From assembly GCA_030426085.1 (NCBI GenBank), contig JAUHYW010000016.1, forward strand, positions 1-64,000: a stretch of 64,000 bases of DNA. The letters run 5' to 3'. The DNA is from a bacterium. GTDB lineage: Bacteria; Myxococcota_A; Bradymonadia; UBA7976; UBA1532. A program made the position numbers and the translations under genes. Below the pieces are notes generated by a model. The model was not told the origin of the DNA, made no database searches, and saw only the letters and a list, made by a program, of their open reading frames with translations. Shown one piece after another: positions 1 to 64,000 of this stretch (the first letter of the stretch is position 1; each line of letters begins with the position of its first letter).

Positions 1-40
1 TGTCCGGCGGGGGCCGCTCGGGTCGGCGGCGGGCGCGGCC

Positions 41-862
41 TCAGTCGTCGTCGCCGCCGGTGGGCAGCGGCCGCAGGACGGGGCGGTCGGCCGGCGGGTC
101 GGCCCCGTCGCCCGGGGCCCCGCCCGCGGCCTCCGCGCCCTCGCCCTCGCCCTCGCCGTCCTCGTCGACGGTGCGCCCCGGCCGCCGCTGCGACGGCCGC
201 ACCCGGCGGGCGAGGTCGGGCTCGTCGGCGAGCAGGAAGAGCGCCGACAGCGCCGCCGCCGCCCCCGAGAACGCCTGGTCGTAGGCCGCCATCGCCTCGT
301 GCTTGGCCTGCAACGTCGCCTCGGCCTCCCGCGCCTCGCGGTCGACCTCGGTCAGCGCCTGCTCGAGCGCCGCGATGTCGGCGTCGAGCCGGCCGGCGAG
401 CGCGGGGGCGTCGACCGCCAGCCCCGGCGCCTGCGGGATCGCGATCTGCGCCAGCCGGCCCCGCACGATGCGGGCGGCCTGCAACAGCTCGTCGGGCGTG
501 CGCGGGGTGCGCCCCGAGAGGCCGAGGCGCTTGACGAGGGCCGCGCTGCCCACGACCCCGATCACGTCCCGCAGGTTGGCGAAGGACTCGGCCAGATCGG
601 CGTAGGCGACGTCCCGGGCGTGGCGCGGCTCGGCGTCGTCGGACAGCTCCTCCTCGTGGGCCCGGTCGGCCCGCTCCATGGCGTCGGAGCGGGCCCCGAT
701 GATGCCGCCGAGGCCCTTGATCACCTCGTCCATCGGCGGGGCGGCGACGCCGGCGGCGGCGAACTCGGCGTCGAGCCGGGCCCCGACGCTGTCGGCGTGG
801 GTGGCGGCGGATTGGCGGACGCTGCGCGCGGAGCGGGTCCGGCGTGAGACGAGGCGTGACAT
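41..862 (-). CDS. Unknown coiled-coil protein with acidic tail
   Basis: A 273-residue protein that I do not recognise. The middle (about residues 160-205) is Ala/Glu/Arg-rich with heptad-like spacing and is probably coiled coil. The last 50 residues are Gly/Glu/Asp/Pro-rich and probably disordered. No signal peptide, membrane segment or catalytic motif is visible. The start ATG lies 33 bases from the end of the leader region it shares with the divergent TPR gene. Function cannot be inferred; it is taken as real because codon use is consistent and the overlapping plus-strand frames are Arg/Pro/Gly-rich in the way of shadow translations. Confidence 0.75.
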   Translation of the reverse strand: MSRLVSRRTRSARSVRQSAATHADSVGARLDAEFAAAGVAAPPMDEVIKGLGGIIGARSDAMERADRAHEEELSDDAEPRHARDVAYADLAESFANLRDVIGVVGSAALVKRLGLSGRTPRTPDELLQAARIVRGRLAQIAIPQAPGLAVDAPALAGRLDADIAALEQALTEVDREAREAEATLQAKHEAMAAYDQAFSGAAAALSALFLLADEPDLARRVRPSQRRPGRTVDEDGEGEGEGAEAAGGAPGDGADPPADRPVLRPLPTGGDDD

Positions 863-939
863 GGTGCTCTCCCGTGTGGTGCGCGTGATACGCGGTGGTA
901 TGTGTCGGGTGGCCCGGGTGCCCGGGTGTCCCTGATGTC

Positions 940-968
940 AACGTGACCGGTGTGATGAACGCTGTCAA
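940..968 (-). promoter_or_regulatory. Candidate promoter for the leftmost minus-strand gene
   Basis: Read on the minus strand there is a perfect TTGACA (963-968), a 17-base spacer and CACGTT (940-945). A second TTGACA copy lies at 936-941. Transcription from here would give a leader of about 70 bases before the gene starting at 862. The -10 is poor, so this is tentative. Confidence 0.35.
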
Positions 969-1056
969 CGGGTTTGTTTTTGCTGGCGTACGGGGGTTGG
1001 TGCCGGGCCCCGGCGGCGGGGTATCGTCGTGCGCGTCGTCGTCCCGAGGGGGTGCC

Positions 1057-2112
1057 ATGGTCCGGGTCTGTCTCTGCGCGCTCTTCGTCCTGGCCGGCGC
1101 TCCGGCGTGGGCCTGCTATTGGGACAAAGACACCCTGAAGATGGAGCAGCGCCGGCTGCCGGGGGTCGACGCGATGCTGGCCGGGCGCTTCGTCGTGCAC
1201 TCGCCGGCGTTCTACCGCTGGCGCCTCGCCGATCGCCGGGCGGCCCTCGCCGCCGATCCGAGCCGCCTCGACGCCCGGGACGACGCGGCGGTGGCCCTCG
1301 ACAAGCTGGGGCGGCACGCCGAGGCCATCGCCCTGGCCGAAGAGACGCTGCGCCTCGCCCCCCGGCGCTACGAGACCCTGGCCAACCTGGGCACCTTCCA
1401 CCTGCACGCCGGGCAGTACGCCGCGGGGCTGGTCCACATCCGGGCGGCGCTCGCGGTGAACCCCGACGCCCACTTCGGCCGCGAGATCGTGCAGGCCCGG
1501 CTGGTGGAGTACGCCATCGCCGCCGGCAAAGCCCGCCCGGGGCTGCCCCTCGATCGCTCGTGGGACGAGACGGTCGCCGGGGTGCAGCGCGAGCGGCCCG
1601 ACTTCGCCGACAAGGCGCTGTATTTCGAGGCGCTGGTCGGTAAGGGCTTCCCCCGCGGCGAGCTGTCGGGCTTCGCGGCCTTTGCTCGGGCGGCCGGGCT
1701 GTCGCGGGACGACGCCCTCGCCGGTCTGCTGGGCATGGTCCGCTTCGGTCAGCCCGATCATCCGGTGCTCTTCGAGGCCCTCGGCGATGTGCTGCTGTGG
1801 GATTGGAAGACCCGCACCGACGCCAAGCGCCTGGCGGCCCGGGCGTATCTGCGCGCGGCCGAGGGCGCCCCGTCGCCGGATGTGGCCGTGGCGTACCGGG
1901 CGCGCGCGGCTCTGGCGCTGATGGGGCACAAGGATCTGGCGCTGGCGTCGGTCGAGGCCCGCTTCACGAGAGAGCGCGCCCGGGGGCGGGCGTTCCAGGC
2001 GGGCATCGCGGCCGACGAGGCGCGCTGGATCGAGGCCGGGGTCGACGTCGAGGCGAGGTTCGACGCGAAGTATCTGCCGGCGCAGAAGACGGGGAAGAAG
2101 GCGGCTCGCTGA
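1057..2112 (+). CDS. Secreted TPR-repeat protein
   Basis: 351 residues from the ATG at 1057, which is preceded by a GAGGGGG ribosome site. A longer in-frame start at 895 would add an unlikely Gly/Val-rich leader. Residues 1-18 form a signal peptide (hydrophobic stretch ending AWA, then Cys), so export is likely and a lipoprotein is possible. Residues 60-140 contain TPR-like helices (aspartate-rich turn, then KLGRHAEAIALAEETLRL, then LANLGTFHLHAGQYAAGL). The C-terminal half is helical without a motif I can name. Probably a scaffold in the periplasm or outside the cell. Partners are unknown and neighbours give no hint. Confidence 0.8.
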   Translation: MVRVCLCALFVLAGAPAWACYWDKDTLKMEQRRLPGVDAMLAGRFVVHSPAFYRWRLADRRAALAADPSRLDARDDAAVALDKLGRHAEAIALAEETLRLAPRRYETLANLGTFHLHAGQYAAGLVHIRAALAVNPDAHFGREIVQARLVEYAIAAGKARPGLPLDRSWDETVAGVQRERPDFADKALYFEALVGKGFPRGELSGFAAFARAAGLSRDDALAGLLGMVRFGQPDHPVLFEALGDVLLWDWKTRTDAKRLAARAYLRAAEGAPSPDVAVAYRARAALALMGHKDLALASVEARFTRERARGRAFQAGIAADEARWIEAGVDVEARFDAKYLPAQKTGKKAAR

Positions 2113-2129
2113 GCGAGCCGGCGGCGCGG

Positions 2130-2158
2130 TTGACCCCACGCCTCCGGTGACCCACGAT
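2130..2158 (+). promoter_or_regulatory. Candidate promoter of the Septu operon
   Basis: TTGACC (2130-2135), 17 bases, CACGAT (2153-2158), placing the transcript start near 2165, about 16 bases before the ATG at 2181. The -35 is good and the -10 moderate. Confidence 0.4.
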
Positions 2159-2180
2159 CCGCCGACGAACAGGAGCGCCC

Positions 2181-3638
2181 ATGTACCTTCGCCGTCTGCA
2201 CATCCGGAACCTCAAGCTCATCGAGGACCTGACGCTCGACTTCACGCGCGACGGCGAGCCGCGGGGGTTGACGGTGCTGGTCGGTGAGAACGGCACGTGC
2301 AAGACCAGCGTATTGCAAGCCATCGCCCTGGCGGCGAGCGGCCGGGCCATCGCCGAGCGCGTCGGCGGTGACATCGCCGCCTCGCTGCCTCATATCGAGC
2401 GGACCGGCGAGGACGTGGAGGTGCTCGCCGAGTTCCAGATGGGGCCGATCGGGCATGACCTCGGTCGCTGGTATCCGGGAAGGGAGGAGGGGGAGCGCCC
2501 GGCCGGACCGCCGCTCGTATCAGCCGAGTTGAAGCTGCCCGGTGGTCGAAAGGATTTCGTATACCGGTCCTGGTACGGCGCTTGGGGTGAGCCGCAATGG
2601 GATGGCGTCGACTTCCTCATCGATGGGCAGGAAGGCCCGATCGGGGCTGTGCGAGCCGAACGTGAGCTGGTGCCCCATTGGTTCGTCGTCGGCTACGGCG
2701 TGCGCCGCAACCTGCCCGTGCCGGGCGGGGCCCCGGCGATCCGTGATCCGGTCGACGACCGTATCCGCCCGCTCTTCGGGCTCCGTGAGGTCACCGGAAC
2801 GGGCTTCGCCGACGCTTTGAACAGCCGCGAAGAGGACGACGAAGAGGGGACGCCCGGCGCTCGAGAACGAGACAGTGGGCAGTCGGGGTCCGCGAAGCGC
2901 AAGAAGCCGTCGAAGGGGGCGGCCGCGCGGCTGTTCGCCGACATCCTCAACGCAGCGTTGACCGAAGACGAGCACCTGGTGCCCGACATCAGGGGGCTCG
3001 AGCGCCGCGGCCAGGGCGGCGCCAAGTCGGCCGCGCAGCTCGCCGCGAGTCATCGGGTGGTCTTCACCGTCGATGACGAAGAGCTCAAGCTGCCCGCGGT
3101 GTGGCTCTCGGCCGGCTATCAATCGACCCTGGCCTGGATCTCGGACCTGATCGGCTGGGTGCTGTGGGAAGCGCGCGAAGGTGTTCCCCCCCACGAGATG
3201 GAGGGGATCGTCCTCGTCGACGAGCTGGACCTGCACCTGCACCCCACCTGGCAGGTGAGCCTGCCGCGCGCGCTGACCCAGGTCTTCCCCAACCTGCAGT
3301 TCATCACGACGACCCACTCGCCGGCGATCCTCGCGCAGCTCGACGACGACGAGATCATCCGCCTGGGCACCCGGCGGGGGCGGGTGGTGCGGGTCGAGAC
3401 CGGCGGCTCGCCGCGATCGAGCACCGCCACCGAGCTGCTGGACGACTACTTCGGCATCGACCGGCTGATCACCAACCCCGCCGGCGACGACCTCTGGCGC
3501 TACGCCGAGATCGCGACGAACCCCTACCGCAGCGACGCTGAAGACGCCGAGATGCGTCGGCTCTTGGATCGGTTGAAGTCGGCGAAGATCGATCCCGACT
3601 TGGAGCCAGAGCCGCGAATCACCGAGGAAGGGGCGTGA
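2181..3638 (+). CDS. ptuA: Septu anti-phage ATPase PtuA (AAA/OLD-type)
   Basis: 485 residues with the layout of an SMC/OLD-like ATPase. It opens with MYLRRLHIRNLKLIEDL, the usual start of RecF/AAA_21 proteins. The Walker A is GENGTCKT at residues 35-42, Walker B is IVLVDELDLHLHP near 340-352, and a TTHSP switch-histidine motif follows near 375. The middle (residues 210-260) is charged and low-complexity. The next gene overlaps it by 4 bases (GTGA) and encodes an HNH nuclease. That pairing defines Septu, in which the ATPase holds the nuclease and phage infection releases DNA cutting (family knowledge). Oddity: Walker A has Cys40 where nearly all P-loops have Gly, so nucleotide turnover may be slow. 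A related ATPase from a retron Ec78-type system is the main alternative, but no reverse transcriptase is present here. Confidence 0.85.
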   Translation: MYLRRLHIRNLKLIEDLTLDFTRDGEPRGLTVLVGENGTCKTSVLQAIALAASGRAIAERVGGDIAASLPHIERTGEDVEVLAEFQMGPIGHDLGRWYPGREEGERPAGPPLVSAELKLPGGRKDFVYRSWYGAWGEPQWDGVDFLIDGQEGPIGAVRAERELVPHWFVVGYGVRRNLPVPGGAPAIRDPVDDRIRPLFGLREVTGTGFADALNSREEDDEEGTPGARERDSGQSGSAKRKKPSKGAAARLFADILNAALTEDEHLVPDIRGLERRGQGGAKSAAQLAASHRVVFTVDDEELKLPAVWLSAGYQSTLAWISDLIGWVLWEAREGVPPHEMEGIVLVDELDLHLHPTWQVSLPRALTQVFPNLQFITTTHSPAILAQLDDDEIIRLGTRRGRVVRVETGGSPRSSTATELLDDYFGIDRLITNPAGDDLWRYAEIATNPYRSDAEDAEMRRLLDRLKSAKIDPDLEPEPRITEEGA

Positions 3639-4741
3639 TCCGCGTCTCGCGGGGTCCCGAACCCGAGCCGAAAGAGCTGCGTCGGGCGCGATACGAGAAC
3701 CTGCCGCTGATCCGCGCGAAGCGGGCCCGAGGGGAGGCGCTCGACCGCAAGACGGACTGCGTCGATTATCGCGCGGGCAAGGCGCGGCTGCATCAGACCC
3801 AGTACGGCCGCTGCGCCTACTGCGAGCGGCCGAAGGACGTCGGTGAGAGCGAGCTGGAGCATTTCCGCCCGTGGGCGTCGTACTGGTGGCTGGCCTGGAC
3901 GTGGACCAATCACCTCGTGGCCTGCAAGCGCTGCAACCGCAAGAAGGGCGATCACTTCGAACTGACCGACGAGGCCGCGCGGGCCACGGAGGAGGGCGAC
4001 GCCCTCGACGGCGAGGCGCCGCGCTTCGTCGATCCCGCGGCCGAGGATCCGCTGGCGCATATCCGCTTCGTACGCGTCGCCGGCAAGTGGACGGTGGTGG
4101 CCCGCAACGGCTGCCCGCGGGGCCAGTACACCATCGACAAGCTGGGCCTGCGCACGCTGGGCGACCGCTACCAGCGTTATTGGATCGGTGAGATCGCCGG
4201 CCGGGTGCGGGACGTGCGGGCAGCGATCTCCGCGGGCGAGACGCAGCGGGTGCATCGCCTGTGGAGCGGCGCGCTGCGGCGCCTCTTCCACCCGGAGGCG
4301 AAGTTCCAGGCGCTGGCCTACGACGCGCTCGACGCGGAGTTCCGGCGGCGGTGCGCGCCCGCTGGCGCCTCGACCTGCCCCGACCGGGCGCCGCGCCCGA
4401 TCCGGTGCACGCCGAGCCGTTCGTCGATGAGCTGTCTCCCGAGACCCGCGCGGCGGTGTATGTCATCCGGCAGAATGTCCCCGATTCGATGGGCGCTGCG
4501 CTCCTGGCACTGTGTCGCGAGCGGCCGATGTCATACGCCGATCTGTCGAGCTACGTCGGCCGCTCGATTGGCACGGTCAGAAAGCACGTTCGTCCGTTGG
4601 TGGAGGCCGGCCGCCTGCGCCGCGGGCGCCGCGGGCGAAGCGATGTCTTCGAGGCGGTGTAGTCGCCGGGCCGAGGGCCGCCAGGAGCAGCCGGCGGGAT
4701 CCGCAGCGCTATCGCGTCGACTCGATGGCCTCGACCGGTGA
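3635..4741 (+). CDS. ptuB: Septu HNH endonuclease PtuB, with an out-of-frame tail
   Basis: Starts at a GTG that overlaps the ptuA stop. Residues 1-238 are a convincing HNH nuclease of the PtuB/TIGR02646 type: zinc-knuckle pairs C60/C63 (RCAYCERP) and C97/C100 (ACKRCNRKKGDHF) around the ELEHFRP segment with H76. It should degrade DNA when released by PtuA. From about residue 239 (base 4350) the frame turns into a Cys/Arg/Ser/Pro-rich string without protein character. It ends only at 4741, overlapping the 3' end of the convergent lipoprotein gene. At the same point the -1 frame becomes clearly coding and gives a winged-helix domain. Either one base has been lost and the real protein is a PtuB-wHTH fusion, or the ribosome shifts frame, or PtuB was meant to end near 240. 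About 240 residues is the size I would expect of PtuB. The tail after about 4360 should not be trusted. Confidence 0.75.
   Translation: MIRVSRGPEPEPKELRRARYENLPLIRAKRARGEALDRKTDCVDYRAGKARLHQTQYGRCAYCERPKDVGESELEHFRPWASYWWLAWTWTNHLVACKRCNRKKGDHFELTDEAARATEEGDALDGEAPRFVDPAAEDPLAHIRFVRVAGKWTVVARNGCPRGQYTIDKLGLRTLGDRYQRYWIGEIAGRVRDVRAAISAGETQRVHRLWSGALRRLFHPEAKFQALAYDALDAEFRRRCAPAGASTCPDRAPRPIRCTPSRSSMSCLPRPARRCMSSGRMSPIRWALRSWHCVASGRCHTPICRATSAARLARSESTFVRWWRPAACAAGAAGEAMSSRRCSRRAEGRQEQPAGSAALSRRLDGLDR
4351..4662 (+). CDS. Winged-helix protein or domain, in the -1 frame of ptuB
   Basis: A GTG at 4351 opens a 103-residue frame with good codon use. The frame is already open from 4192, so fusion to PtuB by a -1 shift is equally possible. 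Residues 22-100 form a helix-turn-helix/winged-helix fold: an initial helix (ETRAAVYVIRQN), then RERPMSYADLSSYVGRSIG, then TVRKHVRPLVEAGRLRRGR, which reads as a recognition helix followed by a basic wing. This could be a repressor of the operon, or a DNA-binding arm that places the nuclease. No clear ribosome site precedes the GTG, which slightly favours the fusion view. Confidence 0.6.
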   Translation: MRARWRLDLPRPGAAPDPVHAEPFVDELSPETRAAVYVIRQNVPDSMGAALLALCRERPMSYADLSSYVGRSIGTVRKHVRPLVEAGRLRRGRRGRSDVFEAV

Positions 4742-5152
4742 GATGCACGGCATCGCGATGTTCTGGATCGAGCCCGGCGGCTCGGCGTTGGCGGTGCCGG
4801 TGACGCGCACCCGCTGCCCGTCGTGGCGGCTGCTCGTCTCGTCGCTCGGCTTCTCGGCCGCCTTCCAGATGCTGCCGATCAGGACTTCGGTGCCATCGTC
4901 GAGGACGACGACGGGCCAGGTGCGGAAGGGCTGGCCCTTCTTGTCGGTGAGCGTCTGCATCCGATAGGTGCCGATGACCCGGCATGATGTGCCCCAGGCA
5001 CGCTCCAGGTCGCTCCGGGTGGCACATTGCATGGGGACCTTCACGGCCGTCGTGGGGGGCGTCGATGCCTGCGAGGTCTCGGGTGAGCCGGACGCGCTGC
5101 ACGCGCCGAGCGAAAGGCCGAGGCCGAGCAGCACCGCGCGGGTCAGGTACAT
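4709..5152 (-). CDS. Small lipoprotein of unknown function
   Basis: 147 residues from the ATG at 5152, with GAGG about six bases upstream. Residues 1-18 form a lipoprotein signal peptide with lipobox LGAC, then a Ser/Thr/Pro linker. The mature domain has one Cys in each half, which could form a disulphide in the periplasm. It includes a beta-rich VVVLDDGTEVLIGS segment and a VRVTGTANAEPPGS segment that recall small OB-like or bacterial lipoprotein folds. Downstream of and in the same direction as the LysR gene, 50 bases away, so it may be co-transcribed with it. Confidence 0.75.
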   Translation of the reverse strand: MYLTRAVLLGLGLSLGACSASGSPETSQASTPPTTAVKVPMQCATRSDLERAWGTSCRVIGTYRMQTLTDKKGQPFRTWPVVVLDDGTEVLIGSIWKAAEKPSDETSSRHDGQRVRVTGTANAEPPGSIQNIAMPCISPVEAIESTR

Positions 5153-5202
5153 GTCCGACCTCACTCCTGGCCGTGCTCGTCCCGGTGCTGCTCGTGCCCG
5201 CC

Positions 5203-6099
5203 TCACCCTCCCAGGCCCTCGGCGAGCAGGTCGTAGACCGCGCGGATGCGGCGGCTGGTCTTCAGCTCGCGGTGGCTGGTGAGCCACATCGGCACCGGGA
5301 TCGGCGGCAGGTCGGGCAGGGCCCGCTTCATGCCGGGGTCGGGGTCGCCGACCTCTTCGAGCATGATGCAGATGCCCAGCCCCCGCCGGGCGAGGCCCCA
5401 CTGCACGAGCTGGTTCTGGCTGATGATCGCGAAGTGGGCCGGGGTGAGCGGCAGGCCGAGGGCGCGCAGGCCGTTGAGCAGGGCGTCGCTGCGGTCGAAG
5501 CCGAAGAAGCGGCCCCGGGCGAGCGCCTCGGGGGTGTCGGGGTCGCCGATCGAGGCCAGGTAGTCGGGGGTGGCGTAGAGCCGGGCGCCGCTGTCGCGCA
5601 CCTTGCGGGCGAAGAGGTCGGGCTGGCTGGGGCGGTAGTTGCGCAGGGCGATGTCGGCCTCGCGGCGGCGCAGGTCGGCGGTGTCGTTCGAGGCGACGAT
5701 CTCGAGCTGGATGGCGGGGTGCGTCGCCCGGATGGCCTCGATGATCGGGGGCAGGACGTAGACCGCGTTGATCTCGCTGGCGCTGACGCAGACGGTGCCC
5801 TCGATGGAGTCCGCCCGGCCGCCGGCGGCGAGCGCGGCCATCGACGCCGCCTCGCCCATGGCCCGGACGTGCTCCAGCAGGGCCAGCCCGGCGGCGGTCA
5901 GCTCGACGCCGCCCCCGACCCGCTCGAAGAGGGTCAGCTCCAGCTCGGCTTCGAGCGCGGCGATCTGGCGCCCGATGGTGGGCTGGGCGACGCCCATGGC
6001 CCGGGCGGCGGCCGAGAACGAGCCGGCCTCGGCGGTCACCAGGAAGGCCCGGGCCCGGTTCCAGTCGAAGGCGGTGGTCCAGTCCATGGTGCGGTCCAT
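5203..6099 (-). CDS. LysR-family transcriptional regulator
   Basis: About 298 residues from the ATG at 6099. The in-frame ATG at 6087 and an upstream start at 6135 are alternatives and none has a strong ribosome site. The N-terminal winged helix-turn-helix is typical: DWNRARAFLVTAEAGSFSAA, then RAMGVAQPTIGRQIAALE, then LFERVGGGVELTAAG. It is followed by the two-lobed effector-binding domain to about residue 290. The DWNRARAFLVTAEAGS opening is common in one LysR subgroup. The target is unknown. It is transcribed away from the His-rich lipoprotein gene and leaves only about 155 bases between them, the arrangement in which LysR proteins often regulate the divergent neighbour. Confidence 0.9.
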   Translation of the reverse strand: MDRTMDWTTAFDWNRARAFLVTAEAGSFSAAARAMGVAQPTIGRQIAALEAELELTLFERVGGGVELTAAGLALLEHVRAMGEAASMAALAAGGRADSIEGTVCVSASEINAVYVLPPIIEAIRATHPAIQLEIVASNDTADLRRREADIALRNYRPSQPDLFARKVRDSGARLYATPDYLASIGDPDTPEALARGRFFGFDRSDALLNGLRALGLPLTPAHFAIISQNQLVQWGLARRGLGICIMLEEVGDPDPGMKRALPDLPPIPVPMWLTSHRELKTSRRIRAVYDLLAEGLGG

Positions 6100-6199
6100 G
6101 GCCTTGCATAGCACGGCCGCGCCCCGGGGGCCCACGTCCGCGACCTCGGGGCGGGTCGGCGGTTGTCGCGGGGGTGGGGATCGACGCGGCCGAGGGCGC

Positions 6200-6229
6200 T
6201 TGATCCCACGCGTTGCCCCGCGCTACCAG
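6200..6229 (+). promoter_or_regulatory. Candidate promoter of the His-rich lipoprotein gene
   Basis: TTGATC (6200-6205), then an 18-base spacer and TACCAG (6224-6229). The predicted transcript would start about 20 bases before the ATG at 6256. It lies between the LysR gene and this gene, so the LysR protein could act here. Confidence 0.35.
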
Positions 6230-6255
6230 GGGGAACCACCCGCTCCGGAGGATTC

Positions 6256-6753
6256 ATGACGACCCGCTTCGCGCTCGCCCTGCTCTTCGCCCTGCCGCTC
6301 GCCGCCTGCGATCACGATCACGATCACGACCACGAGCACGAGGAGGTCGATCAGGTCGCCGAGGGCTGCAAGCACCTGGAGTTCGGGCCCCAGGTCGAGC
6401 TGGCCATCGACAACGAGGACCCCCCGACGATCGAGACCTTCCACACCCGCTACGACATGACGCTGACGTCCGGCGCGACGGGGCACAGCGGCCTGCTGGA
6501 TTACACCAGCCCGGGCGGCATGCATTATCTGCTCTTCGATCAGGCGTTCACGTTCGCCATGGCCGACGCGGAGGGGGCGGCGGTCGAGTCGATGATGGTC
6601 GAGGACGATCCGGCGAGCTGTGAGGCGGCGGCGGTGGTGCACCATGTGATGCTGCCGGCGGGGACCTACACCTTCCACTTCGACGAGGTCCCCGACTCGG
6701 TGCTCCAGATGGTGGTGCACGTCGGGGGGCAGGATCACGACCACGCCCACTGA
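6256..6753 (+). CDS. His/Asp-rich putative metal-binding lipoprotein
   Basis: 165 residues from the ATG at 6256, preceded by a strong GGAGGA ribosome site. Residues 1-17 are a lipoprotein signal with lipobox LAAC. Right after the lipid Cys comes the acidic/His run [12 protein letters not shown], and the protein ends in HDHAH, so both ends could bind divalent metal such as Zn, Cu or Ni. The core has a beta-sandwich look ([20 protein letters not shown] and [10 protein letters not shown]). Two Cys (in EGCKH and ASCEAA) could pair. Likely role: metal buffering or sensing at the outer surface or in the periplasm. No transporter gene is next to it, so this is inference from composition only. Confidence 0.8.
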
Positions 6754-6771
6754 TCCCGCGGTCCGGGCCGG

Positions 6772-6800
6772 TTGACACGGGGCCCCCGGTGCACACCCTT
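6772..6800 (+). promoter_or_regulatory. Candidate promoter of the hslVU-arg operon
   Basis: A perfect TTGACA (6772-6777), 17 bases, then ACCCTT (6795-6800), which is a weak -10. It lies 30 bases before the hslV start, inside a gap that follows the previous stop. No heat-shock-type element is obvious. Confidence 0.4.
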
Positions 6801-6830
6801 GGCCGAATTCAACGCGTCCGAGGTCGGCCG

Positions 6831-7384
6831 ATGAGCGCTCCCGTCTTCCATGGAACCACCATCCTCGCGGTGCGCCGCGGCTCACGGCTCGTATTCTGCG
6901 GTGACGGGCAGGTCTCGCTGCAGAACACGGTGATGAAGGGCCGGGCGATCAAGGTCCGCACCCTGCTCGACGGGCAGATCCTCACCGGGTTCGCCGGGGC
7001 CACCGCCGACGCGTTCACCCTGTTCGAGAAGTTCGAGGCCAAGCTCAAGGCGTTCAACAAGAACCTGGTCCGGGCCGCGGTCGAGCTGGCCAAGGATTGG
7101 CGCACCGATCGCTATCTGCGCCGGCTCGAGGCCCTGCTGCTCGTCGGTGACGCCGAGCGCACCCTGCTCATCTCGGGCACCGGCGACGTCATCGAGCCCG
7201 ACGGCGACGCCATCGCCATCGGCAGCGGGGGCAACTTCGCCCTCGCCGCCGCCCGGGCCCTGCTGGCCCACACCGATCTCGACGCGCGGGCCGTCGCCAC
7301 CGAGGCCATGCGCATCGCGGCGGGCATCGACATCTACACCAACGATCAGCTCGTGATCGAAACCCTGGACGCCGAGGACGCCCG

Positions 7385-7388
<4 letters not shown>
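6831..7388 (+). CDS. hslV: HslV, peptidase subunit of the HslUV protease
   Basis: 185 residues from the ATG at 6831. HslV is a proteasome-like threonine peptidase that forms a double hexamer and degrades proteins fed in by HslU. The catalytic Thr is in GTTILAVRR (residues 8-16). As the family uses an N-terminal Thr, the first eight residues (MSAPVFHG) must be removed, a short propeptide where E. coli HslV has only Met. The conserved [39 protein letters not shown] and YTND motifs are all present. It overlaps hslU by 4 bases. Confidence 0.97.
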
Positions 7389-8788
<1,400 letters not shown>

Positions 8789-8829
8789 GCATCCCCCACG
8801 ATCCGACCCGGTCAGGCAAAGGAGCGCCC

Positions 8830-9687
8830 GTGAAGTCCATCGCGGAGTTGCAGGCCAAGGCGGCGGTGCTGATCGAGGCGTTGCCCCACATCCAGCGGTT
8901 CGCCGGCGAGACCCTCGTGGTCAAGTACGGGGGGCACGCGATGACCGATCCCGAGGCGGCGAAGAGCTTCGCCCGGGATGTCGTGTTGCTGCGCTCGGTG
9001 GGCATCGATGTGGTGGTGGTGCACGGCGGCGGGCCCCAGATCCAGGCGGCGCTCGACCGGCTGGGCATCCCCTCGACCCGCGAGATGGGCCACCGGGTGA
9101 CCGACGACGCCACGATGGAGGTCGTGCGCATGGTGCTCGTCGGGCAGGTGGCCCAGGAGATCGTCACCCGCATCAATCAGGCCGGCGGCCGGGCCATCGG
9201 GCTGTCGGGGGCCGACGGCAACCTGCTGCGGGGGCGCAAGCTGCTCATCGAGGGGCACGACATCGGCCGGGTGGGCGAGGTGGTCGAGGTCGACGACACC
9301 GAGCTGCGGCTGCTGACCGGGGGCGGCTTCATCCCGGTGGTGACCCCGGTCGCGGTCGACGCGGACGGTGAGCCGCTCAACGTCAACGCCGATCTGGGCG
9401 CCAGCGCGGTCGCCGGGCACCTGAAGGCGCGCAAGCTGCTGCTGATGACCGACATCGAGGGGGTGCGGGGGGCCGACGGCGCGGTCATCAGCACCCTCGA
9501 TCACCGGGACGTGCCCCGTCTGATCGACGAGGGGGTCATCGCCGGGGGCATGATCCCCAAGCTGCACTGCGCGACCGAGGCGCTGGCGGCGGGGGTCTCG
9601 AAGGTGCACATCGTCGACGGCCGGGTGCGCCACGCGGTGCTGCTCGAGCTGTTCACCGACGCCGGCGTCGGCACCGAGGTGGTCTGA
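8830..9687 (+). CDS. argB: Acetylglutamate kinase (arginine biosynthesis)
   Basis: 285 residues from the GTG at 8830, which has a good AAAGGAG site six bases upstream. An in-frame start at 8785 overlapping hslU is less likely. ArgB phosphorylates N-acetylglutamate, the second step of arginine synthesis. Family marks are TLVVKYGGHAM, DVVVVHGGGPQI, GHRVTD, the NVNADLGA nucleotide/substrate segment and GGMIPKLHCA. The N-terminal helix that in arginine-inhibited ArgB links dimers into hexamers is present (KSIAELQAKAAVLIEALPHIQRFAG), so feedback control by arginine is plausible. 41 bases downstream of hslU, probably same operon. Confidence 0.97.
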   Translation: MKSIAELQAKAAVLIEALPHIQRFAGETLVVKYGGHAMTDPEAAKSFARDVVLLRSVGIDVVVVHGGGPQIQAALDRLGIPSTREMGHRVTDDATMEVVRMVLVGQVAQEIVTRINQAGGRAIGLSGADGNLLRGRKLLIEGHDIGRVGEVVEVDDTELRLLTGGGFIPVVTPVAVDADGEPLNVNADLGASAVAGHLKARKLLLMTDIEGVRGADGAVISTLDHRDVPRLIDEGVIAGGMIPKLHCATEALAAGVSKVHIVDGRVRHAVLLELFTDAGVGTEVV

Positions 9688-10203
9688 ATGCCGACGGGGT
9701 TCTGGATCGCGCTGTCCCTGGGGGCGGCGGTGGTGGCGGTCTACCTGTACTGGCGGGTGGGGCCGCTGCTGTTCGGGGTCGCCCGGTCGGGGGACAGCAC
9801 GGACAAGCGGGTGCGCAAGTGGAACAGCTTCATCGCGCCGCTCATCCGCAAGATGCTCGACGAGCCGCTGGTCGTCGCCGAGGCCCACACCTTCACCGAC
9901 GCCGACGGGCGGCCGCGCACGCTGGCGACCTGGACGATGGTGCCGTCGGTGCTGCCCGACACCGACTTCGTGGCCATCGCCCGCCCCGACGGCGAGGGCG
10001 CGCGCCCCGAGGTGGTGGCCATCGCCGAGGGCGAGGCCCTGCGGGCGCTGCTCGGGGAGAAGGCGCAGGATCAGGAGATGTGGGGCCACCGGACCTGGAT
10101 CCAGGTGTGGCCCGAGGACATCGACCTCGACGCGGTGGTGAAGAAGCTGACCCCGGTCGATGTGTTCCGCGAGCGGCACGGGTTCGACGTCGGCGGCGGG
10201 TAG
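9688..10203 (+). CDS. Unknown membrane-anchored protein between argB and argD
   Basis: 171 residues; its ATG follows the argB stop with no gap. Residues 4-24 form one membrane helix (FWIALSLGAAVVAVYLYW). The rest is soluble and hydrophilic with alternating beta and helix and no motif I know; it has no Cys. Orientation rules suggest the soluble part is in the cytoplasm, as Arg/Lys follow the helix. It sits inside an otherwise clean arginine-biosynthesis run, so it is co-expressed with ArgB, ArgD and ArgF, but a metabolic role is not evident. Confidence 0.8.
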   Translation: MPTGFWIALSLGAAVVAVYLYWRVGPLLFGVARSGDSTDKRVRKWNSFIAPLIRKMLDEPLVVAEAHTFTDADGRPRTLATWTMVPSVLPDTDFVAIARPDGEGARPEVVAIAEGEALRALLGEKAQDQEMWGHRTWIQVWPEDIDLDAVVKKLTPVDVFRERHGFDVGGG

Positions 10204-10271
10204 CCGGGCGTATCCCCCGGGGGCCGAGTGTGCTTCAATGCCCGCCTCGTTTTGATCCCGAGGGAGGCGCG

Positions 10272-11492
10272 ATGAGCAGCCAGGCCGACGTCGTCGAGCG
10301 GGCCTACGCCGTCACCACCACCAACTATCGCCCGGCGCCCATCGTCTTCGAGCGGGGCGAGGGCATGTGGCTGTACGACGCCGAGGGCCGGCGCTATCTG
10401 GACTTCGCCGCCGGCATCGCGGTCAGCGCGCTGGGCCACAACCACCCGGCGCTGACGGCGGCCATCGCCGAGCAGGCCCGGGCGCTGCTGCACGTCAGCA
10501 ACTTGTGGATCAACCGCCCGGCGGTCGAGCTGATGGAGGCCCTGACCGCCCGCTGCTTCGCCGATCGGGTCTTCTTCTCGAACAGCGGGGCCGAGGCGAT
10601 CGAGGCGGCGCTGAAGCTGGCCCGGCGCTCCATGCAGGCGGTGCGCGGTGAGGATCGCTTCCGCTTCGTATGCGCCGAGGGCAGCTTCCACGGGCGCACC
10701 TGGGCCGCCATCAGCGCGACCGGTCAGCCCAAGTATCACGCCGGCTTCGCCCCGCTGGTGCCCGGTTTCGATCATGTGCCCTTCGGCGACGCGGCGGCGG
10801 TCGAGGCGGCCATCACCGACGAGACGGCGGGGGTGCTCGTCGAGCCCATCCAGGGCGAGGGCGGGATATTGGTGCCGCCCGAGGGCTACCTCGAGGCGCT
10901 GCGCGCGATCTGCGATCGGCGGGGTGTCCTGCTCATCCTCGACGAGGTGCAGACCGGCGTGGCCCGCACCGGGGCGTGGTTCGCCCATCAGCACACGAAG
11001 GCGACCCCCGACATCATGGCGCTGGCCAAGGGCCTCGGCGGGGGGGTGCCCATCGGGGCGATGCTGTGCACCGAAGAGGTGGGGCGGGGCTTCGTGCCCG
11101 GGGTGCACGCGAGCACCTTCGGCGGCAACCCCCTGGTGTGCCGCGCGGCCCTGGCGGTGCTGCGCACGATCGAGGAGGACGGGTTGGTGCAGAGCGCGGA
11201 GGCGGTGGGCGAGCTGCTCGGGGCCGGGCTCGATGATCTGGCGGGCACGGTCGAGGGCGCCGTCGAGGGCCGGGGCCTGGGGCTGATGCGGGCCCTGGCG
11301 GTGGATCCGGCGGTGATCGATCGGGGCGCGGTCAAGGCGGCCTGCGAGGCCCGGGGGCTGCTGATCACGCTCGCCGGGCCCGACGCCTTGCGGCTCACCC
11401 CGCCGCTGATCGCGGGGCCGGCTCATGTCGAGCAGGCGCTGGACATCTTGCGCGACGCGCTGACGTCGGTCGGCGCCGAGGAGGCGAAGTGA
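10272..11492 (+). CDS. argD: Acetylornithine aminotransferase
   Basis: 406 residues from the ATG at 10272, with GGGAGG upstream. A class-III PLP aminotransferase that converts N-acetylglutamate semialdehyde to N-acetylornithine using glutamate. Visible are the opening FERGEGMWLYDAEGRRYLDF, the FFSNSGAEAIEAALKLARR segment, the ILDEVQTGVARTG cofactor motif, and the PLP lysine K253 in LAKGLGGGVPIGA. The final Gly/Thr segment for the phosphate is in HASTFGGNPL. Family members can also act on succinyl-diaminopimelate or ornithine; neighbours argB and argF fix the role as arginine. It overlaps argF by 4 bases. Confidence 0.95.
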   Translation: MSSQADVVERAYAVTTTNYRPAPIVFERGEGMWLYDAEGRRYLDFAAGIAVSALGHNHPALTAAIAEQARALLHVSNLWINRPAVELMEALTARCFADRVFFSNSGAEAIEAALKLARRSMQAVRGEDRFRFVCAEGSFHGRTWAAISATGQPKYHAGFAPLVPGFDHVPFGDAAAVEAAITDETAGVLVEPIQGEGGILVPPEGYLEALRAICDRRGVLLILDEVQTGVARTGAWFAHQHTKATPDIMALAKGLGGGVPIGAMLCTEEVGRGFVPGVHASTFGGNPLVCRAALAVLRTIEEDGLVQSAEAVGELLGAGLDDLAGTVEGAVEGRGLGLMRALAVDPAVIDRGAVKAACEARGLLITLAGPDALRLTPPLIAGPAHVEQALDILRDALTSVGAEEAK

Positions 11493-12433
11493 AGGCCGCA
11501 GAGACCGATGGGCCCCGCCACCTGCTGTCGCTGCTCGACCTGAGCGCGGCCGAGATCCGGGGGCTGTTGGCCCTGGGGCAGTCGATGGCCGACGGCGCCG
11601 GCCCCGCACGCCCGCTGGCCGGGCGCACCCTGGGCATGCTGTTCACCAAGGCCAGCACCCGGACCCGGGTCAGCTTCGAGGTGGGCATGTACCAGCTCGG
11701 CGGGCACCCGCTGATGCTCAGCGCCCGCGACACCCAGATCGGCCGCGGGGAGGGGGTGCGGGACACCGCCACGGTGCTGGGGCGCTATGTCGACGGCCTC
11801 ATGATCCGCACGTTCGAGCAGGCCGAGGTCGAGGAGTACGCGGCCCACGCCGGGGTGCCGGTGATCAACGGCCTCACCGACCGGGTTCACCCGTGCCAGC
11901 TCCTGGCCGATCTGCTCACCTGCCGCCAGGTCTTCGGGGCCGAGGCCCTCGCCGGGATGCGGGTGGTCTACGTCGGTGACGGCAACAACATGGCCCGCTC
12001 GTGGCTGCACGCCTCGACCCGGCTGGGCTTCGAGCTGGTGCTGTGCTCGCCCGAGGGTTACCGGCTGGGCAACCTCGAGGTGCACCGGGCCCGCAACGCC
12101 GGGGCCCGGGTCGTCGAGGAGGACGATCCGAAGGCGGCCGCCGCCGGCTGCCGGGTGGTGACCACCGACACCTGGATCAGCATGGGCCAGGAGGACCGCA
12201 AGGCGGCCCGGCAGGTGGCCTTCGCCGGCTACACCGTCGACGACGGGGTGATGCAGGCCGCGGCCGACGACGCGATCTTCCTGCACTGCCTGCCCGCCTA
12301 CCGGGGCTACGAGGTGGTCGAGTCGGTCATCGACGGGCCGCAGTCCCGCATCTACGACGAGGCCGAGAACCGGCTGCACGCCCAGAAGGCGGTGCTCGCG
12401 TGGCTGATGGGCGGCGTCGAGCTGCCCACCTGA
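11489..12433 (+). CDS. argF: Ornithine carbamoyltransferase
   Basis: 314 residues from a GTG that overlaps the argD stop (GTGA). Joins carbamoyl phosphate and ornithine to citrulline. The carbamoyl-phosphate loop is KASTRTRVSFE (STRTR near residue 55), the HPCQ motif is at 134-137, and the ornithine-loop HCLPA starts at 266. The segment DTWISMGQEDRKAARQ matches the usual OTCase SMG loop. Length is normal. It closes the hslV-argF run. The next steps (argG, argH) are not in this window. Confidence 0.96.
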   Translation: MKAAETDGPRHLLSLLDLSAAEIRGLLALGQSMADGAGPARPLAGRTLGMLFTKASTRTRVSFEVGMYQLGGHPLMLSARDTQIGRGEGVRDTATVLGRYVDGLMIRTFEQAEVEEYAAHAGVPVINGLTDRVHPCQLLADLLTCRQVFGAEALAGMRVVYVGDGNNMARSWLHASTRLGFELVLCSPEGYRLGNLEVHRARNAGARVVEEDDPKAAAAGCRVVTTDTWISMGQEDRKAARQVAFAGYTVDDGVMQAAADDAIFLHCLPAYRGYEVVESVIDGPQSRIYDEAENRLHAQKAVLAWLMGGVELPT

Positions 12434-12478
12434 CCCGCGGGGGAGATCGCCGGGGAGGCTGCGACCGGGCCCGCGGGT
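12433..12478 (+). terminator. Inverted repeat after argF
   Basis: ACCCGCGGG (12433-12441) and CCCGCGGGT (12470-12478) form a perfect 9-base-pair inverted repeat around a 28-base spacer, starting at the argF stop codon. It could fold in the transcript end. There is no U-tract, so termination is only a suggestion. Confidence 0.3.
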
Positions 12479-12843
12479 GACGGGCGGATGGCCGGAGAGC
12501 GGCCTGCCCGGGGCGCTTCCTGCCATCGGCCGGACGACGGCCGGGCTCGGCCCGGTGGGGCTCGGGGTGGGTTCCCGGGGCCCGAGCGGGGCGGCCGATG
12601 GCCCCGAAACCCGCATTCCGTCGCCGATCGGGGCGAGCGGGCAGCGGTCGAACCCCCCGAAAAATCGGCAGAATCGGCGGAAAAACGCCGGGAGCCGCGA
12701 AAAATCGCCGTTTCCCGGCGAACGGGCCCTTGCAATGCGGACCGAATCCCGTCAGCGTACCGCGCGAGGCGAGCGGAGAACGCGACGTGCTCCGCGCCGA
12801 ACCAGCCTGCAGGCAGCAGACTGCCCCGAGGAGAAGACGAGAG
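12434..12843. other. Gene-free stretch before the HU gene
   Basis: About 410 bases without a credible gene. It holds the inverted repeat next to argF, a GC-rich middle, the phased A-tracts at 12660-12704, and a weak promoter-like TTGCAA (12730-12735) without a good -10. The bases just before the HU start include GAGGAGAAG, its ribosome site. Confidence 0.6.
12656..12710. promoter_or_regulatory. Three phased A5 tracts in GC palindromic flanks
   Basis: AAAAA occurs at 12660-12664, 12681-12685 and 12700-12704, centres 21 and 19 bases apart, that is two helical turns. Each copy is framed by G/C that pair across it (for example CGGAAAAACGCCG). In a region this rich in GC such runs stand out. Phased A-tracts bend DNA, and HU prefers bent DNA, so self-control of the HU gene is a reasonable guess. 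Confidence 0.5.
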
Positions 12844-13122
12844 ATGAACAAAGCTGAACTGATCGCCGCGATTCAGGAAAACACCAACGAGCAGAAGGCC
12901 ACCATCAGTCGGGTCCTGGACGGCACCATCGAGGCCATCCAGAACGCGCTGGTCGAGGGTGAGAACGTGGTGCTGATCGGCTTCGGGACCTTCGAGGTCC
13001 GCAAGCGGTCGGCCCGCCAGGGGCGCAACCCGCGCACCGGTGAGCCCATCCAGATCGCCGCCAGCACCTCGGCCGGCTTCAAGCCCGGCAAGGCCCTCAA
13101 GGACGCGCTCAACGACAAGTGA
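12844..13122 (+). CDS. hup: DNA-binding protein HU
   Basis: 92 residues, the standard HU size. Helical dimer base MNKAELIAAIQENTNEQKA, the GFGTFEVRKRSARQGRNP beta-arm entry, RNPRTGEPIQIAASTSAGFKPGKALKD with the intercalating-tip Pro in RNPRTGE (N-P) and the closing FKPGKALKDALN. It coats and bends DNA as a dimer. IHF is less likely because it would usually differ in the arm and C-terminus. Strong GAGGAG ribosome site, single-gene unit. Confidence 0.96.
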   Translation: MNKAELIAAIQENTNEQKATISRVLDGTIEAIQNALVEGENVVLIGFGTFEVRKRSARQGRNPRTGEPIQIAASTSAGFKPGKALKDALNDK

Positions 13123-13165
13123 CACGCCCGGGTCTCTGACCCGCTGCGTGCCTCCCGCCCCCGCC

Positions 13166-13193
13166 GCGCGGGCCCGATGTCCGGGCCCGGCGC
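13166..13193 (+). terminator. Hairpin after the HU gene
   Basis: GCGCGGGCCCG (13166-13176), loop ATGTC, CGGGCCC plus GCGC (13182-13193) with a single bulged G. An 11-pair stem of almost pure G/C, 44 bases after the HU stop. No U-tract, as is common in high-GC genomes. Confidence 0.45.
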
Positions 13194-13248
13194 GCGCCCC
13201 GCTCCCCCGACCGTGCTCTCGCGTCCGCCCCTGAGATATGGTGCAGCG

Positions 13249-14343
13249 GTGCGCGCTCTCCATCCATCCTCGCTGGCCCTGGTCGGGCTCTTGCTGTCGT
13301 CTGCGGCCCACGCCCGCGGCTATCGCATCGATCAGGTGCCGGGGGGCCACACCTTCGAGTGCTACATGTGCCACTACCGGCAGCCGTTCACCCGGCTGAC
13401 GGTCTTCGGGCGCGACGTGCGCGACCACCTGCTGTTTCGGGAGGACTACCCCGAAGAGCTGCCCATCGGGTTCTTCGTCGGCGAGGAGGGCAACGCCGAC
13501 TGGGCCGCGCTCGCGCTGCTCGACTCCGACGGCGACGGCTACACCAACGGCGAGGAGCTGGGTGATCCGGAGGGGGTCTTCTACTTCCTCGATCCGCAGC
13601 CGGATTGGCCGTTCACCCGGCCCGACCTGCCCGACGACTTCCCCTGCGGCAGCGGCACGGTCGAGGGCCCCGAGGCGTGCGACGGCGACGCCTTCGCCGG
13701 GGCGACCTGCGCCGACTTCGGGTTTCCGGGTGGGGCGCTGGCCTGCCGGGCCGACTGCACGATCGATCCGAGCGGCTGCACGCCGTGCGGCGACGGCGTC
13801 CTGGATCCGGGGGAGCAGTGCGACGGCCCGGTGGACGCGGTCTGCGGGCCAGGGCTGGTCGGCGAGGTGCGCTGCGTCGAGTGCCGGCTGGACGACAGCG
13901 ACTGCATGCTGCCGCCGGACGCGGCCCTGCCCGACGCGGCCCTGCCCGACGCGGCCCTGCCCGATGCGGCCCTGCCCGACGCGGCCCTGCCCGACGCGCA
14001 GCTCGAGCCGGATGGCATGCCCGACGCCGCGGTCGATGACGCCGCCGCCGACGCGGTGGCCGACGCGGTGGCCGACGCCTTCGACCGCGGCCCGCCCGAC
14101 GCCACGCCCGCGGTCGATGACGGGGCAGGGGACGCCGCCCCGCCGATCGACGGGCCGCCGGACGTCTTCGCCCGCGACCCCGGCCCCACGCTGGACGCGG
14201 CGCTCGACGGGCCGCTGGACGACGCCCCGCCCGATCCGGGCGCGATGGGTGACTGCCGCCTCGATCCCACCCGGCGCGGGGGCGGCCCGTGGGCGCTGCT
14301 GCTGCTGGTCCTCGGCCGGCTTCTGCTGACCCGGCGGGGGTGA
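13249..14343 (+). CDS. Secreted CxxCH protein with acidic repeat and C-terminal anchor
   Basis: 364 residues from the GTG at 13249; an earlier in-frame start at 13177 is less likely because the signal peptide begins at the GTG. Residues 1-23 are a signal peptide (LALVGLLLSSAAHA). A CYMCH motif near residue 39 is a CxxCH haem site. A DSDGDGYTNGEELGDP calcium-type loop follows, then two Cys-rich CGDGVLDPGEQCDG-like modules as in DUF4215 surface proteins of myxobacteria. Next is a tandem ALPDA repeat, a long Asp/Ala/Pro linker, and a tail with one hydrophobic stretch (WALLLLVLGRLLL) ending TRRG, like a surface-sorting tail. Probably a cell-surface protein. Whether one haem is bound is uncertain. 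Confidence 0.75.
   Translation: MRALHPSSLALVGLLLSSAAHARGYRIDQVPGGHTFECYMCHYRQPFTRLTVFGRDVRDHLLFREDYPEELPIGFFVGEEGNADWAALALLDSDGDGYTNGEELGDPEGVFYFLDPQPDWPFTRPDLPDDFPCGSGTVEGPEACDGDAFAGATCADFGFPGGALACRADCTIDPSGCTPCGDGVLDPGEQCDGPVDAVCGPGLVGEVRCVECRLDDSDCMLPPDAALPDAALPDAALPDAALPDAALPDAQLEPDGMPDAAVDDAAADAVADAVADAFDRGPPDATPAVDDGAGDAAPPIDGPPDVFARDPGPTLDAALDGPLDDAPPDPGAMGDCRLDPTRRGGGPWALLLLVLGRLLLTRRG
13918..13998 (+). repeat. 15-base tandem repeat within the secreted CxxCH gene
   Basis: CTGCCCGACGCGGCC recurs in tandem about five times, in frame, encoding LPDAA. One copy has GAT for GAC. It is a coding minisatellite and likely varies in length between strains. Confidence 0.85.
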
Positions 14344-14375
14344 TAGCGTCGGCTGCCGACCGGTGAGGAGCCGCC

Positions 14376-15857
14376 ATGCGAATGCCCGAGTACGACGATC
14401 TGGACGCCACCGGCCTCGCCGCGCTGGTCCGCGCGGGCGAGGTCTCGCCGGCCGAGCTGCTCGAGGCGGCCATCGAGCGCATCGAGGTCCGCGACCCGGC
14501 CCTCGGCGCGGTGGTCGACCGGCTCGACGCCCGGGCCCGCGCCCGGGTCGACGACCTGCCCGACGGCCCCCTGCGGGGGGTGCCGTTCATGCTCAAGGAT
14601 CTCAAGATCCAGCTCGCCGGCACGGTGACGACCAACAGCACGAAGCTGCGCGTCGGCCGGGTCTCGGAGCGGTCGAGCGCGCTCGCCGAGCGCTACGAGG
14701 CGGCGGGCATGCAGATCGTGGGCAAGACCAACACCCCCGAGTTCGGCATCATGGGCATCACCGAGCCCGACCTGCGCGACCCCTGCCGCAACCCGTGGAA
14801 CACCGATCACACGCCGGGCGGCAGCTCCGGGGGCTCGGCCTCGGCGGTGGCGGCCCGCATCGTGCCCGCGGCCCACGCGGGGGACGGCGGGGGGTCCATC
14901 CGCATCCCGGCCTCGGCCTGCGGGCTCGTCGGGCTCAAGCCGACCCGGGGCCGGGTGACCATGGCGCCCTTCGCCGCCGAGTCGTGGAACGGCTTCGTGC
15001 AGGAGCACGTCGTCACCCGCACGGTGCGCGACTCGGCGCTGCTGCTCGACGTCGCCGACCAGCCGACGCCGGGCGAGCCCTACGCCGCGCCGCCCCACGC
15101 CGGGGCCTGGGTCGACGAGGTGGGCGCCGATCCCGGTAAGCTGCGCGTCGCCCTGCACCGGGGCGCGTTGTACGCCGACGAGACCCACCCCGAGTGCCTC
15201 GCGGCGGTCGACGCGGCGGCCAAGGCCCTCGAAGAGCTGGGGCACGAGGTGGTCGAGGCGTGCCCCGCGGTGGACGTGCCCCGGATGGTGCGGGCCTACT
15301 TCACCGTCGTGGCGAGCAACATCGCGTGGTTCTGCCAGGAGACCGCCCGCGAGGCGGGCCGCCGGCTGTCGGGCGCGCACTTCGAGTCGGCGACCTGGCT
15401 GCTCGCGCTCATCGGCCGCTCGACGCCGGCCCCGGCGCTCATCGACGCCCAGGCGGCCATCAACCGCGCCGCCCGCGAGACGGCGGCCTTCTTCGCGCAG
15501 TACGACGCCTTCGTCTGCCCGACGATGGCCCAGCCGCCGGTGAAGGTGGGCCAGCTCGCGCTTTCGAAGGGCGAGGCGCTCCAGGTGGGGCTGCTCAAGA
15601 CGCTGCCGTTCAAGGCGCTGCTCGACGTCGCGCTCGACAAGATGGGCGGCGACAAGCTGGCCTATACCCCCAACACCCAGCTCTTCAACCAGACCGGGCA
15701 GCCGGCGATCTCGCTGCCGCTGCACTGGAGCGCCGACGGGCTGCCCATCGGGGTCCAGATCGCGGCGCCGTTCGGCGGCGAGGGGCGGCTGCTGCGGCTC
15801 GCGGCCCAGCTCGAAGAGGCCCGCCCTTGGGCCCATCGGCGCCCGCCGGGGGTGTGA
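14376..15857 (+). CDS. Amidase-signature hydrolase
   Basis: 493 residues. Ser-cisSer-Lys amidase of the amidase-signature family: Lys74 in [10 protein letters not shown], Ser150/Ser151 in [11 protein letters not shown], nucleophile Ser174 in [11 protein letters not shown], then [13 protein letters not shown]. These enzymes hydrolyse carboxamides. The substrate cannot be read; it resembles the stand-alone 6-aminohexanoate-dimer-hydrolase-like amidases rather than GatA, because no gatB or gatC is adjacent and it lacks GatA-specific context. No signal peptide, so cytoplasmic. 32 bases after the secreted protein gene. Confidence 0.88.
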
Positions 15858-16073
15858 GCCCCGGCTGTCGCGTCTCCCTGGCACCGGGTGTCGCGCCCGC
15901 TTGACACCCGGCCTCGTCCGACCCGGGCCCGACGCCCCCGAGACACCGCCCGTTCGCCGGCCCGTCACCCTGGCCCGGCGATTGCTGAATGCCGCCCGTC
16001 CATCATCGGGTTTGGGCCGACGAGCCCCCCGATGTTAGGTTTGCAAGTCTGACCCCGATCCACCGGAGCCGAG

Positions 16074-16874
16074 TTGGCCAACGACGCCCGCCTCATCGAA
16101 CGGTACGAGGCCAAGTACCGGATCCCGTCGCGCCTCGTCGCCCCCATCCGGCGGGCGGCGCTGGCGGCGTGTGACCCCGACTCGGCCAACCAGGGCGGGC
16201 GCTACATCATCTCGTCGCTGTACCTCGACACCCGCCACCGCCGGCTGTACCGCGAGACGCTCGACCGGGCCCCCCGCCGCTTCAAGCTGCGGGTGCGGCG
16301 CTACGCCACCGGCGGCAAGTGCTTCCTCGAGGTCAAGCGGCGCATCAAGGGCGTCATCAGCAAGCTGCGGGTGCCCATCCCGATGGGGGCGTGGCCCGGG
16401 GTGGTGCTCGACCCCAGGGTCGCCGCCGACCTCGACCTCAAGCCGCGCGACCGCAAGAACCTCGACGAGTTCGTCTGGCGCTGCATCTCCCTGGCCGCCG
16501 AGCCGACGACGGTCGTGCGCTACGAGCGCGAGGCGTACATCAGCCGCCTCGAGAGCTACGCCCGGGTGACCTTCGACTGGCGGCTGTGCGGGCGGGCCCC
16601 GAGCGGCTGGCAGCTCTCGGTCGAGCCCGGCGACGGGGTCTGGATCCCGGTCGACGCCCCCCGCCGCTTCGGCCTGCCCGAGTCGGGGGTGGTGCTCGAG
16701 CTCAAGGCCGAGACCGCCGTGCCGCTGTGGATGACCGACATCGTGCACCGCTTCGGCCTGCGGCGCAGCGGCTTCAGCAAGTACGCCGCCTGCATCGAGG
16801 CGGTCGATCCCTTCCGTACGTCGGCGGTCCCGAGCCTGCGCCAGCCGTCCCGGGCGCTGATGGGGAGAGCCTGA
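16074..16874 (+). CDS. VTC-domain protein (polyphosphate polymerase-like)
   Basis: 266 residues from a TTG at 16074 with CGGAG upstream; no ATG or GTG fits better. The whole protein is a VTC-type triphosphate-tunnel domain: RYEAKYRIPSRLV at the N-terminus, SSLYLDTRHRRLYRETL, basic tunnel strands FKLRVRRYATGGKCFLEVKR, and EYAYE-like acidic/basic ends. In yeast VTC the domain makes polyphosphate from ATP; in bacteria it is found next to DUF4956, and the product is not firmly established. It has a one-base overlap with the DUF4956 gene (TGATG). Confidence 0.9.
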   Translation: MANDARLIERYEAKYRIPSRLVAPIRRAALAACDPDSANQGGRYIISSLYLDTRHRRLYRETLDRAPRRFKLRVRRYATGGKCFLEVKRRIKGVISKLRVPIPMGAWPGVVLDPRVAADLDLKPRDRKNLDEFVWRCISLAAEPTTVVRYEREAYISRLESYARVTFDWRLCGRAPSGWQLSVEPGDGVWIPVDAPRRFGLPESGVVLELKAETAVPLWMTDIVHRFGLRRSGFSKYAACIEAVDPFRTSAVPSLRQPSRALMGRA

Positions 16875-17569
16875 TGGATCCGCTCGCGCTGTTCGACACC
16901 GGGCTGGGGGCCATCACCCCGGCCCAGGCGGCGCTGTCGCTGATGATGGCCTTCGTGCTGGCCAAGGGCGTCGCCTTCGCCTACGAGCTGACCTACGACG
17001 GCCTCTCGTACAACCGCAGCTTCGTGCAGTCGCTGGTGCTCGGCGGGCTGGTGGCCTGCATCCTGATGATGGCCATCGGCGACAACCTCGCCCGGGGGCT
17101 GGGCATATTGGGCACGATGGCGCTGGTGCGCTTCCGCACCAACGTGCGCGAGTCGCGGGATCTCATCTTCATGTTCGCCGCGCTCGCGGTGGGGGTCGCC
17201 GCCGGGGTGCGGGCCTACGCGGTCGCGATGGCCGGCACCGTCGCCTTCGGGCTGGCCGCCGGCTGGGTCTCGTGGACGCCCTTCGCCCGCCGGGTGCGCT
17301 TCGACGGCCTGCTGCGCTTCTGGCTGCCCCGGGGCGACGAGAGCGAGGACGCGCCCGCGGCCCGGGTCCGGGCGGTGCTCGACCGCCACTGCCGCCGCTT
17401 CACCCTCGTCGCGCTGCGTGACGTGGCCCAGGGCGAGACCCTCGAATATGCCTACCAGGTCGCGCTGCGCCACCCCGAGAAGGGCGATCGCCTCGTCGAG
17501 GCGCTCGGCGCGGTGGACGGCCTGAGCGGACTGAGCCTGCTGCTGCAGGACGCACACACCGAGCTGTAG
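16874..17569 (+). CDS. DUF4956 membrane protein
   Basis: 231 residues. Three to four membrane helices in the first 130 residues (about 17-36, 47-70, 90-115, 118-135), with the family block GILGTMALVRFRTNVRESRDLIFMFAALAVGV between helices. A soluble C-terminal domain of about 90 residues follows. DUF4956 regularly accompanies VTC-domain genes in bacteria, so the two very likely form one membrane complex: VTC on the cytoplasmic side and this protein as the channel or anchor. Coupled to the VTC gene by a one-base overlap. Confidence 0.9.
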   Translation: MDPLALFDTGLGAITPAQAALSLMMAFVLAKGVAFAYELTYDGLSYNRSFVQSLVLGGLVACILMMAIGDNLARGLGILGTMALVRFRTNVRESRDLIFMFAALAVGVAAGVRAYAVAMAGTVAFGLAAGWVSWTPFARRVRFDGLLRFWLPRGDESEDAPAARVRAVLDRHCRRFTLVALRDVAQGETLEYAYQVALRHPEKGDRLVEALGAVDGLSGLSLLLQDAHTEL

Positions 17570-17572
17570 TCG

Positions 17573-19552
17573 ATGGACGCCCGTAAACGCACCATCAGCC
17601 TGCTGTTGTGGGCCGTCGCCGCCGTGGCCACCTTCTGGCTGTGGCATCGCCAGCGCCCCGAGCTGGCGGCCCTGCCCGGCATCGTCGAGGCGGTGCCGAT
17701 GCCGCTCGGCGTGTCCGAGCCGGGGCGCATCGCGACGCTGTACGTCGTGCAGGGGCAGGCGGTGCGGGCCGGTGATCCGCTCGTCGGGCTCGACACGACC
17801 CCCATCGACGCCGAGCTGGCGGTGGCCCGGGGGTTGCTGGCCGAGGCGCTCGCCGGCAGCTCGGCGGAGAACATCACCCGCACCCGCGACCTGGAGCAGG
17901 CCCGCATCGAGGCCGCCGCCCGGCTGGCCGAGGCCCGGGCCCAGAGCGAGGACGTCGAGGCCCGCAAGGCGGCCATCGGCGCCGAGCTGCGGGCGGTGCG
18001 GGCCGAGCTGAAGCGGGTCCGGCCGCTCGTGCAGGAGGGCGTCGCCGGCTTCGACCGGGTGGGCGACCTCGAGGCGCAGGAGGCCCGCTTGCGGCAGGAG
18101 GCCCGCCATCTGCCCCAGGTGCTCGCCAGCCACGCGAAGCGCCGGGAGCGGCTCGAGACCCTGCTGGCGGCCTACGAGGCGGCCGACCCCGGCGCGACGC
18201 TGGCCCCGCTCGACGCCCGGGTCGACACCGAGAAGCGGCGGGTCGAGGCGCTCTTGAAGCGCAAGGCGGCGGCGACGCTGCGCGCCCCCCGGGACGGGCG
18301 GGTGACCCGGATCCTGCTCGGGCCGGGCGCGGCGGTGGGCGCGGGCGTGCCGGTGATCGAGATGATGCCCCACGCCGCCGAGCGGCTGGTCGCCTGGCTG
18401 CCCGAAGCCACCGCCCGCCGGATCCAGGCGGGGGACACCGTCGAGGTCGCGCCGCTCGATCGCATGGCCGGCGCGCCGGTCGTGGGCCGGGTCGAGGAGC
18501 TGGGCCCGGGCATCATCCAGTTGCCCCAGCGGCTGTGGGCCGACATCAACGCGCCCAAGTACGGCCGCCCGGTCCACATCCGGCTGGCGCAGGCCGATCG
18601 GCTGCTGCCCGACGAGCGGGTGAGCGTGACCGTGCGCGAGGTGCAGCCGACCGGCGCGCTGGCGGCTGACGTGCCGTCGAGCGTGGCCCCGATCGTGGTG
18701 CCCGACGCGCTGGTCAAGCGCAGCCGCGTCGAGATCAGCGGCGCGCTGTGGCTGCCCGAGCGGGCCCGGTTCCTGGTGGTGAGCGACGACACCGGCTTCG
18801 CCGACCGCGATGACGACGCCCCGTGGGTCTTCACGCTCGACGCCGCCGGCCGCCTCGACCCCGACCCGCTGCCCATCGACGGGGTGAAGTCGGTCTCTGA
18901 TCTGGAGGCGATCACCCGGGGCCCCGACGGCGCGATCTACCTGCTGTGCTCCCAGAGCGTGAACAAGAAGGGCAAGCGCAAGGGCAAGCGCACCCGGCTG
19001 CTGCGCACCCGCCTCGAGGGCGACCGGCTGCGGGTCGACGGCGCGGTGAAGCTGTGGGATCTGCTCGTCGACGGCCTCGGCCTCGAAGAGCGGCTGGCTC
19101 TGGGGATCGACGACGGGCTCGATCTGGAGGGCATGGCCTGGTTCGACGGGGGCCTGCTCTTCGGCCTCAAGAGCCCCGCCGATCCGGCCGGGCGGGCCCG
19201 CATCTGGCACCTGACCGACGTCGAGAAGCTGTTCGGCGCGGGGCTGGGCTTCGACGGCGCCACGCTGCGCCTGTGGGCCGCGCTGAGCCTGCCCGTCGGG
19301 CCGAGCGCCACCGCGGGCGGGATCTCGGAGCTGATGGCCGACGGCCAGGGGCTGTACCTGCTCTCGACGCCGGTGGACGGCAAGGCGGGGGCGGCGTGGT
19401 ACCTGCCCCACCGCGAGGCGGCGCCCGAGCGGCTGGCGGCGTGGCCCGATCGCAAGCCGGAGGGCCTCGCCCGGGGGCCGGAGGGGCTGCGGGTGTTCTT
19501 CGACGAGGGCGCCGATCCGCCGACCTGGGCCCCGCTCGCCGACGCCCGGTGA
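17573..19552 (+). CDS. HlyD-like membrane-fusion protein fused to a beta-propeller-like domain
   Basis: 659 residues. One membrane helix at 7-24, then a HlyD-family core: a lipoyl-like half (PLGVSEPGRIATLYVVQGQAVRAGD), a long Ala/Glu/Arg coiled coil (about 75-220), and the second lipoyl half with ATLRAPRDGRVTRILLGPG. Unusually the protein goes on past the barrel (about 380) with another 270 residues. These include SDLEAITRGPDGAIYLLCSQ, a KKGKRKGKR basic loop, and repeated GDG-type turns like DUF3616/SdiA-regulated beta-propellers. It starts 4 bases after the DUF4956 stop and is followed by an outer-membrane factor gene. Together they suggest transport of the VTC product, or of something made with it, through the periplasm. 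Confidence 0.8.
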   Translation: MDARKRTISLLLWAVAAVATFWLWHRQRPELAALPGIVEAVPMPLGVSEPGRIATLYVVQGQAVRAGDPLVGLDTTPIDAELAVARGLLAEALAGSSAENITRTRDLEQARIEAAARLAEARAQSEDVEARKAAIGAELRAVRAELKRVRPLVQEGVAGFDRVGDLEAQEARLRQEARHLPQVLASHAKRRERLETLLAAYEAADPGATLAPLDARVDTEKRRVEALLKRKAAATLRAPRDGRVTRILLGPGAAVGAGVPVIEMMPHAAERLVAWLPEATARRIQAGDTVEVAPLDRMAGAPVVGRVEELGPGIIQLPQRLWADINAPKYGRPVHIRLAQADRLLPDERVSVTVREVQPTGALAADVPSSVAPIVVPDALVKRSRVEISGALWLPERARFLVVSDDTGFADRDDDAPWVFTLDAAGRLDPDPLPIDGVKSVSDLEAITRGPDGAIYLLCSQSVNKKGKRKGKRTRLLRTRLEGDRLRVDGAVKLWDLLVDGLGLEERLALGIDDGLDLEGMAWFDGGLLFGLKSPADPAGRARIWHLTDVEKLFGAGLGFDGATLRLWAALSLPVGPSATAGGISELMADGQGLYLLSTPVDGKAGAAWYLPHREAAPERLAAWPDRKPEGLARGPEGLRVFFDEGADPPTWAPLADAR

Positions 19553-19566
19553 GGGCGGGCAGCCGG

Positions 19567-20790
19567 ATGAGAGCCCACCTGCTGCGCTGGATCCCGCTGA
19601 CCGCGGCGCTGCTCGGCTGCGCCGGCCGCCCGGCCCCGGTCGTCTCGGCGCCCATGCCCGGCCTGCGCGCCGCGCCCGCCGACGCCGACGACGACCCCGA
19701 CCCCGGCCGCTGGCCCCGGGGCTGCGAGGCCGCCGTCGACGCCGCGCTCGCCGCCCACCCCGGGCCGGCCGCCGCCGCCGCCGCGCTCTCTGCCGCTCGG
19801 GCCGACGCCCGGGTCGCTATCACCCCCGCGCCCGAGCTGCGCATCCAGGCCGGGCTGCCCCGCCCGGAGGACGGCGGCCGGGTCGGCCTGCGCATGCCGC
19901 TGCCGTCGCCCGGCGAGTACCGCACCCGCCAGGCCCTCGACGCGGCCCGGGTCCGCATCGCCGAGGCCGATCTGAACGTCGCCCGGGTCGAACTGGCCGC
20001 CGTCGTGCGCCACCTGCACCTCACCGCCCGCCGGGCCCGCGCCGCCGCCCGCCGGGCCACCGAGGCCGCCGAGCTGGCCGACGTCACCCGGGACGCCATC
20101 TCGATCCAGGCCCGGGTCGGGGTCGTGCCCGCCGTGGCCCTGGCCGACGCCCGGCTGGTGCGGGCCGAGGCCGACGCCGAGCGCCGCCGGGCCGAGGCCG
20201 AAGCCACCCGGGCCGAGGCCGCCCTGCGCCGCCTGACCGGCTACGGCGCCGCCGACTTGCCCTGCGCGCCGCCCCCCGACGCCGTCGCCGACGAGATCCC
20301 CGCCGTGCGCGCCGCCCGGGCCCGGGCCGAAGAGGCCGCCGCCGAGGTCGAACTCGACGCCGCCCGGCGCCAGCTCGCGCTGGAGTGGTTCGAGGTCGCC
20401 TGGGACGCGGTGCCCGAGGACCCCGACCGGATGCTGATGGGCTTCACGATCCGCCTGCCGAGCATCGCCCTGGCCGCCGATCCCGTCGGGGCCCACCAGC
20501 GGGCGACCGAGGCCGAGCGGGTCGCCGCCGAGCGGGTCGCGCGCGACGCCGAGGCCGACGCCCGGGTGGCCTGGGCGGTCGCCGTCGCCCGCCACGAGGC
20601 GCTGCGGGCCGATCCGGCGCTGGCCGAGGCCGAGGCGCTGCAAGCGAAGGTGCAGGCGACCCGGGGCAAGGCGCCCGAGGTGCTCGGGCTGCGGCGGCGC
20701 ATCATCCGGGCCCGGGCGGCGCTGGACGAGGCGGCGTTCGAGGCCGAGGCGGCGGCGATCGAGCTGCGCCGGGCGCGGGGGATCGAGTGA
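19567..20790 (+). CDS. TolC-like outer-membrane factor (lipoprotein)
   Basis: 407 residues from the ATG at 19567. An in-frame GTG at 19549 that overlaps the previous stop (GTGA) is a real alternative. Lipobox LLGC at about residues 15-18. The rest is almost all Ala/Arg/Glu helix with two similar halves (AADARVA...EYRTRQALDAARVRIAEADLNVARVELAAVVRHL and later EAEATRAEAALRR...), as in outer-membrane efflux proteins that form a trimeric channel with HlyD-type partners. Hydrophobic beta-barrel segments are hard to see, so it may be a degenerate or atypical member. Last gene of the VTC cluster. Confidence 0.75.
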   Translation: MRAHLLRWIPLTAALLGCAGRPAPVVSAPMPGLRAAPADADDDPDPGRWPRGCEAAVDAALAAHPGPAAAAAALSAARADARVAITPAPELRIQAGLPRPEDGGRVGLRMPLPSPGEYRTRQALDAARVRIAEADLNVARVELAAVVRHLHLTARRARAAARRATEAAELADVTRDAISIQARVGVVPAVALADARLVRAEADAERRRAEAEATRAEAALRRLTGYGAADLPCAPPPDAVADEIPAVRAARARAEEAAAEVELDAARRQLALEWFEVAWDAVPEDPDRMLMGFTIRLPSIALAADPVGAHQRATEAERVAAERVARDAEADARVAWAVAVARHEALRADPALAEAEALQAKVQATRGKAPEVLGLRRRIIRARAALDEAAFEAEAAAIELRRARGIE

Positions 20791-20860
20791 CGCCCGCCAC
20801 GCCATGTGCCACGCCATGGGCCAGGCCCCGACCGGCGCGCGCCCCGAACCGCGGAGGCCG

Positions 20861-21646
20861 ATGATGTCCCAACCGCCCGACTGGCGCCCCGACGAGACGC
20901 CGCTGTTCCGCAACCGCTACGCCCGCTGGGCCCGCCGCTGGCTGCTCTCCGGCGTCGTCGCGGTGGCCGTCGGCGTGGCCTTCTCGGTTCAGATCCACCC
21001 GCTCATCGGGATGATGATCGCCGCGTTCGGCGGCACCTTCGCCCTCATCTTCGGCGCGGCCTTCTGGTACACCGCCCGCGGCGTGAGGGCCCAACTCGAC
21101 CGCATCCGGAGCGGCGCCGTGCTCGCCCGGTGGTCGGTCGACCGCGATCGCTACATGGCGTGGCATCATGAGCGGCAGCATATGCTGGGCATCGCCGCCC
21201 TGGTCGCCGGCGGCCTCGTGCTGCTCATCGGGCTCGTCATCGCGGGCATGCTGCACGACGACGGCGAGGTCGTGGCCGCCGGCTGGCTCGGCTGGGGCAC
21301 CTTCGCCGCCGCCGTGCTGACCGTGTACGTCGCCCGGGCCCACGCCCCCGAGGAGCCCCCGCCGTCGATGCGGCGGGTGCCGATGGTCATCGGGCCGGAT
21401 GGCGCGCTGACGGTGGCCGGCTATGTGCAGTGGCAGGCGTTCGGGGTGGACTTCATCGAGGCGGCGGTCGACGCCGATCCGCCGACGCTGCGGGTGCGCT
21501 ACACGGTGATCGCGAAGCACGGCCGGGTCGAGCACACGCTGGCGCTGCCGGTGCCGGGCGATCGGCTGGAGGAGGCGCGAGCGGTGGCGGAGGCGCTGGG
21601 TGAGGTCGAGCGGGTGCTGGGATCGGGGGCGAGCGGTCCGGGGTGA
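20861..21646 (+). CDS. Unknown four-helix membrane protein
   Basis: 261 residues from the ATG at 20861, which has GCGGAGG upstream (a second ATG follows at once). Four membrane helices in two pairs: about 25-45, 49-67, 107-129 and 132-152. The C-terminal 100 residues are soluble and beta-rich (RVPMVIGPDGALTVAGYVQWQAFG, LRVRYTVIAKHGRVEHTL), resembling a small cytoplasmic PH-like domain. Function unknown. It lies 70 bases after the TolC-like gene and could be part of the same unit. Confidence 0.8.
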   Translation: MMSQPPDWRPDETPLFRNRYARWARRWLLSGVVAVAVGVAFSVQIHPLIGMMIAAFGGTFALIFGAAFWYTARGVRAQLDRIRSGAVLARWSVDRDRYMAWHHERQHMLGIAALVAGGLVLLIGLVIAGMLHDDGEVVAAGWLGWGTFAAAVLTVYVARAHAPEEPPPSMRRVPMVIGPDGALTVAGYVQWQAFGVDFIEAAVDADPPTLRVRYTVIAKHGRVEHTLALPVPGDRLEEARAVAEALGEVERVLGSGASGPG

Positions 21647-22416
21647 GGCGCCGGCGGGTCTGGCTCAGGGGTCCACGCACGCGCGATTCTCGCACACCTG
21701 CCCCCCATTGCAACGACGCAGGGCGGCGAAGCAATGCGGGAACTCTCATCCGAATGCAGTCTTCGCCCGGCGGATATCGGCGCCGTCGGCTTCGTGGGCA
21801 CTCGCGGCTCTCGGAGCCGACCCCGACCTCGATCGGCGCGGCCGGTGGGCCGATCCCGACCGGGCCGCCTCGGCCGAGCCGACCCGGGCGGCCCGCGCAT
21901 TCGCGGCCCTGTCGATACGGCGGCCTCCGGCGGCTCGCGCGGCTCACCCCGGCTCCGGTCGCGGTGGCCCGTGGTGGCCCACGATGTCGGGCCGGCCTCG
22001 AACGCGCGCGCCACGGCCGCTCGCCGGGGCGGGGGCTCTTCGCCGAACCCGACGTCGGCGGCTCGACCGACCGGGGCGCCGATGAGCCATGCGGGCTTCG
22101 GCGGCCCGCCTCTTGACACGAAGAGGCGGTCGATCGCGCCGAGCACCGCGCGGGAGACGGCGGGGTCGACCTCGTTGAGCAGGAGCAGGTTGCGCAGGGT
22201 GGCGTCGAGCCGCAGGAAGCGGCGGCGGGTGGCGAGGTTGAAGCCCCGGGTGCGGTGGGACACCCGGGCCTGGGCGGCGAGGCGCGCGGCCTGGGCGTCG
22301 GCGAGGGCCTCGCACTCGCCGATGAAGGTGCGCTCGAGGAAGTCGAGCGCCGTCTGGTCGCCGAAGCGCAGCGTCCCGAGCAGCGCGCGCTGCTCGGCGT
22401 CGAGGCGCCCGATCAT
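21499..22416 (-). CDS. Unknown protein with dubious 3' half
   Basis: An open frame of 305 codons. The first 125 residues look like protein (LDAEQRALLGTLRFGDQTAL, FLERTFIGECEALADAQAAR, RFLRLDATLRNLLLLNEVD, VSRAVLGAIDRLF). The rest is Arg/Pro/Ser-rich and overlaps both the Cys-rich remnant and the 3' end of the opposite membrane-protein gene by 148 bases. I judge the 5' part (about 22040-22416) to be a real, perhaps truncated, gene and the remainder a run-through. No domain recognised. It lies 69 bases downstream of the TetR gene in the same direction. Confidence 0.4.
   Translation of the reverse strand: MIGRLDAEQRALLGTLRFGDQTALDFLERTFIGECEALADAQAARLAAQARVSHRTRGFNLATRRRFLRLDATLRNLLLLNEVDPAVSRAVLGAIDRLFVSRGGPPKPAWLIGAPVGRAADVGFGEEPPPRRAAVARAFEAGPTSWATTGHRDRSRGEPREPPEAAVSTGPRMRGPPGSARPRRPGRDRPTGRADRGRGRLREPRVPTKPTAPISAGRRLHSDESSRIASPPCVVAMGGRCARIARAWTPEPDPPAPHPGPLAPDPSTRSTSPSASATARASSSRSPGTGSASVCSTRPCFAITV
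21665..21785 (-). pseudogene. Decayed 3' end of a Cys-rich secreted protein gene
   Basis: On the minus strand the last 17 codons before a TGA at 21665 read CNGGQVCENRACVDP, with the four-cysteine pattern of the small modules that end many secreted myxobacterial proteins. Upstream, FPHCFAALRR continues it, but the frame hits a stop. The neighbouring frame supplies PPGEDCIRM directly before, so a one-base insertion (near 21740) seems to have broken the gene. Beyond about 21790 no coding character is visible. Read as a remnant, not a working gene. Confidence 0.45.
22106..22129. other. Perfect 9-bp hairpin inside the dubious gene
   Basis: CCGCCTCTT, loop GACACG, AAGAGGCGG. On the minus strand it follows the last convincingly protein-like stretch of the gene that starts at 22416. 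It may be a chance coding palindrome or a terminator/boundary at which the gene was truncated. Confidence 0.35.
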
Positions 22417-22485
22417 GGCAGGGCAACCATGACGGCCCGGTCTGCCCGAGGCGGGGGGCGCGGGTCTGCCCGGCTCCGCCGGCGG

Positions 22486-23118
22486 TCACCCGTCGGTGGC
22501 GGGATCCAGCGCGAGCAGCCCCCGGGCGATGGCGGTGAGGTGGGCCACGACGACGTGGTTGGCCTCGGCCACCGTCGCGCAGTCGGTCAGCGCGCACAGC
22601 TCGGCGCCGTCGACCACCGCGTAGCGCGAGGCGAGCAGGTTCATCGAGATCACGGCCATGCGCAGCGCGTCGGCCGAGAGCCCGAGCGCGGGGGCGAGGC
22701 GGGCGCAGGCGGCCGGCAGGCGCTCGCTGCGCATCCAGACGACGTTGTCCGGGGGGCGGCCGTCGTCGAGCACGGCCCGCAGGACGATGCGGGCGTGGGT
22801 CGACTCGGCCCGGATCTGTCGCCAGAGCCGGGCCATGAAGCCATCCAGGTCGGGCAGGGGGCCGGTGGCGACCAGCTCGTCGAACAGCCGGTTGAAGCGC
22901 TCGCCCGACTCGGCGAGCACCGCGTCGTAGAGGGCGCGCTTGCCGCCGAAGTGATAGCTGATGGCGGCGGCGTTGGCCCCCGCCGCCCGGTAGATCGTCG
23001 ACAGGCGGGTGCCGCCGTAGCCCTTGTCGGCGAACGCCTCGGCCGCCGCGGCGAGCAGGGCGGCCCGGGTCTGCTCCGAGCGGCTGGTCCGCCCGTCCTT
23101 GCTCTGGTGCGCGCTCAT
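22486..23118 (-). CDS. TetR-family transcriptional regulator
   Basis: 210 residues. N-terminal TetR DNA-binding domain: EQTRAALLAAAAEAFADKGY, GGTRLSTIYRAAGANAAAIS, then YHFGGKRALYDAVL with the usual YHFG turn. The C-terminal ligand-binding domain is helical with a tail of the CerR type (regulators whose C-terminal domain starts about residue 90 with LWRQIRAESTHARIVLR). The inducer is not deducible. Only 31 bases separate its start from the end of the large lipoprotein gene upstream, so it could be read from that transcript. Confidence 0.92.
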   Translation of the reverse strand: MSAHQSKDGRTSRSEQTRAALLAAAAEAFADKGYGGTRLSTIYRAAGANAAAISYHFGGKRALYDAVLAESGERFNRLFDELVATGPLPDLDGFMARLWRQIRAESTHARIVLRAVLDDGRPPDNVVWMRSERLPAACARLAPALGLSADALRMAVISMNLLASRYAVVDGAELCALTDCATVAEANHVVVAHLTAIARGLLALDPATDG

Positions 23119-23149
23119 GGCCGCGCACCCTACCAGATCCGGTTGTGGA

Positions 23150-26100
23150 TCAGGGCGCCGGCGGGTCGGGGCAGGGGCCCCCGGGCCCGAAGCAGTCGGT
23201 GTCCGCGCAGTCGGTGAAGCCGTCGATGTCGTCGTCCCGGCCGTCGTCGCAGATCTCCCGCGGCCGCTCGGGGTCGGTGGTCACCCGCAGCGTATACGGG
23301 CCGTCGAGGGCGCTGACGACGACGTTCACCGTCCCGTGGGGTCGCAGCCGCCGGCTCTCGAGGGCCACCACCCGCTCGAGTCCGCCGCCGACGCGGGCCT
23401 CCCAGCACCGGCCCGCGTCGGGTACGCTCGCGCTGCTCCAGCGGTAGAGGCCGCCCCGGCCCCGTTCGAACTCGGCCTCGATGGTGATGCGCTGCGTCTC
23501 GCCGGTGAGGTTGCCCAGCACGATCAGCTCGAACGGGTGGGCGTCCTCGGTCTCGCCACACTCGGCGTCGGGCCGCTGCCAGACGGGCGAGCGGGCGTCG
23601 AACCGGCCCCCCAGCGCGATCGTCCCGCCCGGCTCGTCGATCATCTGCACGTCCAGCTCGGCGGGGTAGCCGACGCACGCGCCGTCCTCGCACCACCGGT
23701 CGCCGAAGCATTGCACCCCGGCGCAGGGCCAGCAGTGTACCGACCGGCCGCAGTCGTCGTCCGCGCAGTCGAAGTCGCCGTCCCGGTCGTCGTCGAGGTG
23801 GTCGTCGCAGCGCATCTCGAACGCGGTCTGCGGGTGCAGCGTCAGCCCCTCGAGCGTGAACGGGCCGACCGGCGCTCGCTCCTCGGTCGGTTGGGCGGTG
23901 ACCACCAGGGACGAGCGGGCCGGCACGGTGAGGTAGCGGACCCGGTGGACCTCGGGCCCCTGCTCGCGGAAGGCCCACTCACCGCTGACGCACCCCCCGA
24001 GCACGTCGGGGTCGAAGTCGGCGTCGTGCACCGACATCAGCCCCAGATCTTCGCCCCAGTTGGCCAGGATGGTCACCTCGCGGGGCACGTCGGCGTTGTT
24101 GTAGAACCGGTAGGCTTCGTAGTTTTCGAAGTAGTCCCACCGGCGCTCGCAGCCGGGGGCCATCGCCTGCCACAGCGGGCTGTCCTCGTCGAGCGCGCCC
24201 TCGATGGAGACCCGCTCGCCGGGCGCGCCGAGGATGGCGCTCTGCGGGCAGGGCTCGAAGATGTCGTCCTGGCAGTCGGGGTCGGCGCAGTCGGTCAGGC
24301 CGTCCAGGTCGTTGTCCTGCCCGTCCCGGCAGCGGCTCTCGTCGTCGAAGGCGTCGAGCAGGGTCTCGACTTGCAGGCCGAAGTCGGTGAACGGGTCGGG
24401 GCCGTGGGTCACCAGGACCACCTCTCCGCCCGCGGGCACCAGCAAGCGGGGGATGTTGACGTCCGCGTCGTCGACGCACGCCTCCGGCGTCGCCGGGTCG
24501 AAGGGCGGGCGGTAGGCGGCCACTCGGGCGCCGAGCCGGCTCCGCGCGTTGATCGACCGGGGGACGTCGGAGGCGTTGAGCAGCCGGTAGACCCGGTAGG
24601 CCTCGACCGCGTCGCTGCGGCCGTCGCAGTCGGGGGTGGGCCCGCGCCAGGTCGGCTGGTCGGGGTCGATGATGTGTCCGAGGTCGACGGTGTCACCCGG
24701 CGGGGGGAGCAGGAACGGGCCCTCGGCGTTGGCGCAGTCCGCCTCGTCGATGCAGAGGGCGCCGGGGGGGCACGCGCCGCCATAGCCGGGGCACCACCGG
24801 CAGCCGGGGTCGAGCAGGCAGTCGGGGTCGGCGCAGTCCACCTGCCCGTCGCCGTCCTCGTCCCCCGCGCCCCCGCAGCGCAGCTCGGTTCCGATGGGGG
24901 TGTCCAGGGTCTCGATGCGCACCGGCACCGCCCCCGCGACCGTGCGCTCGCCCGGCCCGAGGGCCACCACCGCCCAGATCTCACCCGGCGCCATGGGCAG
25001 GGCCGCCAGCGACGCTCGGGCGTCGGGCTCGGGCTCGGGCTGCCCGGTGATGCACTGCGTATCGCCCGCGCCGTCGAACGGCCACGGGTAGACGTGCAGA
25101 TAGCCGGCCTCGCCGGGCCACTCGGCGTCGAGGCGGACCAGCCGATGGACGGCGGCCCGGTTCTCGACGAGGCGGACGTCGTAGCAGTACGCGCCGAACA
25201 GGGGCCTCGCGCAGCGGTCGGCCCCGATGCGGCGATCGTCGTCGTCGATGGCGTAGGCCAGCTCGACCGACGCGCCGGGTGGGGGCAGGGGCACGGTGTC
25301 CCTCGGCTCGGGCACGCAGCGATCGTCGACGCACAGCTCGCCGCTGGGGCAGGCGCCGCCGCACGGCGCGCAGGCCGGGTCGTCGGCGCAGTCGGCGTCG
25401 TCGCAGTCCACCCGGCCGTCCTCGTCGTCGTCGACCGCGTTGTCGCAGCGCTCCGGTTCGCCGTCGCCGTCGGTCGCCACGGTCACGGTGAAGGCCGGGA
25501 TGACGACCCCCGCGGCGAACGTCGAGACCACCAGCACCCGCACCTGGCCCGGGGCGATCGCCAGCCCCGCGATGCGGCTGCGGCCGGCGTCCTGGCCCAG
25601 ATCGTCGTCCCCGGCCAGGCAGCCGCCGGGGTCCTCGGGGTCGAACGGATCGGCGAAGGCGTGCAGGTAGCCGTCGACGCCGTCCCAGTCGCCGTCGACG
25701 GTCAGGGTGCGCGGGGCGCCGGTGCGGTTGACGACCCGCAGGGCGGCGTAGTGGAAGCCGCCCTGCTGGCCCGCGGCACACCCCTCGCCGGGCCGGCCCC
25801 AGACCGGGGCCGCGGCGTCCAGCGCCCCCCGCAGCTCGATCGAGCCCCACGGCCCGGCGATCGGCGTGGCCGGCTCGGCGGGGCCGGCCACGCAGCGGCC
25901 GTCCTCGCACAGCTCGCCGGGGCCGCACTCGACCGCGGCGCATGCATCGGCCGGGGCCACGGTGCGCACCGTGACGGTGAAGTCGGGCAGCGCCGCGTCG
26001 GCGCTGAAGGTCGACACGACGATCACCCGCACCGCGCCCGGCTCGATGATCAGGTCTTCGACGCGGCTCTGCGCCTCGCCCTGGAAGTCATCGCTGCCCC

Positions 26101-27049
26101 CGAGGCAGCCCTCGTCGCGCTCGGGGTCGAAGGGATCGGCGAAGATCAGCAGATAGCCATCGACCGGGCCCCACTCGCCGAGGATGTCCAGGGTCTGGGG
26201 GGCGCCGGTGCGGTTGACCACGCGCAAGGCGGCGTAGCGGTAGCGGCCGGCGACGCTGGGTCGGCAGAACTGGTCGAGGCGGGTCCAGGTGCGGCTCGCG
26301 TCGTCGAGCGCGCCGGCGAAAGCGATGGCCTCACCCGGGGCGGCGATGGGCGTCGGCGGGCCGGGGACGCACGCGTCCCGCTCGCAGACTTCGCCCGCGG
26401 GGCATGGGATCCCGCCGCACGGCGCGCAGATCCCGCCTTCGTCCGCCACGCCGTCCAGGTCGTCGTCCAGGCCGTTGCAGATCTCCAGGGCCGGGGCCAT
26501 GTCGGGGTCGGGCGGCGCCATGTCGGGTTCAGGGGGTGCCATGTCGGGGTCGGGGAGTGCCATGTCGGGGTCGGGGAGTGCCATGTCGGGGTCGGGGAGT
26601 GCCATGTCGGGGTCCGGCGGCGCCATGTCGGGGTCGGGGGGTGCCATGTCGCGAGCCGGCGGTGCCATGTCGGGATCCGGAGGTGCCATGTCGGGATCCG
26701 GGGGTGCCATATCGGGGTCGAGGGGCCCCCCGTCGGCCCCGGGGGGCGCCCCGTCGACGCGCTGCGGCGTCATCTCGGCGTCCGGCGGCGCCGCGTCCGG
26801 GTCGGTCGGCGCCATGTCGCTCGTGGGGGGCGCGCCGTCGGCCGAGCTCGGGTCATCGGGCAGCCCGTCGGTCATCGGGGGCCCGGTGTCGTCGTCCGAC
26901 CCCCGGCCGCTGCTCAGCGGGGTGCACCCGGCCAGCAGGGTCAGCAGAGCCAGCATGTGCCCGACGCGGCGGCTCGGCCCGATGGGCGCGGTCGGGGGCG
27001 CTGCGGAGCGGCCCCTCGGCGGGGGGACTGCGTGAAGCGGGGGGTACAT
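23150..27049 (-). CDS. Giant six-module surface lipoprotein with Asp/Cys-rich linkers
   Basis: 1299 residues from the ATG at 27049, supported by GAGGAGG five bases upstream. A shorter start at 26956 would put the signal peptide at the very N-terminus. A long basic lead is followed by MLALLTLLAGC, a lipobox. Then comes a disordered stalk with 11 copies of DPDMAPP. Six similar domains of about 140-170 residues follow, each opening with a PGxxIxLxGALDxxSPVW-like strand and carrying WxxxDGYLxxFADPFDP and VVSTF segments. They are separated by CDNAVDDDEDGRVDCDDADC-type calcium-binding, Cys-rich linkers (also CNGLDDDLDG, CRDGQDNDLDG, CDDHLDDDRDG, CDDGRDDDIDG). It is probably anchored in the outer membrane and exposed. 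The domains resemble PPC/adhesion-type beta-sandwiches. Function unknown. Confidence 0.85.
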   Translation of the reverse strand: MYPPLHAVPPPRGRSAAPPTAPIGPSRRVGHMLALLTLLAGCTPLSSGRGSDDDTGPPMTDGLPDDPSSADGAPPTSDMAPTDPDAAPPDAEMTPQRVDGAPPGADGGPLDPDMAPPDPDMAPPDPDMAPPARDMAPPDPDMAPPDPDMALPDPDMALPDPDMALPDPDMAPPEPDMAPPDPDMAPALEICNGLDDDLDGVADEGGICAPCGGIPCPAGEVCERDACVPGPPTPIAAPGEAIAFAGALDDASRTWTRLDQFCRPSVAGRYRYAALRVVNRTGAPQTLDILGEWGPVDGYLLIFADPFDPERDEGCLGGSDDFQGEAQSRVEDLIIEPGAVRVIVVSTFSADAALPDFTVTVRTVAPADACAAVECGPGELCEDGRCVAGPAEPATPIAGPWGSIELRGALDAAAPVWGRPGEGCAAGQQGGFHYAALRVVNRTGAPRTLTVDGDWDGVDGYLHAFADPFDPEDPGGCLAGDDDLGQDAGRSRIAGLAIAPGQVRVLVVSTFAAGVVIPAFTVTVATDGDGEPERCDNAVDDDEDGRVDCDDADCADDPACAPCGGACPSGELCVDDRCVPEPRDTVPLPPPGASVELAYAIDDDDRRIGADRCARPLFGAYCYDVRLVENRAAVHRLVRLDAEWPGEAGYLHVYPWPFDGAGDTQCITGQPEPEPDARASLAALPMAPGEIWAVVALGPGERTVAGAVPVRIETLDTPIGTELRCGGAGDEDGDGQVDCADPDCLLDPGCRWCPGYGGACPPGALCIDEADCANAEGPFLLPPPGDTVDLGHIIDPDQPTWRGPTPDCDGRSDAVEAYRVYRLLNASDVPRSINARSRLGARVAAYRPPFDPATPEACVDDADVNIPRLLVPAGGEVVLVTHGPDPFTDFGLQVETLLDAFDDESRCRDGQDNDLDGLTDCADPDCQDDIFEPCPQSAILGAPGERVSIEGALDEDSPLWQAMAPGCERRWDYFENYEAYRFYNNADVPREVTILANWGEDLGLMSVHDADFDPDVLGGCVSGEWAFREQGPEVHRVRYLTVPARSSLVVTAQPTEERAPVGPFTLEGLTLHPQTAFEMRCDDHLDDDRDGDFDCADDDCGRSVHCWPCAGVQCFGDRWCEDGACVGYPAELDVQMIDEPGGTIALGGRFDARSPVWQRPDAECGETEDAHPFELIVLGNLTGETQRITIEAEFERGRGGLYRWSSASVPDAGRCWEARVGGGLERVVALESRRLRPHGTVNVVVSALDGPYTLRVTTDPERPREICDDGRDDDIDGFTDCADTDCFGPGGPCPDPPAP
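26496..26725 (-). repeat. 21-base minisatellite coding for DPDMAPP
   Basis: Eleven in-frame 21-base units (GCCATGTCGGGGTCGGG plus four variable bases on the plus strand) encode the stalk of the giant lipoprotein. Copies 6-8 share a one-codon change (P to L), which points to recent local duplication. Confidence 0.9.
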
Positions 27050-27353
27050 CGAGCCTCCTCGGCGGTCTCGGGTGGTCGGTCCGGCCGACGGCGACCCGGA
27101 CAGCGCGCGGGTCGGGGTTGGCTGACGATGATTTTAAACGCGTGATTGATTTGATCAAGGCCCATCGAGGGCCCGGCTCACCCCGACGTCGCCCGCCGCG
27201 GCCGGCGAGCGCCGTTCGATGGCCGATCAGCGGTCGGAGATGGACCGGGCGCAGGCTCGATGTCGCGGTGGGGGGTCGATCGGGGCGCCCGGCGGGTGGA
27301 GCCGGGCGCCGGCCGCGTGGCGGCAGAGACGGGTGGGGCGGGTGTCCCGGCGC
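27050..27353. other. Gap between the giant lipoprotein gene and the 61-residue gene
   Basis: 304 bases. It holds the promoter above and otherwise GC-rich sequence in which I see no gene. Plus-strand open frames here are Arg/Gly-rich shadows. Confidence 0.6.
27131..27158 (-). promoter_or_regulatory. Promoter of the giant lipoprotein gene
   Basis: On the minus strand: TTGATC (27158-27153), 16 bases, TAAAAT (27136-27131). This is one of the most AT-rich patches of the window. The transcript would start near 27124, with a 75-base leader. Confidence 0.6.
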
Positions 27354-27539
27354 TCAGCCGAGGTGGGCGCCCTCGGCGTAGAAGGTGATGTGTGTCGCCC
27401 GCCCGGCGCTGCGGACCCGACAGCGGCCGAAGAATTCGGAGAGGCTGAGGCCGAGGCTGTCGCGGTTGTTGTACCAGTATTGCAGGGCGCGCCGCTTGGC
27501 GACGCGGGGCGAGAGACCGCTGAACTCACGGGTGGTCAT
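27354..27539 (-). CDS. 61-residue protein, unknown
   Basis: Small basic/aromatic protein (FSGLSPRVAKRRALQYWYNN, then LGLSLSEFFGRCRV). It is preceded by GAGGAG eight bases before the ATG. There is one Cys and no signal peptide or membrane helix. Real-gene arguments are the ribosome site, a strong promoter far upstream and codon use that avoids the Arg/Pro pattern of shadows. The short basic helix plus aromatic core could bind nucleic acid or a partner protein, but nothing more can be claimed. Confidence 0.65.
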   Translation of the reverse strand: MTTREFSGLSPRVAKRRALQYWYNNRDSLGLSLSEFFGRCRVRSAGRATHITFYAEGAHLG

Positions 27540-27778
27540 GCGTCTGACTCCTCACCGACCGGGGTCGATGCCTGCGGAGCGGGCGCATGGTGGGAAGACG
27601 TGCATCCCGGTCGGCCGACCGGGTGAGCCCCCGCGAGGGGGGTGGACCGGTCAGCCGGCGCGCGCGCTCCGAAAGTTCGGGCGAACGGGGACAGGGGGAG
27701 GTTTGCTGCCTCCGCCTATGTCGCCGGTGTCCATATATTCCTGGTCCTGCCCGGCTGGGCCGGGTCGATGTATTCGCG
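27540..27778 (-). promoter_or_regulatory. Long structured 5' leader of the 61-residue gene
   Basis: About 240 bases lie between the predicted start of transcription (27778) and the ATG. On the minus strand it contains a GGAGG...CCTCC hairpin around AGCAAAC (27699-27717). It also holds a perfect 18-base palindrome CCCGGTCGGCCGACCGGG (27606-27623) and a third ACCGGGG copy near the ribosome site (27552-27563) that could pair with either half of the palindrome. That arrangement would suit a riboswitch or attenuator. I do not recognise a known riboswitch class. Confidence 0.4.
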
Positions 27779-27784
27779 AGCGCA

Positions 27785-27813
27785 AACTAAGAGAGGGGGG
27801 CGGGCGGTGTCAA
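27785..27813 (-). promoter_or_regulatory. Promoter of the 61-residue gene
   Basis: On the minus strand: perfect TTGACA (27813-27808), exactly 17 bases, TTAGTT (27790-27785). The clearest sigma-70-type promoter in the window. Confidence 0.65.
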
Positions 27814-27883
27814 GGGCGGAAATCGAAGGCCGGGCAGACTTTTTCCGGCTCGGCGGGCGGGGGTCCGGGCCCGGCGGGCGGCC

Positions 27884-29476
27884 TCAGATGTCGCGGGTCG
27901 CCACCGCCTCGGCGACGATGTAGACCACCAGATGGCGGGGCGCGCCGCCGCCGGGCAGGGGGCCGCCGGCGACGCCGATGCCGACCACCGTCACCGCCGG
28001 GGCCAGCGCGCTCGGCTCCTGATCGAAGGCGGCCGCCTCGAGGGTCGGCGCGGGGAAGGCCCCGGCGGCGAAGGCCCCCCGGACCAGCTTCTCCTGGCGC
28101 ACCATCGCCATCACCCCCGGCACGACCTCGGTCCAGGCCACCTTGCCCGCCAGCGCGTCCTCGGCGAGCGCCTGGGCCACCCGGTCGAGCACCGGCGATG
28201 GCTTCAGCGGCGGGGCGCCGTCCTGGGCCCGGGTCGCGTTGAGGGTCGTGAGCAGCGTCGCCCGGGCCTCGGCCGGCGGGGCCGGCTCGAAGGGGCGCAC
28301 CGCGGCGAAGACCGCGTCGTAGCCCCGGCCCTTCTCGAATGGCCGCAGCCCCACCGCGATGCGCTGCACGTCGGCGGTGAGCACCGCCCGGCGGCCGGTG
28401 GGCGCCTCGACGAGCAGGCCCACGATCTGGTCGGCGTCGCGCCCGCTGGCGATGGCGTAGCGCAGCTCGGCGAACGGCCAGCCCCGGGCGTCGAGCATGC
28501 CCGGCGGGCTGTCGTCGGCCGAGCGCTCGGCGACCCGGTGCAGCCAGTCGTCGAGCACCGGGTCGAGGCGGGCGGCGTGCACCAGCGGCTTCAGCCCGGC
28601 GGCGTCGCGCACGTCGTTGATGCGGGCGATGAGCTGCTCGGCGGCGGCCTCGGCGGCCTGGCGGTCGGGCCCCGGCGGGGGGTAGCCCGCCGGGCGGGGG
28701 GCGCGGTCGAAGACGGCGACCGTGCGCCGGAAGTCGCCCTGCTTGCGGGCGAGCTCGACCCGCAGCGCCTCGGCGGGCACGGTGCCCGAGAAGCGGCCCA
28801 CGTCGCTGACGGTCAGCTCGATACGCTGGGGGCCCTCGGCGCCGTCCATCCACAGCTCGAGGCGGCCGTCGCCCCGCACGAGCCGCCCGGTGATGGGCGC
28901 GGCGGTCGTCTGGCGGGCGAGCGGGGTGTCGATGCGCACCTCGCCCGGGTCGCGCAGGAAGGTCGCGGTGACCGGCCCCGCGGGATCGACCGCCACGCCG
29001 ACGCCGAAGGTGCCTTCGAAGACCGCCGCCGGCAGCCGCCGGATGTGATCGAGCAGCGTCGCCTCGTCGGGCGCGGTGAGCGAGTAGGGGTGTCGGGGCT
29101 GGGTCCAGTAGCCGCAGTGGCGGCCCAGGGCCAGGACGGTGCCCGGGTCGGGGTCGGCCCGGTCGGCGGCGAAGCGGGCGGCGTACTCCCGGGCGAGGCA
29201 GTCCAGGGCCGGCGGCGGGTCGAGGGCCCGGCCGACCTCCCGGATCAGGCGGGTCTCGAGCGGATCGGCGGCCCAGCCGTCGGCGGCGGCGTAGACCGGC
29301 AGCCCGTCGGTGTAGAACGCGCCCGGCGCGGGCAGCGGGCGGGCGGCGGCCTCGCCCGGATCGGGTGCTTCGGGGCGGGGGCCGGGGGATCCGCCGCAGG
29401 CGGCGAGGGTCACGGCGGCGAGGCTGGCGGTGAGCAGCCGCGCTGCGCGGCGGGTGTTCGAGGGGGCGAGCGGCAT
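27884..29476 (-). CDS. Lipoprotein with two CAP/SCP-like domains
   Basis: 530 residues from the ATG at 29476, with GGAGG upstream; in-frame starts further up lack both a ribosome site and a signal. Lipobox LAAC at about residues 22-25 after AARLLTASLAAVT. The central part (about 270-390) has the pattern of a CAP domain (AEQLIARINDVRDAAGLKPLVHAARLDPVLDDWLHRVAE), and a second similar region follows near 430-500 (LLTTLNATRAQDGAPPLKPSPVLDRVAQAL). CAP domains occur in secreted bacterial proteins with varied roles. The canonical His/Glu quartet is not clearly complete in either copy, so the fold may be used for binding. The N-terminal 200 residues are unassigned. Confidence 0.75.
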   Translation of the reverse strand: MPLAPSNTRRAARLLTASLAAVTLAACGGSPGPRPEAPDPGEAAARPLPAPGAFYTDGLPVYAAADGWAADPLETRLIREVGRALDPPPALDCLAREYAARFAADRADPDPGTVLALGRHCGYWTQPRHPYSLTAPDEATLLDHIRRLPAAVFEGTFGVGVAVDPAGPVTATFLRDPGEVRIDTPLARQTTAAPITGRLVRGDGRLELWMDGAEGPQRIELTVSDVGRFSGTVPAEALRVELARKQGDFRRTVAVFDRAPRPAGYPPPGPDRQAAEAAAEQLIARINDVRDAAGLKPLVHAARLDPVLDDWLHRVAERSADDSPPGMLDARGWPFAELRYAIASGRDADQIVGLLVEAPTGRRAVLTADVQRIAVGLRPFEKGRGYDAVFAAVRPFEPAPPAEARATLLTTLNATRAQDGAPPLKPSPVLDRVAQALAEDALAGKVAWTEVVPGVMAMVRQEKLVRGAFAAGAFPAPTLEAAAFDQEPSALAPAVTVVGIGVAGGPLPGGGAPRHLVVYIVAEAVATRDI

Positions 29477-29649
29477 GGCACCTCCGGTGGGGTCCGGCCC
29501 GCAGTCTGGCCGCTCGGGCCGATTCGCGCCAGCCCGAAACCCCGACGTGGCGCGGTGCGTCATTGCAGGCGCGGGGCCGCGGGATACCGCTTGGCAAGGC
29601 GGCGCCCTTCGCGGTACTGCACTGCGCACACCCGGACGAGCGAGTGAGG

Positions 29650-32022
<2,373 letters not shown>

Positions 32023-32023
32023 C

Positions 32024-33166
32024 ATGCGCGAAGTCGTCATCGTCGACGGCGCCCGGACCCCCTTCGGTCGGGCGCACAAAGGCACGCTGCGGCAGACCCG
32101 GGCCGAGGATCTCGGGGCGGCGGCGATCAAAGAGGCGCTGAAGCGCGCCGACGTCGAGGGGCAGGCGGTCGAGGATCTGGCCCTCGGCTGCGCGATGCCC
32201 GAAGGCAGCCAGGGGCTCAACGTGGCCCGGCAGGTCGGCTTCCTCGCCGGGCTGCCCCACACGGTCCCGGCCTACACCGTCAACCGGTTCTGCGCCTCGG
32301 GCTTGCAGACGATCGCCGGCCTCGCCGCCCGCATCGCGGTGGGCGAGATGGACGTCGCGATCGCCGGCGGGGTCGAGAGCATGACCGCGGTGCCGATGGG
32401 CGGATTCCACCCCCAGCTCCACCCGAAGCTGGCGGTCGAGTACCCCGAGGCCTACGTGAGCATGGGCACCACCGCCGAGAACGTCGCTCAGCGGTTCGAG
32501 GTGAGCCGTGCGGATCAGGACGCGTTCGCGGTCGAGAGCCAGGCCAAGGCCACCGCGGCCCGCGATGCGGGGCGGCTCGCCGAGGAGATCGTGCCGATCG
32601 ACGCCACGGTCGACGGGCGGTCGGTGCGGGTCGAGCACGACGAGCTGATCCGCAGCGGCACGACCGCCGAGGGGCTGGCGAAGCTGCGCCCGGCGTTCAA
32701 CCCCAAGGGGTCGGTGACCGCGGGCAACGCCTCGCCGCTGACCGACGGGGCCGCGGCGGTGGTCCTGATGGACAAGGAGACCGCCGGCGAGCGCCCGGTG
32801 CTGGGCACCTTCAAGGCGTTCGCCACCGTGGGCGTCGACCCGGAGATCATGGGCATCGGCCCGGTGCCGGCCATCCGCAAGCTGCTCGAGAAGACCGGGC
32901 TGTCGGTGGACGACATCGATCTCTTCGAGGTCAACGAGGCGTTCGCCAGCCAGTCGGTCTACTGCCAGCGCGAGCTGGGCATCCCCGACGAGAAGCTCAA
33001 CGTCAACGGCGGCGCCATCGCTCTGGGTCACCCCCTGGGCGTCACCGGCACCCGGCTGGCCCTGACCGCGCTGTACGAGCTGCGCCGTCGGGGCGGCAAG
33101 CGGGCGGTGGTCAGCATGTGCATCGGCGGCGGCATGGGCGCCGCGGCCCTGCTCGAGCGCGCCTGA
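32024..33166 (+). CDS. fadA: Acetyl-CoA acyltransferase (thiolase), beta-oxidation
   Basis: 380 residues. Thiolase with nucleophile Cys90 (VNRFCASG), His336 (GGAIALGHPLG) and Cys366 (CIGGGMG), plus NEAFA. It performs the last step of beta-oxidation, releasing acetyl-CoA. Adjacent to fadN in the FadN-FadA order seen in other bacteria, so degradative function is likely rather than biosynthetic thiolase. Confidence 0.95.
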   Translation: MREVVIVDGARTPFGRAHKGTLRQTRAEDLGAAAIKEALKRADVEGQAVEDLALGCAMPEGSQGLNVARQVGFLAGLPHTVPAYTVNRFCASGLQTIAGLAARIAVGEMDVAIAGGVESMTAVPMGGFHPQLHPKLAVEYPEAYVSMGTTAENVAQRFEVSRADQDAFAVESQAKATAARDAGRLAEEIVPIDATVDGRSVRVEHDELIRSGTTAEGLAKLRPAFNPKGSVTAGNASPLTDGAAAVVLMDKETAGERPVLGTFKAFATVGVDPEIMGIGPVPAIRKLLEKTGLSVDDIDLFEVNEAFASQSVYCQRELGIPDEKLNVNGGAIALGHPLGVTGTRLALTALYELRRRGGKRAVVSMCIGGGMGAAALLERA

Positions 33167-33395
33167 TCCGAGCCCCGGGCTCGAGCCGCGCGCTCGGGCC
33201 CGCTCACCTCCGCCTCCCCATCCCGACGCCGCCCTGCGGGTCACGCCTCCCGCCCTCCTCCGCTGAAATGAAGCGAAATGCTGCGCAATGGACGCGTGCA
33301 CCGCTGACGGGCTACGCTCGCGCGGTGCGATGAGTCGCACAGTGGATTTCGACACGTATCCGGCGCATCACATACGCAGGACGAAGGGGTGAACG
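33167..33395. other. Gap upstream of the caspase gene
   Basis: 229 bases, GC-rich near fadA, then more balanced. It contains the palindrome at 33325-33340. No gene seen. Confidence 0.5.
33325..33340. promoter_or_regulatory. Operator-like palindrome upstream of the caspase gene
   Basis: GTGCGA, 4 bases, TCGCAC: a perfect 6+6 inverted repeat 56 bases before the caspase ATG, where a dimeric regulator could bind. Confidence 0.4.
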
Positions 33396-34715
33396 ATGGT
33401 TTCCAGGACCGAAGGCGCGCGTGAGACCTACGCGCTCATCATCGGCGTCAATGACTACGGGGGCGAGGCGGATCTGCGGGGCGGGATCGCCGACGCGAAG
33501 GCATGGGTCCGGCTCGCGCTGGAGATGGGTGTCCCCGGCGCGAACATCGCGGTGCTCACCAGCCCCGTGCTCGACCCCGGCCGCTGGTCGGGCGACCCCC
33601 GGGTGGCGTCCATCCGCTTCGCGCCGGCGACGAAGAATGCCATCCTGCGCGCCGCCCGAGCCATCGCCAGCCGCATGGATCAGCCGCGCCACAGCAAGGC
33701 CCTGGTGGCCTTCAGCGGCCACGGGAGCTGGGACGCCACCGCGGGGGCGACCCTGGTGCCCTCCGACGGGGCCGACGACCCCGCCAACCGCGTGCCGGTG
33801 AGCGCGCTGCTCGCCGCGCTCGACGAGCGGGCCGAGGGCACCGACGTGACCCTCTTCCTCGACGCCTGCCACGCCGGTCGGGAGGCGGACGAGCCCCGGG
33901 CCCGCCCCCGCACGATCAGCGGTGATCCGGTCCCGGCGACGGCCCACGGCTGCACGCCGTGCCGCCCGGGGGACATCCTGATCTCGGCCACCCAGCCCCA
34001 GGAGCTGAGCCACGAGATCGAGGTCGACGGCAAGCGGCGGGGCGCGTTCTCGTGGGCGGTCACCTCGCTGCTCGATCGCTGGGGCGTGCGCTCGCCGGGG
34101 CTCGACCCCGACTTCGACATCGCCTACAGCGATCTGCTCGACCGCACCCAGCAGATCCTCACCGCGATGGAGGTCATCCAGCCGCCGCAGTACAAGGGCC
34201 CCGACTGGGCCCGGGGGCGGGCGGTCCTGTCGAGCCGGCTGGCGGACGAGCCGGACGGGGTGCCCGACGCCGACGACGCGGTGCGCGAGATCAACCCGGT
34301 CACCGGGTGGTACGAGATCGAGACCAGCGCCGGAGACATCGCCGGCGGCATGACCGTCAGCACGTCGGAGCTGGTCTGGACCTGGGATCTGGACAAGGTG
34401 TCGGGGCCGTTCCCCAGCGGGCTGTCGCTGACGCTCACCAAGCAGAGCGGGACGTTCTACCCCCCGAGCAACAAGCTCGTGCAGACCTTCGAGAACTTCA
34501 ACGGTCTGACCTCGTCGCCCACCACGCTCACCCCGACCTACAAGGTCACCGCCAGCGGCACCAGCGAGACGTACTACGTCAAGTACAGCACCGCCAACGG
34601 GCTGGAGTGGGTGGCGCCGAGCCCCAAGAACATCGGCGGCAACACCATCGAGTTCGAGGACTGGAGCGGCGGCAGCGTGACCCAGCCCTACTACCGTCAG
34701 GACGACTTCAAGTAG
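33396..34715 (+). CDS. Caspase-family peptidase with unknown C-terminal domain
   Basis: 439 residues. Opens straight into a C14 caspase fold: ETYALIIGVNDYGG, catalytic His109 (FSGHGSWD) and Cys158 (LFLDACHAG). No signal peptide, so it acts in the cytoplasm unless released. Past about residue 290 is a distinct 150-residue region with Thr/Ser/Tyr-rich beta strands (VTGWYEIETSAGDI, SLTLTKQSGTFYPPSN, YKVTASGTSETYYVKYST) that looks like an immunoglobulin-type or lectin-like sandwich. I cannot assign it. Bacterial caspases often act in signalling or phage-defence chains that end in cell death. Here the convergent neighbour is a Ser/Thr kinase-FGE protein. Substrate unknown. Confidence 0.9.
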   Translation: MVSRTEGARETYALIIGVNDYGGEADLRGGIADAKAWVRLALEMGVPGANIAVLTSPVLDPGRWSGDPRVASIRFAPATKNAILRAARAIASRMDQPRHSKALVAFSGHGSWDATAGATLVPSDGADDPANRVPVSALLAALDERAEGTDVTLFLDACHAGREADEPRARPRTISGDPVPATAHGCTPCRPGDILISATQPQELSHEIEVDGKRRGAFSWAVTSLLDRWGVRSPGLDPDFDIAYSDLLDRTQQILTAMEVIQPPQYKGPDWARGRAVLSSRLADEPDGVPDADDAVREINPVTGWYEIETSAGDIAGGMTVSTSELVWTWDLDKVSGPFPSGLSLTLTKQSGTFYPPSNKLVQTFENFNGLTSSPTTLTPTYKVTASGTSETYYVKYSTANGLEWVAPSPKNIGGNTIEFEDWSGGSVTQPYYRQDDFK

Positions 34716-34730
34716 GTCGATCGGCGACCT

Positions 34731-34764
34731 CTCGCCCGACCGATCAGCGCAGCGGTCGGGCGAG
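34731..34764. terminator. Strong hairpin between convergent caspase and kinase genes
   Basis: CTCGCCCGACCG (34731-34742), ten-base loop, CGGTCGGGCGAG (34753-34764): a perfect 12-pair stem. It lies 16 bases after the caspase stop and covers the last seven codons of the opposite kinase gene, so it can end transcripts from both sides. Confidence 0.65.
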
Positions 34765-37350
34765 GCGCAGCCCCAGCACGCTGTAGCGGAACCGGGGCTC
34801 GGCGCCGAACCGGCCGGCGATGCGCCCGAGGTAGGGCGAGCTGTGCCAGCAGCCGCCCCGGATCTCGCGGGCCGCCTCGCCGGTGGCCGGGCGCACGATC
34901 ACCCGCTCGCCGTCCCCCGCGTCGCCGTCCCGCAGGTAGGCCCCGCAGCACCAGGTGCGCACGTTGCCCACCGTGTCGCTCACCCGGTACGGGCTGAGGT
35001 CGGTCTCGAGGCAGCCGACCGGGCGGATGGCGGGCGGGCCGGCCCGGCTGTTGAGCACGTTGGCCCAGGTGTGTTCGAAGTGATCGCCCCATGGCAGGTG
35101 GCGCCCGTCCACCCCCCGGGCGGCCTTCTCGTGCTCGAAGCCATGGCACAGGCGCCAGGGCAGCCCGTCCCGCTCGGCCCGCCACGCGGCGTAGGCCGCC
35201 GCGTCGTGCCAGTCGATGTGCACCACCGGCCACTTCATCTGCCATTGCCAGCCGAGCTGATCGACGCCGAGCACGAAGCGATCGTCCGATCCCAGGTGAT
35301 AGATGGCGTGCGGGTCGCGCTCCCCGCCGGGGCGGTTCTCCCGGGGGACGTGGCGCCGGGCGGCGTCGGCGCCCCGGCGGTACAGCAGGTCGTCGAGGAA
35401 CTCGACGTACTCGGCGTTGGTGACCGGGTAGCGGCGCACGACGAAGCCATCGAGCCACACCCGCCGCCGGCTGAGCGAGTCGGCGGCGTCGTCGTCGCCC
35501 CCGATGATGCACCACCCGGCGGGCACGTAGACGTCGTCCGGCTCGAGTTCGTCGGCTGTCGGCAGGTGGATGACATGGCTCTCGGTGCCACCCGGTGGGA
35601 TGCCATCCCAATGGGATCCCCGGCCGATGTCGACCGGGTAGCGCACCGGCGGGCGGCCCTCGGCTTCGATGACGAGCATGTGGCTGCCCCGGGGCAGGCG
35701 CGCGCCGCGCAACGGGGTGCGGCCCAGCTCGCCGTGCGGCACCTCGATCAGCCGCCGGTCGCGGGCCTCGTGGCGCCAGGCCATCACCCGGGCCCCGGGG
35801 GGATCGGTCACCAGGGTCACCCGGCCGTCGCCGGCCAGCCACTCGACGAGCCCGCCCCGATCGTGGGTCCGCACCAGCTCTTCGTAGATGCGGGCGGTGT
35901 GCCCGTCGCGGGCCTGCTCGGCCTGCCGCAGCCGATCCTGGTAGAACGCCGCCAGCCGGGCGTGGGCCTCGGGCAGATCGGGCACGAGGTGCAGCGCCGA
36001 GCGCAGGGTCTGGAGCATGCGGACCTCGGTCAGCTCGGCCTCGCTGCGCTTGGCCCGGGCGGCGTCTTCCAGATCCCAGCCGGGGCGCTTGTCGGCGACC
36101 GGCGCGTGGTCGGGCAGGGGGTCGAGGATCGCCGCCGCCTGCCGCTGCAGCGCGGCCATCTCGGCTTGCAGATCGGCGATGCGGGGCAGCATGGCGTCGG
36201 CCTCCTGCACGATCGCCCGGGCCTGGGCCGCCTTGCGCACCCCGTCGAGCCAGCCTTCGATCTCGCCGGCGAGGGCGTCGACGGTGGGGCGGCCCTCGGG
36301 GTCGCGGGCCATCGCCCGCTCGCACAGCGCGACCAGATCGGGCGGCGCGGGGCCGGCGCGGGGGTGGCGCACGCGGTCGATCGGCGGCGGCGGGTCGCTG
36401 CGCACCCGGGCCAGCACCGCCACCGAGGTGCCCCGATAGGGGGGCTGGCCGGCGAGCACATGATACAGCACCGCGCCGAGCGCGTAGGCGTCGGCCGCCG
36501 GCCCGACCCGGTCGTGCTCGCCGCGGGCCTGCTCGGGGGCCATGTAGGCCGGGGTGCCCATGACCCGCCCCTCGCGGGTCTCACCGGGCAGGTCCGGTGC
36601 CCGGCGCGTCGGCCCGCCGGCCCCGTTCACCGCGGGCTCGGCCGGATCGGCGCCGACCCGGGCGATGCCCCAGTCGAGCACGAGCACCTCGCCGAACTCC
36701 CCGAGCATGATGTTGGCCGGCTTGATGTCGCGGTGCACCACCCCCTGGGCGTGGGCGTAGGCCACGGTGCGGCACACCCGGGCGAAGACCTCGATGAGCC
36801 GGCGGGGGGAGGGCGCGTCGGGCACCTCTCTGAACCGGGCCCGGATGGCGTCGCCCAGGGTGCGGCCCCGGACCTCCTTCATGGTGAACCACGGGCGGCC
36901 GTCGGGCAGCTCGCCCTGCTCGTGCACCGCGACCACCCCCGGGTGCTGGAGCCGGGCGTTGACCCGGGCTTCGGCCAGGAAACGGGCCCGGGCGTCGACG
37001 TTGTCGACCTTCTCCCAGCGCAGGATCTTGACCGCCAGGGTGCGCTCGAGCAGGCGGTCGTAGACCCGGCGGACCTCGCCCATGCCGCCCATGCCGATGA
37101 CCCCCTGGTCTTCGTAGCGCTCGAAGAAGGGCAGCCCGGCGAAGTCGACGCCGAGCGGGTGCTCGGGGTCGACGGCCCCCGGCCCGGCGAGCGTGGGGCC
37201 CGAGGTGAGCGTCAGTGAGGGTGAGGGGGGGCCGCCCCCGGTGCTCAGCGCGTCGACGAGCGCGCGCAGCTCCCGGGTGGCGAGCGGCGAGAGGCCGTAG
37301 CGCTCGGCGAAGCGCTGCAGCGGGTACGGCGGTGCGTCGGAGGAGGCCAT
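34744..37350 (-). CDS. Ser/Thr protein kinase fused to FGE-sulfatase domain
   Basis: 868 residues from the ATG at 37350 (a GTG at 37368 is an alternative). Kinase at about 75-340: glycine loop [19 protein letters not shown] lysine, catalytic [11 protein letters not shown] in place of the usual DFG (LVLDWGIAR), APE as MAPEQ. Then a helical linker with coiled-coil character ([14 protein letters not shown]), a PEGA-like beta stretch, and a formylglycine-generating-enzyme/sulfatase-modifying domain to the end ([57 protein letters not shown]). In this setting FGE domains usually bind or signal rather than modify sulfatases. No membrane helix, so cytoplasmic. Convergent with the caspase gene, divergent from an FHA gene that may read its phosphothreonines. 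Confidence 0.92.
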
Positions 37351-37449
37351 GCCGCCATGATGCCCCACTCGTGTCCTCGGGAGTATGGGACGTCACCGGA
37401 CCGCGAGTTCGACCGCCCGCCGGCGGGTCCGGGCGGGGCGTGATTGCGG

Positions 37450-37463
37450 TATAGTGCGGCCCA
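37450..37463 (+). promoter_or_regulatory. Candidate -10 placing the FHA transcript start on its ATG
   Basis: TATAGT (37450-37455) is followed 7 bases later by the FHA gene's ATG at 37463, which would make the mRNA leaderless. There is no ribosome site before the ATG. A -35 is not obvious. Confidence 0.4.
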
Positions 37464-38374
37464 TGGGAACCCTCCGCAGCGTCCAGGACCGCCGGGTCTT
37501 CATGCCCGGGGCCCACGCCACCGTCGGCCGGGCGTCGTCCTGTGATCTGGTGCTGCGCTTCGAGTACGTCTCGTCGACCCACGCCGCGCTGCGCTGGAAC
37601 GGCAGCGCGTGGGAGGTGCGCGACCTGCACAGCCGCAACGGCACCTTCGTCAACGGCCGCCGGCTGGTGCCCGGCGAGCGGGTGCTGCTGACCCGCGGCG
37701 GCCGGCTGGCCTTCGGCGCGTCGCCCTCGACCTGGGAGCTGATCGACGACGCCCCGCCCCGGGCCCGGGCGGTGGCGGCCGACGGGCGGGCGGTGACGGC
37801 GGTGGGCGGGCTGATCGAGCTGCCCGACGCCGAGGCGGTCGAGGTGCAGGTGTTCGAGGCGGCCGAAGGGCGCTGGGTGTGCGACTCGGCCGAGCGGGAG
37901 TTCGAGGTGGGCGACGGGGACGTGGTGGTCGCCGGGGGGCTGGCGTGGACCATGCGCCTGCCGGCCATCGTGCCCCGCACCGTCGACCCCGCCGCGCTGC
38001 CGGTGGAGACCGACGGCCACCGGCTGACGGTGCGGGTCAACGCCGACGAGGACTACATCGAACTGGAGCTGGCCGCGCCCGGGGGCGAGGTGCGCCGGCT
38101 CGAGCACCGGGCCCACCACCCGCTCATCCTGCTGCTCACCCGGGCCCGCATCGCCGACGTCGAGAGCTCGCCCCGGGAGCAGGGCTGGATCTACGTCGAG
38201 GTGGCCCTCAAAGAGCTGGACATCGACCACGGCCGCCTCGCGCTCCACATCTTCCGGGCTCGACAGGCCTTCGCCGCCGCCGGCTGGCCCGGCGCGGCCG
38301 GCATCATCGAGCGCCGCCGCGGATCGGGTCAGATCCGGCTGGGCCCCGCCCGGGCGCTGGTGGTGCGCCTCTGA
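37463..38374 (+). CDS. FHA-domain protein with winged-helix tail
   Basis: 303 residues from the ATG at 37463; a longer frame to 37385 overlaps the promoter. Residues 20-85 form an FHA domain (VGRASSCDLVLRFEYVSSTH, then WEVRDLHSRNGTFVNG) that binds phosphothreonine. A middle beta-rich region follows, then a Trans_reg_C-like winged helix near 215-300 (HHPLILLLTRARIADVESSP, EVALKELDIDHGRLALHIFR). The combination suggests a phospho-dependent DNA-binding or adapter protein working with the kinase encoded on the other side. Its stop overlaps the next ATG by one base (TGATG). Confidence 0.88.
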   Translation: MGTLRSVQDRRVFMPGAHATVGRASSCDLVLRFEYVSSTHAALRWNGSAWEVRDLHSRNGTFVNGRRLVPGERVLLTRGGRLAFGASPSTWELIDDAPPRARAVAADGRAVTAVGGLIELPDAEAVEVQVFEAAEGRWVCDSAEREFEVGDGDVVVAGGLAWTMRLPAIVPRTVDPAALPVETDGHRLTVRVNADEDYIELELAAPGGEVRRLEHRAHHPLILLLTRARIADVESSPREQGWIYVEVALKELDIDHGRLALHIFRARQAFAAAGWPGAAGIIERRRGSGQIRLGPARALVVRL

Positions 38375-39930
38375 TGGCCGACGACCAGGAGAGCACGCTG
38401 CCGTTCGTCGGGGCCGAGCCGGCCCGGCCCGCCTCGCCGGGCGTCGCGCTGACGGTCCTGGCCCACCCCGACCCCGAGCGGGTGGGGGAGCGGCTGCGCG
38501 TCGCCCGCCCGACCGCGGTGTCCCGGGTGGACGGGCGCTTCGGGTGCCCTTCGGCGGCCGGGCCGGGCCGGCCGCTCGACACCCGCTGGCTCAGCCGCAC
38601 TCCGCTCGAGTTCACCCCCCGGGCCGACGGCGCCGTCGCCGTCCGGGCCGATCCGGCCCGCATCCGGCTCGTCGCCGACGGGCAGCCGGTCGACGGGCAG
38701 CGGGCCTTCTCGGCCGACGCGGTCGCCCGTAGCATCGGGCTGGTGATCAACGGGGCGGTGGCGCTGCTGCTGCACCGCACCCGGGGTTCGGAGTCGACGG
38801 GGCGCTTCCCGGCGCTGGTGGGCGACGGCGACGCGATGTGCGCGCTGCGGACCCGCATCGCCCTGGCCGGACCGAGCCCGCTGCCGGTGCTGGTCCGGGG
38901 CGAGACGGGCACCGGCAAGGAGCTGGTCGCCCGGGCGCTGCACGCGGCGAGCGACCGCGCCGGGCGGCCCTTCGTGGCGGTGAACCTGGGGGCGATCCCG
39001 CCCGAGCTGGCGGCCTCGACGCTCTTCGGGCACGAGCCGGGCGCGTTCAGCGGGGCCGGCAGGGGGCGGCCGGGCGCGTTCCGGGCGGCGGAGGGCGGCA
39101 CGCTCTTCCTCGACGAGGTGGGCGAGGCCCCGGGGGCGGTGCAGACGGCCCTGCTGCGGGTGCTCGAGGTGGCCGAGATCCAGCCGGTGGGGCGCGCTCG
39201 GCCGGTGCCGGTGGACGCGCGGGTCATCGCGGCCACCGACGCCGATCTGGACGCGGCGGTGGCCGCGGGCGGCTTCCGGGCGGCGCTGCTCGAGCGCCTC
39301 GGCGCGCTGGAGCTGCGCACGCCGCCCCTGCGGGATCGGCCGGAGGACGTCGGGCGGCTGCTGTATCACTTCCTGGCGGCGGGGCCCGGCGCCGAGCGCC
39401 TGCGCAGCGCCCGCCAGCCCGAGGAGCTGTGGCCGCCGGCGGCGATCGTGGCCCGGCTGGCGACGCTCGACTGGCCCCGCAACGTGCGCCAGTTGCGCAA
39501 CATCGCCCACGAGATGGCCACCTTCTCCACCGGCCACCCCTTCCGCCCGGGGCCCAAGCTGGCCGATCTGCTCGCGCCGGCGCAGCCCGGGCCCCCGCCC
39601 GACGCGCCCGAGCACCCCGACCCGCGGCGCCCCCGGCCGAAGGGCCCCGACCCCGAGACCCTCTCCACCGGCGATCTCCGCCGGCTCCTCGCCGAGCACC
39701 GGTGGCGTATCTCGGCGGTCGCCCGCGCGCTGGGGCTGAGCCAGGGCGGCATGTACGGGCTGCTGCGGCGGCACGCCATCCCCATCGCCCGCGACCTCGA
39801 TCGCTACGCGTTCCAGCGGGCGCTGAGCGCGGCCGGCGGCGACCTGCGGCTGATGGCCGAGCAGCTCGAGATGTCGGTGCGGGCGCTGACCTTGCGTCGG
39901 CGGCAGCTCGGGCTGGCGCCGGACGACTGA
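38374..39930 (+). CDS. Sigma-54-dependent transcription activator
   Basis: 518 residues. The first 140 residues are a non-catalytic sensor half with FHA-like strands (ALTVLAHPDPERVGERLRV, then RFGCPSAAGPGRPLDTRWLS), as in myxobacterial FHA-type enhancer-binding proteins. The AAA+ domain has Walker A GETGTGKE near 176-183, the sigma-54 loop as GAFSGA at 223 (normally GAFTGA), and Walker B GGTLFLDEVGE. The C-terminus has two stretches with helix-turn-helix character: ISAVARALGLSQGGMYGLLR and LMAEQLEMSVRALTLRR. It should drive sigma-54 promoters when triggered by the adjacent FHA/kinase route. Confidence 0.93.
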   Translation: MADDQESTLPFVGAEPARPASPGVALTVLAHPDPERVGERLRVARPTAVSRVDGRFGCPSAAGPGRPLDTRWLSRTPLEFTPRADGAVAVRADPARIRLVADGQPVDGQRAFSADAVARSIGLVINGAVALLLHRTRGSESTGRFPALVGDGDAMCALRTRIALAGPSPLPVLVRGETGTGKELVARALHAASDRAGRPFVAVNLGAIPPELAASTLFGHEPGAFSGAGRGRPGAFRAAEGGTLFLDEVGEAPGAVQTALLRVLEVAEIQPVGRARPVPVDARVIAATDADLDAAVAAGGFRAALLERLGALELRTPPLRDRPEDVGRLLYHFLAAGPGAERLRSARQPEELWPPAAIVARLATLDWPRNVRQLRNIAHEMATFSTGHPFRPGPKLADLLAPAQPGPPPDAPEHPDPRRPRPKGPDPETLSTGDLRRLLAEHRWRISAVARALGLSQGGMYGLLRRHAIPIARDLDRYAFQRALSAAGGDLRLMAEQLEMSVRALTLRRRQLGLAPDD

Positions 39931-39965
39931 TCCGGGCGCGCCTCGCAGGCCGTCGGCACGCCCCT

Positions 39966-39989
39966 TGCCCGCCGCGCGGCGAGCGGGCA
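39966..39989 (+). terminator. Hairpin after the sigma-54 activator gene
   Basis: TGCCCGC (39966-39972), ten bases, GCGGGCA (39983-39989), 36 bases past the stop. No U-tract. It may end the FHA/activator transcript. Confidence 0.4.
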
Positions 39990-40046
39990 TGGTACGGCGA
40001 TGTCGCCCAGCTCCGCTTGTCGGGGGGCCCGACCGCGAGCGCGCAC

Positions 40047-41246
40047 ATGAGCGCCGACGCCGCGGCCCCCGCCGACCCGTATCACTGCCACGTCTTCCTC
40101 GTGCCCGGCTTCTTCGGCTTCGCCGATCTGGGCGATGTGCGCTACTTCGCCCACGTCGAGCGCGTCCTGCGGCGGCACTTTCGCGACCGCGGGGCCCGGG
40201 CCCGGCTGCACCTGGTGCGGGTCCCGCCCACCGGCTCGCTGCCCCGCCGGGCGGCGGCGCTCGCCGAGGCCATCGCCGCCGCCGATCCCGACATCGAGGA
40301 CGTGCACCTCATCGGCCACTCGACCGGGGGCCTCGACGCCCGCCTGATGTGCGCCCCGGGGGTCGAGCTGCCCACCGACGTGCGGGTCGCGCCGCTCGCC
40401 GCCCGGGTGCGCAGCGTCATCGGGGTCGCCACCCCCCACCGGGGCACGCCGATGGCGGCGTGGTTCACCAACCGGATGGGCCAGCCGCTGCTGCGGCTCG
40501 TCTCGGCGGCGACGCTGCGGGTCATCCAGCTCGGCGGCGTGCCCCGGCGGCCGCTCGCCCGGCTGCTGCGCGCCCTGCGGCCCACCGGCGGCCTCGCCGG
40601 GCTCGACGGCGGCCTGCTCGACAGCATCTACCGCGACATCCTCCAGGACTTCGGCCCCGAGCGGCGGGATCAGCTCAGCCGGTTCTTCGGCGAGGTCACC
40701 GCCGACACCGCGCTGATGGCCCAGCTCGGGCCCGAGACGATGGATCTGTTCAACGCCAAGGCCACCGCCATGCCCGACGTGCGCTACGGGGCGGTGGTGA
40801 CCCGGGCCCAGCCGCCGAGCCTGCGGGGCATGGTCAAGGCCGGGCTGCGCCCCGGGGTGCAGGGCACCTACGCGCTGTATCAGCTCCTGTATCGCATCAG
40901 CGGCGCCTGGACCCCGGCCGACGTGCACGACGACCTGATGCAGCGGCGCACGCTCGAGGCGGCCTACGGCGACCTGCCCGATCCGACGGCCAACGACGCC
41001 ATCGTGCCCACCCGCTCGCAGGTCTACGGCAAGGTCATCCGGGCGGTGTGGGCCGATCACCTCGACGTGATCGGGCACTTCGCCGGGGCCCGCCTCGACC
41101 CCCCGCACCACGACTGGCTGCACACCCGCAGTCACTTCGATCGGCCCGCGTTCGAGGCGGTGTGGAGCGACGTCGTCGACTTCGCGCTCGGCCTGCGCCC
41201 CCGCCGGGGCAGCCGGGCGCCGGGGCCGGTTTCGGGGCCCGTCTGA
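40047..41246 (+). CDS. Lipase-like alpha/beta hydrolase
   Basis: 399 residues from the ATG at 40047. Alpha/beta-hydrolase core: HVFLVPGFFGFAD (oxyanion segment), then VHLIGHSTGGLDARLM with the nucleophile elbow GHSTG, then GVATPHRGTPMA as in triacylglycerol lipases and phospholipase-type enzymes. Candidate Asp and His lie in NDAIVPT and DHLDVIGHF. No signal peptide, so acts in the cytoplasm, which makes intracellular lipid or polyester turnover likely. Substrate unknown. Confidence 0.88.
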   Translation: MSADAAAPADPYHCHVFLVPGFFGFADLGDVRYFAHVERVLRRHFRDRGARARLHLVRVPPTGSLPRRAAALAEAIAAADPDIEDVHLIGHSTGGLDARLMCAPGVELPTDVRVAPLAARVRSVIGVATPHRGTPMAAWFTNRMGQPLLRLVSAATLRVIQLGGVPRRPLARLLRALRPTGGLAGLDGGLLDSIYRDILQDFGPERRDQLSRFFGEVTADTALMAQLGPETMDLFNAKATAMPDVRYGAVVTRAQPPSLRGMVKAGLRPGVQGTYALYQLLYRISGAWTPADVHDDLMQRRTLEAAYGDLPDPTANDAIVPTRSQVYGKVIRAVWADHLDVIGHFAGARLDPPHHDWLHTRSHFDRPAFEAVWSDVVDFALGLRPRRGSRAPGPVSGPV

Positions 41247-41297
41247 GCCGGCCCGCGGGTGCCGGAGATGGGCTAATTCGCTGAAATCAAATGGTTC

Positions 41298-41326
41298 TTG
41301 TGTCATGGGGACGATCGGGCGATAGT
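41298..41326 (+). promoter_or_regulatory. Promoter of the CarH-like regulator gene
   Basis: TTGTGT (41298-41303), 17 bases, GATAGT (41321-41326) in a locally AT-rich patch, followed by GGAGAGA 15 bases on and the GTG at 41354. Confidence 0.5.
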
Positions 41327-41353
41327 ATCCCGCCCCGATCGGAGAGATCCGCC

Positions 41354-42262
41354 GTGCCCTCATCCAACGCCCGCTATCGCATCAACGCCGTCGCCGAGGC
41401 GACCGGGTTGAGCACCGCGTCGCTGCGCGCCTGGGAGCGGCGCTATGGCATCCCCAGCCCGACCCGCGGCGACAGCGGATACCGGCTGTACACCGAGGCC
41501 GACATCGACCAGGTCCGGCGCATGGTCGACCTCGGCGATCAGGGCGTCGCGCCGTCGGAGGCGGCCCGCATCGTGCGCGCCGAGGCGCTGCAGGCGGCGG
41601 CCATCCCGGTGGACGAGCCGCCGGGGGCCGACAGCGACGCCTACGACGCCATGGTCTCCCGGCTGCTGGCCGCCGCCGAGGCGCTCGATCAGGAGGCCCT
41701 CGAGTCCGAGCTGTACGCCGCGATGGGCATGGGATCGGCGTGGACGGTCTACGAGCGCATCTTCTCACCGGTGCTGGTCCGCATCGGCGCCGGCTGGGCC
41801 GAGGGGCGCATCACCGTCGGTCACGAGCACCTCGCCAGCCAGAGCCTGGGCACCGCGCTGCGCAGCCTCGTGCGGCTGCTGCGGCGGCCCGAGGCGGGGC
41901 GGGTGATCGCCCTGGCCTGCGTCGAGGACGAGCAGCACGACCTGCCGCTGTACGGGGTGGCGGTGCTGGCGGCGACGCTGGGCTGGCAGCCGCGCATCGT
42001 CGGCCCCCGGACGCCGCCCGACGCGCTGGCGGTGGTCGTCGAGCAGACCCGCCCGGCGCTGGTGGGCCTGTCGATCACCGTGCCCCTGGTGCCCGACGAT
42101 CCCGAGGCGCTGTTCGAGCGCTACGCCAAGGCCTGCGGCGACGTGCCGTGGGTGCTCGGGGGCACCTTCGCCGCGAAGTATCGAGGGCCGGTCGAGGCCG
42201 CCGGCGGGCAGATCTTCAGCGGCGGCGCCGGCGCGCTGCGGGCGCTGCTCGAAGGCACCTGA
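41354..42262 (+). CDS. MerR-type regulator with B12-binding domain (CarH/LitR-like)
   Basis: 302 residues from the GTG at 41354 (GGAGAGA upstream). N-terminal MerR winged helix: YRINAVAEATGLSTASLRAW, ERRYGIPSPTRGDSGYRLY. Then a helix-bundle and a Rossmann B12 domain. The residues that hold adenosylcobalamin in Thermus CarH are matched by spacing: Trp in GAGWAEGRITVGHEH, with Glu and His 10 and 11 residues later, and the lower His in EDEQH 36 residues further. It is therefore likely a light-sensitive repressor that dimerises or tetramerises with B12 in the dark and lets go in light (family knowledge). The usual targets are carotenoid genes; here the adjacent genes encode a MutH-like nuclease and, on the other strand, a uracil-DNA glycosylase. 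Confidence 0.85.
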   Translation: MPSSNARYRINAVAEATGLSTASLRAWERRYGIPSPTRGDSGYRLYTEADIDQVRRMVDLGDQGVAPSEAARIVRAEALQAAAIPVDEPPGADSDAYDAMVSRLLAAAEALDQEALESELYAAMGMGSAWTVYERIFSPVLVRIGAGWAEGRITVGHEHLASQSLGTALRSLVRLLRRPEAGRVIALACVEDEQHDLPLYGVAVLAATLGWQPRIVGPRTPPDALAVVVEQTRPALVGLSITVPLVPDDPEALFERYAKACGDVPWVLGGTFAAKYRGPVEAAGGQIFSGGAGALRALLEGT

Positions 42263-42272
42263 CGCGGGCCGC

Positions 42273-42923
42273 GTGTCGGATCAACTCCACCTCATCCCGC
42301 CGCCGCCGGCGCTGTCCCGCGCCGAGGGCCTGCGCCGGCTCGACGCGCTGGTCGGCGTCGATCTGCGCCCGCTGGCCGATCGCTATGGCATCACGGTGTT
42401 CCGTGACGGGCGCCGCAACAAGGGCTGGGCGGGGCAGGTCGTCGAGCGCTACCTGGGGCGCAGCCCCAACGCCGACAAGGCCGCCGACTTCGGCGACTGG
42501 GAGCTCAAGGTGGTCTCGGTGGTGCCCGACGCCCGCGGCGCGCCCCGGGTCAAGGAGTCGATGGCCATCGCCCACTGCACCGCGGCCGAGCTGGAGTCGA
42601 CGCCCTTCGAAGACAGCCACCTGCTCGAGAAGATCGGCCGCCTGGTGGTCGTGGCCCGGCTGGCGGGCGCCCCCGACGACGGCCACAGCCCGGTGCTCGG
42701 CGCCGCGCCGTTCGATCTGGACGCCCCCCGGCTGCGCGATCGGGTGCGCGAGGACTACGACGAGATCCGGTGGGTGGTGCGCGCGGAGGGGGCCTACGCG
42801 CTGACCGGTCACATCGGCCGGCTGATCCAGCCGCGCCCCCGGGGGGACGGCAGCGCGTGGGGGTTCTACGCCCGGGCCCGCTTCGTCGCCTTCATGCTGG
42901 GGCTGTCCGACCGGCCCGATTGA
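42273..42923 (+). CDS. MutH/Sau3AI-type endonuclease
   Basis: 216 residues from a GTG at 42273. It follows E. coli MutH along its whole length: NKGWAGQVVERYLG (MutH: KGWVGQLLEIWLG), ADFGDWELKVVSV with Asp72, Glu77 and Lys79 as the DxnExK catalytic set, and Glu58. A later DRVREDYDEIRW helix and GFYARARFVAFML near the end match MutH's GFYL tail. Compared with MutH the spacing from Asp to Glu is two residues shorter. MutH nicks unmethylated GATC in mismatch repair; Sau3AI cuts GATC. No methylase is next to it, so a restriction role is less favoured. 10 bases after the CarH-like gene. Confidence 0.75.
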   Translation: MSDQLHLIPPPPALSRAEGLRRLDALVGVDLRPLADRYGITVFRDGRRNKGWAGQVVERYLGRSPNADKAADFGDWELKVVSVVPDARGAPRVKESMAIAHCTAAELESTPFEDSHLLEKIGRLVVVARLAGAPDDGHSPVLGAAPFDLDAPRLRDRVREDYDEIRWVVRAEGAYALTGHIGRLIQPRPRGDGSAWGFYARARFVAFMLGLSDRPD

Positions 42924-42950
42924 CGGCCCGATTGACGGCGCGGCCGGGCT

Positions 42951-43967
42951 TCAGCCCCGATCGGGGATCCGGGGCGCCAGAGAGTCGGCGGCGCGCCGGG
43001 GTTCGGGCCGGGCGACGACCGCTTCGCCGCTCAGCGCCGACTCGGCGGCCACGAGCGCGTCGACCAGCCCCCGCCAGCAGTCGCCGACCCCGGTGGCCTC
43101 GGCCAGCCGCACCCGCTCCAGCGAAGGGGCGACGAAGACCGGCACCCCGCCCGGTCCGGCGTGGGCCTCGGTGGGGTCGTCGTGGCGCCCGCCCCGCCCG
43201 ATGACGCCCCGGGCGGCGACCTCGCCCAGCGCGACGATGGCCCCCGGCGGATCGAGCGCCAGCTCGGCCATCAGCCACGGGCGGCAGATGCCGGCGATGG
43301 CCCGCCGCTCGCTGAGCGTCTCGTCGGGGCGGCTGCGGTGCTTGATCGCGTAGGTGGCGCGCACCCGATCCTCGGGCACGCCGGCCCGGGCCAGGGCCCG
43401 CCCCACCGCCTCGCCCGCGTCGCCGACCAGCGGCCAGCCGGCGGACTCGGCGGCCTCGTCCGGCGCCTCGCCCACGATGAGCAGCGGCCCCTGCCCGGCG
43501 CCGGGCACCGCCTCGCCCATCGTGCAGCGCTCGCAGGCCGCGCAGTCGCCCAGCGCCCGGGCCAACGTCGCCGGATCGGCGGCCACCGGCACCGAGCGGG
43601 ACGCCGACGGCCGATGGCCCGGCGGGCGCTGACGGGGGTGGGCGGCGGCGGCGAGGCGCTCGAGCGCATAGACCGCGGGATCGTCGGTACCGAGCAGATC
43701 GGGCTCGCCGTGGGTCAGGCGCCAGGCGACGCGGTACAGCAGATCCCAGCGATCGGGGTCGGGGGCGGTGGCCGCCTCGGTGCAGAGCTCCAGGAAGCGG
43801 CGGGGCACGGTGTGGCCTGCGTGGGGCGGGGCCGGAGGCACATAGGGGCGGTGGCGGGGCGCGTCGCCGACATCGAGCCACTCGACCTCGGCCGGCGGCA
43901 CGCCCCGGGTGAGCAGCGACCGGGCCGCTGCGCGCCAGTGGGCGAAGTCGAAGACGGCGATCCGCAC
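42951..43967 (-). CDS. Uracil-DNA glycosylase, UdgX/family-4-like, with remnant DUF4130
   Basis: 338 residues from a GTG at 43967, with GAGGAGG upstream. The N-terminal 120 residues keep the signature of the DUF4130 part of UdgX fusions (MRIAVFDFAHWRAAARSLL, RWDLLYRVAWRLTHGEPDLL, YALERLAAA) but are shortened. The C-terminal half is a family-4/UdgX-type glycosylase: iron-sulphur-type Cys in CAACERC, GEAPDEAAESAGWPLVGDAGE, CRPWLMAEL and PGAIVALG. It should remove uracil from DNA. The long UdgX loop with the covalent His (a RIH motif) is not visible in TYAIKHRSRPDETLSERR, so it may work as an ordinary glycosylase. Confidence 0.85.
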   Translation of the reverse strand: MRIAVFDFAHWRAAARSLLTRGVPPAEVEWLDVGDAPRHRPYVPPAPPHAGHTVPRRFLELCTEAATAPDPDRWDLLYRVAWRLTHGEPDLLGTDDPAVYALERLAAAAHPRQRPPGHRPSASRSVPVAADPATLARALGDCAACERCTMGEAVPGAGQGPLLIVGEAPDEAAESAGWPLVGDAGEAVGRALARAGVPEDRVRATYAIKHRSRPDETLSERRAIAGICRPWLMAELALDPPGAIVALGEVAARGVIGRGGRHDDPTEAHAGPGGVPVFVAPSLERVRLAEATGVGDCWRGLVDALVAAESALSGEAVVARPEPRRAADSLAPRIPDRG

Positions 43968-44078
43968 GGTGGACCTCCTCTGTCCACCGTCGACTATACA
44001 CCCGTTCAGTCGGCGGGATCCAATCGTGACTCGAAGGTGACGTCGCCGTGTGCGCTCGGCGTCAGCGGGCGGAGACGC

Positions 44079-45290
44079 TCAGTGCCAGCCGCGGTTGCGG
44101 CTCTTGAAGACGCTGCGGTGATAGGCCCAGGCGGGGGTCTTCTTCAGGAACGCCTCGTCGTACCGGTCGAGGCTCAGCAGCTCGGCGCCGAACTGGCTGA
44201 CGAAGGGCACGAGCACCGCCTCACACTGGAAGTGCCACCACTCGAGGCAGCTATAGGTCTTCTCGTACCCCCGCCGGGGGCCGATGTCGGCGAAGCCGTG
44301 CTGGCGGAAGATCTCGCTGAGGTCGAAGGCGCCGCAGGTCGTCTCCGGCCCGTCGCACAGCTTGCCCTTCCACGTCTGGGGCCCGATTTGCACCTCGGTC
44401 GCCGCGCCGCTGCGGCACCACACCCGCCACCCGCGGCCGGCGGGATCCCGCTCGACGATGTAGGGGTCGCCCTCCCGGATTCGGGCCAGGCCGGAGTAGG
44501 GGGCCAGGTCGAGGGCGACCCCCGCGTAGTGGATCGAGGTCTTCGAGCGCCCCTTGGAGACAGTCGCCGACAGCGAGCGGAACGAGCCGGCCGATGTGAT
44601 CTGCCCCCCGCGGCGCTGGATGTCGGCGTAGAGCCCTTCGTACAGCTCGGCGACGTCTTCCCGCAGCGTGAAGCGATCGTAGGCGTCCCCCCACTTGTCG
44701 GCCGGCACCCGCACCGTGCCCAGCTCGCGGTCGGCGGCCCAGTCCCGCTGCATGGCCCACAGCGTGTCCCGGCCCGGCAGCCCGTCGGTCGACAGCCCCT
44801 TCTTCGACTGAAAGGCCTCCACCGCCTCACCGAAGCTGTCCGGCCCGAGCTGCTCGTCGGCCGAGACCACGCCGTGCAGGGCCAGCAGATCGCGCAGGCC
44901 CTCGAAGAAGCGCGCCTCGTGGGGGGCGAAGGTGTCGTAGTCCACCCGATGATAGCGCAGCAGCCGCTCGAGGCCCGCCGGGGGTTCGCCGGCGCGGGTC
45001 TTGCGCCCCGGCTCGCCCTGCTCGGCGTCGGCGAAGTCATCGGCCTCGTACTCGGCGAAGTCGGGGGCTTCGGCGCTCTCGAGGGCGGTGAAGACCTCGG
45101 GGGCTTCGGCGCGGAGGCGGGCGTCGGCGGCGGCGGCCGTCCGGGCGCCGATGTCGATCCAGTAGCGGGTGCGGGCGATGTCCAGGTCGCCGCCGGGTGT
45201 GCCCAGGCGCTCGAGCGGACCGGCGATCGCCGGGGTCTCGGTGTGGTAGACGGCGAGCGCGTCGCCGGTCGTGCGGATCTCGAAGGCCAT
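44079..45290 (-). CDS. VanY-like D,D-carboxypeptidase with peptidoglycan-binding domain
   Basis: 403 residues from the ATG at 45290, with GAGGAGG upstream. Middle: a peptidoglycan-binding fold near residues 150-190 (FGEAVEAFQSKKGLSTDGLP). C-terminal M15 peptidase: SIHYAGVALDL supplies a zinc His and Asp, LEWWHFQ the catalytic Glu and last His. Cleaves terminal D-Ala from peptidoglycan stems. No clear signal peptide, which is odd for a wall enzyme; it may be exported by another route or act on a toxin-like target. The 160 bases upstream contain a GAGAC cluster. Confidence 0.85.
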   Translation of the reverse strand: MAFEIRTTGDALAVYHTETPAIAGPLERLGTPGGDLDIARTRYWIDIGARTAAAADARLRAEAPEVFTALESAEAPDFAEYEADDFADAEQGEPGRKTRAGEPPAGLERLLRYHRVDYDTFAPHEARFFEGLRDLLALHGVVSADEQLGPDSFGEAVEAFQSKKGLSTDGLPGRDTLWAMQRDWAADRELGTVRVPADKWGDAYDRFTLREDVAELYEGLYADIQRRGGQITSAGSFRSLSATVSKGRSKTSIHYAGVALDLAPYSGLARIREGDPYIVERDPAGRGWRVWCRSGAATEVQIGPQTWKGKLCDGPETTCGAFDLSEIFRQHGFADIGPRRGYEKTYSCLEWWHFQCEAVLVPFVSQFGAELLSLDRYDEAFLKKTPAWAYHRSVFKSRNRGWH

Positions 45291-45734
45291 GGCTCGCCTC
45301 CTCGTGTCGGCCGGGGGGATGGCGGGGGACAGGGCGATGGTAGCTGCGGGAGACCGAAAGCGACATCCCCTGTTCGGGTGGCGTCGCCCCGCCAGCGGCC
45401 CGGCCGGGCGCGCGTATCAGCCGGGTGTGACGGCTGGACCCCGAAACGAGACAGGGATGGTCTCAACTTGAGACATCGAGACGGGTGAGACGAGAATCTG
45501 TGACAGAACGCCCGCGGCGCCGCCGGGATGGTGCTGGACGCATTCTGATGCAATCCCGAGGGCTCGCCGTGACGAAGGGCGACGCTGCGTCAGCCGAATT
45601 CGGGTCACGGAATGGGACACTTCGCCGGCGGTGTATCCGGCCGCCGGTCGGGGCGGAAGGGGACGGGTCGGAGTACGGGAGCGGGGCGTGGCCGGGGGCG
45701 GCCGCGGAGGGAGGGGAGCAGCGCGACGGCCCGG
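45291..45734. other. Gap upstream of the VanY-like gene
   Basis: About 440 bases between the VanY-like start and the end of the next minus-strand gene. The only strong signal is the GAGAC cluster at 45448-45491; the rest is GC-rich and without a gene. Confidence 0.6.
45448..45491. promoter_or_regulatory. Cluster of five GAGAC/GTCTC motifs
   Basis: GAGAC at 45448, 45470, 45478 and 45487 and its inverse GTCTC at 45460, all inside 44 bases. The middle pair forms the perfect palindrome TCTCAACTTGAGA (45461-45473). Looks like an array of operator half-sites; a regulator binding here would sit about 160 bases before the VanY-like gene. Confidence 0.5.
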
Positions 45735-46481
45735 TCAGAGGGCCGACTCTCGCCGCATGTGCCCGGGCCTGGCGTCGGGCGCGGTGGGGCGGGTGAACGC
45801 GCTGACCTCGATCGGGCCGCTGTCGGCGAGCGCGCGCTGCGGCTCGGGCGAGAGGTCGAGGTCGAGCGCCTCGACCCGCTCGATGGCCAGATCGAGGCGC
45901 CGCCGCCGGTCGACGTAGCGCCCGAGGCGGGCGCGGCCGAACGTGGCGTAGTCCGCCTGCTGCTCGAGCACCCCATCGAGGTACTGACGGATGCCGGCGC
46001 GGGCGAGCTGCCCGACCTGAGCCCAGGCGTCGAGCCGGATGTCGACGGTGCCGCTGGCGTCGATGCGCCGACCCACGTCCCGCCGCAGGTGGCGCAGGCG
46101 GAGGAGGATCTCGCCGCGCAGCCGGGCCCGCATGGCGCGCACGCTCGCCGCGCCCCGGGCGAGGCAGAGCCCGTCGGCCACGCCGTGCGCCGTCTCCCGG
46201 TCGTCCCGGGCGTAGCGCAGATCGGCGGCGACGACGGCGAGCACCCGCCGGAGCATGTTGACGTCGGTCCGCTCGCCGAGCCGGGACAGCAGCCTCGGCG
46301 GCCCGAGCTCGATCCGGGGGTCGACGGGGTGGTCAGGCACCCGGGTCAGGCGGTCGATGTCGACCGTCACGCCCCCCCAGGCGAGCCCCGCGGCGTGGCA
46401 CGCCTCGACGTGGGCCAGGAACGTATCCAGTCGTTCCAGGACGGCGATGGGATCTGGGTCCCGGGTACCGGTGGTCGCCAT
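45735..46481 (-). CDS. Unknown Arg-rich protein
   Basis: 248 residues from the ATG at 46481, which has a perfect AAAGGAG site. Helical and rich in Arg and Asp, without Cys pairs, membrane helices or a motif known to me (RGVTVDIDRLT-like, then RHLRRDVGRRIDASG, RYVDRRRRLDLAIERVEAL). Divergent from the kinase pair with 200 bases between them, so a shared control region is possible. Confidence 0.75.
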   Translation of the reverse strand: MATTGTRDPDPIAVLERLDTFLAHVEACHAAGLAWGGVTVDIDRLTRVPDHPVDPRIELGPPRLLSRLGERTDVNMLRRVLAVVAADLRYARDDRETAHGVADGLCLARGAASVRAMRARLRGEILLRLRHLRRDVGRRIDASGTVDIRLDAWAQVGQLARAGIRQYLDGVLEQQADYATFGRARLGRYVDRRRRLDLAIERVEALDLDLSPEPQRALADSGPIEVSAFTRPTAPDARPGHMRRESAL

Positions 46482-46679
46482 CGGTGGCTCCTTTCTACGG
46501 CCTCGCGGTTTCTCGTCGGGTGGCCCGGCGTTTTCTCTGCGCCCTGCTCTTTCAGCACCGACCGTGCCAAGATGGCCGGCCGCGGGAGCGGGTCGGCCGC
46601 GCGTTTACGTCGCGCCCGGCGAGCCCGTGGGTTAATGTGCTGTCGCCGACGCCGAGGACGTCGGCAGTGGAGGGCATGG

Positions 46680-48548
46680 ATGAACAACCGATCGGAATCG
46701 CCCGAGGATGCGCTCGCCGTCACGCTCGAAGCGATCGCCGACACCGCCCGGGAAGGGCTCGCCGTCGGCACGGGCGAGGCGCTCCGGGACGCGGCGCGGC
46801 AGGTCTTCGAACAGGTCGAGGGCCTGCGGGTGCTCGTCGACAAGCCGGCGAAGGCCGCCGAAGCCGATCCGGGCGACGGTCGACAGAAGCGGGCGGACGG
46901 GCCGGCCTTCGACGCCTGCCGCCTCGTGGAGGCGGTGGCCGAGGCGATGGCCCCCGCGCTCGGCGAGCGGCCGGTGGAGCTGGTCAGTCTGGTGGCCGAC
47001 GACGTGCCCCGGATGGTGCTCGGCGACGCCCGCCGGGTGCACCGGGTGCTGGGCGAGCTGCTCGACAACGCGGTGCGCTTCACCGACGCCGGGATGATCA
47101 CCGTCGAGTGCGGCTGGTCCGAAGGGCTGGTGTTGCAGGTCACCGACACCGGGCCGGGGATTCCCCCCATCCATCAGCCGCGGATCTGGGAGTCCACCGC
47201 GAGCCCCCATCAGCCGCCGCCGGGCATCTGGCAGGCGCGGGCCGGCGCCGGGCTGGGTCTGCCGCTGTGCCGGGAGCTGGTCGAGGGCATGGGCGGGGAG
47301 ATCGTCTGCCGCAGCCGCCTGGGCGAAGGCAGCACCTTCGAGGTCCGCCTGCCCTTCGATCCGGGCTCGAGCGCCGAGCGGCCCCTGCCGGGCCGCATCG
47401 AGGGCCGGGTGCTGCTCGTCGAGGATCACCCCCGCCTGCGGGCGAACCTGGCCCGGGCCTTCGAGGATCTGGGCTTCCTGGTCGACGACGCGGCCGACGG
47501 CCGGGAGGCGCTGCACAAGGTGCGGCACGCCTCGGCGCGCTACGCGATGGCGCTGCTCGACGCCGATCTGGGCGACGCGCCGGGTGAAGCCCTGATCGAT
47601 CTCATCGGCGACCGACCGCCGCTGCGAGAGGTGCCCCGGGTCGCGATGTGCCGTGACCCCGCCGGCTTCGACGGCCCCACGGTGCGCAAGCCGGTGACCC
47701 GGTGGCGCCTCGAACGCGCGGTCGAACGGGCCCTGGGGCGGCGGCTGGCCCGGCGCACGGTGTCCGACGAGCCGCCCACGGCCGGGGAGCGACGGGTGCT
47801 GGTCGTCGACGACAACGCCGACAGCCGCCACCTCGCCGCGCGCATCCTCGGGGCGTACGACTACACGGTCGATCTGGCCGAGGACGGCGTCGAGGCGGTG
47901 AGCATGGCCGGCGAGACGGCCTACGACCTCATCGTGATGGACGTCGAGATGCCCCGCCTCGACGGCCTCGAAGCGAGCCGGCGCATCCGCGCGGCGGAGT
48001 ACGCCGGGCGGCGGGCGCCGATCATCGCCCTGACGGCCCACGACTCGGACGACTTCCGCCGGCGGTGCATCGACGCCGGCATGGACGAGCACGTGCCCCG
48101 GCCGATCAGCGGCGCCGGGCTGTTGCAGGCGGTGGATCGAGCCCTGGGCGTGGCGAGCCACCGCTCGGCCGACGTGCGCCCGCTCGACCCGGGTATCGCC
48201 GATCCGCTCGACGGCCCGCTGCCCCCGATCACCCTCGACCCCGAGCTGCTCGACCTGCTGCCGGCGTTCGTCGAACACCGTCGGGCCAACGTCGACGAGC
48301 TGCGGCGCTGGCTGGACGGCCACGAGGCCGAGCCGGCGGTGCTGGCCCACGGGCTCAAGGGCGTCGGCGGGGCGTTCGGCTTCCCGGCGATCACCGCGCT
48401 CGGGGCGCGGCTGGGCGAGGCGATCGCGGCCGACGATCGGGACGTGGCGGCGCGCTGCATCGAGCGCCTCGAAGCGCACGTCGGCGACATCGCCGGGGCG
48501 GTCGCCGAGGCGGTCCGGGACGGGGAGCGCTCGGGATCCCGGCGTTGA
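46680..48548 (+). CDS. Hybrid histidine kinase without phosphoacceptor domain: ATPase-REC-REC-HPt
   Basis: 622 residues from the ATG at 46680. An ATPase of the histidine-kinase type is intact (N-box LGELLDNAVRFT, G1 DTGPGIP, G2 GAGLGLPLC), but the region before it has no HisKA helix and no H-E-x-R-T-P, so there is no own phosphoacceptor. Receiver 1 (LLVEDHPRLRANLARAFEDL) keeps LLDADL. Receiver 2 is canonical with Asp421 (IVMDVEMPRLDGLEASRRIR), though the C-terminal Lys is replaced (VPRPIS). A phosphotransfer HPt ends the protein with His557 (AHGLKGVGGAFG). The next gene begins on its stop codon and supplies the missing H-box. Confidence 0.88.
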   Translation: MNNRSESPEDALAVTLEAIADTAREGLAVGTGEALRDAARQVFEQVEGLRVLVDKPAKAAEADPGDGRQKRADGPAFDACRLVEAVAEAMAPALGERPVELVSLVADDVPRMVLGDARRVHRVLGELLDNAVRFTDAGMITVECGWSEGLVLQVTDTGPGIPPIHQPRIWESTASPHQPPPGIWQARAGAGLGLPLCRELVEGMGGEIVCRSRLGEGSTFEVRLPFDPGSSAERPLPGRIEGRVLLVEDHPRLRANLARAFEDLGFLVDDAADGREALHKVRHASARYAMALLDADLGDAPGEALIDLIGDRPPLREVPRVAMCRDPAGFDGPTVRKPVTRWRLERAVERALGRRLARRTVSDEPPTAGERRVLVVDDNADSRHLAARILGAYDYTVDLAEDGVEAVSMAGETAYDLIVMDVEMPRLDGLEASRRIRAAEYAGRRAPIIALTAHDSDDFRRRCIDAGMDEHVPRPISGAGLLQAVDRALGVASHRSADVRPLDPGIADPLDGPLPPITLDPELLDLLPAFVEHRRANVDELRRWLDGHEAEPAVLAHGLKGVGGAFGFPAITALGARLGEAIAADDRDVAARCIERLEAHVGDIAGAVAEAVRDGERSGSRR

Positions 48549-50743
48549 AGGCGCAGCCCCTCCTCGCGCCGTACCTCGCCGTCCTGAGCGGGCTCGACGA
48601 GGCGGGGTGGGTCTTCGAGGACGGCGAGGGCACGGTCCTGGCCGCCAACCCGGTCTTCTGCCTGCTGCTCGACGACGGCTCGACCCCCACCAACCTGGTC
48701 GGCGCCGACTGGGGGCGGGTCGCCTGGCGGCTGGCGTCCCTGGCGGCCGAGCCGGCGGAGGCGGCGAGCCTGCTCGAGGGCTGCCGCGACGGCCCCCGCT
48801 GCCAGGATCTCGCCCTCGCCGACGGGCGGGTGCTGCAGATCGATCATGCGCCGGTCGCGATGGGCGGGGGTCACCGGGGCGGCGTCTGGCGGGTGCGCGA
48901 CCTGTCGACCGGCGCGGGCGCAGCGCGGGCCGAGGGATCGGTCGGCTTCCTGGCGGGTATCAGCCACGAGATCCGCACCCCGATCAACGCGATCATCGGC
49001 ATGAGCGAGCTGGTCGCCGAGACCACGCTCGACGACGACGTGCGCGAGCTCCTGATCGGGGTGGAGCGCAACGCGCGTCGGCTGATGGGCCTCATGAATC
49101 GCCTGCTCAGCTTCAGCGACGAGCGCAAGGTCGACAGGACGCCGCAGGCCGCGCCCTTCGATCCGGTGGCGCTCGTCGACGAGCTGGCTGCCGGGCGGGT
49201 GCGCGACGTCGGGCCGCTGCTGCTGTGTCGCCGGGGCGCCGACGTGCCCCGGTCGGTGGTCGGTGATCGCACCGGGATCGAGCACATCCTGTCTTCGCTG
49301 CTCGCCTTCGCGGTGCGCGGCGGCAGCGCCGAGATCGAGGTCGGGGTCGAGGTCGAGCCGGACCCGGGGACCGCGGTCGGCGGCGACGTATCGCTCCGGT
49401 TCTTCGTGCGGGACGAGATCGACCGGCGGGCGGCGTCCGACGACGCGGCGCTGCTCGACGAGGTGTTCTGGCTGGGCGCCGGCGGCGCCGAACGCACCGG
49501 GCTGGGGCGGGAGATCGTCGACGGGCTCGTGCAGCACATCGGGGGGGCGCTGTCCGTGCGCCGTGACCCGGATGGCACGCGCTTCACGCTGCGCTGCCGG
49601 GCGCCGGTCGAGCAGGGGCCCGACGACCGCGAGCCGCTCGATGGGCGGCGGGTGCTGGTGGCCGACCCCCACCCCCGGCGGCGGGCGCTGCACGCCGAGC
49701 TGTGCATCGACCTCGGCGCCTCGATCCGCACGGCGTCCGGGCCGGCGGCGGTGCGCAAGGCGCTGGCCGATGGCGCGATCGATCTGGCCCTGGTGGCCGA
49801 TCCGCTGCGGGTCCGGGGCGCGCCGTGGATCCGCCTCGCCGAGCCCGGGCGGCTCGACCCCGACGCCCCGGACTGCGTCTGGCGGCTCGGGCCCACGCCC
49901 CAACGCGCCGAGCTGCTCACCGCGTTCGAACGCTGCCTCGAGCCGAGCTCGCCGGGCCGCGCGCCGGGCCCGGCCCGGGTCCTCGTCGTCGAAGATCTGC
50001 CGGACAACGCGATGATCGTGCGCCGCTTCCTGGCGTCCGCCGGGCATCGGGTGCAGGTGGTCGAGCGAGGCCGGGCGGCGCTGCGCGCGCTGCGGGACGA
50101 CGCGTGGGACGTCGTGCTGATGGACGTGAACCTGCCCGACATCGACGGTCTGGAGGTCACCGCCCGCCTGCGCGAGTTCGAGAGCCGGGCCTGGCTGGGC
50201 GAGACCCCGGTCGTGGCGCTGACGGCGTTCGCCACCGAGGCGGTGCAGCAGCGGGCCGAGGCGGTGGGGATCCAGGCGTTTCTGACCAAGCCGGTCGATC
50301 GCCACCGCCTGCTCGACGCCGTCGCCCGCCACGGGCGGCGGGGGCCGGTGGGGCTCATCGTCGACAGCGATCCGGTCGGCCGCCTGCTGCTGATGCGTCG
50401 GGCCCGACGGCGGGCGAGCCTGCGCCTGCGGTGGGCGCCCGACATCGAGACGGCGCGGGCGACCCTCGAGCGGGAGCCGGTCGACTTCGCGCTGGTCGAC
50501 GCGGCCCTGTCCGACGGCGACGGTCTCGAGCTGATCCGGACGCTCATCCCCCGCGGGGTCCGCTGCGCGCTCGTCGCCTCGCGCGATGAGCGGGCGCTGC
50601 GCGAGGCGGCGCTGGACGCGGGCTGCGTCGACGTGCTCGGAAAGCCGGTGGGCGCCGACGCCGTCGCCCGGGCGCTCGTCCGGCTGTGCTCAGAGTCGGG
50701 CGGCCTCGGCCCTGTCCGCCCGCCGCTACCCGGCGGCGGGTGA
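48545..50743 (+). CDS. Hybrid histidine kinase with degraded ATPase: HisKA-REC-REC
   Basis: 732 residues from the TTG that overlaps the previous TGA (TTGA). N-terminal PAS-like region, then a textbook HisKA: FLAGISHEIRTPINAIIGMS with His141. The following ATPase is degraded: the N-box is HILSSLLAFAVRGG without the Asn, no DxGxG is found, and only a GLG remains. Then a degenerate receiver-like region, a good receiver (VLVVEDLPDNAMIVRRFL, LMDVNLPDIDGLEV, FLTKPVD) and a second, weaker one (ALVDAALSDGDGLELI, VLGKPVG). Together with the preceding gene it makes one complete kinase plus relay. Its 3' end overlaps the convergent miaA by 18 bases. Confidence 0.88.
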   Translation: MKAQPLLAPYLAVLSGLDEAGWVFEDGEGTVLAANPVFCLLLDDGSTPTNLVGADWGRVAWRLASLAAEPAEAASLLEGCRDGPRCQDLALADGRVLQIDHAPVAMGGGHRGGVWRVRDLSTGAGAARAEGSVGFLAGISHEIRTPINAIIGMSELVAETTLDDDVRELLIGVERNARRLMGLMNRLLSFSDERKVDRTPQAAPFDPVALVDELAAGRVRDVGPLLLCRRGADVPRSVVGDRTGIEHILSSLLAFAVRGGSAEIEVGVEVEPDPGTAVGGDVSLRFFVRDEIDRRAASDDAALLDEVFWLGAGGAERTGLGREIVDGLVQHIGGALSVRRDPDGTRFTLRCRAPVEQGPDDREPLDGRRVLVADPHPRRRALHAELCIDLGASIRTASGPAAVRKALADGAIDLALVADPLRVRGAPWIRLAEPGRLDPDAPDCVWRLGPTPQRAELLTAFERCLEPSSPGRAPGPARVLVVEDLPDNAMIVRRFLASAGHRVQVVERGRAALRALRDDAWDVVLMDVNLPDIDGLEVTARLREFESRAWLGETPVVALTAFATEAVQQRAEAVGIQAFLTKPVDRHRLLDAVARHGRRGPVGLIVDSDPVGRLLLMRRARRRASLRLRWAPDIETARATLEREPVDFALVDAALSDGDGLELIRTLIPRGVRCALVASRDERALREAALDAGCVDVLGKPVGADAVARALVRLCSESGGLGPVRPPLPGGG

Positions 50744-51667
50744 CGAGCGATCGGCCGCGGTGAGCCACCGCTGCACCGCGTCGACATCGGGCGGCCCGTC
50801 GAACCAGCGCAGGCCGGGCGTCTTGCGGAACCAGGTGCGCTGGCGCCGGGCGTAGCGCCGGGTCTCGACCACGATGCGCGTCCGGGCGTCGGCCACGGTC
50901 GACTCGCCGTCGAGCACGGTGAGCAGGTGGCGATAGCCGAGCGCCTTGAGCCGGGCCAGCGCCGCCCGATGGCCCGCGGCGACCAACGCCCGGACCTCGT
51001 CGAGCCAGCCGGCGGCCAGCATGCGATCGACCCGGCGCTCGATGCGGGCCCACATGTCGTCCCGGGGCCAGCGGATCGCCACCGGGCGCACCGCCAGCCG
51101 GTCGGGCGCCGCGGCGTGCTCGGCCTGCCACGCCGACAGCGGGCGCCCCGAGGTGCGATACACGCCCAGGGCCCGCTCGATGCGTTGGCGATCGGCCGGC
51201 GCGATGCGGGCGGCGGCGGCCGGATCGACCCGGGCCAGCTCGGCGTGCAGCGCCGGCAGCGCCCCGGCCTCGATGGCCGCCTCGATCGCGGCCCGCACCG
51301 GCGGCGCGACCGGCGGCGCGGCGCACAGCCCGCGGACGAGCGCCCGCAGGTACAGCCCGGTGCCCCCGCACAGGATCGGGCGCCGGCCCCGGGCGCGCAC
51401 GTCGGTGATCGCCGCGTCCGCCGCCGCCAGGTAGGCCGCCGCGTCGAACCGGGCCTCGGGCTCGACGATGTCGATCAGATGGTGCCGCACGTCGCCCAGC
51501 TCGGCGGACGTGGCCTTGCCGGTGCCGATGTCCAGCCCCCGATAGATCTGGCTCGCGTCGCAGCCCACGATCTCGCCGCCCAGCCGGCGGCACAGCTCGA
51601 TGGCGAGCCCGGTCTTGCCGCTGGCGGTGGGCCCCACGACCGCCAGGAGCGGCGGACCCCCGCTCAC
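50726..51667 (-). CDS. miaA: tRNA dimethylallyltransferase
   Basis: 313 residues from a GTG overlapping the mutL stop (GTGA). Transfers a dimethylallyl group to A37 of tRNAs that read UNN codons. P-loop VVGPTASGKTGLAI at the start, DASQIYRGLDIGTGKA, VGGTGLYLRAL-like segment (ILCGGTGLYLRALVRG), and QRIERALGVY. The tRNA-binding end with RRYARRQRTWFRK is intact. Follows mutL as in many bacteria (mutL-miaA). Confidence 0.97.
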   Translation of the reverse strand: MSGGPPLLAVVGPTASGKTGLAIELCRRLGGEIVGCDASQIYRGLDIGTGKATSAELGDVRHHLIDIVEPEARFDAAAYLAAADAAITDVRARGRRPILCGGTGLYLRALVRGLCAAPPVAPPVRAAIEAAIEAGALPALHAELARVDPAAAARIAPADRQRIERALGVYRTSGRPLSAWQAEHAAAPDRLAVRPVAIRWPRDDMWARIERRVDRMLAAGWLDEVRALVAAGHRAALARLKALGYRHLLTVLDGESTVADARTRIVVETRRYARRQRTWFRKTPGLRWFDGPPDVDAVQRWLTAADRSSPAAG

Positions 51668-53742
51668 GGTGCGGTCAGCGCGCGCCGCAGCTCGGCGGCA
51701 GTCAGAGCGAAGGCGAGCGGGCGGCTGCGGGGCGCCTCGGCCTCGACGGCGTCGAGGTCGGTCAGCAGAGCGCGGGCCTCGTCGGGCGAGATCGGGGCGT
51801 CGTCGGGCGCCGCGTCGAGGCAGGCGTCGGCCAGCGCGGGCTGTGGCCGGTCGTCGGCGTCGAGCGGCGCGGCCAGCGCGGCGCGCAGGGCCGCCTCGGC
51901 GTGATCCGGAGGCAGGGCGGCGGGCACCCGCTCGATGACGTGGGTCGCGCCGCCGAACGGCTCGATGCCGAAGCCGAGGGCCTTCAGGTCGGCCCCCCGC
52001 TGCACCAGCCGGGCGCGGGCGTCGGCGTCCAGCTCGATGGAGACGGGGCGGGCCAGCGCCCGATCGCCCGGCCGGCGCACGAGCCGGTCGAAGCGGACGC
52101 GGCGGCGGGCGGCGGCCACGTCGATGCCCACCAGCCCGTCGGCGGCGGCGCAGATCAAGAGACCGGCCAGCGGGGTCAGCGGGGTCAGGCCGCCGAAGCG
52201 CAGGCCGCCGATCTCGGGCCGGGTGCCGAGGACGGTCGGATCGGGCGCGGCGGGCGCGGCGGGTGGCGGGCCGCGGTGCAGGCCGGGCGTCGGCGAGATC
52301 GGCGGCCCCTGCGGCGCGTCGTCCACCGGCGGCGGGATGAACGCCGGTCGCCGGGGCGCGGCGGGCGGGCCCGGCGGGCGGCGCAGCGCCTCGGGCCGGT
52401 GGTCGAAGACCTCGGCCCGCACCGAGCCTCCGACGGACGGGCGCAGCCTGAGCGGCGGGCCTTCGCTGGCGGCGGCCAGCCCACCCGGCCCGCCTGACCC
52501 ACCCCCGCGCGGGGCCGCGCTCAGGTCGAGCTGACCCGACTCGACCCGGGGCCCCGGCTCGCGGCGCCCACCGGCCTCTGCCCGCCCCGCCGGACGGGGC
52601 TCGAAGCCGGCCCCCAGACCCGGGCGGCGGGCGGCGATGCGCTCCATCGCGTCGAAGATGCGCCGCCGGTGCCCGGCGAGGCCGCCGTCCTCGGCCTCGT
52701 CGGCGGCGTCGTCCCCCGCGTCGCCGTCGTCCGCCTCGTCGGCCGGCCGGGCCCAAGGCTCGCCCCGCAGCGTGCGATCGAGGGCGCTGCTCACCAGCCG
52801 GTGCACCCCGCCGCTGTCCACGTAGCGCACCTCGGTCTTGGCCGGGTGCACGTTCACGTCGAGCGCCTCGGGCGGCAGCCGCAGCCGCAGCACCACGAAC
52901 GGGTTGCGGCTGCGCTCGAGCCGGCTGCCGTAGGCCGACTTGATGGCCGACATGACCACCCGATCGCGCACGAAGCGGCCGTTGATGAAGGTGTGATAGT
53001 GGCGGGCGGTGGCCCGGGCCTCGTCCGGGGGCCCGATCAGCCCGTCGACGCCGGGCAGCCCGTCGAGCGACACCGGCGCCAGCCGCCCGGCGATCCGGCC
53101 GCCGAAGACCGCCCGCACCCGATCGGCGAGCGTCGCGTGGCGGGGCAGGTCGAAGGCGGTGCGGCCGTCCTTGATCAGCCGGAACGCGACGTCGGGGTAG
53201 CACAGGGCCAGCCGCTGCACCGCCTCCTGGACGTGGCTCGCCTCGGTGGCCGGCTTCTTGAGGAACTTGCGCCGGGCGGGCACGTTGAAGAACAGATCCG
53301 CGACCCGGATCTCGGTGCCGACCGGGCCCGGCGCCTCGCGCACCTCGAGGCCCTTGCCGCCCTCCACCGTCACCCGCAGCGCGCCGAGCGCGTCCGCCTG
53401 CCGGGTGCGCATCGAGAAGCGGCTGACCGACGCGATGGACGGGATCGCCTCGCCCCGGAAGCCCAGCGTGCGGATGTGATGCAGGTCGCTGGCGGTCTCG
53501 AGCTTGCTCGTCGCGTGCCGCTGCAGCGCGAGCACCGCGTCGTCCCGATCCATGCCGCAGCCGTCGTCGACCACCCGCAGCAGCTCGACCCCGCCCCGCG
53601 CCAGCTCGACGGTGATGGCCGTCGCGCCGGCGTCGACGCTGTTCTCCAAGAGCTCCTTGACCACGCTCGCCGGCCGCTCGACCACCTCGCCGGCGGCGAT
53701 CTGGTTGGCGAGCACCTCGTCGAGCACCCGGATGCGGCCCAC
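51664..53742 (-). CDS. mutL: DNA mismatch-repair protein MutL, without endonuclease motifs
   Basis: 692 residues from the GTG at 53742, chosen because AGGAGG precedes it and it gives the family start MGRIRVLDEVLANQIAAGEV. An ATG at 53760 lacks a ribosome site. The GHKL ATPase is complete: KELLENSVDAGAT, DDGCGM, LGFRGEAIPSI. After a long Pro/Gly-rich linker (about 330-520) comes the C-terminal dimer domain. The usual endonuclease motif (DQHAxxE) reads GIDVAAARRRVRFDRL and the CPHGRP block reads APRSRP, so the zinc-endonuclease sites are gone. This is the condition seen in species that use MutH. Note the MutH-like gene in the window. Confidence 0.96.
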   Translation of the reverse strand: MGRIRVLDEVLANQIAAGEVVERPASVVKELLENSVDAGATAITVELARGGVELLRVVDDGCGMDRDDAVLALQRHATSKLETASDLHHIRTLGFRGEAIPSIASVSRFSMRTRQADALGALRVTVEGGKGLEVREAPGPVGTEIRVADLFFNVPARRKFLKKPATEASHVQEAVQRLALCYPDVAFRLIKDGRTAFDLPRHATLADRVRAVFGGRIAGRLAPVSLDGLPGVDGLIGPPDEARATARHYHTFINGRFVRDRVVMSAIKSAYGSRLERSRNPFVVLRLRLPPEALDVNVHPAKTEVRYVDSGGVHRLVSSALDRTLRGEPWARPADEADDGDAGDDAADEAEDGGLAGHRRRIFDAMERIAARRPGLGAGFEPRPAGRAEAGGRREPGPRVESGQLDLSAAPRGGGSGGPGGLAAASEGPPLRLRPSVGGSVRAEVFDHRPEALRRPPGPPAAPRRPAFIPPPVDDAPQGPPISPTPGLHRGPPPAAPAAPDPTVLGTRPEIGGLRFGGLTPLTPLAGLLICAAADGLVGIDVAAARRRVRFDRLVRRPGDRALARPVSIELDADARARLVQRGADLKALGFGIEPFGGATHVIERVPAALPPDHAEAALRAALAAPLDADDRPQPALADACLDAAPDDAPISPDEARALLTDLDAVEAEAPRSRPLAFALTAAELRRALTAP

Positions 53743-53848
53743 GGTCCCTCCTGCTGACATGCCGGCGCATCCTACAGCGAGCCCCCGGCAAAAGACACCG
53801 CCCGCGCGGGTCGTCCGGGCCGTCACTCAAGGTTGAGCGACCCCGGGG

Positions 53849-53877
53849 TTTACCCCCGGATGGACCGCCGCTAGAGT
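53849..53877 (+). promoter_or_regulatory. Promoter of the enolase gene
   Basis: TTTACC (53849-53854), 17 bases, TAGAGT (53872-53877). Transcript start near 53884, a 40-base leader to the ATG at 53925. Confidence 0.5.
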
Positions 53878-53879
53878 GA

Positions 53880-55202
<1,323 letters not shown>

Positions 55203-55252
55203 ACCTCATGCCATGATGGTATCCCGGGCGCATGGGATGCGCGCCGTCGGGG

Positions 55253-58200
55253 TCACCCGTCGGCGTCCCCCGCCAGCCATCGGCGGATGGCATGGCACTC
55301 GGGCGTCGCGGTGAACACGAGCAGATCGCGGGCGATGTCGCTGTCGGCGACGAGCTGCTCGAGCTCGTCGTCGCCGAGGGCGGCGCGGGGGCGGTCGTCG
55401 AAGTCGAGCAGGCGCAGCATCTCCATCGAGCCGCCGAAGCCGCCGGAGGTGGCCAGGGCCAGGCGGTTGTCGAACAGCTCGAGCCCCGCCCGCAGGCCGG
55501 CGATGCCCTTGCGGCGCACGCCCTCGGCCGCCCGGGCGGCGAGCTCGACGGTCTGGGGGTGGTCGTCGACGGCGCCGACGTAGGGCGACAGGGCCTCTTT
55601 GAAGCGCTCCACCTGTCGTCGATCGCGGCCGCGCAGGGGGAAGTCGGCCCCGAGCAGGTCGAAGAGCGCCCCGAAGAACGCCCGGCTCTCCCGCTGGCGG
55701 AGCTGGCGGGCGGCGAGCGTGCCACAGGCCACCGGGATCATCGTGCGGGCGAGCAGGAAGCTGCGCCCGGCGGTGTCGGCGCTCTCGACGATGGCCGAGC
55801 CGAGCACCATGCGCAGGGCGCCGTCGCCCGGCTCGACGCTCACCGAGTAGGGCCGCTCGGGGTTCTGCACCAGCGCCATCTCGTCGATGCCGAGCAGGCG
55901 GGCGTAGCGCCGGGCCATCCGACCGAGCGGGCTGCCGGGGTCGATGGGCTCGCCGCCGCTGCCCGATGTGCGCCGGCGGCCCTCGGCGAGCACCGGCTCG
56001 ACGAGCAGCGGCGCCAGCTCGGCCAGCAGCTCGCCGAGCGGCGCGGGGACGGCGTCGGGGCGCACCGCCAGCGCCAGCGGGCGGGGCAGGGGCTCGTCGC
56101 GCTCGGGCGCCGCGCCGGGCTGCACCTCGCCTTCGATCCACGCGGCGGCGTCGGCGATCCAGACCCGGGTCGGCCCGCTGACGGCGCCTTCGAGGGCGCT
56201 CCAGACCGACTGATCGAGCGGGGCGAGCTTGAGCCGCTCGACGGCGAGTTGCACCGGGGTGAGCGGGGTGGTGCGCTTGCCCGAGGCGTGGGGGGCGGGG
56301 CCGGCCGAGGCGGGCCGGGCCGCCGGGGGGGCGGCGAAGGCGCTGGTCGGGCCGTGGACATCCAGCGAGTCGCCCCCGCTCTCGGGGCGTCGCCGGGCGA
56401 CCGGGGGCAGCGCGCCCGACGGGGAGCGGTCGATGTCCGGCTGCAGCAGGTTGACCACGTCCGAGGTGGGCACCATCGGGCTGCGCCGCTCGCTGGAGGC
56501 GGTGGGCAGCGCGTCGAGCAGCGCGGCGGCGGGCGACTCGAAGGGCGGCCCGGTCTCGGGGTCGCGCAGCCGCGCAGGGGCCCCCGTCACCGCGGGCAGC
56601 GAGCCGGTGGCCCCGTCGGGCTCGATGGTCTGGATCGAGCCGGTGTCGGCGGTCGCGTCGAACGGGCCGAAGACCTCGCCCTCGAGGTGCGCCGTCAGGA
56701 TGGCGAGGTCGTCCTCGATCGACGCGTCGAGCGGGGAGGGGATGACCACCGCCTCGACCGGGCGGTCGGCGGGGGCCTCGGGCGGGGCGTCGTCGACCTC
56801 CAGCGGGTGCGGCGTCTCGGCCAGCGCGTCGAACGCCAGCTCGACGTCCTCCGGCTCGGGCATCGGGGGGCGGGTCGAGGGCAGGTCGGGGCGCAGCACC
56901 TCGGCCGTGGGCCCGTCGTCGAGGTCGTCGTCCGACAGGCTCGGGGGGCGGGTGGCGTGCTCGAACGCCCGGTCGACCGAGGGCTCGAGGTCGCGGGCGT
57001 CGAGCGAGGGGTCGCCGGGCCCCTCGCCGGGCGCGCCGTCCGCCGGGCGCTTTCTCAGCGCGATGGCCCCGATGGCGCCGTCGCCGGCGGCCAGCGCCCG
57101 GCCCGGCGGGCGCAGGAGCGGCTCGGCGGGCAGGTCGGGGTCGGCGCCGGCCAGCCCCAGGTCGCGGGCGAGGGTGGCCAGCATCGGATCGACCGGGTCG
57201 ATCTCGCGGAACGCCTCCAGCCGCTCGACCGCCTCGGCCCGCCGGCCCCGGCGCAGCAGCGCGTGCACCTGACCCGCCCGGGCGGCGCTCAGCTCGGCCG
57301 GCTGGTCGGCCAGCTTCTCGAGCCGCTGGTAGGCCATCAGCGCCAGATCGGCCTCGCCGGCGACGAGGTAGACCCGGGCCAGCTCGCCCAGCGCCTGATC
57401 GTCGGTGCCCAGGCCCACCGCCCGCCGCAGGTCTTCGATGGCCCCGGCGTGGTCGCCGAGGTGGTGCCCCTTGATGCGCCCCAGGCGGGTGTAGAGCCGG
57501 CCGAGCAGGCGGTCGTCGTGGGCCGCCATCGTCGCGGTGCGGTAGTGGGCCGCGGCCTCGGCGAACTGGTCGAGGCTGTAGCGCAGGTCGCCCAGGCGGA
57601 CCCGGGCGTCGAGGTCGGTCGGGGCGAGCTGCACCAGCTCTTCGAGGGTCTCGGCGGCCGCCGCCCGCTGGCCGAGGTGGTCGAGCTGCACGTCGGCCAG
57701 CCGGCGCAGCAGCGGCACCCGCTCGGCCGGGGCGTCGAGCCGCGCGGCGCGGTGGGCGAGCAGGGCCGCCAGCTCGGATCGGGCGCCCCGCTGCTCCAGC
57801 ATGCCTTCGGCCCGCTCGGCGGCCTCGGCGGCGCCCGGATCGCGGCGCACCGCCTCGAGCCACGCCGCCAGCGCGCCCGCCTGATCGTCGAGGTGCTCGG
57901 CCCGGATGCGGCCGGCCTCGAACAGCCGGGCCGCCGCGCCGGGGCCGTGGCTCTGGCGCTCGGCGATCGCGACCAGCCGCTCGGCCCGGTCGGCGGGCTC
58001 GAGGTCGCTGCGGTCGGCCCGGTCGAGCAGCAGCCACGGGGGCACCGGATCGGTCTCGCACGCCGCCTGGGATTCGCGGAACGCGTCGAGGCCCACCGAG
58101 GGCATGCCCCGGGCCTCTTCGATGAGCCCTGCCGACCACAGCGCCAGCGCCTTCTCCCGGGGATCACCGGTCTCTTCGGCCCGCTGGAGCAGGAGCTGGG

Positions 58201-60856
58201 CTTCGGCCCCCGCGATATGGGTCTGGCGGTGCAGGCCGAGCAGCGCGACCCACGGGCGGTCGACCTGGGGGTCGAGCGTGCGCACCCGATCCCACAGGGT
58301 CGTCAGATCAGCGGCGGGCAGCTCGGCGGCGTGGCCCTGCTCGGCGGCCTCCTGCCACAGCGCCAGGGCGTCGCGCCGGTTGTCGACGAGCTGGGCGAGC
58401 TGGGCCAGCCGGGCGGCGAGGCGGGCGCCGTCGCCGGACTCGGCCGCCTGCCGCACCAGGGTCCACGCCGCCTCGGGGTCCCGGGCCTCGGCGACGGCGT
58501 CCTCCAGCGCGCCCTCGGCCTCCATCGGATCGACCACCGCCGCCAGCTTGTGGCGGGCGACCGCCTTCTGCCCCGGGGTGCGGGCGTGGCTCAGCATGGC
58601 CCGGTACAGCTCGGCCAGGCGGCGGGCGTCGCCCTCGGCCAGCGCCAGCCGCTCGATGGCCCAGCCGGCGGGCAGCGCCGTGGGGACCAGCCGGGCCGCC
58701 TCTTCGTAGGCCGATCGGGCCCCGTCGCGGTCGTCGAGGCGATCGAGGCGCACGTCGGCCAGCCGGATGAGGACCGCGGCCTTCGCCCGGGGGTCGTCGA
58801 GCTGCTCGGCGCGGTTGGCCAGCACCCGGGTCAGCGCGGCCCAGCGCTCGCTCTGGCGGTACAGCCGCTCGAGGCCGGCCACCGCGTCGGGCGCGCCCGG
58901 CTGCAGGGCCAGCAGCGCCTCGTAGCAGGCGATGGCCGCGTCGGGCTGGTCCAGGCGGAACTCGTGCAGCTCGGCCAGCTTGCCGAGCAGCGCCGGCCGG
59001 CGGGGATCGTCGGGGCCGAGGCTGTCCAGCTCGTGGCGGTGCAGCGCGGCCAGATCGCGCCACCGCCCGTGCTGGTGGAGCTGTCGCCCCAGCCCGCGCA
59101 GCGCGGGCAGCCACGCCGGGTCGAGCCGCAGCGTCTCGCGCCACGTCGCCTCGGCGCCCTCGGGGTCGCCCATCTGGTGCTGCACGTCGGCGATCCGGGT
59201 GAGCACGATGCGCCGTCGGTCGGCGTCGGACGCGTCCCGCTCGGTCTCCAGCGCCGCGAGCAGCCCCGGCCAGTCGCCCCGATTCCACAGCAGGCGCTGG
59301 CGCGACTCGTGGGCGTAGCGGTCGTCGGGGTCGTGCTCGACGGCGGTCTCGAACAGGCTCAGCGCCTCGTCGGGGCGGCCGAGCGGGCCCTCGCACAGCT
59401 CGGCGAGGCGGCCGGCGACCATCGCCCGGGACAGCGGGTGCAGCGGGCGGGCGAGGGCGCTGCGCAGCTCCTCTTCGAGCACCGGCAGGTTGCCGTGGGC
59501 GTGCAGCAGGCGGGCCCGCTCCTCGAAGGCGGCCGGCAGCAGCGGGGGCTCGCCGCCGGCCGCAGCCCACGCCGCCGAGGCCCCGTCGGCGTAGCGTCGG
59601 CGGGCGGCCTCGGCGTCGCCGTCCCGCAGGCGCAGCACGTCGGCGAGGTGGGTCGACAGCGCGCCCCGCACGGCGGGATCGGCCGCGTTGTGGATCAGCC
59701 CGGCCATCGCCCGGCGCCAATCCTCGGTCCGCTCGGCCCGCCACGCGCAGCGGCGCAGGGCGGCCAGGGCGGGCAGGGCCTCGGTCTCGGATCCGGTCGC
59801 CCGGCGGTGGGCCTCGCAGGCGGCGGCGGTGTCGCCCGATCCGGCCTCGATGTTCAGCCCGACCCGGTACCACAGCCCGGGATCGGCGGCGGCGAGGCGG
59901 GCCAGCACGTCGTTGGCCTGCTTCCACGCGCCCAGGCGCTCATAGAGCCCGGCGATCTCGGCCATCGCCGCCGGGTCGTGCCCCAGGCTGGCCACCGCCG
60001 CGCCGAGGTGCGGCCGGGCCCGCTCGGGCGCGTCGAGCCGCACCCCCAGCACCAGCGCCGCGAGGACGTGCAGCCGCCCCCGGGCCCGCTCGTCGCGCAC
60101 CCGCCCCACCGCGTCGTCGAGCGTGTCGATCAGGCTCTCCCACTGCGCCCGCCGCTGGAGGATGCGCAGCACGCCGTCCAGCGCGGGGGGGAAGTCGGGG
60201 TCGGCGTCGAACGCCGATCGATAGGCCGCCAGCGCCGCGTCGTCGTCCCGGTGGGCCGCCTCGTGCACCCGCCCGCTCTCGACGAGCAGCTCGGCCCGGC
60301 GGCGGGGGTCGTCGGTCAGATCGAGCCGGCGCTCGAGCACCAGCAGCCGGGCGGCGGGGTCGTCGGGGTCGGTGAGGAGCTGCAGCCGGGCCAGCAGCAT
60401 GCGGTCGTCGGGGGCCCGGGCCAGCGCCTCCCGGGCGCAGGCGGCCGCCGCGGCCCGCTCGCCGAGGCGGTCGTGCAGCAGGGCGCACAGCCGGGCGAGC
60501 AGCGAGACCCGGGCCGGGCCGTCGGCGGTGGACCGCAGCGCCGACTCCAACCACTCGCGGGCCTCGAGCCAGTCGCCGTCCCGCTCGGCCAGATCGGCCA
60601 GCGCCCGGGCCGCGCTGGGGTCGTCGGGGTCGAGGGTGTGGGCCTCTTCGTAGTGCTGGCGGGCCGCGTCGCGGGCGCCCAGCTCTTCGAGGCAGATCCG
60701 GGCCGCTTCGCACAGGTGGCGGGCGGCCGCGCGGGGGTCGTCGGCGTGGGCCGCCTCTTCGCGGTACAGATCGACGAGCCCCCGCCACCAGCGGATCGGA
60801 TCGTCGGCGTCGATCCGGGGGGCGAGGGCCAGGCCGCGGTCGGGTGTCGCGCGCAT
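55253..60856 (-). CDS. Giant TPR protein 1
   Basis: 1867 residues. From residue 1 to about 1200 it is a chain of 34-residue TPR-like helix pairs (examples: LVESGRVHEAAHRDDDAAL and LARLAAADPGLWYRVGLNIE). Then a 300-residue disordered, Pro/Asp/Ser-rich linker (about 1200-1530), and a globular C-terminal domain of about 310 residues. That domain (ARLLGIDEMALVQNPERPYSV, LARTMIPVACGTLAARQLRQRE, then LALATSGGFGGSMEML) is shared with the protein upstream and with giant TPR proteins of myxobacteria as I recall. Cytoplasmic scaffold is likely; no export signal. Coupled to the preceding gene by a one-base overlap (TGATG). Confidence 0.85.
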   Translation of the reverse strand: MRATPDRGLALAPRIDADDPIRWWRGLVDLYREEAAHADDPRAAARHLCEAARICLEELGARDAARQHYEEAHTLDPDDPSAARALADLAERDGDWLEAREWLESALRSTADGPARVSLLARLCALLHDRLGERAAAAACAREALARAPDDRMLLARLQLLTDPDDPAARLLVLERRLDLTDDPRRRAELLVESGRVHEAAHRDDDAALAAYRSAFDADPDFPPALDGVLRILQRRAQWESLIDTLDDAVGRVRDERARGRLHVLAALVLGVRLDAPERARPHLGAAVASLGHDPAAMAEIAGLYERLGAWKQANDVLARLAAADPGLWYRVGLNIEAGSGDTAAACEAHRRATGSETEALPALAALRRCAWRAERTEDWRRAMAGLIHNAADPAVRGALSTHLADVLRLRDGDAEAARRRYADGASAAWAAAGGEPPLLPAAFEERARLLHAHGNLPVLEEELRSALARPLHPLSRAMVAGRLAELCEGPLGRPDEALSLFETAVEHDPDDRYAHESRQRLLWNRGDWPGLLAALETERDASDADRRRIVLTRIADVQHQMGDPEGAEATWRETLRLDPAWLPALRGLGRQLHQHGRWRDLAALHRHELDSLGPDDPRRPALLGKLAELHEFRLDQPDAAIACYEALLALQPGAPDAVAGLERLYRQSERWAALTRVLANRAEQLDDPRAKAAVLIRLADVRLDRLDDRDGARSAYEEAARLVPTALPAGWAIERLALAEGDARRLAELYRAMLSHARTPGQKAVARHKLAAVVDPMEAEGALEDAVAEARDPEAAWTLVRQAAESGDGARLAARLAQLAQLVDNRRDALALWQEAAEQGHAAELPAADLTTLWDRVRTLDPQVDRPWVALLGLHRQTHIAGAEAQLLLQRAEETGDPREKALALWSAGLIEEARGMPSVGLDAFRESQAACETDPVPPWLLLDRADRSDLEPADRAERLVAIAERQSHGPGAAARLFEAGRIRAEHLDDQAGALAAWLEAVRRDPGAAEAAERAEGMLEQRGARSELAALLAHRAARLDAPAERVPLLRRLADVQLDHLGQRAAAAETLEELVQLAPTDLDARVRLGDLRYSLDQFAEAAAHYRTATMAAHDDRLLGRLYTRLGRIKGHHLGDHAGAIEDLRRAVGLGTDDQALGELARVYLVAGEADLALMAYQRLEKLADQPAELSAARAGQVHALLRRGRRAEAVERLEAFREIDPVDPMLATLARDLGLAGADPDLPAEPLLRPPGRALAAGDGAIGAIALRKRPADGAPGEGPGDPSLDARDLEPSVDRAFEHATRPPSLSDDDLDDGPTAEVLRPDLPSTRPPMPEPEDVELAFDALAETPHPLEVDDAPPEAPADRPVEAVVIPSPLDASIEDDLAILTAHLEGEVFGPFDATADTGSIQTIEPDGATGSLPAVTGAPARLRDPETGPPFESPAAALLDALPTASSERRSPMVPTSDVVNLLQPDIDRSPSGALPPVARRRPESGGDSLDVHGPTSAFAAPPAARPASAGPAPHASGKRTTPLTPVQLAVERLKLAPLDQSVWSALEGAVSGPTRVWIADAAAWIEGEVQPGAAPERDEPLPRPLALAVRPDAVPAPLGELLAELAPLLVEPVLAEGRRRTSGSGGEPIDPGSPLGRMARRYARLLGIDEMALVQNPERPYSVSVEPGDGALRMVLGSAIVESADTAGRSFLLARTMIPVACGTLAARQLRQRESRAFFGALFDLLGADFPLRGRDRRQVERFKEALSPYVGAVDDHPQTVELAARAAEGVRRKGIAGLRAGLELFDNRLALATSGGFGGSMEMLRLLDFDDRPRAALGDDELEQLVADSDIARDLLVFTATPECHAIRRWLAGDADG

Positions 60857-63800
60857 CAGCCGACCCTCCCCGAGAGCCCCAGCCCCAGCACCCGCCGCAG
60901 CCGGGCGTGGTCGCCGCCGAGGGCCCAGCTCAACAGCGCCCGGCCGGCGGGCGAGGCGTCGAGCGCGGCCGGCACCCCGCCGGCCCGGCGGGCGGCGTCG
61001 GCGGCGGCGGGGTCGGTGAAGACGATCCGATCGAGGGCCACCCGCAGATCACCACAGGCCAGCAGCCCGGCCCGATCGCGGGTCGCGGCGACGCCCCGGG
61101 CGAGGCGGGTGAAGTCCACCGGGCCGCCGCCCCGGGCGGCGAGGCCGTCGAGCTGGAGCTTGAGCCGCCGGGGCAGCCGCCGGGCCCGCTCGGCCAGCCG
61201 GGCCCGCAGCTCGGTCGGCACCGCGTCGGGGCCCGGATCGGGCAGCAGGCCCGGCGAGAGCGTCGCGCCCATGACCCCCGCGCAGCGCTGCACCCGCTCG
61301 ACGCCGGGGGCTTCGAGCAGCAGCCGCCCGTCGCGCAGGCCGTCGAGGAGCTGCCCCACGACGAAGGCCTGCCGGGCGTCGAGCGGCCCGGCCAGCGCCG
61401 CCTGGGGCACCGCGATCGCCGGCCGGGGCAGGTACAGCCCGCGGAACCGGACCAGCGCCCGGCCGCCGTTGTGCAACTCGACGTCCTCGACGCCCAGGCC
61501 CGCCGCCAGCCGACGGAACTCGGCTTGCCACTCGGGGAAGCTGCGCCGCGAGAGCCGGGCCACGCCGCCGGGCATCGCCCCGGCGAGCACCTCGGTCAGC
61601 ACCAGCGCGAAGGCGTCGAAGACCACCCGGTCGCGGCCCCGCTCGGCGGGATCTTCGAGCAGCTCCCGGCGCAGCGTATCGCCCAGCGGGCGGGCGAAGT
61701 CGAGCGAGACCCGCTTGTGGGCCGCGGCGATCCACTGCCGGGTGCGGGCGTCGGCCAGCCCGAGCCACGCCAGCGCCTCGCCGACGAGGAGCTGCCCGTC
61801 CCGGTCGCCCCGCCGGGCGTGCAGCCGGGCCAGGGCGTCGAGGGTCGCCCGGTCGCAGCGCTCGGCCAGGGCCCCCCGCCGGGCCTCGACGGCCCGGTCG
61901 ATGGCGTCCTCGACGTGCTCGGCAGGCACCGCGCCGTCGGGGGCCCCGTCGGCCTCTTCGAGCAGCCGCCAGACCGCCGCCAGCCGCGCCGGATCGAGCT
62001 CCACCGCTCGCTTGAACCAGCCCGCCGCCCGCCGCGGATCGTGATAGACCCGGGCGAAGATCTCGCCGATGGCCATCGCCCGATCGGCCCGGGCGTCGGG
62101 CGCGGTCTCGAGCGCCATCAGCCGCTGGAAGACCTGCACCACGCCCTTCCACTGGCGGTCGGCGGCGAGCAGCTCGGCCAGCAGCTCGAGCGCCGCCGCG
62201 TCCCGGGGTTCGACCCGCAGCACCTTCTCGATCAGCGCCCGGGCCCCCGCCCGATCGCCCCGCTGCTGGCGGGCCGCCGCCTGAGCCCGCATCGCCGGCA
62301 GCCGCATGCGCCCGCCCTCGGCCCGGGCGGCGAGCGCGAAGCAGGTGTCGGCGTCCTTGGTGCGGCCCAGCCGCTCGGCGATGCCCGCGGCGAGCAGGGC
62401 CGTCTCGGCGTCGGGGCCCTCGGCGACCAGCTCCCGGCGCAGGGCGGTCCACGCCCCGGGCAGATCTTCGAAGCGATCGGCCAGCAGCCGGGCCAGCTCG
62501 CGGGCCACCGGGCGCCGCCGCTCGGGCGCGGCGATGGCCGAGAGCCGCCGGCGGTGCAGATCGGCCAGCCGGGACCACTCGCCGGCCGCTTGCAGGCGAT
62601 CGGCGAGGGCCCGGGCGGCGGTGTCGTCGGCCGGGTTGAGCTCGATCGCGTGGGTCAGCATCCGCCGGACCCGATCGGGCGCCTCGCCCCGGGCCTCGGC
62701 CTCGAGGGCGGCGGCGTGGTGCACCTCGGCCGCCGGGCCGGGCGCCCGCAGCGCGCCGGTGAGCTTGCGCCCCATCTCGGCGCTGGCCGATGGATCGCCG
62801 CCCTGCCGCCCCAGCCGACGCAGCGCGAGCAGGGCCGGCAGCGAGCCGGGGTCCATCTCGAGCAGGCTCTCGGCGGCCTCGGTGACCGAGGCGGTGTCGC
62901 CGATGCGCAGCCCGTGGCCGATGATCGACGTCAGCAGCGCGGTGCGCCCCGGCTCGTCCTCGTAGTCCAGCCGCAGCCACAGCGCGGCGATGAGGCCCGC
63001 CGTCTCGCCCGCCGCCTCCAGCCGCCGGCGGTAGCGGGCGAAGAGATCGCCCCGCTCGGGGTGGGCCGCGTACAGGGCCGCCGCGGCCTCGGTCGTCGTC
63101 GCCTCGCCCCGGGCCAGCGCCCGCCAGGCGATCGCGGTGCGGGGCTCGTCGGCCCCGGCGGCCACCGCGTCGAGCGCCGCCGCCCGATCGGCCGCGCGCC
63201 CCGGGGTGCCCTCCGGGCGGGCGTCGGCCTCTCTCGCCCGAGCCAGGGCCTCGGCCGCCGGACCCGCCGGGCGCCAGTCGCCCCGCTCGACCGCCGCCAG
63301 CCGAGCCGCCCCCGCCTTCGCCGCGGCGCAGTCGGGGTCGGCCTCCAGCGCCCGGCGATACGCGTCGGCGGCCAGCGCCGGCTCCTCCAGCCGCAGCTCC
63401 CACAGCGCGCCGGCCCGGGCCAGCAGCACCGCCCGCCGCCGATCGCCGGCCAGCGCCGCCTGCTCTTCGAGGGTGTCGGCCAGCATGCGCCAGTGGTCGG
63501 TGCGCTCGCAGGCCAGGGCCAGCAGCGCCAGCGAGCCGGCGTCCGCCGCCCGATCGAGCGTCTGCGCCGCCCGGGCCCGGGCCCGCCAGCGGATCAAAAG
63601 CTCGGCCGCCTCGTCCGGTCGGCCGGCGGCCAGCAGCGCTTCGGCCATCGGCAGGGCCAGCACCGGCGACGGGTGGGCCGCCAGATCGTGGGTCTCGATC
63701 TGGTGCACGATCTCGCCGGTGCGTCCCAGGCGCAGCGCGGTGCGCAGCAGGCCGTCGACCGCGCCCACCGACTCGGGATCGCGGGCCAGCGCCTCGCGGT

Positions 63801-64000
63801 ACAGGGGCAGCGCCTCGGCGGCGGCGGCCAGCGGATCACCGTCCAGCTCCTGCAACTGCGCCGCGCGCAGCAGCCGGGCCGGCGCCCGGGGGTCGCCTTC
63901 GAGCCGGCCCCAGCGCAGGTCGACCTCGATGCGGGCGGCGGTGTTGCCCAGCCGGGCGAAGGTCTCGCTGGCCCGGCGGATCGCGTACGGGTGGTCGGGC
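60856..64000 (-). CDS. Giant TPR protein 2 (partial, start beyond window)
   Basis: At least 1048 residues; the open frame continues through the right edge of the window (still coding at 64000), so the true start lies outside. A TTG at 63855 is inside the gene, not its start. Mostly TPR-like helix pairs (e.g. LLRTALRLGRTGEIVHQIET and RLADLHRRRLSAIAAPERR). It ends in a domain matching that of TPR protein 1 (LGVEDVELHNGGRALVRF, ARQAFVVGQLLDGLRDG, LPRRLKLQLDGLA, DRAGLLACGDLRVALDRI). The pair looks like a duplication, or a two-part complex. Confidence 0.85.
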   Translation of the reverse strand, partial: PDHPYAIRRASETFARLGNTAARIEVDLRWGRLEGDPRAPARLLRAAQLQELDGDPLAAAAEALPLYREALARDPESVGAVDGLLRTALRLGRTGEIVHQIETHDLAAHPSPVLALPMAEALLAAGRPDEAAELLIRWRARARAAQTLDRAADAGSLALLALACERTDHWRMLADTLEEQAALAGDRRRAVLLARAGALWELRLEEPALAADAYRRALEADPDCAAAKAGAARLAAVERGDWRPAGPAAEALARAREADARPEGTPGRAADRAAALDAVAAGADEPRTAIAWRALARGEATTTEAAAALYAAHPERGDLFARYRRRLEAAGETAGLIAALWLRLDYEDEPGRTALLTSIIGHGLRIGDTASVTEAAESLLEMDPGSLPALLALRRLGRQGGDPSASAEMGRKLTGALRAPGPAAEVHHAAALEAEARGEAPDRVRRMLTHAIELNPADDTAARALADRLQAAGEWSRLADLHRRRLSAIAAPERRRPVARELARLLADRFEDLPGAWTALRRELVAEGPDAETALLAAGIAERLGRTKDADTCFALAARAEGGRMRLPAMRAQAAARQQRGDRAGARALIEKVLRVEPRDAAALELLAELLAADRQWKGVVQVFQRLMALETAPDARADRAMAIGEIFARVYHDPRRAAGWFKRAVELDPARLAAVWRLLEEADGAPDGAVPAEHVEDAIDRAVEARRGALAERCDRATLDALARLHARRGDRDGQLLVGEALAWLGLADARTRQWIAAAHKRVSLDFARPLGDTLRRELLEDPAERGRDRVVFDAFALVLTEVLAGAMPGGVARLSRRSFPEWQAEFRRLAAGLGVEDVELHNGGRALVRFRGLYLPRPAIAVPQAALAGPLDARQAFVVGQLLDGLRDGRLLLEAPGVERVQRCAGVMGATLSPGLLPDPGPDAVPTELRARLAERARRLPRRLKLQLDGLAARGGGPVDFTRLARGVAATRDRAGLLACGDLRVALDRIVFTDPAAADAARRAGGVPAALDASPAGRALLSWALGGDHARLRRVLGLGLSGRVG

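Follow-up and report, generated by a model that had tools for sequence, protein, structure and literature searches.

The window, the whole stretch of 64,000 nucleotides (nt) analyzed here, is the first part of a contig of a Myxococcota genome, the phylum being assigned from named relatives. It contains a Septu operon in which the nuclease reading frame appears to be lost near its 3' end, while an overlapping -1 frame continues with a winged helix-turn-helix (wHTH) segment. The preliminary description left three readings of this arrangement: a PtuB-wHTH fusion with a frame break, one protein made by programmed frameshifting, or a third, overlapping regulator gene. We asked which of these the locus represents. 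The features are as follows:

2181..3638, plus strand: ptuA, an ABC/AAA ATPase of 485 amino acids (aa) with the Walker A motif GENGTCKTS and the motif DELDLHLHP (PADLOC PtuA; Pfam AAA_21/AAA_15)
3635..4342, plus strand: ptuB core, encoding the HNH nuclease in 236 frame-2 codons from a GTG start (PADLOC; Pfam HNH)
4340..4345, plus strand: frame change of -1, from frame 2 to frame 1 (codon HMM; ungapped joined reading against L030 and L034)
4342..4386, plus strand: last part of the PtuB core, PAAVRARWRLDLPRP, read in the -1 frame; it aligns with the C termini of short PtuBs (L030, PTDVRIRWRLDLPRP)
4387..4662, plus strand: PtuB linker and wHTH tail in the -1 frame (Pfam HTH_24, tail profile, AlphaFold and PDB matches)
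4343..4741, plus strand: frame-2 read-through, Arg/Cys/Ser-rich and not coding-like

Judged by its gene content, we take the locus to be a standalone two-gene Septu operon encoding a PtuA ATPase and a PtuB HNH nuclease. The ATPase open reading frame (ORF) matched PtuA in PADLOC (E=8.3e-46). The PtuB HNH nuclease gene that Septu requires adjoins it in the same operon, and the ptuA stop and the ptuB GTG start overlap by 4 nt (3635-3638). The PtuB ORF stays open from this GTG to 4741. Its PADLOC match (E=1.6e-32) has a best match that stops at residue 235, the Pfam HNH match (1.9e-5) is better than the cut-off, and the HNH/zinc residues were invariant in an alignment over 16 relatives.

Damage to the PtuA Walker A motif (2287-2312) was considered, given that Lys is preceded by Cys and not by the usual Gly (GENGTCKT), and was ruled out: the Cys is conserved in four close relatives (L032, L035, L042 and L056; GENGLCKT). 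Further PtuA-like ATPases show other residues in this motif (LYKT, HNKT). An association with a type I-A retron was also dropped; a motif scan that covered the first 9 kb of the window and a set of fused loci detected no reverse transcriptase-like [YF]xDD ORF.

The position of the frame change was determined in two ways, by codon usage and by homology. The codon HMM switched at 4342/4343, after residue 236, close to the point (about residue 238) up to which the HNH frame had previously been called convincing. Codon-phase G+C changed in the same region. Between about 4320 and 4400, the third position, which is rich in G+C, shifted from phase 1 to phase 0; the second position, which is low in G+C, shifted from phase 0 to phase 2. 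Up to about 4340 the PtuB pattern was seen (phase 1 G+C about 0.9, phase 0 about 0.5), and thereafter the -1-frame pattern (phase 2 G+C about 0.5) continued to the stop at 4662. The -1 frame is open at 4192-4662, with its stop codon at 4660-4662. The earlier account of this frame as open from 4192 and strongly coding from about 4350 was confirmed. The remainder of frame 2, previously described as Arg/Cys/Ser-rich noise, indeed does not look like coding sequence; its reading of the tail DNA scored about 0 bits against the tail profile described below.

Homology placed the break at the same point. When the two frames were joined there, the reading LDAEF|PAAVRARWRLDLPRP aligned without gaps with LDGLVPTDVRIRWRLDLPRP of the Paraliomyxa PtuB L030 and with IAAEFPADVRAAHGLTLSRP of L034. 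Frame 2 ends with ...QALAYDALDAEF and frame 1 resumes with PAAVRARWRLDLPRP; L030 has ...HALSYDVLDGLVPTDVRIRWRLDLPRP in one frame and with equal spacing. In the -1 frame, the conserved PtuB terminus PxxVRxRWRLDLPRP follows the break, and most members of the PtuB family of the window end within a few residues after LDLPRP. By this alignment, the -1 frame encodes the C terminus of PtuB itself, followed by the winged helix, and not a separate gene. Septu requires an intact PtuB reading frame, and here the frame is broken inside the conserved C-terminal end. We therefore name the locus a Septu operon with a ptuB that is frame-broken as assembled, and not an intact system.

The assignment of the tail as a wHTH, made in the preliminary description by inspection, was borne out by profile searches and by a structure model. 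Pfam HTH_24 matched the window tail with E=7e-5, better than the cut-off. A tail profile was built from eight in-frame tails (L034, L010, L011, L058, L031, L079, L043 and L044), with the window left out. It matched the -1 frame of the window with E=3.6e-10, the next best value over all six frames being 0.16. In leave-one-out tests, the window tail reached 1.2e-10, and six tails (L034, L010, L011, L058, L031 and L079) were recovered at 1.7e-7 or better. The L043 tail was weak (0.0018) and the L044 tail was not significant (0.076). The tails of L045 and L076 were marginal in the tail-profile tests, and all four of these tails are weakly linked to the rest. The C-terminal extensions are longer in the PtuBs of L076 and L045, at 190 and 162 residues, and are possibly other accessory domains.

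Modeled with AlphaFold from five sequences, the tail (106 residues) showed the order helix-helix-helix-strand-strand, with a pLDDT above 90 for the domain. Among solved structures, it came closest to ArsR/MarR regulators and to Zalpha domains, with Z 8-9.4 across some 60 residues; this likeness to ArsR/MarR-type and Zalpha winged helices is one of generic fold and does not imply a common function. The last 60 residues of the tail have a net charge of +6. A full-length model of L034 contained the same wHTH elements at residues 298-369, and a fold search with it gave weak wHTH-type matches. Because this model was poor over the HNH region, the placement of the wHTH on the nuclease was not predicted. 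In L031, L043 and L079, the tail stops at the recognition helix or shortly beyond it; thus, some tails are without a complete wing.

In total, 40 distinct full-length PtuB cores were collected. Most are short (29), ten have in-frame tails of 77-190 residues, and one, that of the window, is frame-broken. In-frame PtuB-wHTH fusions were found in L010, L034/L002, L011, L031 (Corallococcus sicarius), L058 and L079, and, with weaker matches, in L043 and L044. The genome of the window itself has a second Septu operon (L010, 1501-2679/L081; contig C100), in which PtuB-wHTH is intact in one frame, and the L034/L002 and L011 fusions are two operons of a congener. By homology to these fusion tails, the window tail belongs with the in-frame PtuB-wHTH subgroup. 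The alignment of homologous operons, including the paralogous operon of the same genome, showed one continuous PtuB-wHTH frame in the relatives, the outcome that had been expected of a fusion with a local break.

In the tree, fused and short PtuBs were interspersed, with five label changes and weak support. This is compatible with repeated gain or loss of the tail, and one origin of all fusions may also fit the weakly supported tree. The closest PtuB was about 45% identical, and a nearly identical copy was not found. The plasmid matches listed were below 35% identity, and the viral contigs searched gave remote HNH matches and nothing closer. In the same genome, contig C96 (L015) carries a third PtuA-like ATPase and a weakly matching PtuB-like ORF. 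On the 3' side of the second Septu operon (L010, 2730-3188), a stretch of about 200 bases (gacgcgggacggccgacgacgcgcgccccgcc...) seems to be directly repeated, adjoining the contig end.

Of the three earlier readings, the fusion with a frame break was the one supported. We are highly confident that this is the Septu system of a Myxococcota PtuB subgroup with a C-terminal wHTH, and that in this copy one frame change, at codon 236, takes the wHTH and the last ~15 residues of the nuclease core out of the PtuB frame. Programmed -1 ribosomal frameshifting would yield a short and a long PtuB from the overlapping frames. These frames are both open at 4192-4662, and so a shift would indeed give the full-length fusion. 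However, no XXXYYYZ slippery heptamer occurs between 4200 and 4741, and in the relatives the fusion is a single continuous frame, none of them keeping the frame change. This makes frameshifting a most improbable explanation. A three-gene Septu, with the wHTH as a regulator in its own right whose overlapping gene starts inside ptuB, is also very unlikely. A candidate start exists, GTG 4351 with GGAG 11 nt upstream, and the product would be a wHTH protein of 103 residues. However, the relatives are fusions and the PtuB frame does not stop at this point but continues to 4741. In addition, the residues directly after the break are the conserved end of PtuB itself, which argues against a separate gene starting there. 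As judged from the sequences compared, there is no support for a separate regulator gene as the ancestral arrangement; in the window copy, translation may also start internally, at GTG 4351.

The fusion with a frame break could be a property of the organism or of the assembly. In the latter case, the organism would have an intact PtuB-wHTH and the contig would be one base short. Several observations favor such a local assembly or sequencing error: the relatives are continuous in one frame, the frame change is single and isolated, the break lies in a G+C-rich stretch 4.3 kb from the contig end, and nothing else looks abnormal in PtuA or in the two parts of PtuB. Evidence against it is that the break has no homopolymer of 4 or more, and that the ptuB break was the one frameshift-like site detected in 464 kb of the genome of the window. 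With 91 simulated deletions added, the detector reported 48 sites; in the congener, it gave 4 candidates in 400 kb. The sole site in 464 kb rules out a generally indel-rich assembly and thereby favors a real mutation. We consequently lean towards a real loss or truncation mutation as the likelier origin of the break, and regard a local error as a substantial minority possibility.

Septu itself is known, and the PtuB-wHTH architecture appears to be new as far as the literature and structure searches reach. This upholds, within that range, the earlier suggestion of a novelty for Septu. The literature searched contained nothing relevant on a PtuB with an HTH or a C-terminal extension. Characterized Septu PtuAB systems (E. 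coli ATCC 25922; Septu Ec-B88, PMC13096335) resemble the window in the ptuA-ptuB operon and the HNH-type core, and PtuAB defense depends on the ATPase motifs of PtuA as well as on the HNH motif of PtuB (PMC13096335). In contrast, the solved or characterized PtuBs matched, including those in the PDB, are about 215-266 aa long and have no wHTH tail; the subgroup of the window adds a wHTH of ~100 aa, and the window copy is frame-broken. The best solved-structure match was PtuB of retron Ec78. Type I-A retrons such as Retron-Eco7 have the PtuA and PtuB effectors in common with this operon (PMC11555353), but their PtuB is without a wHTH, and the motif scan found no RT motif beside the window operon or its fused relatives.

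As read, the window operon would produce PtuA and a predicted PtuB core without its last ~15 conserved residues, extended by a scrambled tail of ~130 residues. In the intact copies, PtuA would assemble with PtuB and control the nuclease, as in known PtuAB. The tail probably functions in nucleic-acid binding; it may act as the DNA-binding arm or the auto-repressor of the preliminary description. Such a contact could aid recognition of a trigger or target, or could keep the nucleic acid-bound nuclease inactive. By analogy, the tail may plausibly sense or restrain: the msDNA of a type IX retron is bound by a winged-helix protein, and the toxin is triggered by a phage HTH protein mimicking it (PMC13405049). 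That retron, Kva2, is also a defense system in which a DNA-binding winged-helix protein controls a toxic effector. It differs in that the winged helix is a separate protein, the effector is of the HEPN type and the system is a retron, so it serves only as an analogy for a possible role of the tail (PMC13405049).

We tentatively propose, as a possible and still rather doubtful extension, that a Myxococcota branch of Septu uses the winged-helix arm of PtuB as a sensor or target selector that was repeatedly gained or lost. If true, Septu would have a module for recognizing nucleic acids, analogous to the type IX retron winged-helix protein. The target choice of Septu is unsettled, with reports of PtuAB systems cutting either nicked DNA or tRNA-Tyr (PMC11555353). 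A domain of the nucleic-acid-binding type built into the nuclease subunit, present in some members but not in close relatives, would offer a handle on target selection. The window copy illustrates that one frame change can cut the tail off and leave the other parts of the operon open. Downstream of the operon, at 6789-8788, lies a putative hslV-hslU-like pair, predicted to encode the HslVU peptidase and its ATPase.

Follow-up and report, generated by a model that had tools for sequence, protein, structure and literature searches.

What is a leader of some 240 bases doing in front of a gene for a 61-residue protein? The initial annotation of this locus had offered two readings, an RNA switch controlling the small protein or a regulatory RNA with a coding tail. 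Within the window, the 64,000-nucleotide stretch of DNA that was analysed, the minus strand carries TTGACA and TTAGTT spaced by 17 bases, a leader of about 240 bases and a 61-codon ORF, all of which could be located in the sequence as noted. With transcription assumed to start at about 27778, the leader extends from 27778 to 27540 (239 bases, minus strand). The outer frame of the locus is as follows.

27808..27813, minus strand: -35 element TTGACA, read from the sequence
27785..27790, minus strand: -10 element TTAGTT, a weak match read from the sequence; TTAGAT in the same-genus relative
27548..27553, minus strand: Shine-Dalgarno sequence GAGGAG of the main ORF, read from the sequence
27354..27539, minus strand: main ORF of 61 codons, encoding the conserved basic small protein

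The description of this promoter as the best in the window stands in part. The -35 element is perfect, and its -10 element is the best among the six TTGACA hexamers of the 64 kb. However, this -10 element is weak, matching TATAAT at two of six positions at the spacing of 17 (by eye; three of six at spacings of 16 or 18), and a consensus promoter scan of positions 20000-36000 reported two other sites and not TTGACA-TTAGTT. The real support for the promoter comes from conservation: in 31 of 42 homologous loci a TTGAC lies no more than 160 bases before the first start, versus 103 of 840 random 150-base windows (in L020, TTGAC lies beyond the 160 bases scanned).

The small protein was first searched for by its own sequence in 57 relatives, then with an alignment in the class and the phylum. 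It gave one match each in 30 of 57 genomes of the class (E<=0.001), and its distribution was thinner in a sample of the phylum, with matches in 38 of 377 genomes (E<=0.01). Three further class-wide searches, with matches in 3 of 52, 3 of 71 and 6 of 289 genomes, added five new loci, and 18 named homologue loci come from metagenome assemblies labelled Myxococcota, Myxococcales, Deltaproteobacteria, Proteobacteria or only "bacterium". Two genomes of the window's own family (G002 and G004) contained no match to the small protein. The family shares a core of about 50 residues, with Phe6, Gly8, Lys15, Arg16, Trp22 and Ile51 invariant in an alignment of 26 sequences (A1), and the protein has a net positive charge (by eye). 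Judged from these sequences, the small protein is real and conserved.

Searches of Pfam, NCBIfam and PADLOC returned no family for it, a sequence search of the PDB gave no clear match (best E 0.025), and tblastn against plasmids and phages found none. Of 24 members, one or two matched each of 11 PHROGs families, with a best E of 0.0019 for one member, and these families were not taken as relatives. An AlphaFold2 model built from 18 sequences (mean pLDDT 87, pTM 0.69) displays a strand, three helices and two strands. Compared with the PDB, this model gave nothing at E<=0.001 with Foldseek and a best Z of 4.7 with VIA-align 2, and thus no clear relative in the PDB; MinE, the FliG-interacting domain of FlhF and dodecin-like proteins were considered as candidates. 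A role of the basic, aromatic helix with nucleic acids is only a guess.

The leader contains the following elements, numbered where segments can pair.

27750..27764, minus strand: 5' hairpin CCCGGCCCAGCCGGG, just 5' of the ribosome site of the upstream ORF (uORF); similarly placed in the family by eye
27739..27748, minus strand: AGGA-containing ribosome site of the uORF, read from the sequence
27651..27734, minus strand: uORF of 27 codons, MDTGDIGGGSKPPPVPVRPNFRSARAG followed by a stop; present in 11 of 11 family members
27647..27656, minus strand: segment 1, the 5' arm GGC-UGA-CCGG including the uORF stop codon; complements segment 2 (p=0.002)
27613..27622, minus strand: segment 2, CCGGUCGGCC, partner of segment 1 or segment 3 in the pairing tests
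27606..27623, minus strand: the 18-base palindrome, hairpin 2:3 (CCCGGUC-GGCC-GACCGGG); Fisher P 9e-5 to 2e-3 by register
27602..27614, minus strand: segment 3, complementing a stretch beside the second ribosome site; by eye in the window and in L002
27555..27571, minus strand: segment 4, GCAUCGACCCCGGUCGG, immediately 5' of the Shine-Dalgarno sequence

The claim of a structured leader was borne out. The leader of the window folds with a z-score of -3.10, none of 200 shuffles being equally stable, and a slightly different stretch gives -2.29. As a control, 60 random 240-base windows had a mean of -0.22, with three reaching -2 and none -3, against which the whole-leader mean over 11 family leaders is -2.20. 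The perfect 18-base palindrome, CCCGGTCGGCCGACCGGG, is indeed present at 27623-27606 (minus strand), but its length is at chance level: the window holds five perfect palindromes of at least 16 bases and each of ten dinucleotide shuffles holds 4-9, so that the palindrome was rejected as notable by length alone. The complementary copy reported beside the ribosome site was confirmed as CCCCGGTCGG at 27564-27555, immediately 5' of that site and complementary to the second half of the palindrome. Hairpins differing in sequence occupy the position of the 5' hairpin in most family leaders (by eye). Their energy is not below that of shuffles (family mean z -0.09), and the 5' hairpin is therefore only a candidate element.

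Two conventional modes of control were rejected. Rfam covariance models gave 0 matches in the window at the gathering score, which argues against a ligand riboswitch of a known family. No intrinsic terminator, sought as a GC stem with a U run, was found on the minus strand of the leader; attenuation by such a terminator was therefore rejected, and a shorter attenuated RNA arising in this way is not indicated. RNAalifold applied to a MAFFT alignment of 10 leaders returned no common structure. The genome has one copy of the leader, and in a search of seven genomes the sole strong relative came from the other member of the genus.

Inside the leader lies the 27-codon uORF, which the initial annotation had missed. 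It is found in 11 of 11 gene-bearing members of the window's family, starting 67-79 nt from the start of the -35 element, with lengths of 27, 27, 22, 23, 23, 32, 25, 24, 24, 25 and 25 codons (range 22-32); these uORFs were chosen by eye from the leaders first and tested afterwards. In three same-genus pairs, nucleotide identity is 81-87% in the uORF, 78-84% in the main ORF and 59-74% in the flanks, the uORF and the main ORF being similarly conserved between close species. The start of the peptide is kept within the family, its second half is poorly conserved (L008 versus L009), and no stall motif is common to all uORF peptides. The frame of the uORF relative to the main ORF is 0 in seven family members, 1 in two and 2 in two. 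Given this variation in relative frame, and a separate ribosome site for the main ORF, readthrough or hopping from the uORF into the main ORF was rejected. The uORF of the window is probably translated.

Outside the class, 10 further loci also have a leader ORF, likewise chosen by eye, of 10-39 codons and with a TTG start in L108. The Lys-Pro-Pro-Pro core of the window uORF (AAACCTCC, within 27734-27651) recurs in the leader ORFs of L108 and L109, which belong to another class; the recurring KPPP might act as a polyproline pause, or its bases as an anti-Shine-Dalgarno stretch.

How the uORF is placed relative to the fold gives the strongest statistical signal. For each leader, the ten bases around the uORF stop and their best downstream complement were compared with 1000 dinucleotide shuffles. 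In 10 of the 11 leaders of the family, the in-frame stop lies in the 5' arm of a stem at p<0.05 (Fisher P 1.4e-11; 1.5e-8 with one leader per genus), L006 being the member without stem 1:2. The codon before the stop co-varies with its partner, as GGC/GCC, GAG/CUC, CUC/GAG, CGC/GCG and AGC/GCU. Over the 10 uORF loci outside the class, stem 1:2 is not significant (P 0.10); those leaders are still structured, chiefly 5' of the second ribosome site (mean z -1.72).

Segment 2 can alternatively pair with the next segment, and in the window this hairpin 2:3 is the palindrome. The pairing gave P 4.6e-4 with an 8-base core and 9e-5, 8e-4 and 1.6e-3 with three other registers, in which L007 was shifted by three bases to match the others; L006, having no stem, was left out of the 2:3 and 3:4 comparisons and of one further comparison of family leaders. 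The sequences and these statistics thus establish the conservation of the protein, the promoter, the uORF and stem 1:2, and lend moderate support to the competing hairpin 2:3. A strong promoter and a structured regulatory leader for a small protein are therefore supported, and the lack of conservation of leader or protein, which had been named as counter-evidence, was not encountered in relatives.

The link from these stems to the second ribosome site is less regular. By eye, the pairing of segments 3 and 4 stands out in the window and in L002, its genus mate, but over 10 family leaders it is not significant (P 0.60). In a thermodynamic simulation of a ribosome at the uORF stop in 18 leaders, the second site opened by more than 3 kcal/mol in four and closed by more than 3 kcal/mol in four, with smaller changes in the rest. 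In the window it became less accessible, from 10.2 to 13.7 kcal/mol. Co-transcriptional folding could alter this outcome.

With these elements, the leader stands about an even chance of being a translation-gated switch of a conserved small-protein gene. In such a switch, the conserved TTGACA promoter would give rise to an mRNA whose first ORF encodes the 27-codon leader peptide, with the stop codon built into the 5' arm of stem 1:2. Ribosomes finishing the leader ORF would keep segment 1 open, leaving segment 2 to fold as the palindromic hairpin 2:3, and stem 1:2 would form when ribosomes do not finish it. Segment 3, in the window and in L002, could otherwise pair with segment 4 beside the second ribosome site. 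Translation of the leader would in this way act on the accessibility of the second ribosome site and hence on the amount of small protein. We infer uORF translation, the switching of stems and main-ORF translation as the output. The notion of an RNA switch is retained insofar as two mutually exclusive stems lie on one strand, but the switch belongs to no Rfam family and is likely gated by ribosomes through the uORF. Gating by ribosomes is likelier than a ligand riboswitch, given the absence of an Rfam match and the position of the uORF, which is best placed to drive a switch.

To see how general this arrangement is, we compared the 42 homologous loci. Thirty-two have their own promoter, and in all of them a predicted short ORF stands at the front of the gene: a uORF only in 15, an overlapping minimal ORF with an out-of-frame start only in 11, and both in six. 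Eight loci lie directly behind another gene, whose stop is at most 20 nt from the start or overlaps it. These operon loci have no TTGAC in the 160 bases upstream, neither short-ORF device, no leader and a plain in-frame start. L016 and L017, with neither TTGAC nor an adjacent upstream gene, fall outside both groups. The short-ORF gate thus accompanies the autonomous promoter. The view of the transcript as a regulatory RNA with a coding tail is disfavoured, as the ORF is the most widely conserved part and these eight relatives keep it without the leader.

The second device was found in 17 of the 42 loci, where the protein frame lacks an ordinary start and the start codon opens a minimal ORF out of frame. 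Its typical form is NTG-GGR-NNN-NNN-NNN-stop, with the protein in the -1 frame from an overlapping GGG. The first two codons are ATG GGG in 11 loci, TTG GGG in four, ATG GGA in one and GTG GGA in one; codon 2 being GGR in 17 of 17, a glycyl-tRNA could re-pair one base back. Six of these loci (L013, L014, L066, L108, L109 and L110) lack any ATG, GTG or TTG in frame with the protein, both over about 120 bases upstream and in the stretch leading to the conserved core. In the remaining eleven an in-frame start candidate exists, mostly without a good ribosome site (by eye); a GTG directly follows the GGG in L061 and L029, and L107 has an in-frame ATG. The copy in the window is without this device, as it begins in frame with ATG ACC and has no slippery motif.

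The out-of-frame stop falls at codon 6 in 13 of the 17 loci. Over 15 genera, L025 and L027 having been dropped as same-genus repeats from this test and from the frame-selection test, a codon-6 stop occurs in 11, compared with 2.19 expected from the amino acids and a local codon usage crudely estimated from neighbouring ORFs (P 2.7e-9). This excess argues that the minimal ORF itself is under selection. A test for amino-acid selection on the first codons of the relatives was uninformative, all three frames scoring alike (z 3.4-4.0). In a search of nine genomes, exact matches to the device were found only at the small-protein gene; of the extra matches with one mismatch, the one common to G023 and G029 sits inside another gene.

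The dual-frame arrangement suggests that the relatives start either by a -1 frameshift at codon 2 or by stopping and restarting. In the first case, ribosomes would start on NTG, read GGR and then, before the initiating Shine-Dalgarno sequence has let go of them, slip one base backwards on the overlapping GGG. The shifted product would be Met-Gly followed by the protein frame, and unshifted ribosomes would stop at about codon 6. A shift at this position explains the conserved GGR. It is possible, though we hold it at somewhat less than an even chance, that the codon-2 frameshift is the ancestral gate in the phylum and that the lineage of the window lost it and relies on the stop-in-stem uORF. 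That lineage would then combine an in-frame ATG with a leader ORF in place of the shift.

Alternatively, ribosomes might translate the minimal ORF to its stop and initiate again at the NTG or NTA codon of the protein frame that overlaps this stop, without any -1 shift on G_GGR. By necessity, the conserved stop shares bases with an NTR codon of that frame, which is GTG in L061 and L107, and the resulting starts, such as M-E-F-x-G, resemble those of L062 and L063. Yet the overlapping codon is ATG in none of the 17 loci, CTA, GTA and ATA are very poor start codons, and restarting needs no GGR, the very feature present at codon 2 in every case. We regard restarting as less likely than not, yet as a serious rival to the -1 shift at codon 2.

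For the leader itself, three rivals to ribosome gating were weighed. First, the structure could be passive, protecting or insulating the mRNA, with the main ORF constitutively translated from its own good Shine-Dalgarno sequence. A passive leader would agree with the in-frame ATG and the Shine-Dalgarno-like sequence that every one of the 11 family members has, and with the inconsistent opening of the second ribosome site in the stall simulation; the conserved uORF, the register of its stop in the stem and the competing hairpins would then be left unexplained, and the loci without their own promoter have none of these features. We consider a passive leader improbable. Secondly, the small basic protein or a metabolite could bind the folded leader and control translation, the uORF being incidental. 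The invariant Lys15-Arg16 and the positive charge noted by eye would suit a protein of this kind, as would the fact that its own leader folds strongly and occurs once per genome. Against this autogenous or ligand-dependent control, to which we give a low probability, stand the missing Rfam match, the location of the uORF stop in a conserved stem, which a ribosome-independent sensor does not require, and the fact that no sequence-conserved binding pocket was seen across the family leaders. Thirdly, a functional micro-protein encoded by the uORF of a simply bicistronic transcript would fit the conserved peptide start within the family and the KPPP-like core in another class, but is very improbable given peptides that vary strongly in sequence and length (10-39 codons over 21 loci) and 11 own-promoter loci that have no separate uORF.

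Ribosome gating, the favoured reading of the leader, can be compared with known systems. Translational attenuators of the erm and cat genes have a leader ORF and alternative stems, 1:2 and 3:4 versus 2:3. Likewise, in the present leader a short ORF is followed by segments with the alternative pairings 1:2 and 2:3, and a second ribosome site lies beyond them. A predicted short leader ORF with its own ribosome site is present in all the family leaders, and the two stems are mutually exclusive, one of them overlapping the leader ORF, with the strong statistics given above for 1:2 and moderate ones for 2:3. Unlike in erm and cat, stem 1:2 is anchored on the stop codon, the 3:4 pairing that would sequester the second ribosome site is not consistently supported over the family, and none of the libraries searched identifies the product as a ribosome-modifying enzyme. 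Given the irregular results on sequestration and release of the second site, we did not class the leader as of the erm type. In Escherichia coli, a short ORF (toiL) in the structured region upstream of topAI is proposed to report ribosome stalling to the downstream gene; the likeness is that of a uORF in a structured region upstream of a gene, the genes and sequences being unrelated (PMC12121999). By analogy, the leader would work most like the leader-ORF attenuators of erm and cat and uORF sensors such as toiL-topAI.

Recoding systems provide the comparison for the relatives. In the release factor 2 gene prfB, ribosomes translate many codons before they shift +1 at a stop. As in prfB, the starting frame of the relatives soon meets a stop, and making the protein takes a change of frame that is conserved; the relatives differ from prfB in that the change would be -1 and at codon 2. 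They also resemble -1 frameshifting on Z_ZZN tetramers (PMC4066793): in the relatives, though not in the window, a G_GGG or G_GGA tetramer stands in the register that suits a protein encoded in the -1 frame. Their site differs from the Z_ZZN cases in being codon 2, directly after the start codon, and the G_GG.G tetramer was not shifty by itself in an E. coli assay (PMC4066793). A case of frameshifting during initiation, involving a variant initiator tRNA, was concluded in favour of the normal frame (PMC11497404), and frameshifting is reviewed in PMC5009743. In the open PMC literature, with subscription journals mostly outside it, no paper among the titles listed dealt with the protein family or with codon 2 as a site of programmed frameshifting.

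The unusual parts of the system are the stop-in-stem leader ORF and the dual-frame start of the relatives. They belong to a small-protein family that has no clear library match, is single-copy where present and, at loci with an autonomous promoter, invariably has a short-ORF device. A working gate would be a natural leader-ORF switch beyond antibiotic-resistance and amino-acid operons, the best-known homes of such leaders. The start of the relatives poses a testable question, that of a programmed frame change at codon 2; if the frameshift reading is true, it would reveal a new place for recoding and two interchangeable short-ORF gates on one gene. Gene finders requiring an in-frame start would miss the genes of these relatives.

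The genes around the locus were also compared, from crude gene calls named by eye except for Pfam results. In the window, a CAP-domain protein gene (27884-29629, minus strand) lies directly 5' of the small gene, and a fatty-acid-oxidation pair (29653-33163, plus strand; hydroxyacyl-CoA dehydrogenase/hydratase and thiolase) is divergent from it. This neighbourhood is partly kept in the window's family: a CAP-domain relative was found upstream in seven of nine other family neighbourhoods and not in L069 and L070; G007, which is a contig of 3.8 kb, was left out of this comparison. Other lineages have murI, ftsH/cvpA or other neighbours. A fixed genomic partner was rejected on these differences between lineages, which indicate that the unit is autonomous.

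At L111, L113, L114, L115 and L066, a glutamate-racemase-like gene adjoins the small gene, often with a second gene of one type (names by eye). In L018, L019, L021, L022 and L026, the upstream gene contains a conserved A+T-rich stretch (like TTTTTTAAAATTAAAGGATAAT) about 200 bases before the start of the small gene, which may represent either codons for a conserved peptide or an internal promoter. On the other side of the small gene in the window, positions 23150-27049 (minus strand) hold a 1299-codon ORF with a lipoprotein-like start (by eye) and no Pfam family above the cut-off; within it lie consecutive PPDPDMAPPDPDMA-type repeats and several acidic segments that contain cysteine. Just 5' of this large ORF (27049-23150), the promoter-like TTGATC-16-TAAAAT at 27158-27131 (minus strand) is one of two sites reported, versus 0.4 expected.
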